NCBI GenBank assembly: GCA_029564595.1
Contig: JAKQPS010000020.1
Coordinates: 1-42,775 of the forward strand
DNA: 42,775 nt
Origin: a bacterium
GTDB lineage: Bacteria > UBP15 > UBA6099
Direction: 5' to 3'
Shown here: positions 1 to 42,775 of the stretch, piece after piece
Layout of the letters: the number at the start of each line of letters is the position of its first letter
How positions within the stretch are numbered: position 1 is the first letter of the stretch
Notes under the pieces: model-generated
Databases searched by the model: none
What the model was told of the DNA's origin: nothing
The model's input: the letters and a program-made list of their open reading frames with translations, nothing else
Translations under genes and position numbers: made by a program

Positions 1-31
1 CGGGGCGATTTTCATAGCGGCAAACTGCTTC
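1..31 (+). repeat. Dispersed intergenic repeat, copy A1
   Basis: This stretch matches 35293-35323 in the same orientation with 28 of 31 bases identical (differences at positions 8, 15 and 22). Both copies lie outside genes. The window edge cuts this copy, so its true left end is unknown. No coding potential is seen. It could be part of a small non-autonomous element or a structured intergenic repeat. Confidence 0.5.
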
Positions 32-37
32 GTTGCC

Positions 38-90
38 GACGCATTTTTTTGTTCATGAACCATAAGTTCTATTCACTGCAAAAATGCGTC
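38..90. repeat. Inverted repeat with 11-bp perfect arms
   Basis: Arms GACGCATTTTT (38-48) and AAAAATGCGTC (80-90) are exact reverse complements separated by 31 nt. The spacer contains the 10-bp palindrome GTTCATGAAC (51-60). The T-run in the left arm could let it act as a terminator for a gene lying left of the window, but the loop is long. Confidence 0.5.
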
Positions 91-109
91 TTGCGCCTCG
101 CATTTCATC

Positions 110-150
110 CGCTCTGAACAATCGCTCCCGAATCCTAGTGATGGATTCGG
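110..150 (+). repeat. Dispersed hairpin repeat, copy B1
   Basis: Bases 110-135 match the reverse complement of 39127-39152 with 25 of 26 identical. In both copies the conserved part ends in GAATCC and is followed after 7-8 nt by GGATTC, so each can fold into a hairpin; here the stem is CCGAATCC (128-135) with GGATTCGG (143-150). Loop sequences differ while stems are kept, which suggests selection on structure. Confidence 0.6.
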
Positions 151-453
151 AATAAAACAGCGCGATTAGGTTTTAGAATCGTTCATTGGATGTCTTTGCA
201 CATTCGGGATTCAAGCGGATGGTCCACAATCCTGACGACTGACCCTTCAAACTCTACGCATGTTTTTTCTCTGAGGAAATCTTTCCATATTCTTAGAGTC
301 TTGTGGTCGAGAACCCATAAGCCCGCAAGTATGTTAGCGATTTTTTCATAAAGCTGATTCGAATGTTATCGGACGATAAACACGGCTTAAATTCGGCCAT
401 AACGCATGTCGGGGCGGGGCCGCCGCCTGCTGCGCTTGTCTAGTAAGAATTCG
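151..453. other. Intergenic DNA, no gene recognised
   Basis: About 300 bases before the stop codon of the minus-strand gene at 454. I see no reading frame with a ribosome site, no RNA gene and no clear terminator. Confidence 0.5.
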
Positions 454-891
454 TCATCTTGTGAAGTCTATTACAATCCCTCTCTCTCTAACAAGGTCGT
501 TGATTATGTCGTCGATGTCTCTTCTGGTGACGCCGCCGAACTGAATCGGCTTAGTCTGCTGAATCAATTCGCCGGTATCCTCGTTGATGAGCTGCACTCT
601 GAAACCGTTGTTCTGCGCCCACAGTCGAATCGCGAAAGGCGAATTTTGAATCTCTCTTCTTCTGTTGAACTGATCGAGAGCTTCAATGAGTTCGGCCCAA
701 AGTACAGGATCGGGAAGGTCCATATCGGAATATGGGCGCGGTTTCTCTTTGCCCTGTTCGTCAGTGGCGTCTCTGTTTCTGTCGATTTTTTTTCCAACCG
801 CGCCGGAAGCCGGACTCACAGGGTACTTGGCAACGCGCGTCTCGAAATCCGGGCCGACCTCTTTTATCGTTCTGCTGAAATCGTCTGACAT
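454..891 (-). CDS. Small FlaG-like hypothetical protein
   Basis: A 145-residue soluble protein without signal peptide or membrane segment. The first 60 residues are polar and probably disordered. The C-terminal half (about 85-145) carries FRVQLINEDTGELIQQ, which has the strand-turn pattern of the flagellar protein FlaG (VxVIDxETGEVIRQIP type). No other flagellar gene is in the window, so FlaG itself is only a possibility; a stand-alone protein of the same fold is as likely. The ATG at 891 is supported by GGAG seven bases upstream and a TATAAT at 921-926. The long plus-strand frame at 406-888 is its shadow. Confidence 0.7.
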   Translation of the reverse strand: MSDDFSRTIKEVGPDFETRVAKYPVSPASGAVGKKIDRNRDATDEQGKEKPRPYSDMDLPDPVLWAELIEALDQFNRRREIQNSPFAIRLWAQNNGFRVQLINEDTGELIQQTKPIQFGGVTRRDIDDIINDLVRERGIVIDFTR

Positions 892-920
892 TCAGTGTCT
901 CCGCTCGATATTTGTATCAT

Positions 921-926
921 ATTATA
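921..926 (-). promoter_or_regulatory. -10 element for the FlaG-like gene
   Basis: A perfect TATAAT on the minus strand places transcription start near 914, leaving a leader of about 23 nt with the GGAG ribosome site. No convincing -35 hexamer is seen at 16-18 bp spacing. Confidence 0.4.
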
Positions 927-1012
927 AAACAAAACGCGGCATCGGCGCGGTAGGCGCTTAGAAAAGAAAGCTCATGCGGCAAATCTATATCAGCATTCGC
1001 AGGTTTTGTATG

Positions 1013-1018
1013 TATAAT
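1013..1018 (+). promoter_or_regulatory. Possible -10 element before the receiver-like gene
   Basis: TATAAT at 1013-1018 would give a leader of about 80 nt before the ATG at 1105. The -35 region is weak. Confidence 0.35.
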
Positions 1019-1104
1019 ATGTTGGAAAGGATTTTTGCGTTTGCGAGGAGGATGGCTCGGCTCGCCCGTAATATAGGCTGTCGAAACTGGAAAGGAGCTT
1101 CACT

Positions 1105-1608
1105 ATGATACTTGTGGCTGCGGGAGAGGAAAGGATGTCCGGAAGGATATGCGACTCTCTCGTTGAATCAGGTTATGAAATATTAAGCGTGCCGGAAGGC
1201 GGCGTTATACCAGAGCTAGTCAAGGATAAGAAGCCGGACCTTGTTTTGATTGCAGGCGCAATGGCAGACATCGGAATAGTCGCGCTGTGCGAGGCGATAG
1301 CTGAAGCCGCAGGCGTGGCTAAGACTCCGATTGTGATTCTCTCGTCAAAAATGAATGCCGCAGAGAAACTGAGCGCATTCAGGGCGGGCGCGAGAAGAAT
1401 CGTCACCGAGGCTGATCCGGAAGTTGTCGTGAAAGAAGTGGGCAGAACCCTCGAACAACTAGAAATATCAAAAAAAATAATGAAATATCACGAATCCTGC
1501 GGAGATGAATCGAAGGATTACGGGGTTTTTCCGGGGAATCTGGAGTCGGAGACTGAGCAATGCGAGCTTCGTGACATCTCTTCCGATGAAAAAGATAAGC
1601 AGGTCTGA
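1105..1608 (+). CDS. Stand-alone degenerate receiver (pseudo-REC) protein
   Basis: A 167-residue protein whose first 120 residues follow the CheY/receiver pattern: a buried first strand (MILVAAGEE), the third strand PDLVLIAGAM, the fourth strand TPIVILSSK and the GAR turn before the last strand. The phosphoacceptor Asp that should end the third strand is Ala50, the N-terminal acidic pair is only partly kept, and the conserved Lys after the fifth strand is Glu102. Phosphotransfer is therefore unlikely, and a protein-binding role is inferred. The C-terminal 45 residues are acidic and low in hydrophobics. AAAGGAG before the ATG supports the start. No histidine kinase is nearby; the next gene starts 87 bases downstream. 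Confidence 0.75.
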   Translation: MILVAAGEERMSGRICDSLVESGYEILSVPEGGVIPELVKDKKPDLVLIAGAMADIGIVALCEAIAEAAGVAKTPIVILSSKMNAAEKLSAFRAGARRIVTEADPEVVVKEVGRTLEQLEISKKIMKYHESCGDESKDYGVFPGNLESETEQCELRDISSDEKDKQV

Positions 1609-1695
1609 CTTCAGAAATAATGAAGACAAAAGAATCAGAATAGCAATTTTGATGTTCATCATTGACGACGGCATCAGGCGCGAAAGGGGAAGGCG

Positions 1696-2931
1696 ATGAA
1701 AAAAACGGGAATAGCGGTTGTCGCGTTTATTGCGACTGTTTTTTTGTGGGGAGTGTGGCCGTCGAAAAGCGAGGGGGCGGAATTCAAAAGACCCATAACT
1801 CTGTCCCATCGCGGAGCTAACAAGGCGGCGGACGAAAACACGATGGAGGCTTATTCGCTGTCCGTCAGGCACGGCATGGACTTCATTGAGTGCGATCCGA
1901 GATTAACGTCTGACGGCGAGCTTGTGATAATGCACGACGCGGCGGTGGACAGGACGACATCCTCGACGGGAGCCGCAGCCGAAAAAACTCTTGCCGAAAT
2001 AAAAAGCATAAGAACAAAAAACGGATATGAGATTCCGACTTTTGCCGAGGTTCTGGATTTCGCGTCGAAAAACGGAGTGAAGGTTTTCATAGACACTAAG
2101 ATTCACAATGAAGAGTATCTCGCAAAAGTGATGGGATCTGTGCGAGAGATGGGGATGTCGGACAAAGTGGTAATGGGGCTGTGGACGGAGGGCGGATTAA
2201 GGTGGATGAGCAAGAATCATCCTGATATCGCGTGCAACCTGCCGTGGCCTGCGCCGATTCCAAGCCTGAAACAGATAAAGAAGCTGGGAGCCTCATGGGT
2301 CGGAATGCTTGCGGAGGCGGCGACGCCGGAAGTCATTGCCGACGCGCACGGCGCGAGATTGCGCGTTGTCACAATGCCGATAAACGACGTTCCCACAATG
2401 GTGGAAAAGACGCAGGCCGGAATGCATGTGATTCAGACAGACAACCCGGCTATTTTAGATGCCGTTCTCGGAGTGTTGGAATGGGCGGCTTCAAAAGGCG
2501 CGGACCCCAAGCCGTTGCTGCCGTTGGAGACGAAAAACGCGATGCCGTCCATACCGGAACGCCAAAAGATACAGAGCGAGGCGCCGGACGGGTTCACTGT
2601 GGTTCCGAGGCTTATGTTCCTCACAGGGCATATCGGGCCGCCGGACGCGATAGCGGTTAAACCGGGCAAAGCGAGCGTGGGAGACGGCTCTTTCGCGAAC
2701 CCGACCACGCTTGCGGTTAATCCGGACACAGGTTCAAGAAAGATACCTTACGGCACGATGATATACATTCCCGGCGAAGGCTGGACGAAGGCGGAAGACA
2801 GATGCGGCAAATGCGTTGAAGAGGGATACGTCAGGCACAGGGCGGATTTGTGGCTGGGGAACAACGCGACGAAGGAAAAGGCATACGCGTTGACAGGCTG
2901 GCATTGGGTTCTGTTCGCTGAACCGAAATAG
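1696..2931 (+). CDS. Exported glycerophosphodiester phosphodiesterase fused to a 3D domain
   Basis: A 411-residue protein with an N-terminal signal peptide (about 1-28). Residues 33-260 are a GDPD domain: HRG (38-40), ENT (47-49), the metal ligands Glu65 and Asp67 in ECDP, and His80 in IMHD, which is the full catalytic set that cleaves glycerophosphodiesters to sn-glycerol 3-phosphate. Residues about 315-411 resemble a 3D (three-Asp) domain as in MltA-type and resuscitation-type cell-wall enzymes: IPYGTMIYIPG, a later AED and RADLWLG. GDPD followed by 3D is an unusual order. It probably acts in the periplasm on lipid head groups or on wall-linked polymers. AAGGGGAAGG precedes the ATG. The UroD-like gene starts 32 bases after its stop. 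Confidence 0.85.
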   Translation: MKKTGIAVVAFIATVFLWGVWPSKSEGAEFKRPITLSHRGANKAADENTMEAYSLSVRHGMDFIECDPRLTSDGELVIMHDAAVDRTTSSTGAAAEKTLAEIKSIRTKNGYEIPTFAEVLDFASKNGVKVFIDTKIHNEEYLAKVMGSVREMGMSDKVVMGLWTEGGLRWMSKNHPDIACNLPWPAPIPSLKQIKKLGASWVGMLAEAATPEVIADAHGARLRVVTMPINDVPTMVEKTQAGMHVIQTDNPAILDAVLGVLEWAASKGADPKPLLPLETKNAMPSIPERQKIQSEAPDGFTVVPRLMFLTGHIGPPDAIAVKPGKASVGDGSFANPTTLAVNPDTGSRKIPYGTMIYIPGEGWTKAEDRCGKCVEEGYVRHRADLWLGNNATKEKAYALTGWHWVLFAEPK

Positions 2932-2963
2932 TATTTGTAAAAAACGCGCGGGGGGAGCGAAAA

Positions 2964-4112
2964 ATGAAAAAACTTACTTCAAGGGAAAGAGTCAGAAGGG
3001 CTGTTCGCGGGCACGATGTCGATATGATTCCTCTAATGTTGCAGATCGAGCCGCACACGATTCTAACGCTCGCCACCAAAGTTCGGCCTCCGAAGAACCC
3101 CGTAAAAGCCGCGGCATGGAAGGCGCTTGCGGATTTTTCAGCGAACTTCCCGAATAAGGATATAGGTCAATATATGACCCTGCTGTCTCTGAATTACGCA
3201 AAGGATTATTTCAGCGAACTCGGCGGAGATTTCTCCGATTATCTGTGGACTCCGATTCCGCTTTGGTTCCGGGGAGCAGGATTCAAAGAAGATAAGCTCT
3301 TCATAAAGGATATGTACGGCGAGAAGCACTTTATCGGCGGGCAATATCTCGAAATGGGAGAATTGCCATGCCCGGATAAAGACACACTCGCGGCGTACCA
3401 GTTTCCCGATGTGTCCCATCCCGTAAATTTCTCCCATGTGAGAATCGCGCGGCGCGCGAACCCGGACGCGTTCATGCTCGGCTGCGCTCCCGGAGTTCAG
3501 GACTGGGGGCAGCGGTTTCACCCGATGCAGTCGATATACACGGGGATGATAGAGTACCCTGAAATCATAAAGGGCTTCTTCGAGAAACTGTGCGACCATT
3601 CGCTCGTCATAATACGGGGGATGCTCGAAGCCGGGTGCGACGCCATTTGCGTGCAGGACGATTACGGCACGCAGCAGAGCATGCTGATAAGCAAAAAGAT
3701 GTGGACGGAGTTCACGTATCCGATGATAAAGAGGCAGATAGAGGAGATACACGCCTGCGGCGGGATCGCGATGCTGCACTCGTGCGGAGTGGTGGCTCCG
3801 CTGCTGGACAAGCTCGCGGACGCCGGCCTTGATGTGCTGCATCCGTTCCAGCCTCTGCCGGGGAACGATTTGGCGGCGGCGAAAAAGGAATACGGAAACC
3901 GATTGTGTTTCGCGACGGGCATGTGCGTGCAGAGAATCGGACAACTATCCCCGGAGGACGCTTATAAAGACATAGTCGGCGCGGCGAAGGTCGCGGCGGA
4001 GGGCGGACGGTTCATACTCGCGCACACCAACGGTCTGCAGAACGACACCCCGATAGAGAACCTTAAGGCGATGTTTGAGGCGATAGACGACGTGAGGGCA
4101 TTCAGATTCTAG
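2964..4112 (+). CDS. Uroporphyrinogen decarboxylase-family protein (MtaA/CmuA-like methyltransferase)
   Basis: A 382-residue soluble protein of the UroD/MtaA superfamily. It begins with the typical SRERVRRAVRGHDVDMIPL and has the TIM-barrel zinc motif HSCG (His272, Cys274). In MtaA/MtbA enzymes a third Cys near the C-terminus completes the zinc site; here the matching stretch is ILAHTNGLQNDTP, without Cys but with His and Asn, as in several uncharacterised subfamilies. It is more likely a corrinoid- or C1-linked methyltransferase than the haem-pathway HemE, since no haem genes are nearby. The substrate is unknown. A GGGGGAG stretch before the ATG serves as ribosome site; it may be cotranscribed with the GDPD gene. 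Confidence 0.8.
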   Translation: MKKLTSRERVRRAVRGHDVDMIPLMLQIEPHTILTLATKVRPPKNPVKAAAWKALADFSANFPNKDIGQYMTLLSLNYAKDYFSELGGDFSDYLWTPIPLWFRGAGFKEDKLFIKDMYGEKHFIGGQYLEMGELPCPDKDTLAAYQFPDVSHPVNFSHVRIARRANPDAFMLGCAPGVQDWGQRFHPMQSIYTGMIEYPEIIKGFFEKLCDHSLVIIRGMLEAGCDAICVQDDYGTQQSMLISKKMWTEFTYPMIKRQIEEIHACGGIAMLHSCGVVAPLLDKLADAGLDVLHPFQPLPGNDLAAAKKEYGNRLCFATGMCVQRIGQLSPEDAYKDIVGAAKVAAEGGRFILAHTNGLQNDTPIENLKAMFEAIDDVRAFRF

Positions 4113-4213
4113 CGCGTCGCATTCAGAGTTTTAAGGAAGCGGAGCGGGAAAACATTTATTTGCGAAAAAATGCTTTCCCGGCGAACTCATAGAAAAATCC
4201 ATTTAAGCATGAG

Positions 4214-4219
4214 TATAAT
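4214..4219 (+). promoter_or_regulatory. -10 element directly before the HD-GYP start codon
   Basis: TATAAT ends six bases before the ATG at 4226, so the usual -7 to +1 distance puts transcription start on the A of the ATG. There is no ribosome site and no earlier in-frame start before the stop codon TAG at 4190. The -35 region is weak. The transcript is probably leaderless. Confidence 0.5.
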
Positions 4220-4225
4220 AACACT

Positions 4226-4858
4226 ATGCCGAGCGCAATCGAGAGACAGACGGCCGAGATGCTTGCCGCGCTGGACGCGAAGGACCCGTATACCCGACTT
4301 CATAGCGAAAGGGTGGGCATGTTGATGGGCAGGTTCGCCGCGGCAATGTCCCTGCCGTTGCCGCAGGCAAAAGAAATGACGATAGCCGGGTTGCTCCACG
4401 ACACAGGCAAGCTGGACACGCCGGATGAATTGCTCGAAAAGATATCGCAAGGCGAACCATTTGAAAACGATGCGCAGAAGGAAGATATGAAACGGCATGT
4501 GGACGCCGCGAGGATAGCCCACATCGACCTGCCGGCCACCGTGAAGCTGGCGATAAGGCATCACCATGAGAAGTGGGACGGAAGCGGCTATCCGGACGGG
4601 TTGGCGGGAACGGATATACCGCCGACGGCCCGGATGCTTGCGGTCTGCGACGTGTATGACGCGATATCCGCAGAAAGGCCGCAAAGGAAAGCTCTAGCGC
4701 CGAGAAAAGCGGCGGCGGCGCTGCGAAAACTTGAAGGCTCCAAGTTGGACCCGAAACTGACTGAAGTTTTTATACGAAAAGTCGCGGAACCCGGCGCTAA
4801 TATTTCTCTGCTCGAAAGATTGCTGCGTTTTTTCTCTTTGCAAAGAACAAGCAAATAG
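4226..4858 (+). CDS. HD-GYP domain phosphohydrolase
   Basis: A 210-residue protein that is almost entirely an HD-GYP domain. It has His26 (RLHSERV), the HD pair His58-Asp59 followed by TGK, His91, the RHHHEKWDGSGYP block around 111-123 and CDVYDA (142-145 with Asp). These are the metal ligands and the GYP loop of enzymes that open cyclic di-GMP. No sensor or receiver domain is attached, although the degenerate receiver at 1105 lies 2.6 kb upstream. The start is fixed by an upstream in-frame stop and lacks a ribosome site. It converges on the DUF1232 gene with three bases between the stops. Confidence 0.9.
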   Translation: MPSAIERQTAEMLAALDAKDPYTRLHSERVGMLMGRFAAAMSLPLPQAKEMTIAGLLHDTGKLDTPDELLEKISQGEPFENDAQKEDMKRHVDAARIAHIDLPATVKLAIRHHHEKWDGSGYPDGLAGTDIPPTARMLAVCDVYDAISAERPQRKALAPRKAAAALRKLEGSKLDPKLTEVFIRKVAEPGANISLLERLLRFFSLQRTSK

Positions 4859-4861
4859 ATA

Positions 4862-5368
4862 TCAGAATTGTTGTTGAGTCGACTGGATGAACCTCTGAGT
4901 TCCGCTCATTCCTGAAACAGCGCGCGCGGCTTCGGCGAGTTTATCGACCTGACCGGGTTTGCCGACCCAGTTGTCGCGCAACACATCGTCGTCCAGCCGC
5001 GCGATCAGGGAGCAGATGCTGAAAAGGAGATAGGCGATAACCACCACGTCGTCCATGAAGGCCAGAGGCCCGACAAGCTGCATGAGAACTAGGTCGGTCG
5101 GCAAAATAAGGTATGCTGCAAGAACGCCGATCTTGATTTTTTCGGCTATCGGAACCCTCTCGTCGACGGCGAGATTCCCTGCGAGAAGGACTATTCCGGG
5201 AATGAATTCAACGATTTCCATAAAGCCCTTCGTCAATTCGAAAGCGTCCTCTTCGTCAGCTTTTTCGGAGAGAGACACGGCGATGTCCGCCGCGCGAGTG
5301 GCGGCTTTTTCGTTCGCTTCGGCGAGCGAAGCGCGTATTTTTTCGAGCCATTTCTGACGATAACCCAT
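4862..5368 (-). CDS. DUF1232 (YkvA-type) membrane protein
   Basis: A 168-residue protein. Residues about 70-125 match the DUF1232 pattern: VPIAEKIKIGVLAAYLILPTD followed by PLAFMDDVVVIAYLL, two hydrophobic helices around a conserved PTD/PID and a DD motif. The N-terminal 60 residues are a charged amphipathic helix region. Function in the family is unknown; it is a small inner-membrane protein. The ATG at 5368 has GATGAGG upstream. Confidence 0.75.
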   Translation of the reverse strand: MGYRQKWLEKIRASLAEANEKAATRAADIAVSLSEKADEEDAFELTKGFMEIVEFIPGIVLLAGNLAVDERVPIAEKIKIGVLAAYLILPTDLVLMQLVGPLAFMDDVVVIAYLLFSICSLIARLDDDVLRDNWVGKPGQVDKLAEAARAVSGMSGTQRFIQSTQQQF

Positions 5369-5405
5369 AAGACCTCATCCTATGCGGCGCGAGCCGGCGC
5401 GTCGC

Positions 5406-5981
5406 CTATTTTTCCATTATTCCCACTGTAATGAGAGTCTTCGACGCGTCGTTCGAGTCCTGCGTGACGGAGACCGATTTCATCGCGTTGTTTTCTTCGC
5501 TTGTGAAAATGATGGTCTTCTGCGTCGCGGTCATATCGACCACGTTGGCGTTCTTCAGAACGCCCCTGTAGTATTTGCCGACTTTATCAATCGAATCCGA
5601 AGTGGAAAGAGTGGCGCCTTTGTATGTGCCTTTGTTTTCGCCGTGCGATGAAACGCTGCCGCCTGTGACGACCTTAGCGCCCGGATACGCGAGAGCGCCG
5701 AGGGCCTTCAAGTCGGCTTCGTTTGTTTCGACGACCGTCACATTGCCCTTTTCGTCGCGCACTTCGAGCTTGCCGCCGTCTTTTCCCGCTTTGAACTCCG
5801 CGTTCACATCTTTGCCTTCGACAGAAATGTTGGTTCCTCTCCCGTCAGTCTTTATCTGAACCTGCTCTCCGTTTTCCCCTTTGACGGAAATATCCACGCC
5901 GCGCTTGGAACAACCGGCGGCGCAGACAACCGCGACAATGAGAGCGGCTGTGAAGAGTCTGGATGCGATCTGCCTGTTCAT
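5406..5981 (-). CDS. Putative lipoprotein of unknown function
   Basis: The frame is open to 6023, but the start at 5981 is preferred: GGGAGGAAGC stands just upstream and the product then begins MNRQIASRLF with a 22-residue lipoprotein signal ending in CAAGC-S. The mature 170 residues have two parts. About 25-90 is a run of short beta-repeats (VDISVKGENGEQVQI, TNISVEGKDVNAEF, KLEVRDEKGNVTV), with the rhythm of DUF4097-like or filamentous beta sheets. The C-terminal part has GALAYPGAKVV followed by YYRGVLKNANV, reminiscent of periplasmic proteins whose ligand is unknown. It is divergent from the Cys-rich secreted protein at 6129. Confidence 0.75.
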   Translation of the reverse strand: MNRQIASRLFTAALIVAVVCAAGCSKRGVDISVKGENGEQVQIKTDGRGTNISVEGKDVNAEFKAGKDGGKLEVRDEKGNVTVVETNEADLKALGALAYPGAKVVTGGSVSSHGENKGTYKGATLSTSDSIDKVGKYYRGVLKNANVVDMTATQKTIIFTSEENNAMKSVSVTQDSNDASKTLITVGIMEK

Positions 5982-6008
5982 TGCTTCCTCCCAAATTTTG
6001 ATTGTTAG

Positions 6009-6037
6009 ATTATATATCTTCATGGGTTAAAATTGAA
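6009..6037 (-). promoter_or_regulatory. Promoter of the lipoprotein gene
   Basis: TTCAAT (6032-6037), a 17-bp spacer and TATAAT (6009-6014) on the minus strand. The expected start near 6002 gives a leader of about 20 nt holding the GGAGG site, which also argues for the 5981 start codon. Confidence 0.5.
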
Positions 6038-6078
6038 GAAGCCGGGTTCGGATTCAAGATGACTCGATGAAACGGCGC

Positions 6079-6084
6079 TATAAT
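6079..6084 (+). promoter_or_regulatory. -10 element for the Cys-rich secreted protein
   Basis: TATAAT on the plus strand, divergent from the lipoprotein promoter. The -35 region is poor. The leader would be about 38 nt. Confidence 0.4.
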
Positions 6085-6128
6085 AGCAGACTAAAAAGGA
6101 CTGCGGTCTTGAACGCGCGGGGGATGAT

Positions 6129-7901
6129 ATGAAACGAACGAAGATTAATGCGATATTTGCGGTTTTGCTGTGGGCGGCGCTCGCAACTCAGCCCGCGCGA
6201 TGCGAGGAGCCTTGCGTCGACGGGGCTAAGAAATGCTCCGATGACGCTTACGCGGCGACGGCGTGCGAGTCGGGGGAATGGAAACGCGTTGAATGCATGC
6301 GCGACTTCGGCATGTTGTGCGATTCCGGCGAGTGCGTGGAGCCGTGGCGCTACGGCAGCCCAGCGTGGCCGAAGGCCGAGGACGAGCCTCGCTCGACGAA
6401 GGAGTCTCTTGCGGAGAAGGCCGCGTATTTTGAGGAACAGGCTGTCAGGCTTCACTTGCATCCGAAATTGAAATGGATAAATCCCGTTGTTCTGCCGTGC
6501 GCGAAGGCGGATTGCGCTCCCGGACAGAATCCGCCGTGTCTCGACTGCTCCAAGGCCGAACCTCAAGAGGAGATGGCGGCGTGGCGGGACGTGGAAAGCT
6601 GGCTTTCGGGAGAGAATGACGGGCTGTGGAACGCGCTGTACACGGCGGCTCAGGCTTTCAAATACGCCGTGACTCGCGACGAGCAAACTCTCAAAAATAT
6701 AAAACTGCTTCTCGAAGGCGAAGTCACCCGGATGAAGATAACGGGCGTCCCCGGCCTGCTCACGCGGCAGTATGTGATGCCGGGCATCCCCGGCCTTTCG
6801 GCTCCCGAAGACTTGTCTCATTATACCGTCGACGCGGACAAGCTTAACAACAAGTGGGTGCGGATAGGAGATGAGGGGTGCGTCTGGTCGGTGGACCCGG
6901 CGACGATGCAATGGCAAAAGTCCGACCACTGCGGCCTCGAAGAGTACGCGGGATGGAAGTGGCTGGACAACGTCAGCAAGGACGAATACTCCGGACACAT
7001 GTTCATGCTGGCCGCGCTCTCTCAGCTTGTGGAAGATGAAGAGGTCAGGGCGACAGTGGCGGATATGGCGGGTCAGGTCGGCGCTCACATGGTCAGGAAC
7101 GGAATGGATTTCACTGACTGGGACGGGCGCGTAACCGAACACGGAAAAATCAGGGCGGGGGTGATGGACGACTTCGTCGGGTTCAACGCGGCTATGGCGC
7201 TGTCTTTCATAAAAGTCGCGCATGCGGCTTCCGGCAATGAGAAACTCGATAAGTGGTATAGGGACTGCCTGTTGCAGAAGAGCGGGAAGGTCGTTTGCAT
7301 CAAAGGCAAGAACGAGCCTGCGCGCGATTACACGAAATACCTTCCGACCAACGGGTTCTTCAGAGGTTTCGAAGGCTGTTACAGCAACTACAACGGAGTG
7401 TCGATGCACATGCTGAGCCTGTTTGATTTAATCTGGCTTGAGCGGGATCCCGAACTGAAGGAAATCTATCAGCAGACTCTGGACGCGGATGTAATGAGGG
7501 CGGAGGGGCAGCCGCGCGCGGTGATAAACCAGAACAACGCTTGGTTCGACTTTATGTGGGCGGCGATGAAGCGCGTCGGCCCCGGCTCCGACGGGCACGC
7601 TTACGGCGCGGTGGACAACGGCATACGGATGCTCAAACAGTTTCCCGCCCGAAAGAGGCTTCAGGAAATAAAATGTCCGCCGGACAAATGCAAGCCTTAC
7701 TGCGAGGACAGGGCGGGGCGTCAGACTGGGAATTACGCGCGGCCCATAGCGGAAAGATGCGTCCGCCATTTCGTGTGGTGGGGCGACCCTTACGGTTTAG
7801 GCGACTGCGAAGCCGACCCCCGCATTGTTCAGCCTCCGCAGGACTATCTGCTTGCTTACTGGATGGGAAGATATTTCGGATTCATCAGCGAAGACATGTG
7901 A
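6129..7901 (+). CDS. Cys-rich exported protein, probable alpha/alpha-toroid fold
   Basis: A 590-residue protein with a signal peptide (about 1-25, cleavage near ARCEE). The first 75 mature residues hold closely spaced cysteines (CVDGAKKCSD, ACESGEW, CMRDFGMLCDSGECVE), like the small disulfide modules of secreted myxobacterial proteins. The rest is helical with toroid-like motifs such as WLDNVSKDEYSGHMFMLAALSQL, DDFVGFNAAMALSFI and YSNYNGVSMHMLSLFDLIWL, suggesting a six-hairpin or terpene-cyclase-like barrel. More cysteines follow near the C-terminus (CPPDKCKPYC). It is probably disulfide-bonded in the periplasm or outside the cell. I cannot assign a reaction; a polysaccharide-active enzyme is one possibility. 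GGGGGATGAT precedes the ATG. The minus-strand frame across it is a shadow. Confidence 0.8.
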   Translation: MKRTKINAIFAVLLWAALATQPARCEEPCVDGAKKCSDDAYAATACESGEWKRVECMRDFGMLCDSGECVEPWRYGSPAWPKAEDEPRSTKESLAEKAAYFEEQAVRLHLHPKLKWINPVVLPCAKADCAPGQNPPCLDCSKAEPQEEMAAWRDVESWLSGENDGLWNALYTAAQAFKYAVTRDEQTLKNIKLLLEGEVTRMKITGVPGLLTRQYVMPGIPGLSAPEDLSHYTVDADKLNNKWVRIGDEGCVWSVDPATMQWQKSDHCGLEEYAGWKWLDNVSKDEYSGHMFMLAALSQLVEDEEVRATVADMAGQVGAHMVRNGMDFTDWDGRVTEHGKIRAGVMDDFVGFNAAMALSFIKVAHAASGNEKLDKWYRDCLLQKSGKVVCIKGKNEPARDYTKYLPTNGFFRGFEGCYSNYNGVSMHMLSLFDLIWLERDPELKEIYQQTLDADVMRAEGQPRAVINQNNAWFDFMWAAMKRVGPGSDGHAYGAVDNGIRMLKQFPARKRLQEIKCPPDKCKPYCEDRAGRQTGNYARPIAERCVRHFVWWGDPYGLGDCEADPRIVQPPQDYLLAYWMGRYFGFISEDM

Positions 7902-7940
7902 CGCGAAGGCAACCTCTCGCGCGGCGGCAAAGGGATAAAG

Positions 7941-8567
7941 ATGGCTGATTTAATACTGGTAAGGCATGGAGAGACGCAAGGCGAATCTTCTATCCGGTTG
8001 TACGGAAGCACGGACATAGAGTTGAGCGAAACCGGACGCGAGCAGATGAAAAGGGCGGGGGAGGCGCTTTCGGGGATGGAATTCCGCAGCGTAGCGTCAA
8101 GCCCGCTGAAGCGCTCGCGCGAAGGCGCCGCTATTGTTTCCGCCAACTCCAGCGTGGAACCTGTCGCTTTTGACGGATTGAGAGAAATTGGATTCGGTCT
8201 CTGGGAGGGATGGAGCCTTGCGGAAGCCGAAGCGAGAGACCCGGTCGCATTCAACCTCTGGAAAACGACCGGAACGGACTTCACTTTTCCCGGCGGCGAG
8301 TCTAAAAAAGGATTCTTCCGAAGAGTCGCCGTGGCTGCGGCTGAAATTTTTCCTAGGCTGGAAACCCCTGCGCTGGCGGTTCTGCATAAGGGAGTCATCA
8401 AAGGCGTTCTTGCCGGGCTTGCCGGAACCGATCCTGTGGATTACGCAAATTCTCCGGTGGAACTCGGTTCGATTTTCAGGCTGAACAAATCAAACGGCAA
8501 ATGGATAGTCGTATCGTTTAACGAGACCGATCACCTTCGAGAACTGCGCATCCCCGGCTCAGCATGA
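7941..8567 (+). CDS. Histidine phosphatase family protein (PhoE/CobC-like)
   Basis: A 208-residue cytoplasmic protein of the phosphoglycerate-mutase-like superfamily. It shows LVRHGET at 6-12 with the phospho-accepting His9, SSPLKRSREGA, FGLWEG with the acid residue, and LHKGVIKG for the second catalytic His, where most relatives have SHGG. The length fits cofactor-independent-of-bisphosphate phosphatases such as CobC or PhoE. The substrate is unknown; alpha-ribazole phosphate is possible, since corrinoid enzymes occur in the window, but no cobalamin gene is adjacent. AAAGGGAT precedes the ATG. Confidence 0.85.
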   Translation: MADLILVRHGETQGESSIRLYGSTDIELSETGREQMKRAGEALSGMEFRSVASSPLKRSREGAAIVSANSSVEPVAFDGLREIGFGLWEGWSLAEAEARDPVAFNLWKTTGTDFTFPGGESKKGFFRRVAVAAAEIFPRLETPALAVLHKGVIKGVLAGLAGTDPVDYANSPVELGSIFRLNKSNGKWIVVSFNETDHLRELRIPGSA

Positions 8568-8669
8568 CAATAATCCCATTCTGATTATCATTCAGTCGAA
8601 GGTTGCGCCATTTTTTGTCGACCGGGCAGCCGCGATGCGGAAAAGACGCGAGCGCAAGCTAAAAACGCG

Positions 8670-8698
8670 TTGTGCGATATTTCGTTTTATGGTATATT
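8670..8698 (+). promoter_or_regulatory. Extended -10 promoter of glgP
   Basis: TTGTGC (8670-8675), a 17-bp spacer and TATATT (8693-8698), with TGG directly before the -10 hexamer making an extended -10. Start is expected near 8705, giving a leader of about 40 nt. Confidence 0.55.
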
Positions 8699-8745
8699 AG
8701 TCAACTATATGAAAAACGCCTTTTAAATCAAAACGGAGAGAAAAT

Positions 8746-11307
8746 ATGAAACCATGTCACGTTTTCCATGTGGCTCCGTCGCTTCCGGAAAAACTGAATA
8801 CTTTGATGGAGCTTGCGTATAACATCAGATGGAGTTGGGATCACGATACGGTGGACCTGTTCCGCAGACTCGACAGAGACTTGTGGGACAACATGTACGG
8901 CAACCCGGTGAAGATGCTGGGGCATATCAAACAGAACAGGCTGAAGGAAGTCGAGAACGACGACGCGATAATGGCCCACCTCGAACGCGCGTATGAGAGC
9001 CTAGTTGAATATCTCGGCGAACCGAAAACATGGTATCAGACTTATCAGAAGCCGAAATATCCGCTCGAAGTGGCTTACTTCTCGATGGAGTTCGGACTCA
9101 CCGAATGCATCACCAACTATTCGGGCGGTCTGGGACTGCTCTCCGGAGACCATATCAAGGCGGCCAGCGACCTCGGCATTCCTTTCACGGGGATCGGCCT
9201 GTTGTATCAGGAAGGTTATTTCGCTCAGTATCTCAACGCGGACGGATGGCAGAACGAGAAGTATCTCGACAACGATTTCTTCACAATGCCGATTAGGCAG
9301 TTGACGGACAAAGACGGCAAGCCTGTAAGGATACAGGTGGAGTACCCGACCGGAACGGTGACTGCGCAGGTGTGGAACATTCAGGTCGGCAGAAACATGC
9401 TTCTGCTGCTCGACACGAACCTGCCGGAAGCGAACAGCCCCGAAGACTGCAAGATTACCGGCGCGCTGTACGGCGGCGACATCCACCAGAGGATGAAACA
9501 GGAGATATTGCTGGGGATAGGCGGCGTGAGGACGCTGGTCGCCGCCGGGATTGAGCCGAACGTCTATCACATGAACGAGGGCCATTCGGCGTTCCTGAGC
9601 ATGGAGCGAATTGCCAGATACATGAGGATCAAGAACCTTGACTTCTGGGAGTCCAGATCGGTTGTGAGAGCGAGCAACGTTTTTACTACTCACACGCCCG
9701 TTCCAGCCGGCATCGACATTTTCTCTCCGGACATCGTGGTCAAGTATTTGAAAAGATACATCGACGCTCTGGGAATCAGCGAAGACGCATTTCTCGGTCT
9801 GGGAAGACAGAATCCGTCGGACAAGGCCGAGAGTTTCAGCATGGCGGTGTTTGCGATAAAGAACGCGGCGCTGATAAACGGCGTCAGCGAGCTTCACGGA
9901 GACGTGTCAAGAAAGATGTTCGCCGGAATTTGGCCGGACGTTCCGGTGGACGAAGTGCCGATTACTCACGTGACGAACGGCGTCCACACTCTTTCATGGG
10001 TGTCGAAGGAAATGACCGACCTGCTCGACAGATATCTCGGCCCGAAATGGAAAACGGACCCGACGGACAAAGAGCTGTGGAAAAGAACGGATGTGATTCC
10101 GCCCGAGGAGTTGTGGAGGACGCACGAGCGGCGGCGGGAGAGGCTGGTGGCGTTTGCCAGAAGGAAACTTGCCCAGCAGCTTGAGTCGCAGGGCGCTCTT
10201 TCGTCGGAAGTCCGCAAGGCCGCCGAAGTCCTCAACCCAGAGGCTCTCACCATAGGCTTCGCCCGCAGATTCGCCACTTACAAACGCGGCGACCTGCTGA
10301 TGAGAGACCCTGAAAGGCTCATAAAGCTCCTAAACGACAAAGACAGACCGGTTCAGATTATTTACGCCGGGAAAGCGCACCCGCGAGACGTCGAGGGCAA
10401 AGAGGTTATCAAACACATCATCCATCAGGCCAGACGTCCCGAACTGCGCTCCCACATCGTCTTTCTGGAAAACTACGACATCTTCCTTGCCCGCTACATG
10501 ACTCAGGGAGTGGACATCTGGCTGAACACGCCGAGGCGTCCGATGGAGGCCAGCGGCACTAGCGGAATGAAAGCCACCGTCAACGGCGCTCTTAACATCA
10601 GCGTGCTGGACGGCTGGTGGTGCGAGGGTTATAACGCCGACCTCGGATGGGCTATCGGCCACGGCGAGGTGTATGACAACTATCAGTATCAGGATGAGAT
10701 TGAAGCCAATCAGTTATATGAAATATTGGAGAAAGAAGTCGTTCCCCTTTATTACGAACGCGGCTCGGACGGTCTGCCCCGCAGATGGATTCAGATGATG
10801 AAGAACTCGATGAAAAACAACTGTCCGGTCTTCAACACGAACCGGATGGTTCAGCAATACGCTGTCGAGACTTACGACCCCTGCGCCCGCAGACACGATA
10901 TGCTCACTGAGAACGATTGCGCCGAAACGCGAGCTTTCACTCAGTGGAAAATCAAAGTCCGGAGCGTTTGGAAAAACCTAAAAATCCGCTCTGTGAAATG
11001 CAACGGCGGCGACATGGTCAAAGTCGGAGACAAGATGGAGATCGAGGCGCAGGTGGAGTTGGCCGGTCTAACGCCCGAAGATGTTCTCGTTCAGAGCGTG
11101 CACGGCCCTCTCAACGCCGACGGCTTGATAGACAAGCCTTCCATTGTGACGCTTCAACCGGCGGGAACCACAGGCGACGGCGCAACCGTCTTCAAAGGCG
11201 ACATAACGGCGGTTAACAGCGGAAGGCACGGCCACACCCTGCGCGTCATTCCGACCAACAAGAGCCTTCAGGACCCGTTCAAGATGGGACTTATTCTCTG
11301 GGCATGA
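8746..11307 (+). CDS. glgP: Alpha-glucan phosphorylase (GT35, short form)
   Basis: An 853-residue enzyme of the TIGR02094 type, which releases glucose 1-phosphate from glycogen or maltodextrin using pyridoxal phosphate. The N-terminal 110 residues are the DUF3417 module (LMELAYNIRWSWDHD). Catalytic-domain landmarks are YFSMEFGL, NYSGGLGLLSGDH, NEGHSAF, THTPVPAGID, the ATYKRGDLL loop, and EASGTSGMKATVNG with the cofactor Lys at about 609. The C-terminal 110 residues form a beta-rich tail. It is transcribed alone: its own promoter stands upstream and a strong terminator follows 12 bases after the stop. No other glycogen gene is in the window. GGAGAG precedes the ATG. Confidence 0.95.
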   Translation: MKPCHVFHVAPSLPEKLNTLMELAYNIRWSWDHDTVDLFRRLDRDLWDNMYGNPVKMLGHIKQNRLKEVENDDAIMAHLERAYESLVEYLGEPKTWYQTYQKPKYPLEVAYFSMEFGLTECITNYSGGLGLLSGDHIKAASDLGIPFTGIGLLYQEGYFAQYLNADGWQNEKYLDNDFFTMPIRQLTDKDGKPVRIQVEYPTGTVTAQVWNIQVGRNMLLLLDTNLPEANSPEDCKITGALYGGDIHQRMKQEILLGIGGVRTLVAAGIEPNVYHMNEGHSAFLSMERIARYMRIKNLDFWESRSVVRASNVFTTHTPVPAGIDIFSPDIVVKYLKRYIDALGISEDAFLGLGRQNPSDKAESFSMAVFAIKNAALINGVSELHGDVSRKMFAGIWPDVPVDEVPITHVTNGVHTLSWVSKEMTDLLDRYLGPKWKTDPTDKELWKRTDVIPPEELWRTHERRRERLVAFARRKLAQQLESQGALSSEVRKAAEVLNPEALTIGFARRFATYKRGDLLMRDPERLIKLLNDKDRPVQIIYAGKAHPRDVEGKEVIKHIIHQARRPELRSHIVFLENYDIFLARYMTQGVDIWLNTPRRPMEASGTSGMKATVNGALNISVLDGWWCEGYNADLGWAIGHGEVYDNYQYQDEIEANQLYEILEKEVVPLYYERGSDGLPRRWIQMMKNSMKNNCPVFNTNRMVQQYAVETYDPCARRHDMLTENDCAETRAFTQWKIKVRSVWKNLKIRSVKCNGGDMVKVGDKMEIEAQVELAGLTPEDVLVQSVHGPLNADGLIDKPSIVTLQPAGTTGDGATVFKGDITAVNSGRHGHTLRVIPTNKSLQDPFKMGLILWA

Positions 11308-11318
11308 GCGAAGATTAT

Positions 11319-11356
11319 CCCGGCTCGCCTCCCATAGGCGAGCCGGGGCGGTTTTA
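11319..11356 (+). terminator. Intrinsic terminator after glgP
   Basis: A perfect 11-bp stem, CCCGGCTCGCC (11319-11329) with GGCGAGCCGGG (11337-11347) around a 7-nt loop, is followed four bases later by TTTT. It lies between convergent glgP and lepB. Confidence 0.85.
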
Positions 11357-11399
11357 ATTGCGTTAAACCCGGTTCAACCCGAATCCGTCATTGAAGAAA

Positions 11400-12251
11400 T
11401 TACTTGAGGATTTTAATTCTATCCAGAGGCCAGAATCTAGCCCATCCTTTGCTGCGCACGTTTTTCAGAGGCAGCGGACCCCAGACATGACTGTCGTTGC
11501 TGTTGTTCCTGTTGTCTCCCATAAGGAAGACATGTCCTTCGGGCACTTTCACGGCCGCCATATTGTAGAGGGGAGGGGCCTTGATATAAGGCTCGTTGAT
11601 TGGCATGTGATTTACATAGACTGTGAGGTCTCTTACTTCAATGGTGTCTCCGCCGACCGCGACGACACGCTTAATGAAATTGGTTTTCGGGTCTTTCAGG
11701 AACGGTATGGGGATAGGGCGGGGAGTGCGTTCTCCGTCCTGATTGAACACGATAATCTCGCCGCGTTGCGGCTCCCTGAATCGATACGTGAACATGAACC
11801 CGACGACCCTGTCGCCTATGTAGATAGTCGGTTCCATGGAGCTTGACGGGATGACATAGGTTTGAAGGATGAAGGGGCGGATTATCCCGAACGCGACGAT
11901 AAACGCCAGAACTATCGCCTGAAGAAGGTCTCTGACATATTGCTTAGGAGTCGGTTTGACAAAGAAAACGGCGGTCTGCTCTCCGTGTGGAGAAGAGACT
12001 GCCACTTTAGTTTTTCCTGTGGGTTTAAGGGGCTTTATCTTGAATGTGACGGAGCCGCCCCGGGCTGTTTTTTCTTCTTTGTATTTAAGCTTGCGGCACT
12101 CGGCGGTCACCGGAATGTCTTCTTTGACCGCCTTGCCTTTTGAGTCTTTGAAAGAACATTTTACGACAACTTCGGAAAGTCCGTCGGACACCACTGAATC
12201 CGGCTTGACCTCCACCCGCATTGATGGGCTGTTGTCCTTACCGTCGGGCAT
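11400..12251 (-). CDS. lepB: Signal peptidase I with an N-terminal beta-domain extension
   Basis: The C-terminal 180 residues are a type I signal peptidase: a membrane helix (about 108-128), PSSSMEPT with the catalytic Ser (138 from this start), FIKRVVAVGGD with the catalytic Lys (194) and the GDNRNNSNDS box. About 100 extra residues precede the helix and look like a bacterial Ig-like fold (VEVKPDSVVSDGLSEVVVKC to VAVSSPHGEQTAVFFV). KPTPKQYVRD before the helix is positive, so this domain should face the cytoplasm. The start is uncertain: ATG 12251 or TTG 12257, neither with a good ribosome site, and the rplS stop lies only 25 bases upstream, so translation is probably coupled. It is the last gene of the ffh operon. 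Confidence 0.92.
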   Translation of the reverse strand: MPDGKDNSPSMRVEVKPDSVVSDGLSEVVVKCSFKDSKGKAVKEDIPVTAECRKLKYKEEKTARGGSVTFKIKPLKPTGKTKVAVSSPHGEQTAVFFVKPTPKQYVRDLLQAIVLAFIVAFGIIRPFILQTYVIPSSSMEPTIYIGDRVVGFMFTYRFREPQRGEIIVFNQDGERTPRPIPIPFLKDPKTNFIKRVVAVGGDTIEVRDLTVYVNHMPINEPYIKAPPLYNMAAVKVPEGHVFLMGDNRNNSNDSHVWGPLPLKNVRSKGWARFWPLDRIKILK

Positions 12252-12276
12252 CTTCAAAACCGAAGCAACGCCGGCG

Positions 12277-12669
12277 TCACGTCGCGCTTTCGGAGGATTT
12301 CTGTTTCTTCCTGACGACGATGCGCTCTTTTAGTCTCGCGGATTTGCCTGAAAGGTCGCGCAGATAGTACAAGCGGGCGCGCCTGACCTTGCTGTGGCGG
12401 ACGATGGTGACTTTTTCCACCCTCGGCGAGTGCAGCGGGAACGTTTTTTCAACGCCTATGGAGAAGGATGTCTTGCGCACGGTGAACGTCGCGCCCAGCC
12501 CCCCGCCTCTCTTCCTTATCACCACGCCCTGAAACACCTGCGTGCGTTCTTTGCCGCCTTCGACAATCTTATGGTCCACTTTCACCAAATCCCCGACTTC
12601 GAACTTCGGGATGTCTTCGGCCTTTTTCATGTAGTCTTTTTCAAACTGCTCAATCGCCTTGATTCTCAT
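12277..12669 (-). CDS. rplS: 50S ribosomal protein L19
   Basis: A 130-residue L19 with the hallmark stretches [25 protein letters not shown] and [33 protein letters not shown]. It binds 23S rRNA at the subunit interface. The C-terminal tail after KERI is basic and slightly extended. AGGAG lies eight bases before the ATG. The order trmD-rplS-lepB is the common one. Confidence 0.97.
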
Positions 12670-12723
12670 ACCGCTGCTCCTGTCTTTAATCTTATTCGTT
12701 AAGGTTCCGCGATCTCGCGGCCT

Positions 12724-13470
12724 TTATTCGTTTCCAGAACATTTCAGCGACTCGATGAACTTTACATCTTTGTCGCTCAATTCCGCGCCTTCCAGCAGGT
12801 CCGGCCTTCGCCTGAAAGTCGTCTCCAAACTTTTAAGCCTTCGCCATTCGGCGATTTTTGCGTGATGCCCGGATATAAGTTCCTCCGGAACCGCCATCCC
12901 CTCGAACTCCGGGGGGCGGGTGTAAAGCGGCGGGCCTAAGAGGGAGTCCTCGAAGGTGTCAGTCTCCGCCGATTCGGCGTTGCCGAGCGCTCCCGGAACA
13001 AACCGGGCCGCCGCCTCGATCATCGCCAGCGCCGCAAGCTCGCCGCCCATAAGCACGAAATCCCCGATGGAAATTTCATCCGTGGCCCTGCTTTCGACAA
13101 CCCGCGCGTCTATTCCGCCGTAGTGTCCGCAGACGACCGTCCATTCCGGAGTCTCGCCATATTTGCGGGCGAGGGCAGAGTCGAACTTGCGGCCTCGCGG
13201 CGTCGTGAACACCACCGGCATCCTTCCGGGAGTTCCCGGAGCCCCGGCCACGTCGTCTATCGCCGCCGCAAGCACATCCGGTTTAAGAATCATCCCGGCC
13301 CCTCCGCCGTACGGTGTGTCGTCGACGGTTCTGTGCTTGTCGCAGGCCCAGTCTCTCAGTTGCGTCGCCGAGACCTCTATAAGACCTTTCTCTCGGGCTT
13401 TCCCAACCAAGCTCAACCCGGCGTAGAATTCCACCAGTTCCGGAAAGAGCGTTATCACGTGGACTTTCAT
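12724..13470 (-). CDS. trmD: tRNA (guanine-N1-)-methyltransferase
   Basis: A 248-residue SPOUT-class enzyme that makes m1G37 in tRNA using S-adenosylmethionine. Recognisable parts are MKVHVITLFPELVEFY, YGGGAGM, GHYGGIDARV, the knot region SIGDFVLMGGELAA and the linker TRPPEFEGMAVPEELISGHH. The frame is open further upstream, but the ATG at 13470 overlaps the rimM stop as ATGA and gives the family's normal N-terminus. Confidence 0.97.
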   Translation of the reverse strand: MKVHVITLFPELVEFYAGLSLVGKAREKGLIEVSATQLRDWACDKHRTVDDTPYGGGAGMILKPDVLAAAIDDVAGAPGTPGRMPVVFTTPRGRKFDSALARKYGETPEWTVVCGHYGGIDARVVESRATDEISIGDFVLMGGELAALAMIEAAARFVPGALGNAESAETDTFEDSLLGPPLYTRPPEFEGMAVPEELISGHHAKIAEWRRLKSLETTFRRRPDLLEGAELSDKDVKFIESLKCSGNE

Positions 13471-13988
13471 GTCGTCCAAGCCTTGTCGATTGTCATCGCG
13501 CCGCGCTCTAGGTCGATCTCTTTGACGCACGCTTTTATCGCCGGCGCCAGATATTCAGTTTTTCCGTCCGCGGAACGAATCACATAAAACTCGTTGCCGC
13601 TCGCGGACATCACAGCCTCCAGAATCCCCAACTCTTCCCCTCCGGCGTCGAACACCTTGAGGCCTTCTAGTTGGTAGACGTAGTATGTGTCCTTCTCAGT
13701 TATCGGAAGGGTTTCCTCCTCCGGAATCCTGACCAGACAGCCCTTGAGCTTGGCCGCGTCTTCCGGGGTGTCGATCCCCTCGAATTTCAGCAACACGTTG
13801 CCCGAATGCTTCTTCGAGCCTTCCAGCCTGAGTTCGCCGGGGCCTCCGGGTTTGCCTTCGGCCTTCTCCACAACAACTTTCTTCAGGAGAGCGAACCTGT
13901 CGGGGTCGTCGGTGAGAAGCGAAACCTTCACCCATCCCCTTATGCCATGGGAACCTCTGACGATTCCGATGTTGACAAGCCGGCTCAT
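13467..13988 (-). CDS. rimM: 16S rRNA-processing protein RimM
   Basis: A 173-residue assembly factor for the 30S subunit head. The N-terminal RimM domain begins with NIGIVRGSHGIRGWVKVSLLTDDPDRF. A PRC-barrel follows from about residue 100 (YYVYQLEGLKVFDAGGEELGILEAV). Its start overlaps the khpA stop and its stop overlaps the trmD start, both as ATGA, so the three are translationally coupled. Confidence 0.96.
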   Translation of the reverse strand: MSRLVNIGIVRGSHGIRGWVKVSLLTDDPDRFALLKKVVVEKAEGKPGGPGELRLEGSKKHSGNVLLKFEGIDTPEDAAKLKGCLVRIPEEETLPITEKDTYYVYQLEGLKVFDAGGEELGILEAVMSASGNEFYVIRSADGKTEYLAPAIKACVKEIDLERGAMTIDKAWTT

Positions 13989-14215
13989 CCGAGAAGCTCT
14001 ATGGATACCTTTTTGCCGTCTTTCACAGCCGCGGCTCTTACAATCGTGCGGATGGCGTTGATTATCCGCCCCTGTTTTCCGATCACTTTTCCGATGTCCG
14101 ATTCAGCGACTTTGATCTCGTACACGACCGCTTTTTCGCCCACGACTTCGGATATGGTCACTTCTTCAGGAGTGTCGACTATCGACTTCACCAGCAGTTG
14201 CAGTAATTCGTTCAT
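13985..14215 (-). CDS. khpA: KH-domain RNA-binding protein KhpA
   Basis: A 76-residue single KH domain with the RNA-binding loop GKVIGKQGR. It fits the KhpA/YlqC family, which pairs with KhpB and is normally found between rpsP and rimM. The start at 14215 is chosen over the upstream ATG because GGAGGAGGTG lies eight bases before it and the product then begins MNELLQLLVKSIVD as in relatives. Confidence 0.94.
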   Translation of the reverse strand: MNELLQLLVKSIVDTPEEVTISEVVGEKAVVYEIKVAESDIGKVIGKQGRIINAIRTIVRAAAVKDGKKVSIELLG

Positions 14216-14252
14216 ACGAACACCTCCTCCCGGACATTCCGTCAACCGGCGC

Positions 14253-14501
14253 TTACTTGCTCAGCAAGCCTTTGGCCGATAGCAGTTTTTTAACCGCGTC
14301 GCTCGGCTGCGCGCCTTTGTTCAACCAATCCAGAACCCGGTCTTCGTTCAGGGTTATGGATTCGGGGTAGTTCGCCGGATCAAAGTGTCCCAGTATCTCC
14401 ACGAATCTTCCGTCTCTGGCCTTCGATTGCTCGGCCGCAACGACTCTGTAGTGCGGGACATGCTTCCTTCCGGTTCTTGCCAGTCTCAACCTTACCGCCA
14501 C
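14253..14501 (-). CDS. rpsP: 30S ribosomal protein S16
   Basis: An 82-residue S16 beginning AVRLRLARTGRKHVPHYRVV and containing GRFVEILGHFDP. It starts with GTG at 14501, five bases after a strong GGAGGTG site. Confidence 0.97.
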   Translation of the reverse strand: MAVRLRLARTGRKHVPHYRVVAAEQSKARDGRFVEILGHFDPANYPESITLNEDRVLDWLNKGAQPSDAVKKLLSAKGLLSK

Positions 14502-14537
14502 ATTTCACCTCCGGTCAATCTTATAATTATATACTAT

Positions 14538-15863
14538 TTATCTAAATTTTCCAAACCCCGGCTGCCTCATCGCGCCTTTTTGCATCTGGGTTATCATCTT
14601 CTTCATCATGTCAAACTGCTTCAGAAGCTGGTTGACTTCCTGCACCGTCGTCCCGCTTCCTTTCGATATCCGTCTCTTTCTGCTCGCGTTTATCACTCCG
14701 GGATTCTTTCGCTCGTCCGGAGTCATCGAGCAGATTATCGCCTCGATTCTTCCCACCTGCTGCTCGGCCATGTCGTCAGACACATGCTTCTTCAGGCCGC
14801 TGAAACCGGGTATCATCCCCAGCAGATTGGCTATCGGGCCGAGTTTCCTGACCTGTTTTATCTGATTCCTGAAATCCTCAAGGTCGAACTTGTTGGACAT
14901 CAGTTTCTTTTCGAGTTTTCTGGCGTCCTCCTCGTCCAAGTTGGCCTCGACCTTTTCTATCAGGGAAAGCATGTCTCCCATGTCGAGGATTCTTGAGACG
15001 AACCTGTCGGGATGGAAAGATTCGAGAGCGTCGAACTTTTCCCCGGTTCCGATAAGCTTGATAGGCTTGCCGGTGGCGTACTTTACCGAAAGGGCGGCTC
15101 CGCCTCGGGTGTCGCCGTCCATCTTGGTCAGCACGATCCCCGTCACTCCCACCGGGTCGAAGGAAGTGGCGATGTTCACCGCGTCCTGCCCGGTCATTCC
15201 GTCCACCACCAGAAGAACTTCAGTGGGATTCACGGCGGATATGATGGCGCGCACTTCCTCCATCATCTTCTCATCCACGTGCAGGCGGCCCGCAGTGTCA
15301 AGCAGCAACAAATCATAGTTGTTGTCTTCAGCGTGAGAGACGGCCTTGCGCGCGATGGAAACGGGATCGTTGTCGCCTTCCGGGAAGAAGAAGGAGACGC
15401 CCGTTTTTCCAGCGACGATTCTCAACTGCTCAATTGCCGCCGGACGGTAAATGTCCAGAGGCGTGGCGAGGACGCGTTTGCCTTTTTTCGACTGCTGGCC
15501 CGCGAGCTTGCCGCAAGTGGTCGTTTTGCCTGAGCCTTGAAGCCCGCAGAGCAAATACACTGTGGGTTTCTTCGGGCCTGTAGCCAGCGCGGCGTGTTCG
15601 CCTCCCAGCATGTCTATCAGATTGTCTTTAACTATCTTGAAGAACTGCTGGTGCGGGGTGAGGCTCTTGAGAACTTCCTCGCCCATCGCGGCTTCTTTCA
15701 CGTTGGCAATGAACTTCTTGACAACCTCAAAATTCACGTCGGCGTCGAGCAGGGTGAAGCGAAGCTCGCGCAGCGCCTCCTGCACATTGCTTTCGGTGAT
15801 GCGGCCTTTGCCGCCCAGCTTGCGGAATATCCCGCCTAGCTTCTCTGTAAAGCTGTCAAGCAT
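14538..15863 (-). CDS. ffh: Signal recognition particle protein Ffh (SRP54)
   Basis: A 441-residue GTPase that brings ribosomes making membrane proteins to FtsY. An N-domain (1-90) is followed by the G-domain with GLQGSGKTTTCGKLAG, DTAGRLHVD and TKMDGDTRGGAALS, then the Met-rich M-domain from about 300 (GMIPGFSGLK, SRKRRISKGSGTTVQEVNQLLKQF, MMKKMITQMQKG), which binds signal peptides and 4.5S RNA. It is the first gene of the operon. GGGGTAGGGT stands directly before the ATG. Confidence 0.97.
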   Translation of the reverse strand: MLDSFTEKLGGIFRKLGGKGRITESNVQEALRELRFTLLDADVNFEVVKKFIANVKEAAMGEEVLKSLTPHQQFFKIVKDNLIDMLGGEHAALATGPKKPTVYLLCGLQGSGKTTTCGKLAGQQSKKGKRVLATPLDIYRPAAIEQLRIVAGKTGVSFFFPEGDNDPVSIARKAVSHAEDNNYDLLLLDTAGRLHVDEKMMEEVRAIISAVNPTEVLLVVDGMTGQDAVNIATSFDPVGVTGIVLTKMDGDTRGGAALSVKYATGKPIKLIGTGEKFDALESFHPDRFVSRILDMGDMLSLIEKVEANLDEEDARKLEKKLMSNKFDLEDFRNQIKQVRKLGPIANLLGMIPGFSGLKKHVSDDMAEQQVGRIEAIICSMTPDERKNPGVINASRKRRISKGSGTTVQEVNQLLKQFDMMKKMITQMQKGAMRQPGFGKFR

Positions 15864-15913
15864 ACCCTACCCCGGACGCTCGGAACTGAACGTCCCTCTC
15901 AAAGCAACAAAAT

Positions 15914-15942
15914 AGTGTAGCCCCGCCGTTTTTTTTTGTCAA
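15914..15942 (-). promoter_or_regulatory. Near-consensus promoter of the ffh operon
   Basis: TTGACA (15937-15942), a 17-bp spacer with an A-tract and TACACT (15914-15919) on the minus strand. Start is expected near 15907, about 44 nt before the ffh ATG. No other good promoter is visible before lepB. Confidence 0.75.
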
Positions 15943-15990
15943 ACGCTGGAATAATTTGTTTTTCAACCGCCCGCAGACGGTTTGTCCGCC

Positions 15991-16029
15991 GATGACGAGC
16001 CGGAAGACCGCGTGCGCGGTATCGTCATC
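15991..16029. repeat. Nested inverted repeat at the copA 3' end
   Basis: Outer arms GATGACGA (15991-15998) and TCGTCATC (16022-16029) enclose inner arms ACCGCG (16007-16012) and CGCGGT (16015-16020). It begins one base after the copA stop codon. There is no T-run, so it may protect the 3' end or act as a factor-dependent terminator. Confidence 0.5.
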
Positions 16030-16030
16030 C

Positions 16031-18499
16031 TCAAATCCGTTTCTTTGCCAGCAGCAGAGAGTTCGTCACCACAGACACGGATGAAAGAGCCATCGCCGCT
16101 GACGCCACCATGGGATTAAGGGTGAATCCGAAGAATGGATAAAGTATCCCTGCGGCTATAGGGATGCCAGCCACGTTGTACGCAAAAGCCCAGAAGAGGT
16201 TCATTCTGATGGTCTTGAGGGTTGCGCGGCTCAGCTTTATCGCAGCCGGAACCACCATCAAATCATCTCGGATGAGAGTCGCGCCGGCCGCTTGCATCGC
16301 TATGTCAGTTCCGGAGCCGAGCGCGATTCCGATGTCGGCGGCGGCGAGCGCAGGGGCGTCGTTGATTCCGTCCCCGACCATCGCCACGATTTCCCCGTCC
16401 GCTCGCAGCCGGTTTATCACATCCGCCTTGCCTCCGGGAGCGACTTCCGCGACCACCCTCGTTATCCCGGCTTTCGCTGCGATTGCCTGCGCCGCGCGCG
16501 CGTTGTCTCCCGTAAGCATCACGACGTCGAGTCCGCTGCGTTTCAACTCGGCGGTCGCCTCTGCAGCGTTCTCCTTCAGAGTGTCCGCCACCGCGATAAC
16601 TCCCAGCGGGGTTTCTCCTTTTGACACATAGACAAGGGTTTTTCCTTCAGAATAAAGTTTTTCGAGCGCGCCGGACATGGAATCGAACGATATGTTTTTC
16701 ATCTTCATGAATTTTTCGTTTCCCACCGCTGATATAACACCGGAAATATCCGCCTCCGCTCCCAATCCCGGTTCGGCTTTGAAAGACGCTGCTTTTACAG
16801 TCGGAACGCCCATCTCGGACGCTCTTAAAATTATCGCGGACGCTATCGGGTGCTCCGAATCGCTCTCGACGGACGCGGCGACAGAAACAACCTCGCGCTC
16901 GTCAATGCCGGGGGCGGGGACGATGTCGGCGACGGATGGTTTTCCTCTAGTGAGAGTGCCGGTTTTGTCGAACACGACGGTGGTGAGTCTGCCCGCTATT
17001 TCGAGCGTTTCGCTCTTTCGTATAAGAATCCCCATCGATGCGCCGCGACCGGAGCCGACCATTATCGCCGTCGGCGTGGCAAGCCCCAGCGCGCAGGGGC
17101 ACGCTATTATCAGCACGGATATGAATATGAGCATCGAGAATTGAAAAGATTGCTGAGCGGCAAAATACCAAACGGCGAAAGAGAGAACCGCGATTGCGAT
17201 GACAGCCGGTACGAACACCGCCGCAACCCTGTCGGCAATCCTTTGGATGGGAGCTTTCGAGCCTTGCGCCTCCCTCACCAGACGTATTATCTGAGACAGC
17301 GCGGTGTCGTCTCCTATCCGCGCGGCCTTGATTCTAAGGCTTCCGGTGGAATTGACGGTCGCGCCCGTCGCCTCGTCCCCGACGGATTTTTCCACCGGCG
17401 CGCTTTCCCCCGTAAGCATGGATTCGTCGACGGCTGACGAGCCTCCAACAACCACGCCATCGACCGGGACGCTCTCGCCGGGTTTCACAACTACGATATC
17501 TCCCACCGCCACGTCTTCAATAGGGACTTCGATTATGCTTCCGTCTCGTTCGACCCGCGCAGTCGCAGGGCGAAGCCCCATTAGACGCCGTATCGCCTCC
17601 GTCGTTCTGTCCTTCGCTCGCGCTTCAAGCATCCTTCCGAAAAGTATCAAGGTGATTATCACGCAGGCGGTCTCGTAATATACATCCGGATGTTTTCCCG
17701 CTTCCGAAAAAAGACCGGGCGCGAAAGTCGCTGCGGCGCTGTATATGTACGCTGCGGATGTCCCCACCGCCACCAGCGTGTTCATATCCGCGGCGCGGTT
17801 TAAAGCTGATTTATAGAATCCTTTGAAAAAACCGCTTCCGGCCCAGAACATGACCGGAGTCGAGAGTAAAAACAACAGGAGGTTGGGAGTCTGTGAATGA
17901 TGAGCCGCCCCGCCGCCGAACATTCCTCTCATGCTCAGCCATGCCACGGGGAGAGTCAATACCGCGCTGAAGATGAACTTGTTTCGCAGAGATACGAACT
18001 CTGCCCGTTTAGAAGCGCCGTCGTCGAAGCCCGTATCTCCGCTTTTAAGAGCCTCGGCCTTGTAATCGCCCGCTTTTTCTATCGCAGCGATTATCCTTGA
18101 ATGAGATAAAGCGCCCGGCGAGAAATCCACCATCGCTTCCTGAGTCGCGAAGTTGACGTTTGCGCGAATCACGCCGGGCAGCGCCCGGAGCGCGGTTTCA
18201 ACTCTCGACGCGCATGATGCGCAAGATATTCCTTTAATTAAAAACGACGCTCTTTCTAGGGGAACCTTGTACCCCATTGATTCAACGCGGGATATAAGCG
18301 TTTCAGGGGATATTTCTTTTTCATCGTATGATACGGAAGCGTTCTCCGCCGCGAAGTTTACAGCCGCGCTCTTTACGCCGGGCAGGGTGGACAGCCTTTT
18401 TTCAATATTTGCTGCGCATGACGCGCACGACATCCCGGATACAGGCAGAATCAGTTGCCGCGAGTTCTTCAGTTGATTATGATAAATTTCATTATCCAT
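16031..18499 (-). CDS. copA: Copper-exporting P1B-type ATPase
   Basis: An 822-residue Cu(I) pump. Two heavy-metal-associated domains carry the CxxC pairs Cys25/Cys28 (GMSCASC) and Cys93/Cys96 (GISCASC). Eight membrane helices, the TGES actuator loop, the ion site CPC (467-469) in helix 6, DKTGT with phospho-Asp511, the SEHP motif and GDGINDAP (709-716) follow. YN in helix 7 and MALSS in helix 8 complete the Cu(I) signature. It moves Cu(I) from cytoplasm to periplasm. AGGTGA precedes the ATG. It is divergent from the efflux operon at 18712, so both may answer toxic stress, but no copper-regulator gene is adjacent. Confidence 0.95.
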
Positions 18500-18628
18500 A
18501 TAAATTCACCTGAAATTATAACAAAAATAAATCGTCAAAAGTTCAAGGCAGATAAAAGCAAGGCAATAACGACAAAACCGACAACAAATAAAAAACAATA
18601 TCAAACAAAGAAATATTTAAAATGAGCC

Positions 18629-18656
18629 TTGACAGGAAAAAAGGCATAGTTATACT
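18629..18656 (+). promoter_or_regulatory. Promoter of the TolC-MFP-RND-TetR operon
   Basis: TTGACA (18629-18634), a 16-bp spacer and TATACT (18651-18656). The expected start near 18663 lies four bases before the palindromic operator. Confidence 0.7.
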
Positions 18657-18666
18657 TTTCACAAAG

Positions 18667-18684
18667 CGACCGACCGGTCGGTCG
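18667..18684. promoter_or_regulatory. Palindromic operator, probable TetR site
   Basis: CGACCGACCGGTCGGTCG is a perfect 18-bp palindrome with the ACCGACCGGTCGGT core seen in many TetR-family operators. It sits immediately after the predicted start site, where a bound dimer would block transcription. The TetR gene at 24840 ends the same operon. Confidence 0.7.
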
Positions 18685-18711
18685 GCGGCTCGTCACTCGG
18701 AGGCGCGTTAA

Positions 18712-20160
18712 ATGAAATCTCAAAAAAGCAAGTTTATAAAGATGTTTTTGTTGGCAGGTATGATTATTGTGAATGCCTGTCACGCTCATGGAGCCGATTT
18801 AGAAAAGGAAATCTCGCTTGCCGACGCCCCGATTACTTTAGATAGGGCGATAAGCATAGCCATGACCAACAGCCGGAGCCTGAAGGCAACGGTTGTGGAA
18901 TTGGAAAAGTCCCGAAACCAAGTGTCCGAAGCGCGCGCGCAGTTCGGCACGCAGATAGGCATTGAGGCCACATACCAGAGAGTCAACGATCCTTCGAGTC
19001 TTTCATCGCCTGTTTACATGCCGATGGACATACAGGACTATTTTAATCCGGGAGTGATAAGCGCGACCGGCACGGCTGTTATCGGCGGATACGGCGGCCT
19101 GTATGTCGCCTCGCCCGAACCGACGCTTATCGAGTATTCCCTTAATAAGGATTGGCAGCACGGGGTCGATTTGAACATTACCAAACCCCTCATTGTTTTC
19201 GGCAAGAGAGAGGACGCGGTCAACTCGCTGAAAAAGCAGCGCGAGCAGGCTCTTCTGGGCGTCGAAGTGGAAAAAGTGCTGCTCACGGAGAAAGTAAAGG
19301 AAAGCTTCTTCAATCTGCTGCTCATGAAGGAAGTAGTGAAAACGCAGAAACAGTCGCTCGCGCAGGCGGAAGCTCATTATAAAGTGGCCGAGAGCAGGCA
19401 CGACGTGGGGATGGCCCCGAAATTCAGCGTTATAAGAGCCAAGGTTGAGGTGGAGAGCGCAAAGGAATCCCTTTCGGGCGCGGAAAAGGGGTTCGAGTTG
19501 GCCCGAATGGCCCTCAACAACACTCTTGGCCTTCCGGTTGAGAACAAAACCGAAATCTGCGACAGTGGCATCTATAAATTGGTTGAGCTTAAAGAAATAG
19601 GCGTTTATCACCAACTCGGGACTGAGAACAGGCGCGAACTGGATCAGATAAGGCTGGCAAAAGAACAAGTCCTGCTAGCCGGAAGATTGCAGGAGATGAA
19701 GCCGTCGATAGCGTTCGCGGGAGTGTACAATCTTTCCTCTCGCGGCTCAGGCTTTGGCTCGGAGAACTCGTGGCGCGCGGTGCTTGCAGGAGATATTCCG
19801 TTGTTCGACGCCGGGGTGTCGCGGACGAGGAAAGCTCAGTCCAAGAGGACATACGACAAGGTGTCGTTGTCGGAGATCGACCTGAAAGAAGGCATATCGC
19901 TGCAGATAAGCCAAGCGTATCTTTCTTTGGTTGAGGCGGAGCTGAGGCTGGAGACCTCCGCCGCCATGCTGGAAGCGGCGGAAGAGGCGTACAGGATGGC
20001 GGACATCGGGTTCAAAGAAGGCGTCACGGCTGCGATAGACCTTATAGACGCCGAGCACGCGCTCACTCAGGCGCGTTTGAACCGCGCGAAATCCAAATAC
20101 GACTACGAAGCGGCGAAAGCGAAACTTGCCTCAGCCTGCGGATTGACGGATATTGAATAA
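18712..20160 (+). CDS. TolC-family outer membrane efflux protein
   Basis: A 482-residue outer membrane factor with a signal peptide (about 1-28, ending CHAHGAD). The body shows the two-fold OMF repeat: DAPITLDRAISIAMTNSRSLKA with long coiled-coil helices near 45-80 and 190-260, then a second copy from about 330, with EISLQISQAYLSLVEAELRLE and YRMADIGFKEGVTAAIDLIDAEHALTQARLN typical of the family. It forms the trimeric outer membrane channel for the adaptor and RND pump that follow. GGAGG precedes the ATG. Confidence 0.92.
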   Translation: MKSQKSKFIKMFLLAGMIIVNACHAHGADLEKEISLADAPITLDRAISIAMTNSRSLKATVVELEKSRNQVSEARAQFGTQIGIEATYQRVNDPSSLSSPVYMPMDIQDYFNPGVISATGTAVIGGYGGLYVASPEPTLIEYSLNKDWQHGVDLNITKPLIVFGKREDAVNSLKKQREQALLGVEVEKVLLTEKVKESFFNLLLMKEVVKTQKQSLAQAEAHYKVAESRHDVGMAPKFSVIRAKVEVESAKESLSGAEKGFELARMALNNTLGLPVENKTEICDSGIYKLVELKEIGVYHQLGTENRRELDQIRLAKEQVLLAGRLQEMKPSIAFAGVYNLSSRGSGFGSENSWRAVLAGDIPLFDAGVSRTRKAQSKRTYDKVSLSEIDLKEGISLQISQAYLSLVEAELRLETSAAMLEAAEEAYRMADIGFKEGVTAAIDLIDAEHALTQARLNRAKSKYDYEAAKAKLASACGLTDIE

Positions 20161-20176
20161 TAACATGGACATTAAG

Positions 20177-20196
20177 CCGGAACTCACGGTTTCCGG
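20177..20196 (+). repeat. Intercistronic hairpin between tolC-like and adaptor genes
   Basis: CCGGAA (20177-20182) pairs with TTCCGG (20191-20196) around an 8-nt loop in the 78-nt gap. With no T-run it is unlikely to stop transcription; it may set relative expression or RNA stability. Confidence 0.35.
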
Positions 20197-20238
20197 TTGG
20201 ATAAACACGGCGGCAGAGCCGACAGAGGAGACACAGTG

Positions 20239-21495
20239 ATGAGACGCATTATAGCGGTGATGGTATGCATTATGTGCGCGGCTACGGCGCTTTCGGGTTG
20301 CGCGCTGCTAAAGAAAAAAGACGTGACTGTCTCGACTGCGGAAGTCAGGGAAGCCGAAGGAACGCCTATAAAAATCGCCAAAGCGCGCTCTCTTATGCTT
20401 TCATCCTCGATTCCGCTGACCGGGACCGTGGAGTCGCCGGACGAAATCAACCTTACGCCAAGAGTAGGCGGAGAAGTTGTCGCCATCTACAAAGACAAAG
20501 GCGACTACGTCCGCAAAGGCGAGGCGCTGCTGCAGATCGACACTCAGGACTACATACTGGGGTTGAGGCAGGCTGAAGCGGCGCACGAGATGGCCAAACA
20601 GAACTTGGCTATGGCTCGCGCCGGCGCAAGACCCGAAGAACTGGTGCAGGCGCAAAACATGCTCGCTCAGGCGGAGGCCGGTTTCAACGTCGCGTCGAAA
20701 ACATACACGCGCATGAAAGAGCTTTACGACAAAGGCGTTATCTCCAAACAGGAGCTTGACGGCGTAGAAGCGCAGTATATTTCCGCAGACAAACAGTACG
20801 ACAACGCGAAGAAGCAGCTTGAAATGGCGCAGACGGGCGCGAGGACGGAACAGGTTAAAATGCTCGAGGCTCAGTTGCGGCAGGCGGCGGTCGCGGTGGA
20901 CAACGTGAAACTCGCCCTCGAACGAGCCACAGTGAAATCCCCTGTGGATGGCGTCATATCCTACAGGATGTGCAAGGTAGGCGAGAGCACGGGGCCTCAG
21001 GAGGCCGTGTTCCAGATTCTCAAAAAAGGCGAGAAGAAAATCAGCTTTACGATAAACGAAGCGGATTTGAAGAAAATCAACGAAGGCGACGAAGTATCGT
21101 TTCGCGCTGCTGGAATTCCCGGCGTCGAGTATAGCGCGAGGGTCAGCTACATCAGCGGGTTCGTGCGCAGAATGACGCGCGAGGCCGAAGGCGAGGCGAT
21201 TATCGTCGACGAGCCGAAGCCACTCTCCCACGGAATGTTCGTCGAGGGCAGCATAATTCTTCCCGAACAGGAATTGTTCGTAATCCCGTTTAAATCCTTG
21301 GTGGAGAACAGCAGGGTGACGGTCGTCGAGGGAGACAAAGCCGTCATCAGGAAGTGTTCCGGCGCAAAAAGAATTCTGGACTATGTTCAAATTACCGACG
21401 AATGCGTGAAGCCCGGCGAAATGATTCTCATCGAGGGGCAGGGGATAGTAAAAGACGGACAGAAAGTGAAAATACTGGAAACGGTCGAATATTAA
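20239..21495 (+). CDS. RND periplasmic adaptor (membrane fusion) lipoprotein
   Basis: A 418-residue HlyD/AcrA-type adaptor. The chosen ATG at 20239 has AGAGGAG upstream and gives a lipoprotein signal ending ALSGC (lipid-modified Cys21); an earlier ATG at 20197 would spoil this. A beta-barrel/lipoyl half (VGGEVVAIYKDKGDYVRKGEALLQID) leads into a long alpha-hairpin with two similar arms (ARAGARPEELVQAQN and AQTGARTEQVKMLEAQ), then the returning lipoyl half (ATVKSPVDGVISYRMCKVGE), a barrel and a membrane-proximal domain. It bridges the RND pump and the TolC-like channel. Confidence 0.92.
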   Translation: MRRIIAVMVCIMCAATALSGCALLKKKDVTVSTAEVREAEGTPIKIAKARSLMLSSSIPLTGTVESPDEINLTPRVGGEVVAIYKDKGDYVRKGEALLQIDTQDYILGLRQAEAAHEMAKQNLAMARAGARPEELVQAQNMLAQAEAGFNVASKTYTRMKELYDKGVISKQELDGVEAQYISADKQYDNAKKQLEMAQTGARTEQVKMLEAQLRQAAVAVDNVKLALERATVKSPVDGVISYRMCKVGESTGPQEAVFQILKKGEKKISFTINEADLKKINEGDEVSFRAAGIPGVEYSARVSYISGFVRRMTREAEGEAIIVDEPKPLSHGMFVEGSIILPEQELFVIPFKSLVENSRVTVVEGDKAVIRKCSGAKRILDYVQITDECVKPGEMILIEGQGIVKDGQKVKILETVEY

Positions 21496-21572
21496 AACGC
21501 CGCTGAAACTATCGGCGCATATTTAGATAAGCCCTTTGACGGGCCGAACAACTCGAAAAGAGGTATCCTAAC

Positions 21573-24500
21573 GTGGCGGAAGTATCCATTAAAAGACCGA
21601 TATTTATAATGATGGTCATCCTTGCGGTGGTTGTTCTGGGCGTAAACGCTCTTTACAAGCTTCCCGTGGATTTGTTTCCGAACATCGAGTTCCCATTCGT
21701 CACCGTCGTCACGGTCTATCCGGGGGCGTCGCCCACCGAGATGGAATCTCTCGTCACTGACAAGATCGAAGACGGCCTGAGCGCTCTGAGCGACATGAAG
21801 AACATGACCAGCAAGTCGATGGAGAGCGTGTCTATGGTCGCCATCGAATTCAAGGCCGAGGCTGACCCGGACGCGAAAGTCGCTGATGTCAGAGAAAAAA
21901 TCGACGCGTTGAAAAGCGAACTGCCGGACGACGCGGAAGACCCCATCATCCAGAAGTTCGACCTCAACTCGTTTCCGATTATTATGGCCGCTATTTCTTC
22001 TCCCAGAGCGGAAGTCGAGGTTCGAAAAACCGTTGAGGACGACGTTAAAAAAATTCTGGAGAAGATTCCCGGCGTAGCCACCGTCGCGGTGTCCGGCGGA
22101 AAAGAGCGCCAGATCAACATCGACGTCGACCGCGACAAAATGTTCGGCTACAACCTTTCAATCCTTCAACTCGTTCAGTCTTTGACGAAAGACAATATGA
22201 ATTTTCCCGTCGGGAAGATTAAAAAAGGGACAGAGGAAAATGTCGTCCGAGTGATTGGCGAACACTCTAAAGTTTCCGAAATCGGCAATGTTGACATAAT
22301 GACTCAGATGGGTCCAATCAAAATCAGGGACATAGCGACCGTTAATGACGGTTTTAAGGACGTAGAAGCATATTCGAGACTGGGCGGCAACAATTCGATT
22401 CTCATCCAGATTGTCAAACAGAGCGGCGCAAACACTGTTCAGGTGAGCAAACAGGTGAAGGAAACTCTGGACAAGATGCCCGGCAGGAGCATTCCCGCCG
22501 ATTACGATGTTTCCGTCGTCATGGACCTCTCGACCTTCATCACGAATTCTCTGTCGGACGTGAAGACGAACCTGTTGTACGGTGCGATATTCGCGACATT
22601 GATGATAATGCTGTTTTTGCGCGACCCGCGCAGCACGTTTATCATATTCCTTGCCATCCCGACGGCCATCCTGAGCACTTTTATGCCGGTGTATATGGCG
22701 GGTTTCACCCTCAACTTCATGTCTCTCATGGGGCTGGCGATTGCGGTAGGCACGCTCGTTGACAACTCGGTGGTCGTGCTTGAAAACATATTCCGTCACT
22801 TGGAAATGGGCAAGAGCGCGAAAGAGGCGGCCAAGGACGGCGTAAGCGAAGTGGGGCTGGCCGTGCTCGCTTCGGGAACCACGAACGTCTGCGTGTACAC
22901 TCCCGTCGCTTTCATGAGCGGAACTGTCGGTCAGTTCTTCAAGGAGTTCGGTTTCTCCGTCGCTTTCGCCACCGCGTTCGCGATATTTATCGCCTTCACG
23001 CTAACTCCGGCCGTCGCCTCGCGGATACTCAAACTCAATGACGCCGCCCCGAAAGAAATGACTCCGGGAAAGAAATTCGCGATCTCAGTTATGACTGTGG
23101 TTTTCTTCTGGATCGTTATTCCTTTCAAATATGTCATTTATCCGGCTTTCGATTTCGGATACGGTCTGCTCAGGAAGGTTTATCCCAAAGCCATTTATTT
23201 TTCTTTGAAAGCGTGGCCCGTGCCAGCGATAGTCACGGCGGTTCTATTTTTCTCTTCCATAGCCATCGTCGGGATGGGGCTTATCGGCTCGGAATTCGTG
23301 CCGGACTCTGATCAGGGCGAATTCAACGTTATGGTGCAGATGCCCGCTTACGCTTCTCTCGACGACACCGACAAAGTGGTCCGTCAGGTCGAAGAAATGG
23401 TTAAAGGGATAAAAGAAGTGGAAGCATACACCGCGGTGTCGGGACAAAAAATCGGAGACACGGGAGTGTCGCAGCCAACGCCGGACTACGGTTTTCTTAG
23501 CGTCAAATTGGTTGACATGAAAGATAGAAAGAGAAGCACGAAGAAGATAATGCAGCAGATAAGGAAGGATGTCGCTGACATTCCGGACGCGACATTTCAG
23601 GTGACGGCCCGCAGCATGGTCGGCGCTCCGGGACAATTACCTCTGCAAGTCGAGGTTAAAGGGGCGGACTATGATGTGCTTATTCCTCTCACGGAAAAAA
23701 TTTATCATATAACTGAAAAGATTCCCGGAGTCATCGATCTGAATTCGAGTTGGAGGACGGGCAAATCCGAAATACAGGTGACCCTCGACAAGCAGAAAAT
23801 GGTTCTCATGGGGCTGGATGTGGCGACGGTCGGATACACTATGCGCGTTTCCCTCGAAGGCGACGACAGCGTCAAGTTCAAAGAAAAAGGCGACGAGTAT
23901 GACATCCTCGTCAGGTTCTCAGACAAGGACAGGATGACGGTTCAGGATGTCCAGAACATTCCTCTTATGACCCAGATGGGCGCAATCAAGCTTGGAAATA
24001 TCGCTTCGATCAAACAGGAACTCGGGCCTAACGAGTATTCGAGAAAAAATGGAGTTCCCCAGATCACAATCAGCGGCAATTTGGCGGAGCGCTCTTCAGG
24101 CGAGGTTCAGAGGGATATAGCCAAAGCGGTCGAGGAAAAGCTCGAATTGCCTGAAGGATATGAAATCGGGTTTGGTCACAACGCCGAAGATATGCAGGAC
24201 ATGATGACGCAGTTGATAGTCGCGATGATTCTGGCCATTCTGTTTGTTTATATGGTTATGGCCGCACAGTTCGAGTCTCTTATTTATCCTTTCGTCGTTA
24301 TGTTCACGCTTCCGCTCACTTTCATAGGCGTCGTTTGGTCATTGTTCCTTACAGGCAGCACGTTCAACATGATGTCGATGATAGGAATGGTCATGTTGAT
24401 AGGAATTGTGGTTAACAACAGCATCGTGCTGGTTGATTTCGTAAACCAGTTGAGGGCGAAAGGCGTTCCGAGGAACAACGCGATAATTCAGGCGGGCATA

Positions 24501-24803
24501 ACAAGGCTGAGACCGATTCTAATAACTTCTCTTACTACTATCTGCGCAATGATCCCGTCAGCCGTGTTGTCCGGCGAGGGAGCAGGATTCCGAAGGCCGA
24601 TGGCGATTGTCGGCGTCGGCGGCATGATCGTCGCAACCATCCTCACTCTGATTATCATTCCTATTATGTATATGCTGATCGACGCGATCATGGATAGGAT
24701 CAGAAGACTCGTCCGCAGAACCGAAAAACAGCCGGTGTGGGGAACAAAGGAAGAGTTGAAGACATTGTTGGCATCAGGCGCGTTAGAGGAAAAGAGACTG
24801 TGA
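21573..24803 (+). CDS. RND efflux transporter, HAE-1-like permease
   Basis: A 1076-residue inner-membrane pump with the usual duplication: two halves of six helices and two large periplasmic loops. It begins with KRPIFIMMVILAVVVLG and has the LPVDLFPNIEFPFVTV entry. In TM4 the proton-relay pair reads VDN (AcrB has VDD), and TM10 reads VNN, with no Lys corresponding to AcrB Lys940, as in many bacterial drug and lipid exporters of this class. Start is GTG at 21573 after AGAGGT. It works with the upstream adaptor and channel. The substrate is unknown; the TetR gene downstream suggests a toxic or amphiphilic ligand. Confidence 0.93.
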   Translation: MAEVSIKRPIFIMMVILAVVVLGVNALYKLPVDLFPNIEFPFVTVVTVYPGASPTEMESLVTDKIEDGLSALSDMKNMTSKSMESVSMVAIEFKAEADPDAKVADVREKIDALKSELPDDAEDPIIQKFDLNSFPIIMAAISSPRAEVEVRKTVEDDVKKILEKIPGVATVAVSGGKERQINIDVDRDKMFGYNLSILQLVQSLTKDNMNFPVGKIKKGTEENVVRVIGEHSKVSEIGNVDIMTQMGPIKIRDIATVNDGFKDVEAYSRLGGNNSILIQIVKQSGANTVQVSKQVKETLDKMPGRSIPADYDVSVVMDLSTFITNSLSDVKTNLLYGAIFATLMIMLFLRDPRSTFIIFLAIPTAILSTFMPVYMAGFTLNFMSLMGLAIAVGTLVDNSVVVLENIFRHLEMGKSAKEAAKDGVSEVGLAVLASGTTNVCVYTPVAFMSGTVGQFFKEFGFSVAFATAFAIFIAFTLTPAVASRILKLNDAAPKEMTPGKKFAISVMTVVFFWIVIPFKYVIYPAFDFGYGLLRKVYPKAIYFSLKAWPVPAIVTAVLFFSSIAIVGMGLIGSEFVPDSDQGEFNVMVQMPAYASLDDTDKVVRQVEEMVKGIKEVEAYTAVSGQKIGDTGVSQPTPDYGFLSVKLVDMKDRKRSTKKIMQQIRKDVADIPDATFQVTARSMVGAPGQLPLQVEVKGADYDVLIPLTEKIYHITEKIPGVIDLNSSWRTGKSEIQVTLDKQKMVLMGLDVATVGYTMRVSLEGDDSVKFKEKGDEYDILVRFSDKDRMTVQDVQNIPLMTQMGAIKLGNIASIKQELGPNEYSRKNGVPQITISGNLAERSSGEVQRDIAKAVEEKLELPEGYEIGFGHNAEDMQDMMTQLIVAMILAILFVYMVMAAQFESLIYPFVVMFTLPLTFIGVVWSLFLTGSTFNMMSMIGMVMLIGIVVNNSIVLVDFVNQLRAKGVPRNNAIIQAGITRLRPILITSLTTICAMIPSAVLSGEGAGFRRPMAIVGVGGMIVATILTLIIIPIMYMLIDAIMDRIRRLVRRTEKQPVWGTKEELKTLLASGALEEKRL

Positions 24804-24839
24804 CGCGGGCTGACCGCGAATAAACGGAAGGCAGGGGAG

Positions 24840-25439
24840 ATGTCGCTGGAAGACAGGCAGAGCGCTCTGGTGGCGGAGCGGAGAAAACAAATTTTCGAGG
24901 CGGCGATAAAAGTCTTCGCCCGGAAAGGATACCACGCGGCGACCGTCAGCGAGATCGCGCGCGAGGCCGGCCTCGGCAAGGGCACTCTGTACGAGTACAT
25001 CAGAAGCAAAAAAGAAATGCTTTTCCTAGTGGCCGAGGAAGGCCACGCGATGATACTCGCTGAAATCGACGAGATTGCCAAACAGGATTTATCTCCTCTG
25101 GAAAAGTGGCGGGGGGCCATAAGCGTTCAACTCCGCCTTATGGACAGATACAAGGAAACTGCGACCGCCGTTCTTCCTCAGATTCTCGGCATGAGCGAAC
25201 ATGAAAACAGCAGGCTCGTGCAGATGAACGAGAAGTACATAGAGAAATTTTCCACGATTTATGAAGAAGGCGTCGCGGCTGGCGTGTTCAGGCAGGTTGA
25301 TTCCATGCTGCTTAACGTGCTCGTATGCAATTTCTGCGTTCTCTGGGGGAATTCCCCCGAAATGCGTGAATATTGCGGCTCCGTCGATAAGTTCGAAGAT
25401 TTCCTGATGGATGTCATATTCAAAGGAATCATCGCATAA
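24840..25439 (+). CDS. TetR/AcrR-family repressor
   Basis: A 199-residue regulator. The N-terminal DNA-binding helices (about 12-62) read RRKQIFEAAIKVFARKGYHA, TVSEIAREAGLGKGTLYEYI and RSKKEMLF, a canonical TetR helix-turn-helix. The rest is a helical ligand-binding and dimer domain. It follows the RND gene by 36 bases and is the last gene of the operon. The 18-bp palindrome at 18667 is the obvious target, giving negative autoregulation relieved by a pump substrate. GGAAGG and GGGGAG precede the ATG. Confidence 0.92.
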   Translation: MSLEDRQSALVAERRKQIFEAAIKVFARKGYHAATVSEIAREAGLGKGTLYEYIRSKKEMLFLVAEEGHAMILAEIDEIAKQDLSPLEKWRGAISVQLRLMDRYKETATAVLPQILGMSEHENSRLVQMNEKYIEKFSTIYEEGVAAGVFRQVDSMLLNVLVCNFCVLWGNSPEMREYCGSVDKFEDFLMDVIFKGIIA

Positions 25440-25476
25440 ATATTTTCCTGTGTCGCGCGTGGCGGATTGCGCCGCG

Positions 25477-25505
25477 TTGATTTAATTTTTTTCCAATGTT
25501 AAAAT
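25477..25505 (+). promoter_or_regulatory. Promoter of the ClpX-like gene
   Basis: TTGATT (25477-25482), a 17-bp spacer and TAAAAT (25500-25505). Start is expected near 25512, leaving a 34-nt leader with AAGGAGGAC. Confidence 0.55.
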
Positions 25506-25545
25506 CAGACGCTGACTGTTGATTCCTCAAGGAGGACGCTAAAAA

Positions 25546-26664
25546 ATGGCCGCGAACGGCAATTCGGCGTCGATGAGACCCCGCGAAATTTATAACGAAA
25601 TGAAGAAAGACATTATCGGACAGGACCTTGTCCTCAAATATGTGTCTGTCGCCATATTCAAACATGTATGCGGCGAGAAGTACGGCAACATCATAATGAT
25701 CGGAAACAGCGGAACCGGAAAAACCTCGGTCATGAAGGCGATGGAAAAGCTGTATATGAAGAATCCGTTCTTCGCCAAGCACAGAGTAGTAGTGAGGATG
25801 AACGCGAACTCGATGGCGAACGAAGAAGGAACCGTAATAACCGGACACCAGCTTTTCCGCACCCTTCAGGAGCGCGCTTTGCATATTCTCGGCAAGGAAT
25901 CCACCCCTGAAAAGGTTCAGGAATACATCGAGCACAGCACCGTCTGCATGGACGAAATCGACAAGATAACCGCCTATGTCGGCGGCAAACCCAACGTCGT
26001 CGGCATTAACATTCAGCAGTCGCTTCTCACTCTGATGGAAGGCGAAAGCGTGGTTTTCGACACGCACTTCCTGCAGGACGGCGAGTTCAAGCCCTACCAG
26101 ATGAACATCGACACGAGCAACATCCTTTTTATCTGCGGCGGCGCGTTCGAGGAGCTTTACAATCAGGTTTACGCTAGAGTCTTCGAAGAGGGAAAACAGG
26201 ACAAACTGACCAAAATGGTGATGGGAGAAGACGGCAAAGTCGAATTCAAACAGATTTTCACCCTGAAAGAGAACCTGATGCAGGAAGACATCTTCAAATA
26301 CGGAATGATGCCTCAGTTTCTTTCCCGTTTCGACAACTCAATCGTCCTCGAAGACCTTACCGCCGACGACCTCGAAACGATATTCACGGAGCCGGAAGAG
26401 TCCGTGTTCAATATTTCGCGGAGGTTCTTCAAGAGGTTCAACATCGAGCTGAACATAACGAAAAAGGCGCGCAGGCTGGTGGCGTCGGAGGCGGCAAAGA
26501 ACACACGCGTCGGCGCCCGCGCGCTTAAGGACACCTACGGACGCATCATTAAACAGTTCGAGTTCGATCCGTTCGAGCATGAATGCGTCAGAAAACTGGG
26601 CGATAACCAATACGAACTCACCATCGACGAAGGTATCGTCAAAGACGCGCTTGGAATCAAGTAG
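25546..26664 (+). CDS. ClpX-like AAA+ ATPase lacking the zinc-binding domain
   Basis: A 372-residue single-ring AAA+ protein of the ClpX/HslU type. It shows IIGQD (23-27), Walker A GNSGTGKT (53-60), Walker B CMDEID (134-139), the ClpX-like stretch NIQQSLLTLMEGE (155-167), sensor 1 in NILFICGGAF, an arginine finger at Arg261 (MPQFLSRFD) and sensor 2 GARAL (323-327). It lacks the four-Cys zinc domain that real ClpX uses for adaptors. The expected pore loop GYVG is not present after Walker A, and no IGF-type ClpP loop is evident. It is therefore probably a ClpP-independent remodelling ATPase of unknown target. It has its own promoter and a strong AAGGAGG site; no protease gene is adjacent. Confidence 0.85.
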   Translation: MAANGNSASMRPREIYNEMKKDIIGQDLVLKYVSVAIFKHVCGEKYGNIIMIGNSGTGKTSVMKAMEKLYMKNPFFAKHRVVVRMNANSMANEEGTVITGHQLFRTLQERALHILGKESTPEKVQEYIEHSTVCMDEIDKITAYVGGKPNVVGINIQQSLLTLMEGESVVFDTHFLQDGEFKPYQMNIDTSNILFICGGAFEELYNQVYARVFEEGKQDKLTKMVMGEDGKVEFKQIFTLKENLMQEDIFKYGMMPQFLSRFDNSIVLEDLTADDLETIFTEPEESVFNISRRFFKRFNIELNITKKARRLVASEAAKNTRVGARALKDTYGRIIKQFEFDPFEHECVRKLGDNQYELTIDEGIVKDALGIK

Positions 26665-27339
26665 TCAGATATTATTCTCTGAATAAATTTTGCGAAGACC
26701 CTCGATGAGGACGAATCTTCCGAGGGGGATAGTTTCGCGCGTGAACGCGGAGACGAAAGCCTTGTTGTCGCACAGGCCGCCGGAAAGGTACAGCCTGTCT
26801 GGCCTGCCTACAAGCGTCTCGCAGTTGAAGGCCACGCCGCGAAGGAAACCCGCTAGCGCTTCCTCGTGGCTTTTTCCCTGTGAAATCATGTCAAACATGG
26901 AAGTCATGCCAAGCACTCCGCAGACGACCGGGATGCGGGGCGCGTCCGAGGGCAAGTTCTCAGGCTCTATGTCGAAGTAGCGTGTCAGCAACTCTACGAC
27001 CTGCCCCGCGAAGGCTCCGCACTCAGTGTTCCAATCCATTCCCGCGACGCGACGGTTCCGTATCTGGACGTATTTGACGTCCCGCGCTCCGCAGTCAAGC
27101 ACCGTGAAGTCCGGCTCTTCTACCATTGCCAGAGCGCCTTCGGCGAGCGCCACAAGCTCGTTCACTCGCTCGCCGGAACCGGAGGCTATATTATGCCCGG
27201 TCGAAGCGGCTATTCTGTATTCCGACACGCTTTTGATGAAACGCCGCGAGGGAACAATCGCGCGGGTGGAATCTTCAAGATTGAAAATCTTAGCGTAACC
27301 CGTGCCGCAGTCGAGAAGGATAGGGGAAGGCGCGCTCAT
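26665..27339 (-). CDS. HgdC/BcrAD/BadFG-type ATPase (dehydratase/reductase activator-like)
   Basis: A 224-residue ASKHA-fold protein. It has the two phosphate loops LLDCGTGYAKI (10-14) and VLDCGARDVKYV (82-87) and the adenosine motif LSGGL. Cys107 (WNTECGAFAGQ) and Cys140 (VVCGVLGMTSM) fall where HgdC binds its inter-subunit [4Fe-4S] cluster. Such proteins use ATP to inject low-potential electrons into a partner such as 2-hydroxyacyl-CoA dehydratase or benzoyl-CoA reductase. It is shorter than HgdC. ATG 27339 is chosen: GGAGGGG lies upstream and it overlaps the upstream stop as ATGA. Confidence 0.8.
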   Translation of the reverse strand: MSAPSPILLDCGTGYAKIFNLEDSTRAIVPSRRFIKSVSEYRIAASTGHNIASGSGERVNELVALAEGALAMVEEPDFTVLDCGARDVKYVQIRNRRVAGMDWNTECGAFAGQVVELLTRYFDIEPENLPSDAPRIPVVCGVLGMTSMFDMISQGKSHEEALAGFLRGVAFNCETLVGRPDRLYLSGGLCDNKAFVSAFTRETIPLGRFVLIEGLRKIYSENNI

Positions 27340-28094
27340 CTTTTTCCCCTCCATCCGAGGTTGAATTCAAGAAACGCCTCTATCTTCGCGCGGGTCGAAT
27401 GAGACATCGCCTTGTCCACCTCGACGTACAGCCCGCCGTGTTCGCGCGCCAGATTGTACGCAAACGCGGATTTCTGGCAGAAAGACTGCGTGAAGAAAAC
27501 AGTCGGGACGCCCGAAGCGACCTCGCATTCCATTTCGATGTCGGCGGGAGTTTTGTTTTCCATGCAGCGGGTCCAGCCGAATATATGGGTTTCGTCAGGA
27601 AACAGTTCGAGGATGCCGAAGTCGTACGGGGGGACGCCCCAGAAGCCGCACTTAGGCGCGCATTCTTCAAGCGTCAGCCCATCAGGCAGCGGAGCGAAGA
27701 CAGAGTTGACGATAAGCTCCATCTTTTTCAACAGCGGCAGTCCGCTGCGCGAGATGGGAAACCCGGCTCCCTTCGCGTTGTCGTTTTCCACTTTCAGAAT
27801 CGGGATATCCGTCGTCCTTTCGAGCCAAGACGCGATGTTGCGCATCCCGTCGCATTTGCATTTGCCGACGGTGGCGATGACGAGGTCTAAGCCGCCGTCT
27901 TCGCGCAGAGAAAATATGTTTGAGACGACCCTTTTTAGAATCGAGCAGTACGCGTTGGGCAGATAGATGTCTTTTACGGGGCGATCCGCAAGAGGCTCGT
28001 CTAGGTCGAAAATGAGCGCGCCGTTCTCGATACGCTCTTGCATCATATCCCATGGCGGCGCGCCAACAATCCCTATCCGCTCTCGTTCTTCCAT
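27336..28094 (-). CDS. HgdB-like Fe-S protein (2-hydroxyacyl-CoA dehydratase D-like), reduced size
   Basis: A 252-residue protein with about nine Cys, including LPNAYCSILKR, VGKCKCDGMRN, EECAPKCGFWG, WTRCMENK and SFCQKSAFAY. The spacing of the first Cys, the CKCD motif followed by a helix, and the later TQSFCQKS resemble the cluster-binding half of HgdB/FldC-type subunits, but the protein is about 100 residues shorter and has no A-type partner nearby. It overlaps the HgdC-like ATPase by ATGA, so the two surely work together: the ATPase would reduce a cluster here. The reaction is unknown. The start has no ribosome site and lies seven bases after a -10 element. Confidence 0.6.
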   Translation of the reverse strand: MEERERIGIVGAPPWDMMQERIENGALIFDLDEPLADRPVKDIYLPNAYCSILKRVVSNIFSLREDGGLDLVIATVGKCKCDGMRNIASWLERTTDIPILKVENDNAKGAGFPISRSGLPLLKKMELIVNSVFAPLPDGLTLEECAPKCGFWGVPPYDFGILELFPDETHIFGWTRCMENKTPADIEMECEVASGVPTVFFTQSFCQKSAFAYNLAREHGGLYVEVDKAMSHSTRAKIEAFLEFNLGWRGKR

Positions 28095-28101
28095 GACAAT
28101 A

Positions 28102-28129
28102 AATATATATGAGGGGGACGGAAAATCAA
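28102..28129 (-). promoter_or_regulatory. Promoter of the HgdB-like/HgdC-like pair
   Basis: TTGATT (28124-28129), a 16-bp spacer and TATATT (28102-28107) on the minus strand. The start site would fall at about 28095, next to the ATG at 28094, so the transcript is probably leaderless. Confidence 0.5.
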
Positions 28130-28145
28130 ACGCGGAACTGAGGAA

Positions 28146-29312
28146 TCATTCGTATCTGAGGCTGTCGGCAATGTTGCGGCGCATTATCATCGCGGCGGGA
28201 AGAAGCCCGGCGAACGCGCCTATCAGCACGGATATAAGAATCCCGACCGCAAAAATTCGGGGCGAAACCAGCGCGCTCATGAAAGTCTCGCCCACAAAAT
28301 AGCCTATCAGCAAATCAATAAGTTTAGACAAGGCGACGCCGATGCAGCAGCCGAGCGCCCCGCCGACCACGCTCAATATTATAGATTCGGCCAGTATCAT
28401 TCTTATCACGAAACCTTTGGACGCCCCGATAACTCTGAGCGTCGCGAACTCGCGTATCCTCTCTGAAACGCTCATCACCATAGTGCATGCGACGAACAAC
28501 ACGCCGATAACCAGCGCGAAACAGGACACTCCGAAATGCACCGCCCGCGCCATGCTCAACATCTTCTTCGCTTCCGCAATCAACTCTCTTACCGTCTGGA
28601 CATCGAGATGCGGAAAAGCTTTTGAAAGCTTTTCGGAAACCGACTCCGGGCCGGCCTCCGCAGACGCTTTGACTAGGAAGTAGCTGACCCTGCCGGAATC
28701 GCGGAATATCTTTTGAAGCGACGCTATGGGGGAATACGCGAAATAGTCGAACGGCTCGTCGGTCTTTTCCATTATTCCGATGACTTCGAGTTTGCGGCCT
28801 GATATCAGTTCGAGCTTGTCTCCAACGTCTTTGCCCGTGTTTTCCGCGACCACGCCGCCGAGGACGACCACCGCGCCGTCGTCGTTGGAAAAGAACCTGC
28901 CGCGCGCGATGGATGCGGTCGGCCTGATCTTGAAAAAATCGTCTGCCGGCATGCCCGACACCATAGTCATCATCGGGCCGAAGCCGGTTGAGCCGCCGTC
29001 AACGGAGAACGCCTGATAGATAGGCTCGACGAATTCGACTCCGGGAATGCCCCTGACTATGGGCAGAAGGTCGGCGTCGAGCATCGCGTTTCCCTGCATC
29101 CCGAACGGCATCTTGGAGCCGCCTTTGGGCCGAACGAAAAGGTCGGGGCCGCTTCCGGTCAACATGCCGTCCAGCGCGCTCATGAAGCCCTCGCTTATCG
29201 ACAGCAGCCCGACGGTGAATCCGATGGCGAGAGCGACGCCCATGATTGTGAGCATAGAGCGGCCCCGTCTTCGGGTCAGATTCCTCGTTCCGAGTTTGAT
29301 GTGGCTTTTCAT
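28146..29312 (-). CDS. ABC transporter permease, FtsX/MacB type (no ATPase nearby)
   Basis: A protein of about 388 residues with the MacB/LolC layout: a first helix (MLTIMGVALAIGFTVGLLSIS), a periplasmic MacB_PCD-like domain of about 200 residues, then three C-terminal helices in an FtsX domain (HFGVSCFALVIGVLFVACTMV, FATLRVIGASKGFVIRMILAES, AVGILISVLIGAFAGLLPA). Such permeases need an ATPase of the LolD/MacB family, and none is encoded next to it. It lies 66 bases after the amidase gene on the same strand, so a role in envelope maintenance is plausible. The start is uncertain: ATG 29312 (chosen) or TTG 29354; neither has a strong ribosome site. Confidence 0.85.
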   Translation of the reverse strand: MKSHIKLGTRNLTRRRGRSMLTIMGVALAIGFTVGLLSISEGFMSALDGMLTGSGPDLFVRPKGGSKMPFGMQGNAMLDADLLPIVRGIPGVEFVEPIYQAFSVDGGSTGFGPMMTMVSGMPADDFFKIRPTASIARGRFFSNDDGAVVVLGGVVAENTGKDVGDKLELISGRKLEVIGIMEKTDEPFDYFAYSPIASLQKIFRDSGRVSYFLVKASAEAGPESVSEKLSKAFPHLDVQTVRELIAEAKKMLSMARAVHFGVSCFALVIGVLFVACTMVMSVSERIREFATLRVIGASKGFVIRMILAESIILSVVGGALGCCIGVALSKLIDLLIGYFVGETFMSALVSPRIFAVGILISVLIGAFAGLLPAAMIMRRNIADSLRYE

Positions 29313-29378
29313 CTGGCGGCGACTCTTTTCGCGTCGTTCGGCGTTTTGCTTCAATGCTAGCGCCGGGCGTCTGATATA

Positions 29379-30854
29379 TCAATTGGAAGCGGCTTTGAGG
29401 GAATCGGCGAATCTGATTATTCCTTTTGCGATCCCATCCGCGTTTTGTCTCAGAAATTCCGGGTCGTTGTATCGCTTTCCCTCCGCAAGGTTGGTCATGT
29501 AGCCCGTTTCGACCAGCACAGCCGGGAAGGAGGTCGTCCGTATGACAGCGAAAGAGCCGAAGAAAGCGGCCCCGCCGGGGCGAGCCGTCGCCGCCGCCGT
29601 CTCCACGGCGATGTACTCCGCCGCCGGACGGCTCTGTTGCTCGAACCAGTAAACCTCGACTCCTTCGAGGGACGCGTCCACATCTCCATTCGCGTGAACA
29701 GAAACGAACAGGTCGGCTTTGGCTCGCTCCGCGTATTCCAGCCGTTCGTACAAATCCATCATCCGTTCCGAATCGCCGTCTCTGGTAAGCAGAACCTCAA
29801 AACCCTCGGCTGACAGGCGATCCGCCAGTTGCAGCGATATCGCCATCACCGCGTCCTTTTCGAGCAGGCCGTCCTTGTTTCTAGTTCCTTCAGCGTAACC
29901 TTTTGGGAAAGGCTGAGGCGCGCCGTGTCCGGGGTCAATGACGATTCTTTTTATCGGGCGGAATCTCGAATCGTGTATATACAGGCGAAACACGTTGCCG
30001 CGCCATTCCGCGTCGTATCCGGCAAGCAAAGCGGGGGCGTGAATTGCTCCCTGAATAGAAGCGGATTCCGGTTCGCAGTGACACCATCCCCCAGCCTCAG
30101 CGCAGGCCGAAGAAACTTTTTTCGCCGATGAGCCGCAATCGACTCCCATCAGCTTGAAAGCGACCATCTCGGGGATAATAGCGCCGACGGCCTCAAACGA
30201 GACCTGAGATGAAAGAGTGAATTCGAGTCCGGTTCCTTTTTTGTCTGACACGCTCCCGGCGGCGGAAAGTTTTGCGACAGGGACTCCGAAATAGGAGTTT
30301 GCGCGCGGGGGCCGTCCGGCGGGGGACAGAGCCTCGTCGTAAACCCAGCAGAACTCCGCCGGCGCGAGCTGCGCCTGAAACCAATGTCCGATCCTGTCCA
30401 CCAGCTTGACGGTGGAACCTTTCGGCAAATCGCCTCCGCGCGTCGAGTCTCGCTTGGCGTTAAGACCGCCGTAAGGAACCGACCTGCAAGATACGAAGTC
30501 CGCGACGACTCTTCCGTAGAAAGGCGCGCCTACGCCCGGCCTTTCGTCAGGCGCGAACGCTATAGGCCCTCTCGCTCCGGAGGCTGCCTTTGCCGTCAGC
30601 CATGTCGGAACCCACCCTTCCTCTCCGTTCCTCATCCTCACCTGATACCATGAGTCTTTTTCGACGCCCAGCCATTCCACAAGAGCTCCGCGCGTAAGCC
30701 TGTTGTCGGACCAGCCCGACCCGGCGCTTTTGTGCAACACTGTCTCGCGCGTCGTTATTTCAATCCACCCGGAGCCGTCCGCTTTCGCCGCAACGGTCGC
30801 AGCGAGCGCCGTTATTAAAACTCCCGTTATCGCAAGAAATCGGTATTCTCTCAT
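29379..30854 (-). CDS. N-acetylmuramoyl-L-alanine amidase (Amidase_3) with SH3-like domains
   Basis: A 491-residue exported wall hydrolase. A signal peptide (1-26) precedes two SH3-like modules (about 28-87 and 112-175). A linker with several Cys follows. From 303 the Amidase_3 domain shows IVIDPGHG (zinc ligand His310), LLEKD (Glu332), SVHANG (His387) and LVETGYMTN (catalytic Glu449). It cleaves the amide between MurNAc and L-Ala in peptidoglycan. The Cys cluster CAEAGGWCHC (251-260) in the linker is unusual and may be disulfide-bonded. The start codon lies seven bases after a -10 element, with no ribosome site. Confidence 0.92.
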   Translation of the reverse strand: MREYRFLAITGVLITALAATVAAKADGSGWIEITTRETVLHKSAGSGWSDNRLTRGALVEWLGVEKDSWYQVRMRNGEEGWVPTWLTAKAASGARGPIAFAPDERPGVGAPFYGRVVADFVSCRSVPYGGLNAKRDSTRGGDLPKGSTVKLVDRIGHWFQAQLAPAEFCWVYDEALSPAGRPPRANSYFGVPVAKLSAAGSVSDKKGTGLEFTLSSQVSFEAVGAIIPEMVAFKLMGVDCGSSAKKVSSACAEAGGWCHCEPESASIQGAIHAPALLAGYDAEWRGNVFRLYIHDSRFRPIKRIVIDPGHGAPQPFPKGYAEGTRNKDGLLEKDAVMAISLQLADRLSAEGFEVLLTRDGDSERMMDLYERLEYAERAKADLFVSVHANGDVDASLEGVEVYWFEQQSRPAAEYIAVETAAATARPGGAAFFGSFAVIRTTSFPAVLVETGYMTNLAEGKRYNDPEFLRQNADGIAKGIIRFADSLKAASN

Positions 30855-30861
30855 AGATGTG

Positions 30862-30890
30862 ATTTTGCACTAAAAGCATTCATCGTTCAA
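30862..30890 (-). promoter_or_regulatory. Promoter of the amidase gene
   Basis: TTGAAC (30885-30890), a 17-bp spacer and CAAAAT (30862-30867) on the minus strand. The predicted start at about 30855 leaves at most one base before the ATG. Confidence 0.5.
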
Positions 30891-30927
30891 GCATTCGAGG
30901 GAAGGCATTCCGCCGCCGACGTAGTTA

Positions 30928-30956
30928 TTGTAATAAGCGCCGGTTTCGAATATCCT
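30928..30956 (+). promoter_or_regulatory. Promoter of the ComEA-like operon
   Basis: TTGTAA (30928-30933), a 17-bp spacer and TATCCT (30951-30956), divergent from the amidase promoter. Leader of about 32 nt with AAGGT. Confidence 0.4.
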
Positions 30957-30994
30957 TTATATGAGTTTGAATTCACAGAATTCGGAAGGTCGCA

Positions 30995-31573
30995 ATGACT
31001 CGCGGTCTGACATCAAAGCAGAAGGCAATGATATGCGCTATCATCGCCGCGCTTGTGTCCGCCGCCTTGCTCCGCGTATATCTTTCAAGCCGCGAGGCCA
31101 CAAGGGTCAGGCTTGAAGCCGAGAGGACGGACGAGGTTCTTCCACATATCGTGGTTCATGTTAAAGGCGCGGTTAAGCGACCCGGACTTGCCACGCTCGA
31201 AGCCGGTTCAAGGGTGGCAGACGCTGTGGAGGCCGCAGGCGGTTTTTCGGACGAATCCGCCGCAGCTTCAACCAACCTTGCCGCGCGCGTCAATGACGGA
31301 GACGAAATCATCATAGGAGGCCGCGCCCGCGCTTCCGTCGGCTCTGCCGTTAACGACAAGCTTCAACCCGGCGAAAAAATCGACATCAACGCCGCGCCGG
31401 AGGTCGAGTTGCAACGCCTCCCGGGAATAGGCCCGACGTACGCCGCAAGAATCGTGGAACTCAGAAACAGGAGAGGCCCTTTCCGCTCGGCAGAGGAAAT
31501 TATGCTTGTCCAAGGCATCGGCGAAGTAAAATTCAGCAGATTGAAAGACTTCATCAAAACAGGAGCTAAATGA
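30995..31573 (+). CDS. ComEA-like DNA-binding protein (SLBB plus helix-hairpin-helix)
   Basis: A 192-residue membrane-anchored protein: one N-terminal helix (about 10-28), an SLBB domain (50-110, VVHVKGAVKRPGLATLEAGSR), then a double helix-hairpin-helix (128-190, INAAPEVELQRLPGIGPTYA and FRSAEEIMLVQGIGEVKFSRL). This is the ComEA arrangement for binding double-stranded DNA outside the inner membrane during uptake. No comEC or pilus gene is in the window. Its stop overlaps the next start as ATGA. Confidence 0.9.
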   Translation: MTRGLTSKQKAMICAIIAALVSAALLRVYLSSREATRVRLEAERTDEVLPHIVVHVKGAVKRPGLATLEAGSRVADAVEAAGGFSDESAAASTNLAARVNDGDEIIIGGRARASVGSAVNDKLQPGEKIDINAAPEVELQRLPGIGPTYAARIVELRNRRGPFRSAEEIMLVQGIGEVKFSRLKDFIKTGAK

Positions 31574-32508
31574 CTCAATCAAACGAATCACATGGGCGGT
31601 TGCTGGCGATTCACTCCGACGAAGGGACGCTCGCTCCAATTCTCGAAGTCTTTGCCCAAAGGGGTTTTGACGTTGCCGTCGTGTCGGAAACCTCCTCGGA
31701 AATGTCTCACATTGAAATCATGAATTATCGCGCGGTTCTCATTCGAGAGCCTTTCGGAAGTTCGACCGCTGTTGAAATCGCCGAGCAGCTTCGCGCCGAC
31801 GGCCCTGATCTAGGATGCCCGATTATAGCTCTCTGTCCGGACGAACCGACGTCTGAGTTGAGAGTGTCAATGCGCGCGCGCGGCATTTCCGAATCTCTTT
31901 GCGAATACACCGACCCGGATGAAATCGCCAACATAATCGAGACGCTAATAGGAGCCGAAGGCGCTTCGATGACCGATCACGTCACTGGTTTGATCTCAGG
32001 TCCCGCTCTCGCGAGGCGTCTCGACTCTCTCTGCATGGAAGCCCGCAAGGAGTGGTACTTCATTGAAGTGAAGCTCCTCGGAATCAAACCCTACAATCTT
32101 CAGAAGGGCTACGACTTGGGAGACGAGTTGCTGAAAGGGCTTGGCGAAATGTTGACGGAAATAGCGGCTGAATACGGAAGCGAAACGGATTTCGTCGGTC
32201 GCCTTTTCGGCCCCAGATTCTGCATAGTCGCCGAATCCAGAAAAGTCGAGTCCGTCTGCCGCACTATTAAAACGAAATCGGAAAGGTTCTTCCGCAAGCA
32301 TTACTCTTCATTCGAATGGATGAAAGGCTATCTCACCGTGGAAGGCGGCAACAGCGCGGGAGACTACTATCTATGCGAGTTGCTCGTCGCCGCGGTCCAC
32401 GTCCCTTCGAATTGGGGGAACAGCTTGGCATACCTCCTAGATATCGCCGAAGAGGTGCTTGCAAAGGTGGACAAGACGCGGCAGGGATATCTCATAGCGC
32501 GGCCATAA
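31570..32508 (+). CDS. Degenerate REC-GGDEF protein
   Basis: A 312-residue soluble protein. Residues 9-127 follow a receiver fold (LLAIHSDEGT, NYRAVLIREPFG, CPIIALCPD), but the phospho-Asp position is not acidic. Residues 135-300 follow a GGDEF domain: DHVTGLISGPALARRL is the usual DPLTGL entry, KPYNLQKGYDLGDELLKGLGEML is the KxxND/GHxxGD helix, and FVGRLFGPRFCIVAE replaces the GGDEF loop with FGPRF (213-217). Cyclic di-GMP synthesis is therefore ruled out by motif; a GTP-sensing or scaffolding role is possible. It is translationally coupled to the ComEA-like gene. Confidence 0.75.
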   Translation: MTQSNESHGRLLAIHSDEGTLAPILEVFAQRGFDVAVVSETSSEMSHIEIMNYRAVLIREPFGSSTAVEIAEQLRADGPDLGCPIIALCPDEPTSELRVSMRARGISESLCEYTDPDEIANIIETLIGAEGASMTDHVTGLISGPALARRLDSLCMEARKEWYFIEVKLLGIKPYNLQKGYDLGDELLKGLGEMLTEIAAEYGSETDFVGRLFGPRFCIVAESRKVESVCRTIKTKSERFFRKHYSSFEWMKGYLTVEGGNSAGDYYLCELLVAAVHVPSNWGNSLAYLLDIAEEVLAKVDKTRQGYLIARP

Positions 32509-32566
32509 TATTTAATGCGCGCGACGCTCGATGTGTTATGATAATGCGGCCGAGGAGAATAAGCGC

Positions 32567-33538
32567 ATGAAAAAGACTAAGAACAGAAAACATGTGTCAA
32601 TCTGCGGTTTCGCGGCATTAACCGCGCTAGCGGTTTTGTTCGCGTCGATTTCCGCTCATGCGGCGGAGGCCGCTTTAGCCGCGCGTTTCAAATATGACGA
32701 TTCAAAACCTCTCAATGCAAGATGGGCGGGCTTGCAGGGCAATCCTTATTACAATCTTTACAAGGTCATTTACGATAGCGGGAACGGTGAAAAAGTCCCC
32801 GCGCTGTACATGGAGCCGAAGGCTGCCAAGCGCCCGTTCCCGTGCGTAATTCTCCAGCACGGATACGGCGGCAGCAAGGACAACGCTAAAACGATGGGCG
32901 GCTTTGACATGGCAAAAGCGGGCTACGCCGTTTTTGCTATCGACGCGCAGTATCACGGCGAACGCAGAAAACCGGGCAAGGACATGTTTTCTCCCGACAT
33001 CGAAGCGGACGCCGCCGCGATGGTTCAGACCGTAATCGACTTGAGGCGGGCCGTCGATCTGCTTCAGTCCCGCGAGGGCGTGGACCCGCAAAGGATAACC
33101 TATCTGGGCGTCAGCATGGGGGCCATTCTCGGCAGCATCGTCTCCGGCGTCGAACCTCGCATTCAGGCCCCGGCGCTGGTCGTCGGCGGCGGAGATTGGA
33201 AAACCCTGCTTGCCGAGAGCCGCATCGGGCCCGCGAAAACTATAAGAACCAGAATCGAAAAAGGGCAGATGGGAGATATCGACGAGATAGCCGCCGAACT
33301 TTCTTATCTTGAACCGCTCAATTTTATCGGCTCCATCTCTCCTCGCCCTGTTCTGATGATAAACACGAAACATGACACCATCGTGCCGACTTCCACTAAC
33401 AAACTGCTTCATCAAAAGGCGCGAGAGCCGAAGAAAGTCGTCTGGCTTGACGGCGTTCCGGGAGACCCGACCGGGCACATCCCTCCGTTGAAAGAGATGA
33501 TTGAGCTTGCTCTGGAATGGTGGGAGAAAAACCTGTGA
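32567..33538 (+). CDS. Exported alpha/beta hydrolase (dienelactone hydrolase/acyl-esterase type)
   Basis: A 323-residue protein with a signal peptide (about 1-32, ending SAHAAEA). The hydrolase core has VILQHGYGGSKDN for the oxyanion hole, YLGVSMGAILG with the nucleophile Ser in GxSxG, NTKHDTIVP with the acid, and DPTGHIPP with the His. It probably cleaves esters in the periplasm, perhaps acetyl groups on glycans. The start at 32567 is chosen because GAGGAG precedes it and it opens the signal peptide; an ATG at 32531 would add 12 polar residues. The stop overlaps the next start (GTGA). Confidence 0.88.
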   Translation: MKKTKNRKHVSICGFAALTALAVLFASISAHAAEAALAARFKYDDSKPLNARWAGLQGNPYYNLYKVIYDSGNGEKVPALYMEPKAAKRPFPCVILQHGYGGSKDNAKTMGGFDMAKAGYAVFAIDAQYHGERRKPGKDMFSPDIEADAAAMVQTVIDLRRAVDLLQSREGVDPQRITYLGVSMGAILGSIVSGVEPRIQAPALVVGGGDWKTLLAESRIGPAKTIRTRIEKGQMGDIDEIAAELSYLEPLNFIGSISPRPVLMINTKHDTIVPTSTNKLLHQKAREPKKVVWLDGVPGDPTGHIPPLKEMIELALEWWEKNL

Positions 33539-35064
33539 AAAATAGAATCTCGGCGCGCCTTGTTTGCGCTATCGCTTCCGTTGCTTTTGTCATATCTATT
33601 TGCGCGATTTCGCTTCCGACTTCAATCGACGAATTCAAGACTGAGCCTGAAGTTCGGATAGGCATTATCCAGAAAGCCTCCAGCGCCAGACTCAAGTTCG
33701 CAGGTTCGTGCCGCATTCATAAGTCAGGGGTCGCCGAACCGATAAGAACCGGCTCCGGCGAGACGATTCAGGCTGAACTGTACACCGTGAGACTCAAGCA
33801 GATGCCCACGAGGTTCAGGGTTTCTCTAGGGCAGTTCAGGAGCTTCGAGCAGGCGGAATTCACTTTGAAAAGCATCGGAGCCAAACCCGGCGAAGCGGTT
33901 ATCGCCCAACCCAAACAGTGGAGCATCTGGCACGGCCCCTATAATACTCTTGCCGACGCGCAACAGAAACTCGAACAGCTTCAGGCTAAGGGCTACATGA
34001 ACGCGCGCATAGAGCCTGAAAGCTCCGATATACCCGTGCTTACTCTTTACGCGCCCGACGGCTCCCTGATTCACCTCGGCTCTGAGCCTGTCTCCTTCTA
34101 TCCGTCCGACGGAAAATTCATCGTGAACGGCCGCGAATACAGAGGCAACGTCGAAGTCGCTCTTGACGCTTATGGCTCTTTCTCAGTAATAAACCGCGTC
34201 AAGGTCGAGGATTATCTCTTCAGCGTTCTGCCCCGCGAGATGCCCGCTCTCTCTCACCCCGAAGCCCTCAAAGCGCAGGCGATCATCGCCCGGTCTTATC
34301 TTTTGAAAAATCTTCACAGACACAAAATTGACGGGTTTAATCTATGCTCAACGACCGACTGCCAAGTATACGGCGGAATCGGCGACGAGGCTCCCACCGC
34401 CATCGACGCGGTCAGACAGACGCGAGGCATGGCCCTGTCGAACGCCGGACAGATTGTGAACGCATTGTTTCATTCCACCTGCGGCGGCAGAACTGCCGCC
34501 TACACCGATGTCTGGCATGGCGACGACCTGCCTTATCTGATCTCGGTCGACGACGGGACGAGCATGAAGGATAAAGATTTGAGCTCTCGCGACAAAGTTA
34601 TGAAATTCCTTGATCTAAATTCGGCTAATTGTCACAGCTCCAAATATTTCCGTTGGGACAAGTCCTATACTCACGAGCAGTTGCTTAGCCTTCTCAAATT
34701 GACGATCCCCGAATTCACGAACAACCCGGAATTGAAGATTAATGAACTGCGAAGCGTTTCCGTCCTCTCATACTCAAAATCGGGCAGGGCGCAACAACTT
34801 AAAATTTCCACGGACGTCGGCGATTTCATCTTCGATAAAGACACCATAAGATGGGTTCTCGGAAGCCTCAAAAGCACCATGTTCATCATAGACTCAGAAG
34901 GCAAGGGAAACTCCCGCAGGTACGACATAAAAGGAGCTGGTTGGGGGCACGGCCTCGGTCTCTGTCAGATTGGAGCTATGAAAATGGCTCGCGACGGCGT
35001 CGTTTACGACAAAATTCTAGCCCAATACTATCCCGGCTCGAAAATCGTCAAACTCTGGAAATAG
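33535..35064 (+). CDS. SpoIID/LytB-family peptidoglycan enzyme with SPOR-like repeats
   Basis: A 509-residue exported protein with an N-terminal membrane helix (about 10-28). A region around 80-160 reads MPTRFRVSLGQFRSFEQAEFTL and WSIWHGPYNTLADAQQKLEQL, two SPOR-like repeats that bind denuded glycan. The SpoIID domain follows from about 200: VEDYLFSVLPREMP with the catalytic Glu, EALKAQAIIARSYLL, FHSTCGGRTA and a terminal GWGHGLGLCQIGAMKMA. Relatives are lytic transglycosylases acting on stem-less glycan, the product of amidases such as the one at 29379. GTG 33535, overlapping the hydrolase stop, is preferred over ATG 33517. Confidence 0.9.
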   Translation: MKNRISARLVCAIASVAFVISICAISLPTSIDEFKTEPEVRIGIIQKASSARLKFAGSCRIHKSGVAEPIRTGSGETIQAELYTVRLKQMPTRFRVSLGQFRSFEQAEFTLKSIGAKPGEAVIAQPKQWSIWHGPYNTLADAQQKLEQLQAKGYMNARIEPESSDIPVLTLYAPDGSLIHLGSEPVSFYPSDGKFIVNGREYRGNVEVALDAYGSFSVINRVKVEDYLFSVLPREMPALSHPEALKAQAIIARSYLLKNLHRHKIDGFNLCSTTDCQVYGGIGDEAPTAIDAVRQTRGMALSNAGQIVNALFHSTCGGRTAAYTDVWHGDDLPYLISVDDGTSMKDKDLSSRDKVMKFLDLNSANCHSSKYFRWDKSYTHEQLLSLLKLTIPEFTNNPELKINELRSVSVLSYSKSGRAQQLKISTDVGDFIFDKDTIRWVLGSLKSTMFIIDSEGKGNSRRYDIKGAGWGHGLGLCQIGAMKMARDGVVYDKILAQYYPGSKIVKLWK

Positions 35065-35292
35065 ACCTGCTGTTTCGGCTTGAATATTATTTATCTATTT
35101 CTATAAACCATACAGACTAGAGAAACTGGAAATGCGTCACTTGCGGACGCCAACTCCGGTTTTTTCAATTGGCGGAATACACATGTTATTAGATGATTCT
35201 ACCTGCTGCCATGGAGCCAAAACTTTTTCCTTTGCGCATAATAGTTTTCACTAAAGATTTAGCATCCGGATTCGCCGATAGAACTGACGAAC

Positions 35293-35323
35293 CGGGGCGG
35301 TTTTCACAGCGGCGAACTGCTTC
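35293..35323 (+). repeat. Dispersed intergenic repeat, copy A2
   Basis: Matches 1-31 at 28 of 31 positions in the same orientation, and like that copy lies in a long gene-free stretch. Confidence 0.5.
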
Positions 35324-35368
35324 TCGCCTTAACCGAGTTTGGGGGCGTCACCCTTTTTATTCAGTAGA

Positions 35369-35385
35369 GGCGCGGTTTCCGCGCC
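35369..35385. repeat. GC-rich perfect hairpin
   Basis: GGCGCGG (35369-35375) and CCGCGCC (35379-35385) are perfect reverse complements around TTT. It sits 45 bases after repeat copy A2 and has no T-run, so it resembles a REP-type element more than a terminator. Confidence 0.55.
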
Positions 35386-35458
35386 CAATGGACACAATCA
35401 CTTTTCCTAATTAATCCCTGTTGATTGTTTTTGTTGAAAGAACAGATATCTCGCAGAG

Positions 35459-35556
35459 TATGATATCTTCATATTAAAGGTCTGTTTATATATTCGAACG
35501 GCAAACATAAGGGAATAAAACGTTGAAACGGCATCCTAAATAGATTATGATATCTT
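35459..35556 (+). repeat. Direct repeat of TATGATATCTT
   Basis: The same 11 bases occur at 35459-35469 and 35546-35556, upstream of the first radical SAM gene. They could be a regulator site or chance in AT-rich DNA. Confidence 0.3.
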
Positions 35557-35697
35557 AATTGCGACGGCCTTCAATTGATTGTCATAAAATGTCAAACTGA
35601 TAGTCGCATGAGTTGCGTTGTCACATCTTGCGCGTTGGTCTTTTGAGAAACTTAGATCGCAGCAATTAGTCATATTATCACAAGGTGCAAGTTGCTT

Positions 35698-37197
35698 ATG
35701 AAGATATTGTTTGTACATCTCGGGCGCGAAAATCTTGGAATCGAATATTTGTCATCTATCCTAAAGGAAGAAGGGCACGACGTGCATCTCGCAGTAGACA
35801 TAGGTCTTTTCGGCAAAAATGACAATATATTTTATGTTCCCACTATTGAGTCGATTTTTTCTATGTCCAGTTCTATTGTTGAAAAATACAAACGCATTAA
35901 ACCAGACATGGTCTGCTTTTCCGTTTATACCGGGACAATAAAATGGGCTTTACGGATGGCTGAGAGATTAAAACTGATTAAGGATGTTCCAGTAATAATG
36001 GGAGGGGTTCATGTGACACTTGCGCCTGAATCAGTCCTCCTATCGAATGCGGTGGACTTCGGCGTCCGGGGCGAAGGTGAAACGGTTATTGCTGAACTGG
36101 CTAAGAGTATTGAGAATAATCGCTCTCCTGAGCATCTAGCCGGAATCATATACAGAAATAAAGGAGAGATAAAGGTTAACGGATATGCTCCTCCTGTAAA
36201 GGATTTAGACGCTCTTCCGTTTCCAGACAAATCTTTATTCGAGCATTCCCTGAACATTGCAGACGATTATATGACGCTGCCCGCTCGCGGATGTCCTTAT
36301 TCTTGCACATATTGTTGCGAACAGCCGATCAGGGAAACGTATGGTGGAGAAAAGTATTGCCGCTTGAGAAGCGTGGACAACCTTCTTGAAGAACTTAAAA
36401 TTATGAAATCGCGCTATAAATATTCCGAAGTGTACTTTTGCAGTCCAATATTTCCATATCAAAAAGAATGGATAGAGGAATTCTCCCGGAAATATCCCAA
36501 AGAAATCGGAGTTCCTTTCTGGTGTTACGCGCATATCAAACACGCCGATGCAGAAATTGCTAGGCTTTTAGTGGATGCGGGCTGTTTCAAGGTGGAATTC
36601 GGGCTCCAGACCGTAAATGAAGACTTGAGGAGAAAAGTCTTCAACCGGAACGACACCAACGTGGATGTATCGAATGCTTTCAGCGCTTTTGAAAAAGAGG
36701 GGCTCCCGTACGATATCGGGCATATCGTTCATATTCCCGGTGAAACGGAAGACGATTACAGGCAAGCTGTGCGATTTTACAGCAGATTTGTATTGATCCA
36801 CAGGATAAAGGTTTTCACATTAACTTTATTCCCGGGCACAAGAATGCTTGAGTCTGCAATAGAAAATGGCTGGATAGACAAAGGTTTGCGAGAAAAAATA
36901 TACAATGGGGAATCAGGGGATTATTTTCACTCGCCATCTTTTTTCGAATCTTTGCCGGACTGGAAAATAGCCGCCTACAGTCGCCTTATCAGTCTTACGC
37001 CGATTTTGCCGCGTGGATGGGCTCCAGTGTTCCTTTCACCGCGCCTCCTGCGTCTGACGAGCTTAGCGCCCAAGTTTTTAATACGCTTAGCAGAGATGCT
37101 TTATCTCATCGGCATAAAAGATTTAAGAATGAGGTTATATCTCAAGCTTTATTTACGCCACATTGCTCAATTAATCACCCGTAAGAGAAAGGCTTGA
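35698..37197 (+). CDS. B12-binding radical SAM protein (first of three)
   Basis: A 499-residue protein. Residues 1-140 are a cobalamin-binding Rossmann domain (FVHLGRENLGIEYLSSILK, VIMGGVHVTLAPESVL, FGVRGEGETVIAELA). The radical SAM core follows with CPYSCTYC (Cys199, Cys203, Cys206) binding the [4Fe-4S] cluster, LQTVNEDLRRKVFNR and GHIVHIPGETEDDY. The C-terminal 110 residues are basic and partly hydrophobic. This class methylates or rearranges unreactive carbons; members near flippases often act on lipids. Start ATG 35698 with AAGGTG upstream; TTG 35692 is an alternative. DNA here is AT-rich compared with the left 35 kb. Confidence 0.88.
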   Translation: MKILFVHLGRENLGIEYLSSILKEEGHDVHLAVDIGLFGKNDNIFYVPTIESIFSMSSSIVEKYKRIKPDMVCFSVYTGTIKWALRMAERLKLIKDVPVIMGGVHVTLAPESVLLSNAVDFGVRGEGETVIAELAKSIENNRSPEHLAGIIYRNKGEIKVNGYAPPVKDLDALPFPDKSLFEHSLNIADDYMTLPARGCPYSCTYCCEQPIRETYGGEKYCRLRSVDNLLEELKIMKSRYKYSEVYFCSPIFPYQKEWIEEFSRKYPKEIGVPFWCYAHIKHADAEIARLLVDAGCFKVEFGLQTVNEDLRRKVFNRNDTNVDVSNAFSAFEKEGLPYDIGHIVHIPGETEDDYRQAVRFYSRFVLIHRIKVFTLTLFPGTRMLESAIENGWIDKGLREKIYNGESGDYFHSPSFFESLPDWKIAAYSRLISLTPILPRGWAPVFLSPRLLRLTSLAPKFLIRLAEMLYLIGIKDLRMRLYLKLYLRHIAQLITRKRKA

Positions 37198-37544
37198 AGA
37201 AATGCTGGTTTTATCCTGTCGCAGACCGATGACAATCAAACTTGAAGGAAGAAGCCGCAATGCCTTCATATCCAGAAAGCAATATAACAACTCAATCGCA
37301 GCGAGCGCCCACATTTGAAAATTCTTTTGCATGGAGTGCGCTGTTTATTGTTGCTTCAAAATGAATTGGAGAAAATTAACATTCTAAAAGCGAAAATGTT
37401 GCTAGTGTTCAAGAATTAAGAAAAGCTTCTTTTGTGGACGATTTTTTATCAGAATCAAGCTTGAACAGCATTGTTTTTGTAAAGAATATCTTTTTATTGA
37501 ATACTGGGCTTAATATCTTAGAAAGTGAAAAATAGTAAGATAAA
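37198..37544. other. Gap with probable gene remnants
   Basis: Two stretches look like decayed coding DNA. One is a 34-codon frame at 37260-37364 with GGAAGAAG before its ATG. The other is a stop-free run of 51 codons at 37380-37535 without a start codon, encoding a plausible globular sequence (ELRKASFVDDFLSESSLNS). They lie in different frames and may be pieces of one broken gene. I recognise no family. Confidence 0.3.
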
Positions 37545-38945
37545 ATGAAAGTATATCCCACAATACTCCTAATTAATCCTCGGGCAACATACTACCGTGA
37601 AATAGCTCAGAAGTGTTATCCTCCACTGAACCTCCTATATTTAGCCGCCAGTCTAAGACAAGCCGGCATGAACGCAATCGTGATCGACGCCAATGCCATG
37701 CGTCTGAGCGACTCGGAGATCAGGAGTAGAATAAACGAAGTCGGTGACGTGTCCATCGTGGGATTCCCTCTTCATTCGGAGATGATGAGTGAAGTAAGGG
37801 CGTTGACGGAGATTGCGCGTTCAGCGCTGCCTAAAGCGACTATTGTGCTGGGCGGTCCTCATGCCACCGCTTTGCCTGACGATACATTGAACGAATACCC
37901 AGATGTGGATTTCATACTGCGAGGAGAATGCGAGGATGTTTTTCCGGCCTTTGCGCGCGTCTGTGCTGAAGGGGGCGACTATAGTTCCTTGCATGGCGTT
38001 TCGTACAGAGAAGGAGTAGAGACGCGTCATTGTCCAACCCCTCAGCCACCCGATATCTCAAGAATACCTTTTCCGGCAAGAGACCTTCTAGATCAAGCTT
38101 ATCGCGAGGGCAGATACTACAGTTTGATGATAAGAACGCGACCCGTGGAAACGATGTTGACAAGCCGCGGCTGCCCATTTAGATGCTCATTTTGTTACAA
38201 CACTAAAAGAACCTATCGATTTCGCGCCGCTGATGATGTTTTCAATGAGCTGGTTGGCATTCATGAGAGGGGAATAGATACAGTAGAGATTGTCGACGAC
38301 AATTTTTCAGTTGATAGGAGCAGGTCTCTTGAGTTATTCGGCTTGCTAAAAAAGGAAAAACTCCGCATGCGTTTCAGAATAAAGTGCCGAGTGGACAGCG
38401 TGGACGAGGAGTTCCTACTCCGCGCTCGCGACGCCGGAGTTTATCAAGTCTCCTACGGAATGGAGTCAGGCGTGCAGGAATTGCTGGACGCCATGAGAAA
38501 AGGGACTACGGTGGAACAGAACGCAAAAGCATGCGCCATGACCAAAGCGGCTGGAATGGCATGCCACACATCATGGATTGTTGGATTCCCCGGAGACACC
38601 CCTGAGCGCATATGGCAAACCGTTGGTTTTATTCGCTCTATCGCGCCCACAACGGTCAATATTGAATTTCTTAAACCATATCCATTTACCGAGGTATATA
38701 TGCAGGCAAAGGAGAAGGGCATGCTGGTCAACGACTGGACATCTCGCTCGGAAGCAATTCCGTGGGTCAAACTCCAGTGGATGAAGGACAAATGCGATGT
38801 GGAACATCTATTGCGACGGATTTATAGAAGCATTTATCTTAGGCCAAGATATATTTGGCAATTCGGAAGTTTAGCATTGCTCGAAGGCAATATGTTGATC
38901 GCTAGATATGCTCTTCAGCAATTTGCTAAGACTATTCGTAATTAG
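37545..38945 (+). CDS. B12-binding radical SAM protein (second of three)
   Basis: A 466-residue protein. The N-terminal cobalamin domain has the typical KCYPPLNLLYLAASLRQAG, VLGGPHATALPDDTL and FILRGECEDVFPAFA. The radical SAM core has CPFRCSFC (Cys210, Cys214, Cys217), VEIVDDNFSVDR and YGMESGVQELLDAMRKGTT, close to the BchE/HpnJ-like group. The C-terminal 80 residues contain YRSIYLRPRYIWQF, a motif frequent in these enzymes. The substrate is unknown. No strong ribosome site precedes the ATG. Confidence 0.9.
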   Translation: MKVYPTILLINPRATYYREIAQKCYPPLNLLYLAASLRQAGMNAIVIDANAMRLSDSEIRSRINEVGDVSIVGFPLHSEMMSEVRALTEIARSALPKATIVLGGPHATALPDDTLNEYPDVDFILRGECEDVFPAFARVCAEGGDYSSLHGVSYREGVETRHCPTPQPPDISRIPFPARDLLDQAYREGRYYSLMIRTRPVETMLTSRGCPFRCSFCYNTKRTYRFRAADDVFNELVGIHERGIDTVEIVDDNFSVDRSRSLELFGLLKKEKLRMRFRIKCRVDSVDEEFLLRARDAGVYQVSYGMESGVQELLDAMRKGTTVEQNAKACAMTKAAGMACHTSWIVGFPGDTPERIWQTVGFIRSIAPTTVNIEFLKPYPFTEVYMQAKEKGMLVNDWTSRSEAIPWVKLQWMKDKCDVEHLLRRIYRSIYLRPRYIWQFGSLALLEGNMLIARYALQQFAKTIRN

Positions 38946-39285
38946 TCGATAATGTCATGCAACTTCATAATGGCACAATGAATCGCCGCATAACGCCATA
39001 TCGGCCACATTTTGAGCGATTATGAATACTGAGTTTTTCTCTTTTGCCATTTATCAAGACAAAAGAATTTGGAATGGTTTTCCCCTTCGTGTTCGGTATA
39101 AATATCGAACCTGAATCCTTTATTTGGGATTCGGGAGCGATTGTTTAGAGCGCCTTACTGAATATTCCGAATTATCATGGCTTGAACAATACCTCCAAAC
39201 AACGATTATGTTGGAAACTGATGAATGAGTTTATTGATGCTCTGCCCAGAACTATTCATCGAATCTTTTGACGCTAACGTTCGAC
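38946..39285. other. Intergenic region between convergent radical SAM genes
   Basis: Holds hairpin repeat copy B2 (39111-39152). Otherwise no gene or clear terminator is seen. Confidence 0.5.
39111..39152 (-). repeat. Dispersed hairpin repeat, copy B2
   Basis: Reverse complement of the repeat at 110-150: bases 39127-39152 differ from 110-135 at one position. GAATCC (39113-39118) and GGATTC (39127-39132) form the stem around an 8-nt loop whose sequence differs from copy B1. Confidence 0.6.
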
Positions 39286-40806
39286 TCATTTGTAATATCC
39301 GGCGTCCTGATTGCGCTCTGTAATATGTTTTTTGCGAATACGATAAGAGTTTTCGTTGAAGACTGTGAATTGCTTGCTTTTTCCTATCCAGTCTTCAGAA
39401 GCTTTTTCTTGACCGAATAACATATCTAGCAGCGCCATGAACTTTCTCTTGAATTCGGTGAATGATGCCACAGATTTTATTGCCTTCCAAAGGTATTTCG
39501 GGCGCATATAGAATTTTAAATATGCCCATTTTGTCAACCTGTCGATCTCTATATTTGATATTTCCGTCCATGGGCGAGGAAGCTGTTTTTCCTGCTGTCT
39601 TCCTAGAATATATTCTTTCCAGTAATCCTCTCCTGTGCTTTGAATGAGGTCGTTCCACATGAGTGTCCAAGGTTTTGCTGTAAGTTTTGAGAATTGAGCG
39701 TAGCTCAGGTTCAAAAGCATCGCGAAATTCACGGTGTCTCTGAACGATTGTATTGTTTCTCCCGGCACGCCGACAAGGAAAAATCCGAGCGTTTTGATGC
39801 CGATTTCATTAGTTTTGCCTATTGTGTCTTTTATCTGTCCAATTGAAATATCTTTGTTCATAATTGACAGGGTTTGCTGATCTCCAGATTCGATTCCGTA
39901 ATAGATTCTGCGGCAACCGGCCCGGTGCATTATTTCAAGCAGATCCTCATTGACTGAATCTATTCTAGCCCGGCATGCCCATGTAATATCCAAATTTCTG
40001 TTTATTATTCCTTCACATATATTTTTCACTCTTTCATTCGAAATACAGAACTCGTAATCGAAAATGTCTATCTCTCTTATCGAATACTTGTAATAGCACT
40101 CTTCAATTTCATTAACTACCGTTTCAGGTTTTCTAGCGGCATACTTCGTGCCGCGAGCCTCGCAGAATGAGCATTGCTTAGGGCAGCCCAAACTCGTTAC
40201 CATCACGGTAAAATTCTTCCGCTCTGTCGGAAATTCGGCATACAATTCGTTAGGAAGAAGTTCCCTAGCAGGGTTGGGATAAGCATCGAAATCCTCTTCA
40301 TTGGGATGTGGTGGATTGACAACTATATCATGACCTTTTTTGTAAATCAGTCCCGGCACAATATCAAAATCGCGATTCCCTTCCAGTTGCGCAAGGAAAT
40401 CAGGGATCATTCTAATTGCTTGATAATAACATCCATAATCAACCACATCGTTCATTAACGACTCGCGTGGATATACCCGCAGATTGTATCCCCCCGCTAA
40501 CACAGGGATTTTTAGGTTGTTTTTTAATACACGGGCCCAGTCCAGCGTTTCCCTGAACATATATGTCGTCATCATAAAGCCGAGGATGTCAGGCTGAAAG
40601 TCCTTGAGTATTTCGAGCGTTTGTTCCTTTGAAAGCCCAATAGTTCTAGCATCCACAAGTATGACTTCATGCCCAGCCTGTTTTGCGATCGCAGCCACCC
40701 ACGCCAAGCTGAGAGGAGGAAATAGTCCGAAGTATTTCTGTACGATTCGGATATTTTCTTCATGAAGTTTATAGCTGAATGGATTGAATATCAGAGCAAC
40801 TCGCAT
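39286..40806 (-). CDS. B12-binding radical SAM protein (third of three)
   Basis: A 506-residue protein. The cobalamin domain shows FPPLSLAWVAAIAKQAGHEVILVDARTI-type order, then VLAGGYNLRVYPRESL. The radical SAM core has CPKQCSFC (Cys208, Cys212, Cys215), EIDIFDYEFCIS and YGIESGDQQTLSIMNKDIS. The tail has the YLKFYMRPKYLWKAIKS motif like the second protein. It is clearly a paralogue rather than a copy of its neighbours. AAAGGA lies 12 bases before the ATG. It is on the minus strand, convergent with the second radical SAM gene and downstream of the flippase gene. Confidence 0.9.
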   Translation of the reverse strand: MRVALIFNPFSYKLHEENIRIVQKYFGLFPPLSLAWVAAIAKQAGHEVILVDARTIGLSKEQTLEILKDFQPDILGFMMTTYMFRETLDWARVLKNNLKIPVLAGGYNLRVYPRESLMNDVVDYGCYYQAIRMIPDFLAQLEGNRDFDIVPGLIYKKGHDIVVNPPHPNEEDFDAYPNPARELLPNELYAEFPTERKNFTVMVTSLGCPKQCSFCEARGTKYAARKPETVVNEIEECYYKYSIREIDIFDYEFCISNERVKNICEGIINRNLDITWACRARIDSVNEDLLEIMHRAGCRRIYYGIESGDQQTLSIMNKDISIGQIKDTIGKTNEIGIKTLGFFLVGVPGETIQSFRDTVNFAMLLNLSYAQFSKLTAKPWTLMWNDLIQSTGEDYWKEYILGRQQEKQLPRPWTEISNIEIDRLTKWAYLKFYMRPKYLWKAIKSVASFTEFKRKFMALLDMLFGQEKASEDWIGKSKQFTVFNENSYRIRKKHITERNQDAGYYK

Positions 40807-40847
40807 TTGGCAGTAGTATCCTTTAGTTGCGGATTCCTTTCAAAAAT

Positions 40848-40864
40848 TCTATCATATTGATAGA
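40848..40864. promoter_or_regulatory. Short inverted repeat upstream of the third radical SAM gene
   Basis: TCTATC (40848-40853) and GATAGA (40859-40864) flank a 5-bp spacer, 42 bases before the start codon and overlapping possible -10 hexamers. It may be an operator. Confidence 0.3.
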
Positions 40865-40994
40865 GCATCATTAACAATCGCGCGCCATTCCAAGGCGCTG
40901 AACCGTTTTTTATCGTTGTATATCAGAACAATTGCAATCCGATTTCCTTCAAATCCGGCAATTCCGGCCGGGCGCGCCGATTTACAATCATGTC

Positions 40995-41972
40995 TCATGG
41001 AGAAGCAATCAAATCCCTTAAAAATGGCCGCACTAGAGGTAGTCCAAGCATAACAGGGAAGAATTGTTTTACAAATGTCACAAGAAGCGCTGCTCCGAAC
41101 AATTCGGAGGATGATGCGAACGAGGAGAAAATAACCAGAAAAGAAGCTTCCCGAGTTCCGAAGCCCGATAAACTTATTGGCATTGATGAAATGAGTTCTA
41201 TCAGCGGAACGTTTGCGCAGACCACGGACAAAGGAACAGTTTTGATATCCAGCCCAATAAGTATCAGCCAAGTTATCATTATTATCGATAGTTCGAAAAT
41301 CACGGAGATCAAAAAGAAAAATATCGTGTTGAGAAATGAAATCCTGTCAAAAAATGACAAAGCGCTTTTTACCGGACGCCTAAATCTCTCTGGCGCAAAT
41401 TTTAGCATGGCCGACATAGCGTTTCTTGCAGGCGTAAACAAAATCATGAGCGGTATGATACATATCCACCATCTAATATATGGCACAACAAGATAATTGT
41501 TCATGATTCCGATGATAAACAGAATTGCGGCAAAGTTTAGAAGTTTATCGTAAAGTATAGAAGCAAGGCCGATTTCTGGCGCAAGGTTGTGTCTCCGGCT
41601 CAGGTACAATACTCTAGTAAGCTCTCCCGAGTTAAAAGGCGCGATAAACTTTATCGGCAATGATCCCAACCTTATGAAAACGGTCTGTTTCAGGGTAATA
41701 TTACAGCCAACGACCGCAAGGCATCTGCGCCACTTCTCCACATCCATTAGAACCACAAAAGTCGCTGTAATGGCAAGCGCGAGAAAAAAGCATCTCAAAT
41801 CCATTTTCGAAATTACTTCTCGCACATTTGCAACTTGTGTGCTTCTAAGCGCTAGGAAAAGAATGATAGCTGTGCCAAAATAGGGAACGAGCTTGACTAT
41901 TGGTGATGACGCATATGATCCAGCATTGACTATATGTAATTTTCCATCTTCTCTCATGTTTGCCGGAGCCAT
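40995..41972 (-). CDS. YbhN/AglD-type flippase (LPG-synthase TM domain family)
   Basis: A 325-residue polytopic membrane protein with about eight helices, matching the lysylphosphatidylglycerol synthase transmembrane family: KWRRCLAVVGCNITLKQTVFIRLGSLPIKFIAPFNSGELTRV has the conserved lead-in, and the C-terminal part has SMPISLSGFGTREASFLVIF, a family hallmark. Stand-alone members move lipid-linked sugars or lipids and are often near glycosyltransferases or radical SAM genes for hopanoids or polyketide lipids. Start ATG 41972 lies ten bases after TATAAT, with no ribosome site; ATG 41957 is an alternative. Confidence 0.85.
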   Translation of the reverse strand: MAPANMREDGKLHIVNAGSYASSPIVKLVPYFGTAIILFLALRSTQVANVREVISKMDLRCFFLALAITATFVVLMDVEKWRRCLAVVGCNITLKQTVFIRLGSLPIKFIAPFNSGELTRVLYLSRRHNLAPEIGLASILYDKLLNFAAILFIIGIMNNYLVVPYIRWWICIIPLMILFTPARNAMSAMLKFAPERFRRPVKSALSFFDRISFLNTIFFFLISVIFELSIIMITWLILIGLDIKTVPLSVVCANVPLIELISSMPISLSGFGTREASFLVIFSSFASSSELFGAALLVTFVKQFFPVMLGLPLVRPFLRDLIASP

Positions 41973-41982
41973 TCATGAAACT

Positions 41983-41988
41983 ATTATA
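41983..41988 (-). promoter_or_regulatory. -10 element of the flippase gene
   Basis: TATAAT on the minus strand, ten bases before the ATG, predicts a leader of about four bases. No good -35 hexamer is seen. Confidence 0.4.
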
Positions 41989-42648
41989 TTCGCAACAAAC
42001 ACGCGCTGTCACAACTTTATGCTGAGAAGGCTTATCTTGTGCGACGCATCAACACAAGACCGCGACACTTCATGGATCTCCCTCGGCTTATATAAACAAG
42101 GCGCTCAAAAGCCAATATAGCACACACATTGAACATACCTTAAAACAATCCTTGCGTCAAACCGCCTACACACAATGGCATCTAGTGAATAAGTTTTCGA
42201 CAGCAACGCAAAAGACATCGAGGTCAAGGCGAACAAATTCAATGAACTCAAAGAGAACTACAACCAGAATCGCAAATATCATGTTCTTGGGCGACCGCGG
42301 ATTGTCCAAACTCGGCAAAGTTGAATAACAAAGGGTTGTGGGTTTTGTCTGAACAGCGCATTAACCACAAAGCGATGCGTGATATAACAGATTATCTCGC
42401 GCGTCCAGATCGTCTTCTTCGACTCCCGGAGTATTGTGGAATAGATCGACCCGGCCAAACAGAGCGAGGCTGTCGCCTTTGCAAAATAAAGGTCGTTATC
42501 CCAAACCCCTTTGCCAAAATCGTATATTATTAATTTTGTAATAGCTGAATGGCAAGTAGCGAGGTGGGCGATGAAGCATTTGCCGGAGCATTCGTAAAAC
42601 GACATCTTCTTTATGATTATAGAACCTCCCTAAATCAATGCTGTTCAA
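41989..42648. other. Gene-poor AT-rich region with possible remnant
   Basis: About 660 bases without a convincing gene. A stop-free run at 42193-42324 (plus strand) encodes 43 residues including KFNELKENYNQNRKYHVLGR, which looks like real protein sequence, but an in-frame stop precedes it and no start is present, so it may be a decayed fragment. The 108-codon minus frame at 42279-42605 has no ribosome site and no family resemblance. Confidence 0.35.
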
Positions 42649-42775
42649 TCAAGCGACCTCCAGAGATAGTTGTGTAAAAGCGGGCGGAGGAAAAGGTTCT
42701 TTCCATTTTTCGTGAAGCAGATATGAGAGGGGGTGGCGCGAGAAAATATTCAACTGAATGAGGGACAAGATACGC
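42649..42775 (-). CDS. C-terminal fragment of an unidentified protein, cut by the window edge
   Basis: An open frame enters from the right edge on the minus strand and ends with TGA at 42649-42651 after 41 codons. The piece contains QLNIFSRHPLSYLL and a Pro-rich PFPPPAF near its end. A hydrophobic QLNxFxRxPL stretch followed by prolines is reminiscent of C-termini of DDE transposases, but this is an impression only. Confidence 0.35.
   Translation of the reverse strand, partial: RILSLIQLNIFSRHPLSYLLHEKWKEPFPPPAFTQLSLEVA

Follow-up and report, generated by a model that had tools for sequence, protein, structure and literature searches.

A compact HgdB/HgdC-type gene pair predicted to form a two-component ATP-driven Fe-S reductase, with preQ0 as a candidate substrate

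In the window, by which we mean the whole 42,775-nucleotide stretch of bacterial DNA analysed here, two adjacent genes encode a compact protein of the HgdB/BCR/DCCP type (protein B) and an activase ATPase of the BadF/BcrAD/HgdC type (protein C). We consider it likely that the two constitute a two-component, ATP-driven Fe-S reductase with a non-CoA substrate. More specifically, we propose, at a probability of about 0.37, that B-C reduces preQ0 (7-cyano-7-deazaguanine) and takes the place of QueF. Several anaerobic lineages might then possess a second, nitrogenase-like ATP-driven route from preQ0 to preQ1, in which a compact protein of the BCR/DCCP type works with an activase dedicated to it; we offer this as a tentative proposal. 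Were the substrate indeed preQ0, B-C would be the second biological nitrile-to-amine reductase, QueF being to our knowledge the only dedicated one, and would fill the missing queuosine step in anaerobes without QueF. It would also provide a DCCP-like system, whose role has been described as unknown (PMC11971306), with a physiological function. Whatever the substrate, the pair would represent a small, conserved and minimal two-gene machinery for ATP-driven electron injection. Its presence in cultured Desulfobulbus strains makes it testable. Among the papers listed by literature searches, we found no account of the B-C pair and no alternative preQ0 reductase.

The gene pair and its setting

The genes of B and C (Table 1) overlap by ATGA, which would allow their translation to be coupled. 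The overlap and the protein sizes given in an earlier reading of the sequence alone (hereafter the sequence-only reading) are borne out; C is 224 aa long when read from the ATG within the overlap and 229 aa from an in-frame ATG upstream. That B-C is more than a chance arrangement follows from dN/dS values of 0.05-0.15 for both genes between congeneric genomes, together with the recurrence of the pair in at least four phyla: strong purifying selection acts on what is a real gene pair. The sequence-only reading had also credited it with a promoter of its own, a claim that has lost its footing. The sole consensus match 5' of B is a sigma-70-like site (28129-28102; 9/12) that stops 7 bp short of the start codon, and a promoter scan of the region returned 3 sites against 1.0 +/- 1.0 in shuffles, a site of such quality being expected by chance. 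Moreover, B is preceded on its own strand by an FtsX/MacB-like gene whose end lies 51 bp away, and read-through into B-C is therefore equally possible.

Convergent with C lies a forward-strand gene (25546-26664) for a ClpX-like AAA+ ATPase of 372 aa, which scores far under the ClpX equivalog cut-off. Elsewhere in the window, three ORFs of 466-506 aa (35692-40806) resemble B12-binding radical SAM proteins, with CxxxCxxC-type motifs in their translations, and a forward-strand gene (2964-4112) encodes a UroD/MtaA-like corrinoid methyltransferase homologue, whose matches to NF004889 and TIGR01463 are below cut-off.

Table 1. Features of the B-C locus, in window positions
Feature	Positions	Strand	Description	Basis
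Protein B gene	27336..28094	-	252 aa, 8 Cys; compact two-domain HgdB/BCR/DCCP-type subunit	ORF, fold
Protein C gene	26665..27339	-	224 aa; predicted BadF/BcrAD/HgdC-type activase ATPase	Pfam, phmmer, model
ATGA overlap	27336..27339	-	B stop / C start	sequence
B Cys50	27945..27947	-	putative cluster ligand at the HgdB 'CSxxR' position	invariant in 80; hhalign-aligned with an HGD-D cysteine
B Cys81	27852..27854	-	putative cluster ligand at the HgdB 'CDxxR' position	invariant in 80; hhalign-aligned with HGD-D 'CD'
B Cys177	27564..27566	-	in GWTRCxENxTP; possible fourth cluster ligand or thioimide-forming nucleophile	invariant in 80
B Cys206	27477..27479	-	putative cluster ligand at the HgdB 'KFC' position near the C-terminus	invariant in 80
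C Cys107	27019..27021	-	predicted first Cys of helix-cluster-helix; first residue of model helix 107-121	invariant in 37
C Cys140	26920..26922	-	predicted second Cys of helix-cluster-helix; directly before model helix 141-153	invariant in 37

Family, fold and cluster ligands

C is predicted to be an activase ATPase of the BadF/HgdC type. It matches the Pfam family BcrAD_BadFG (PF01869) above cut-off (E 2.4e-8; 34.3 bits against a gathering score of 31.5), a divergent relative falling slightly under that score at 29.7 bits, and TIGR00241 (CoA_E_activ) with an E of 8.9e-13, below the family cut-off. No RACo-type domain (PF14574, PF17651) is found in C, which among these Pfam families matches BcrAD_BadFG only. 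Sequence and fold searches agree on its nearest relative: DCCP-R (PDB 7yyl) is both the best phmmer hit (E 9e-10) and the best fold match (TM 0.80, E 3.8e-15) of a model with pLDDT 89.6. The two cluster cysteines recognized in C by the sequence-only reading proved invariant among the relatives compared, and their location at helix starts presumably reproduces the helix-cluster-helix arrangement of HgdC.

No Pfam family is matched above cut-off by B, for which HGD-D (PF06050) appears as a sub-threshold match over residues 43-98 (E 5.6e-4; 20.0 bits against a gathering score of 28.4). Of 53 relatives of B, 5 match HGD-D at E<=0.01, and no other Pfam family was found across them; a phmmer search of B against PDB sequences gave no significant match. 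In a profile comparison with the full-size paralogues (hhalign), residues 38-101 alone align, with a probability of 44%; the argument for kinship is carried by the fold comparison. The AlphaFold2 model of B (pLDDT 89, pTM 0.86) comprises two four-strand alpha/beta domains connected by a short linker that contains a single helix of ten residues. At E<=0.001, Foldseek matches this model, with probability 1.00 and a TM of 0.52-0.59 by query length, only to 3-methylbenzoyl-CoA reductase (MbdON, 9g87), DCCP (6eno), BzdNO (8s02) and 2-hydroxyisocaproyl-CoA dehydratase (HadA, 3o3o), and to no other fold. At the level of predicted structure, this confirms the kinship of B with the BCR/DCCP/HAD subunits; the assignment of the two proteins to an HgdB/HgdC-type pair in the sequence-only reading is thus upheld, the second protein folding like the HgdB family.

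In BzdNO, a three-helix intermediate domain contributes, together with the N-terminal helix, to the CoA channel (PMC11971306). This helical domain is absent from the model of B, which has the single ten-residue linker helix against three helices in BzdNO; we therefore argue that B probably acts on a small molecule other than a CoA compound.

Exactly four cysteines (C50, C81, C177 and C206) are among the 36 positions invariant in 80 B sequences, a set that includes seven divergent members from a profile search without a fixed motif; Cys177 is retained in these seven too, found without GWTRCxENxTP as a search word. By eye, Cys206 shares its local context with the FC motif of the full-size paralogues. 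Two extra cysteines of the Cys-rich full-size paralogues of this phylum (in the N-terminal TCSYxP and in PHC) have no counterpart in B. The [8Fe-9S] double cubane of DCCP is bound by six cysteine ligands (PMC11971306); since six are needed and four are invariant, such a cluster is unlikely in B. A single [4Fe-4S] site would instead be expected, for which C177 may serve as the fourth ligand or act as a nucleophile.

The sequence-only reading had contrasted the pair with known systems as having an A-type partner and acyl-CoA genes. This no longer stands, as DCCP/DCCP-R (6eno, 7yyl) is a two-component precedent: it too joins one HgdB-type protein to a dedicated activase, without need of an A-type partner, with C nearest to DCCP-R by both sequence and fold and B matching DCCP by fold. 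Hence, B-C should be compared with DCCP/DCCP-R and not with HgdAB alone. Nevertheless, the chain of 6eno exceeds B by about 170 residues and has a helical middle domain of which B is devoid. With the class I BCRs (BzdNO, MbdON) and the 2-hydroxyacyl-CoA dehydratases (HadBC, HgdAB), B shares the alpha/beta-domain fold, three putative cluster cysteines and an ATP-driven activase of the same family; in contrast to B, which stands alone and without a helical domain, those enzymes have two catalytic subunits and handle CoA substrates via that domain.

Distribution, neighbourhoods and the queuosine genes

A scan of a genome collection yielded 131 relatives, of which 80 were kept. They come mostly from Desulfobulbales, with others from candidate division B38, Oligoflexia and Bdellovibrionales MAGs; Desulfobulbus elongatus, D. 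rhabdoformis and D. alkaliphilus are among the cultured strains that carry B. The phylum of the window genome is represented by seven genomes, six with B and the seventh 67% complete. By profile search, B was detected in 28/395 Desulfobacterota, 3/297 members of the B38 phylum and 4/291 Bdellovibrionota. Each of the genomes in which it was so detected has one copy, split over two contigs in one case. Its identity to the window protein is 43-95% within set A3. C lies directly 3' of B in 78 of the 80 loci, the remaining two contigs stopping 89 and 140 bp past B, and directly after it in every further locus with a complete B; their pairing is obligate. No relatives of B-C were encountered in the viral contigs, phages and plasmids searched. 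Nor did any locus examined place a full-size dehydratase or an acyl-CoA gene set next to the pair; the description of it as minimal in the sequence-only reading is supported.

The neighbourhoods differ by clade. In the Desulfobulbales, lptFG lies upstream of B-C, and a RACo-like gene occurs nearby in 33 loci; each of these is of Desulfobulbales type and has the gene on the strand opposite to B-C. Its product (e.g., L032:3182-4756, reverse strand) has the linker, middle and C-terminal RACo domains and no match to the ferredoxin domain. In 13 loci of this type, a DUF362 gene follows B-C directly on the same strand (e.g., L045:2802-3623). None of these neighbours (lptFG, RACo-like, DUF362) is present in the 12 loci of other clades. 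In another deltaproteobacterial clade, B-C is followed by lysS, and in a further clade by an MBL-fold gene. In the B38 clade (L164, L173), the gene order is B12-binding radical SAM, DUF72, queE, queC, B, C, argS; the QueC of this operon scores above the TIGR00364 cut-off, and queC and B overlap in L173. In the tree of B, the B38 proteins are sister to those of the window with a support of 98/97. A Desulfobulbales-like genome has queD-queE ~3 kb downstream of B-C with two opposite-strand genes between, which, taken alone, could be due to chance.

The proposal that B-C acts on preQ0 draws, among other things, on this B38 operon, in which the pair follows queE-queC, and on the mutual exclusion of B-C and QueF in the genomes tested. 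QueF is absent above cut-off from all 41 B-C-positive genomes and present at >=60 bits in 19 of 39 B-C-negative Desulfobacterota (Fisher p 6e-8, relatedness ignored). Three B-C-positive genomes show weak QueF matches (23-26 bits, below cut-off), which we take to resemble FolE-type T-fold proteins. QueC is present in 35 of the 41, and the genomes without a QueC match have close relatives with one; when only QueC-positive genomes are counted, QueF occurs in 0/35 with B-C as against 14/28 without it (Fisher p 1e-6, relatedness again ignored). As the genomes with B-C represent only about six clades, the effective sample is small and the evidence much weaker than the p-values imply. QueH was found above cut-off in 37/41 B-C-positive genomes, 39 of them shared with the 41 sampled for QueF and QueC, and in 32/39 negatives. 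Of the three steps tested, only that from preQ0 to preQ1 is without its known enzyme in the B-C genomes.

The absence of QueF is itself unspecific, since the other 14 of the 28 QueC-positive, B-C-negative Desulfobacterota lack it too (G017, G020, G021, G022, G024, G025, G031, G037, G038, G043, G047, G049, G057 and G058); another route or salvage must therefore operate in them. QueH is mostly present in these 14. In genomes devoid of both QueF and B-C, a search beside queC for an alternative QueF came upon neither B-like nor C-like genes, and no recurrent candidate was noticed. QueC was not found in the window genome (97% complete) nor in one congener, and a second congener, G006, has both QueC and QueE; the two genomes without it could salvage preQ0, or the gene could lie in an assembly gap. 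No preQ1 riboswitch was detected near 20 B-C loci or in the window region. In the class of B38, QueF is absent from 4/4 genomes, which leaves no before-and-after comparison of the operon to be made.

Proposed chemistry and competing explanations

In the mechanism that we envisage, C would dimerize around one [4Fe-4S] cluster, and its binding and hydrolysis of ATP would drive single low-potential electrons onto the Fe-S cluster of B, held by Cys50, Cys81, Cys206 and perhaps Cys177. B-C would then carry out a four-electron reduction of the preQ0 nitrile, yielding the aminomethyl group of preQ1 and allowing the queuosine pathway to continue without NADPH-dependent QueF. The type of cluster, the transfer of electrons, the oligomeric state, the substrate and the chemistry are all inferred here. 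QueF would be equivalent to B-C in reaction and pathway position, while belonging to an unrelated family and drawing on NADPH where B-C would use ATP and low-potential electrons. DCCP is known to act on small molecules, reducing acetylene, azide and hydrazine among others (PMC11971306). Against preQ0 as the substrate, B-C is not clustered with que genes outside B38, its neighbours there being lptFG, lysS, FtsX or the MBL gene, and there is no obvious economy in using ATP for a step that can run on NADPH. Further, we know of no role in preQ1 synthesis for the argS, DUF72 and radical SAM genes of the B38 operon. Some of the fit to preQ0 is also a matter of selection, several candidate functions having been considered first.

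Most of the same evidence could be accommodated if B-C were a DCCP-like reductase, driven by ATP but directed at a different conserved small molecule, for instance the precursor of a cofactor, a different nucleobase or tRNA modification, or a small inorganic compound, with the absence of QueF a coincidence of lineage. We regard this as a real possibility, if one short of even odds. The fold and the pairing speak for it equally, the conservation of B throughout implies one substrate, and both the variation of neighbours by clade and the 14 QueC-positive genomes without QueF or B-C also count in its favour. What it leaves to chance is the complete exclusion of QueF in 41 genomes and the placement of B-C behind queE-queC in precisely the clade nearest to the window's proteins. 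That same operon could be invoked for B-C as an epoxyqueuosine reductase replacing QueG/QueH; this we find hardly credible, the idea being largely refuted by a frequency of QueH in B-C genomes similar to that in the negatives.

B might alternatively be a sulfur- or selenium-handling protein akin to TudS (DUF523), the [4Fe-5S]-type 4-thiouridine-5'-monophosphate desulfidase, with C providing reducing power. TudS belongs to the same superfamily, is likewise reduced and has a nucleobase substrate (PMC11971306), and MGC clusters often contain dicubane proteins that have been provisionally tied to selenium (PMC10418091). This is nevertheless improbable: TudS has one domain and is described as transferring sulfur and not as generating radicals, whereas B is a two-domain protein with an ATPase as its obligate partner, and selenium or sulfur genes were not identified among the annotated neighbours.

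We likewise see little prospect for the suggestion of the sequence-only reading that the pair injects electrons to reactivate another enzyme, possibly corrinoid proteins; the target could for example be a corrinoid methyltransferase protein or a different metalloenzyme. The UroD/MtaA-like gene of the window, about 23 kb away, and the RACo-like gene near B-C would be in keeping with such a role. However, the latter is confined to Desulfobulbales-type loci and the opposite strand (0/12 loci elsewhere), and no corrinoid activation gene was seen adjoining B-C in the other clades. In addition, the known corrinoid activators are RACo/Ram proteins, which have a different architecture.

By kinship, B-C could also be what remains, possibly in decay, of a benzoyl-CoA reductase or 2-hydroxyacyl-CoA dehydratase, with a CoA thioester as its substrate. 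This appears very improbable, given the strength of purifying selection, the 36 invariant positions, the want of a second catalytic subunit or acyl-CoA gene set in the loci examined, and the missing helical CoA-binding domain of B. The window genome does encode a separate conventional dehydratase/DCCP-type system on another contig (G000 contig C38:3007-6057): two HGD-D subunits of full size, next to which lies a BadF-type activase of their own (L001-L003). B-C was considered as a partner of this dehydratase and rejected: with two full-size subunits and an activase of its own, that enzyme need not be served by B-C.
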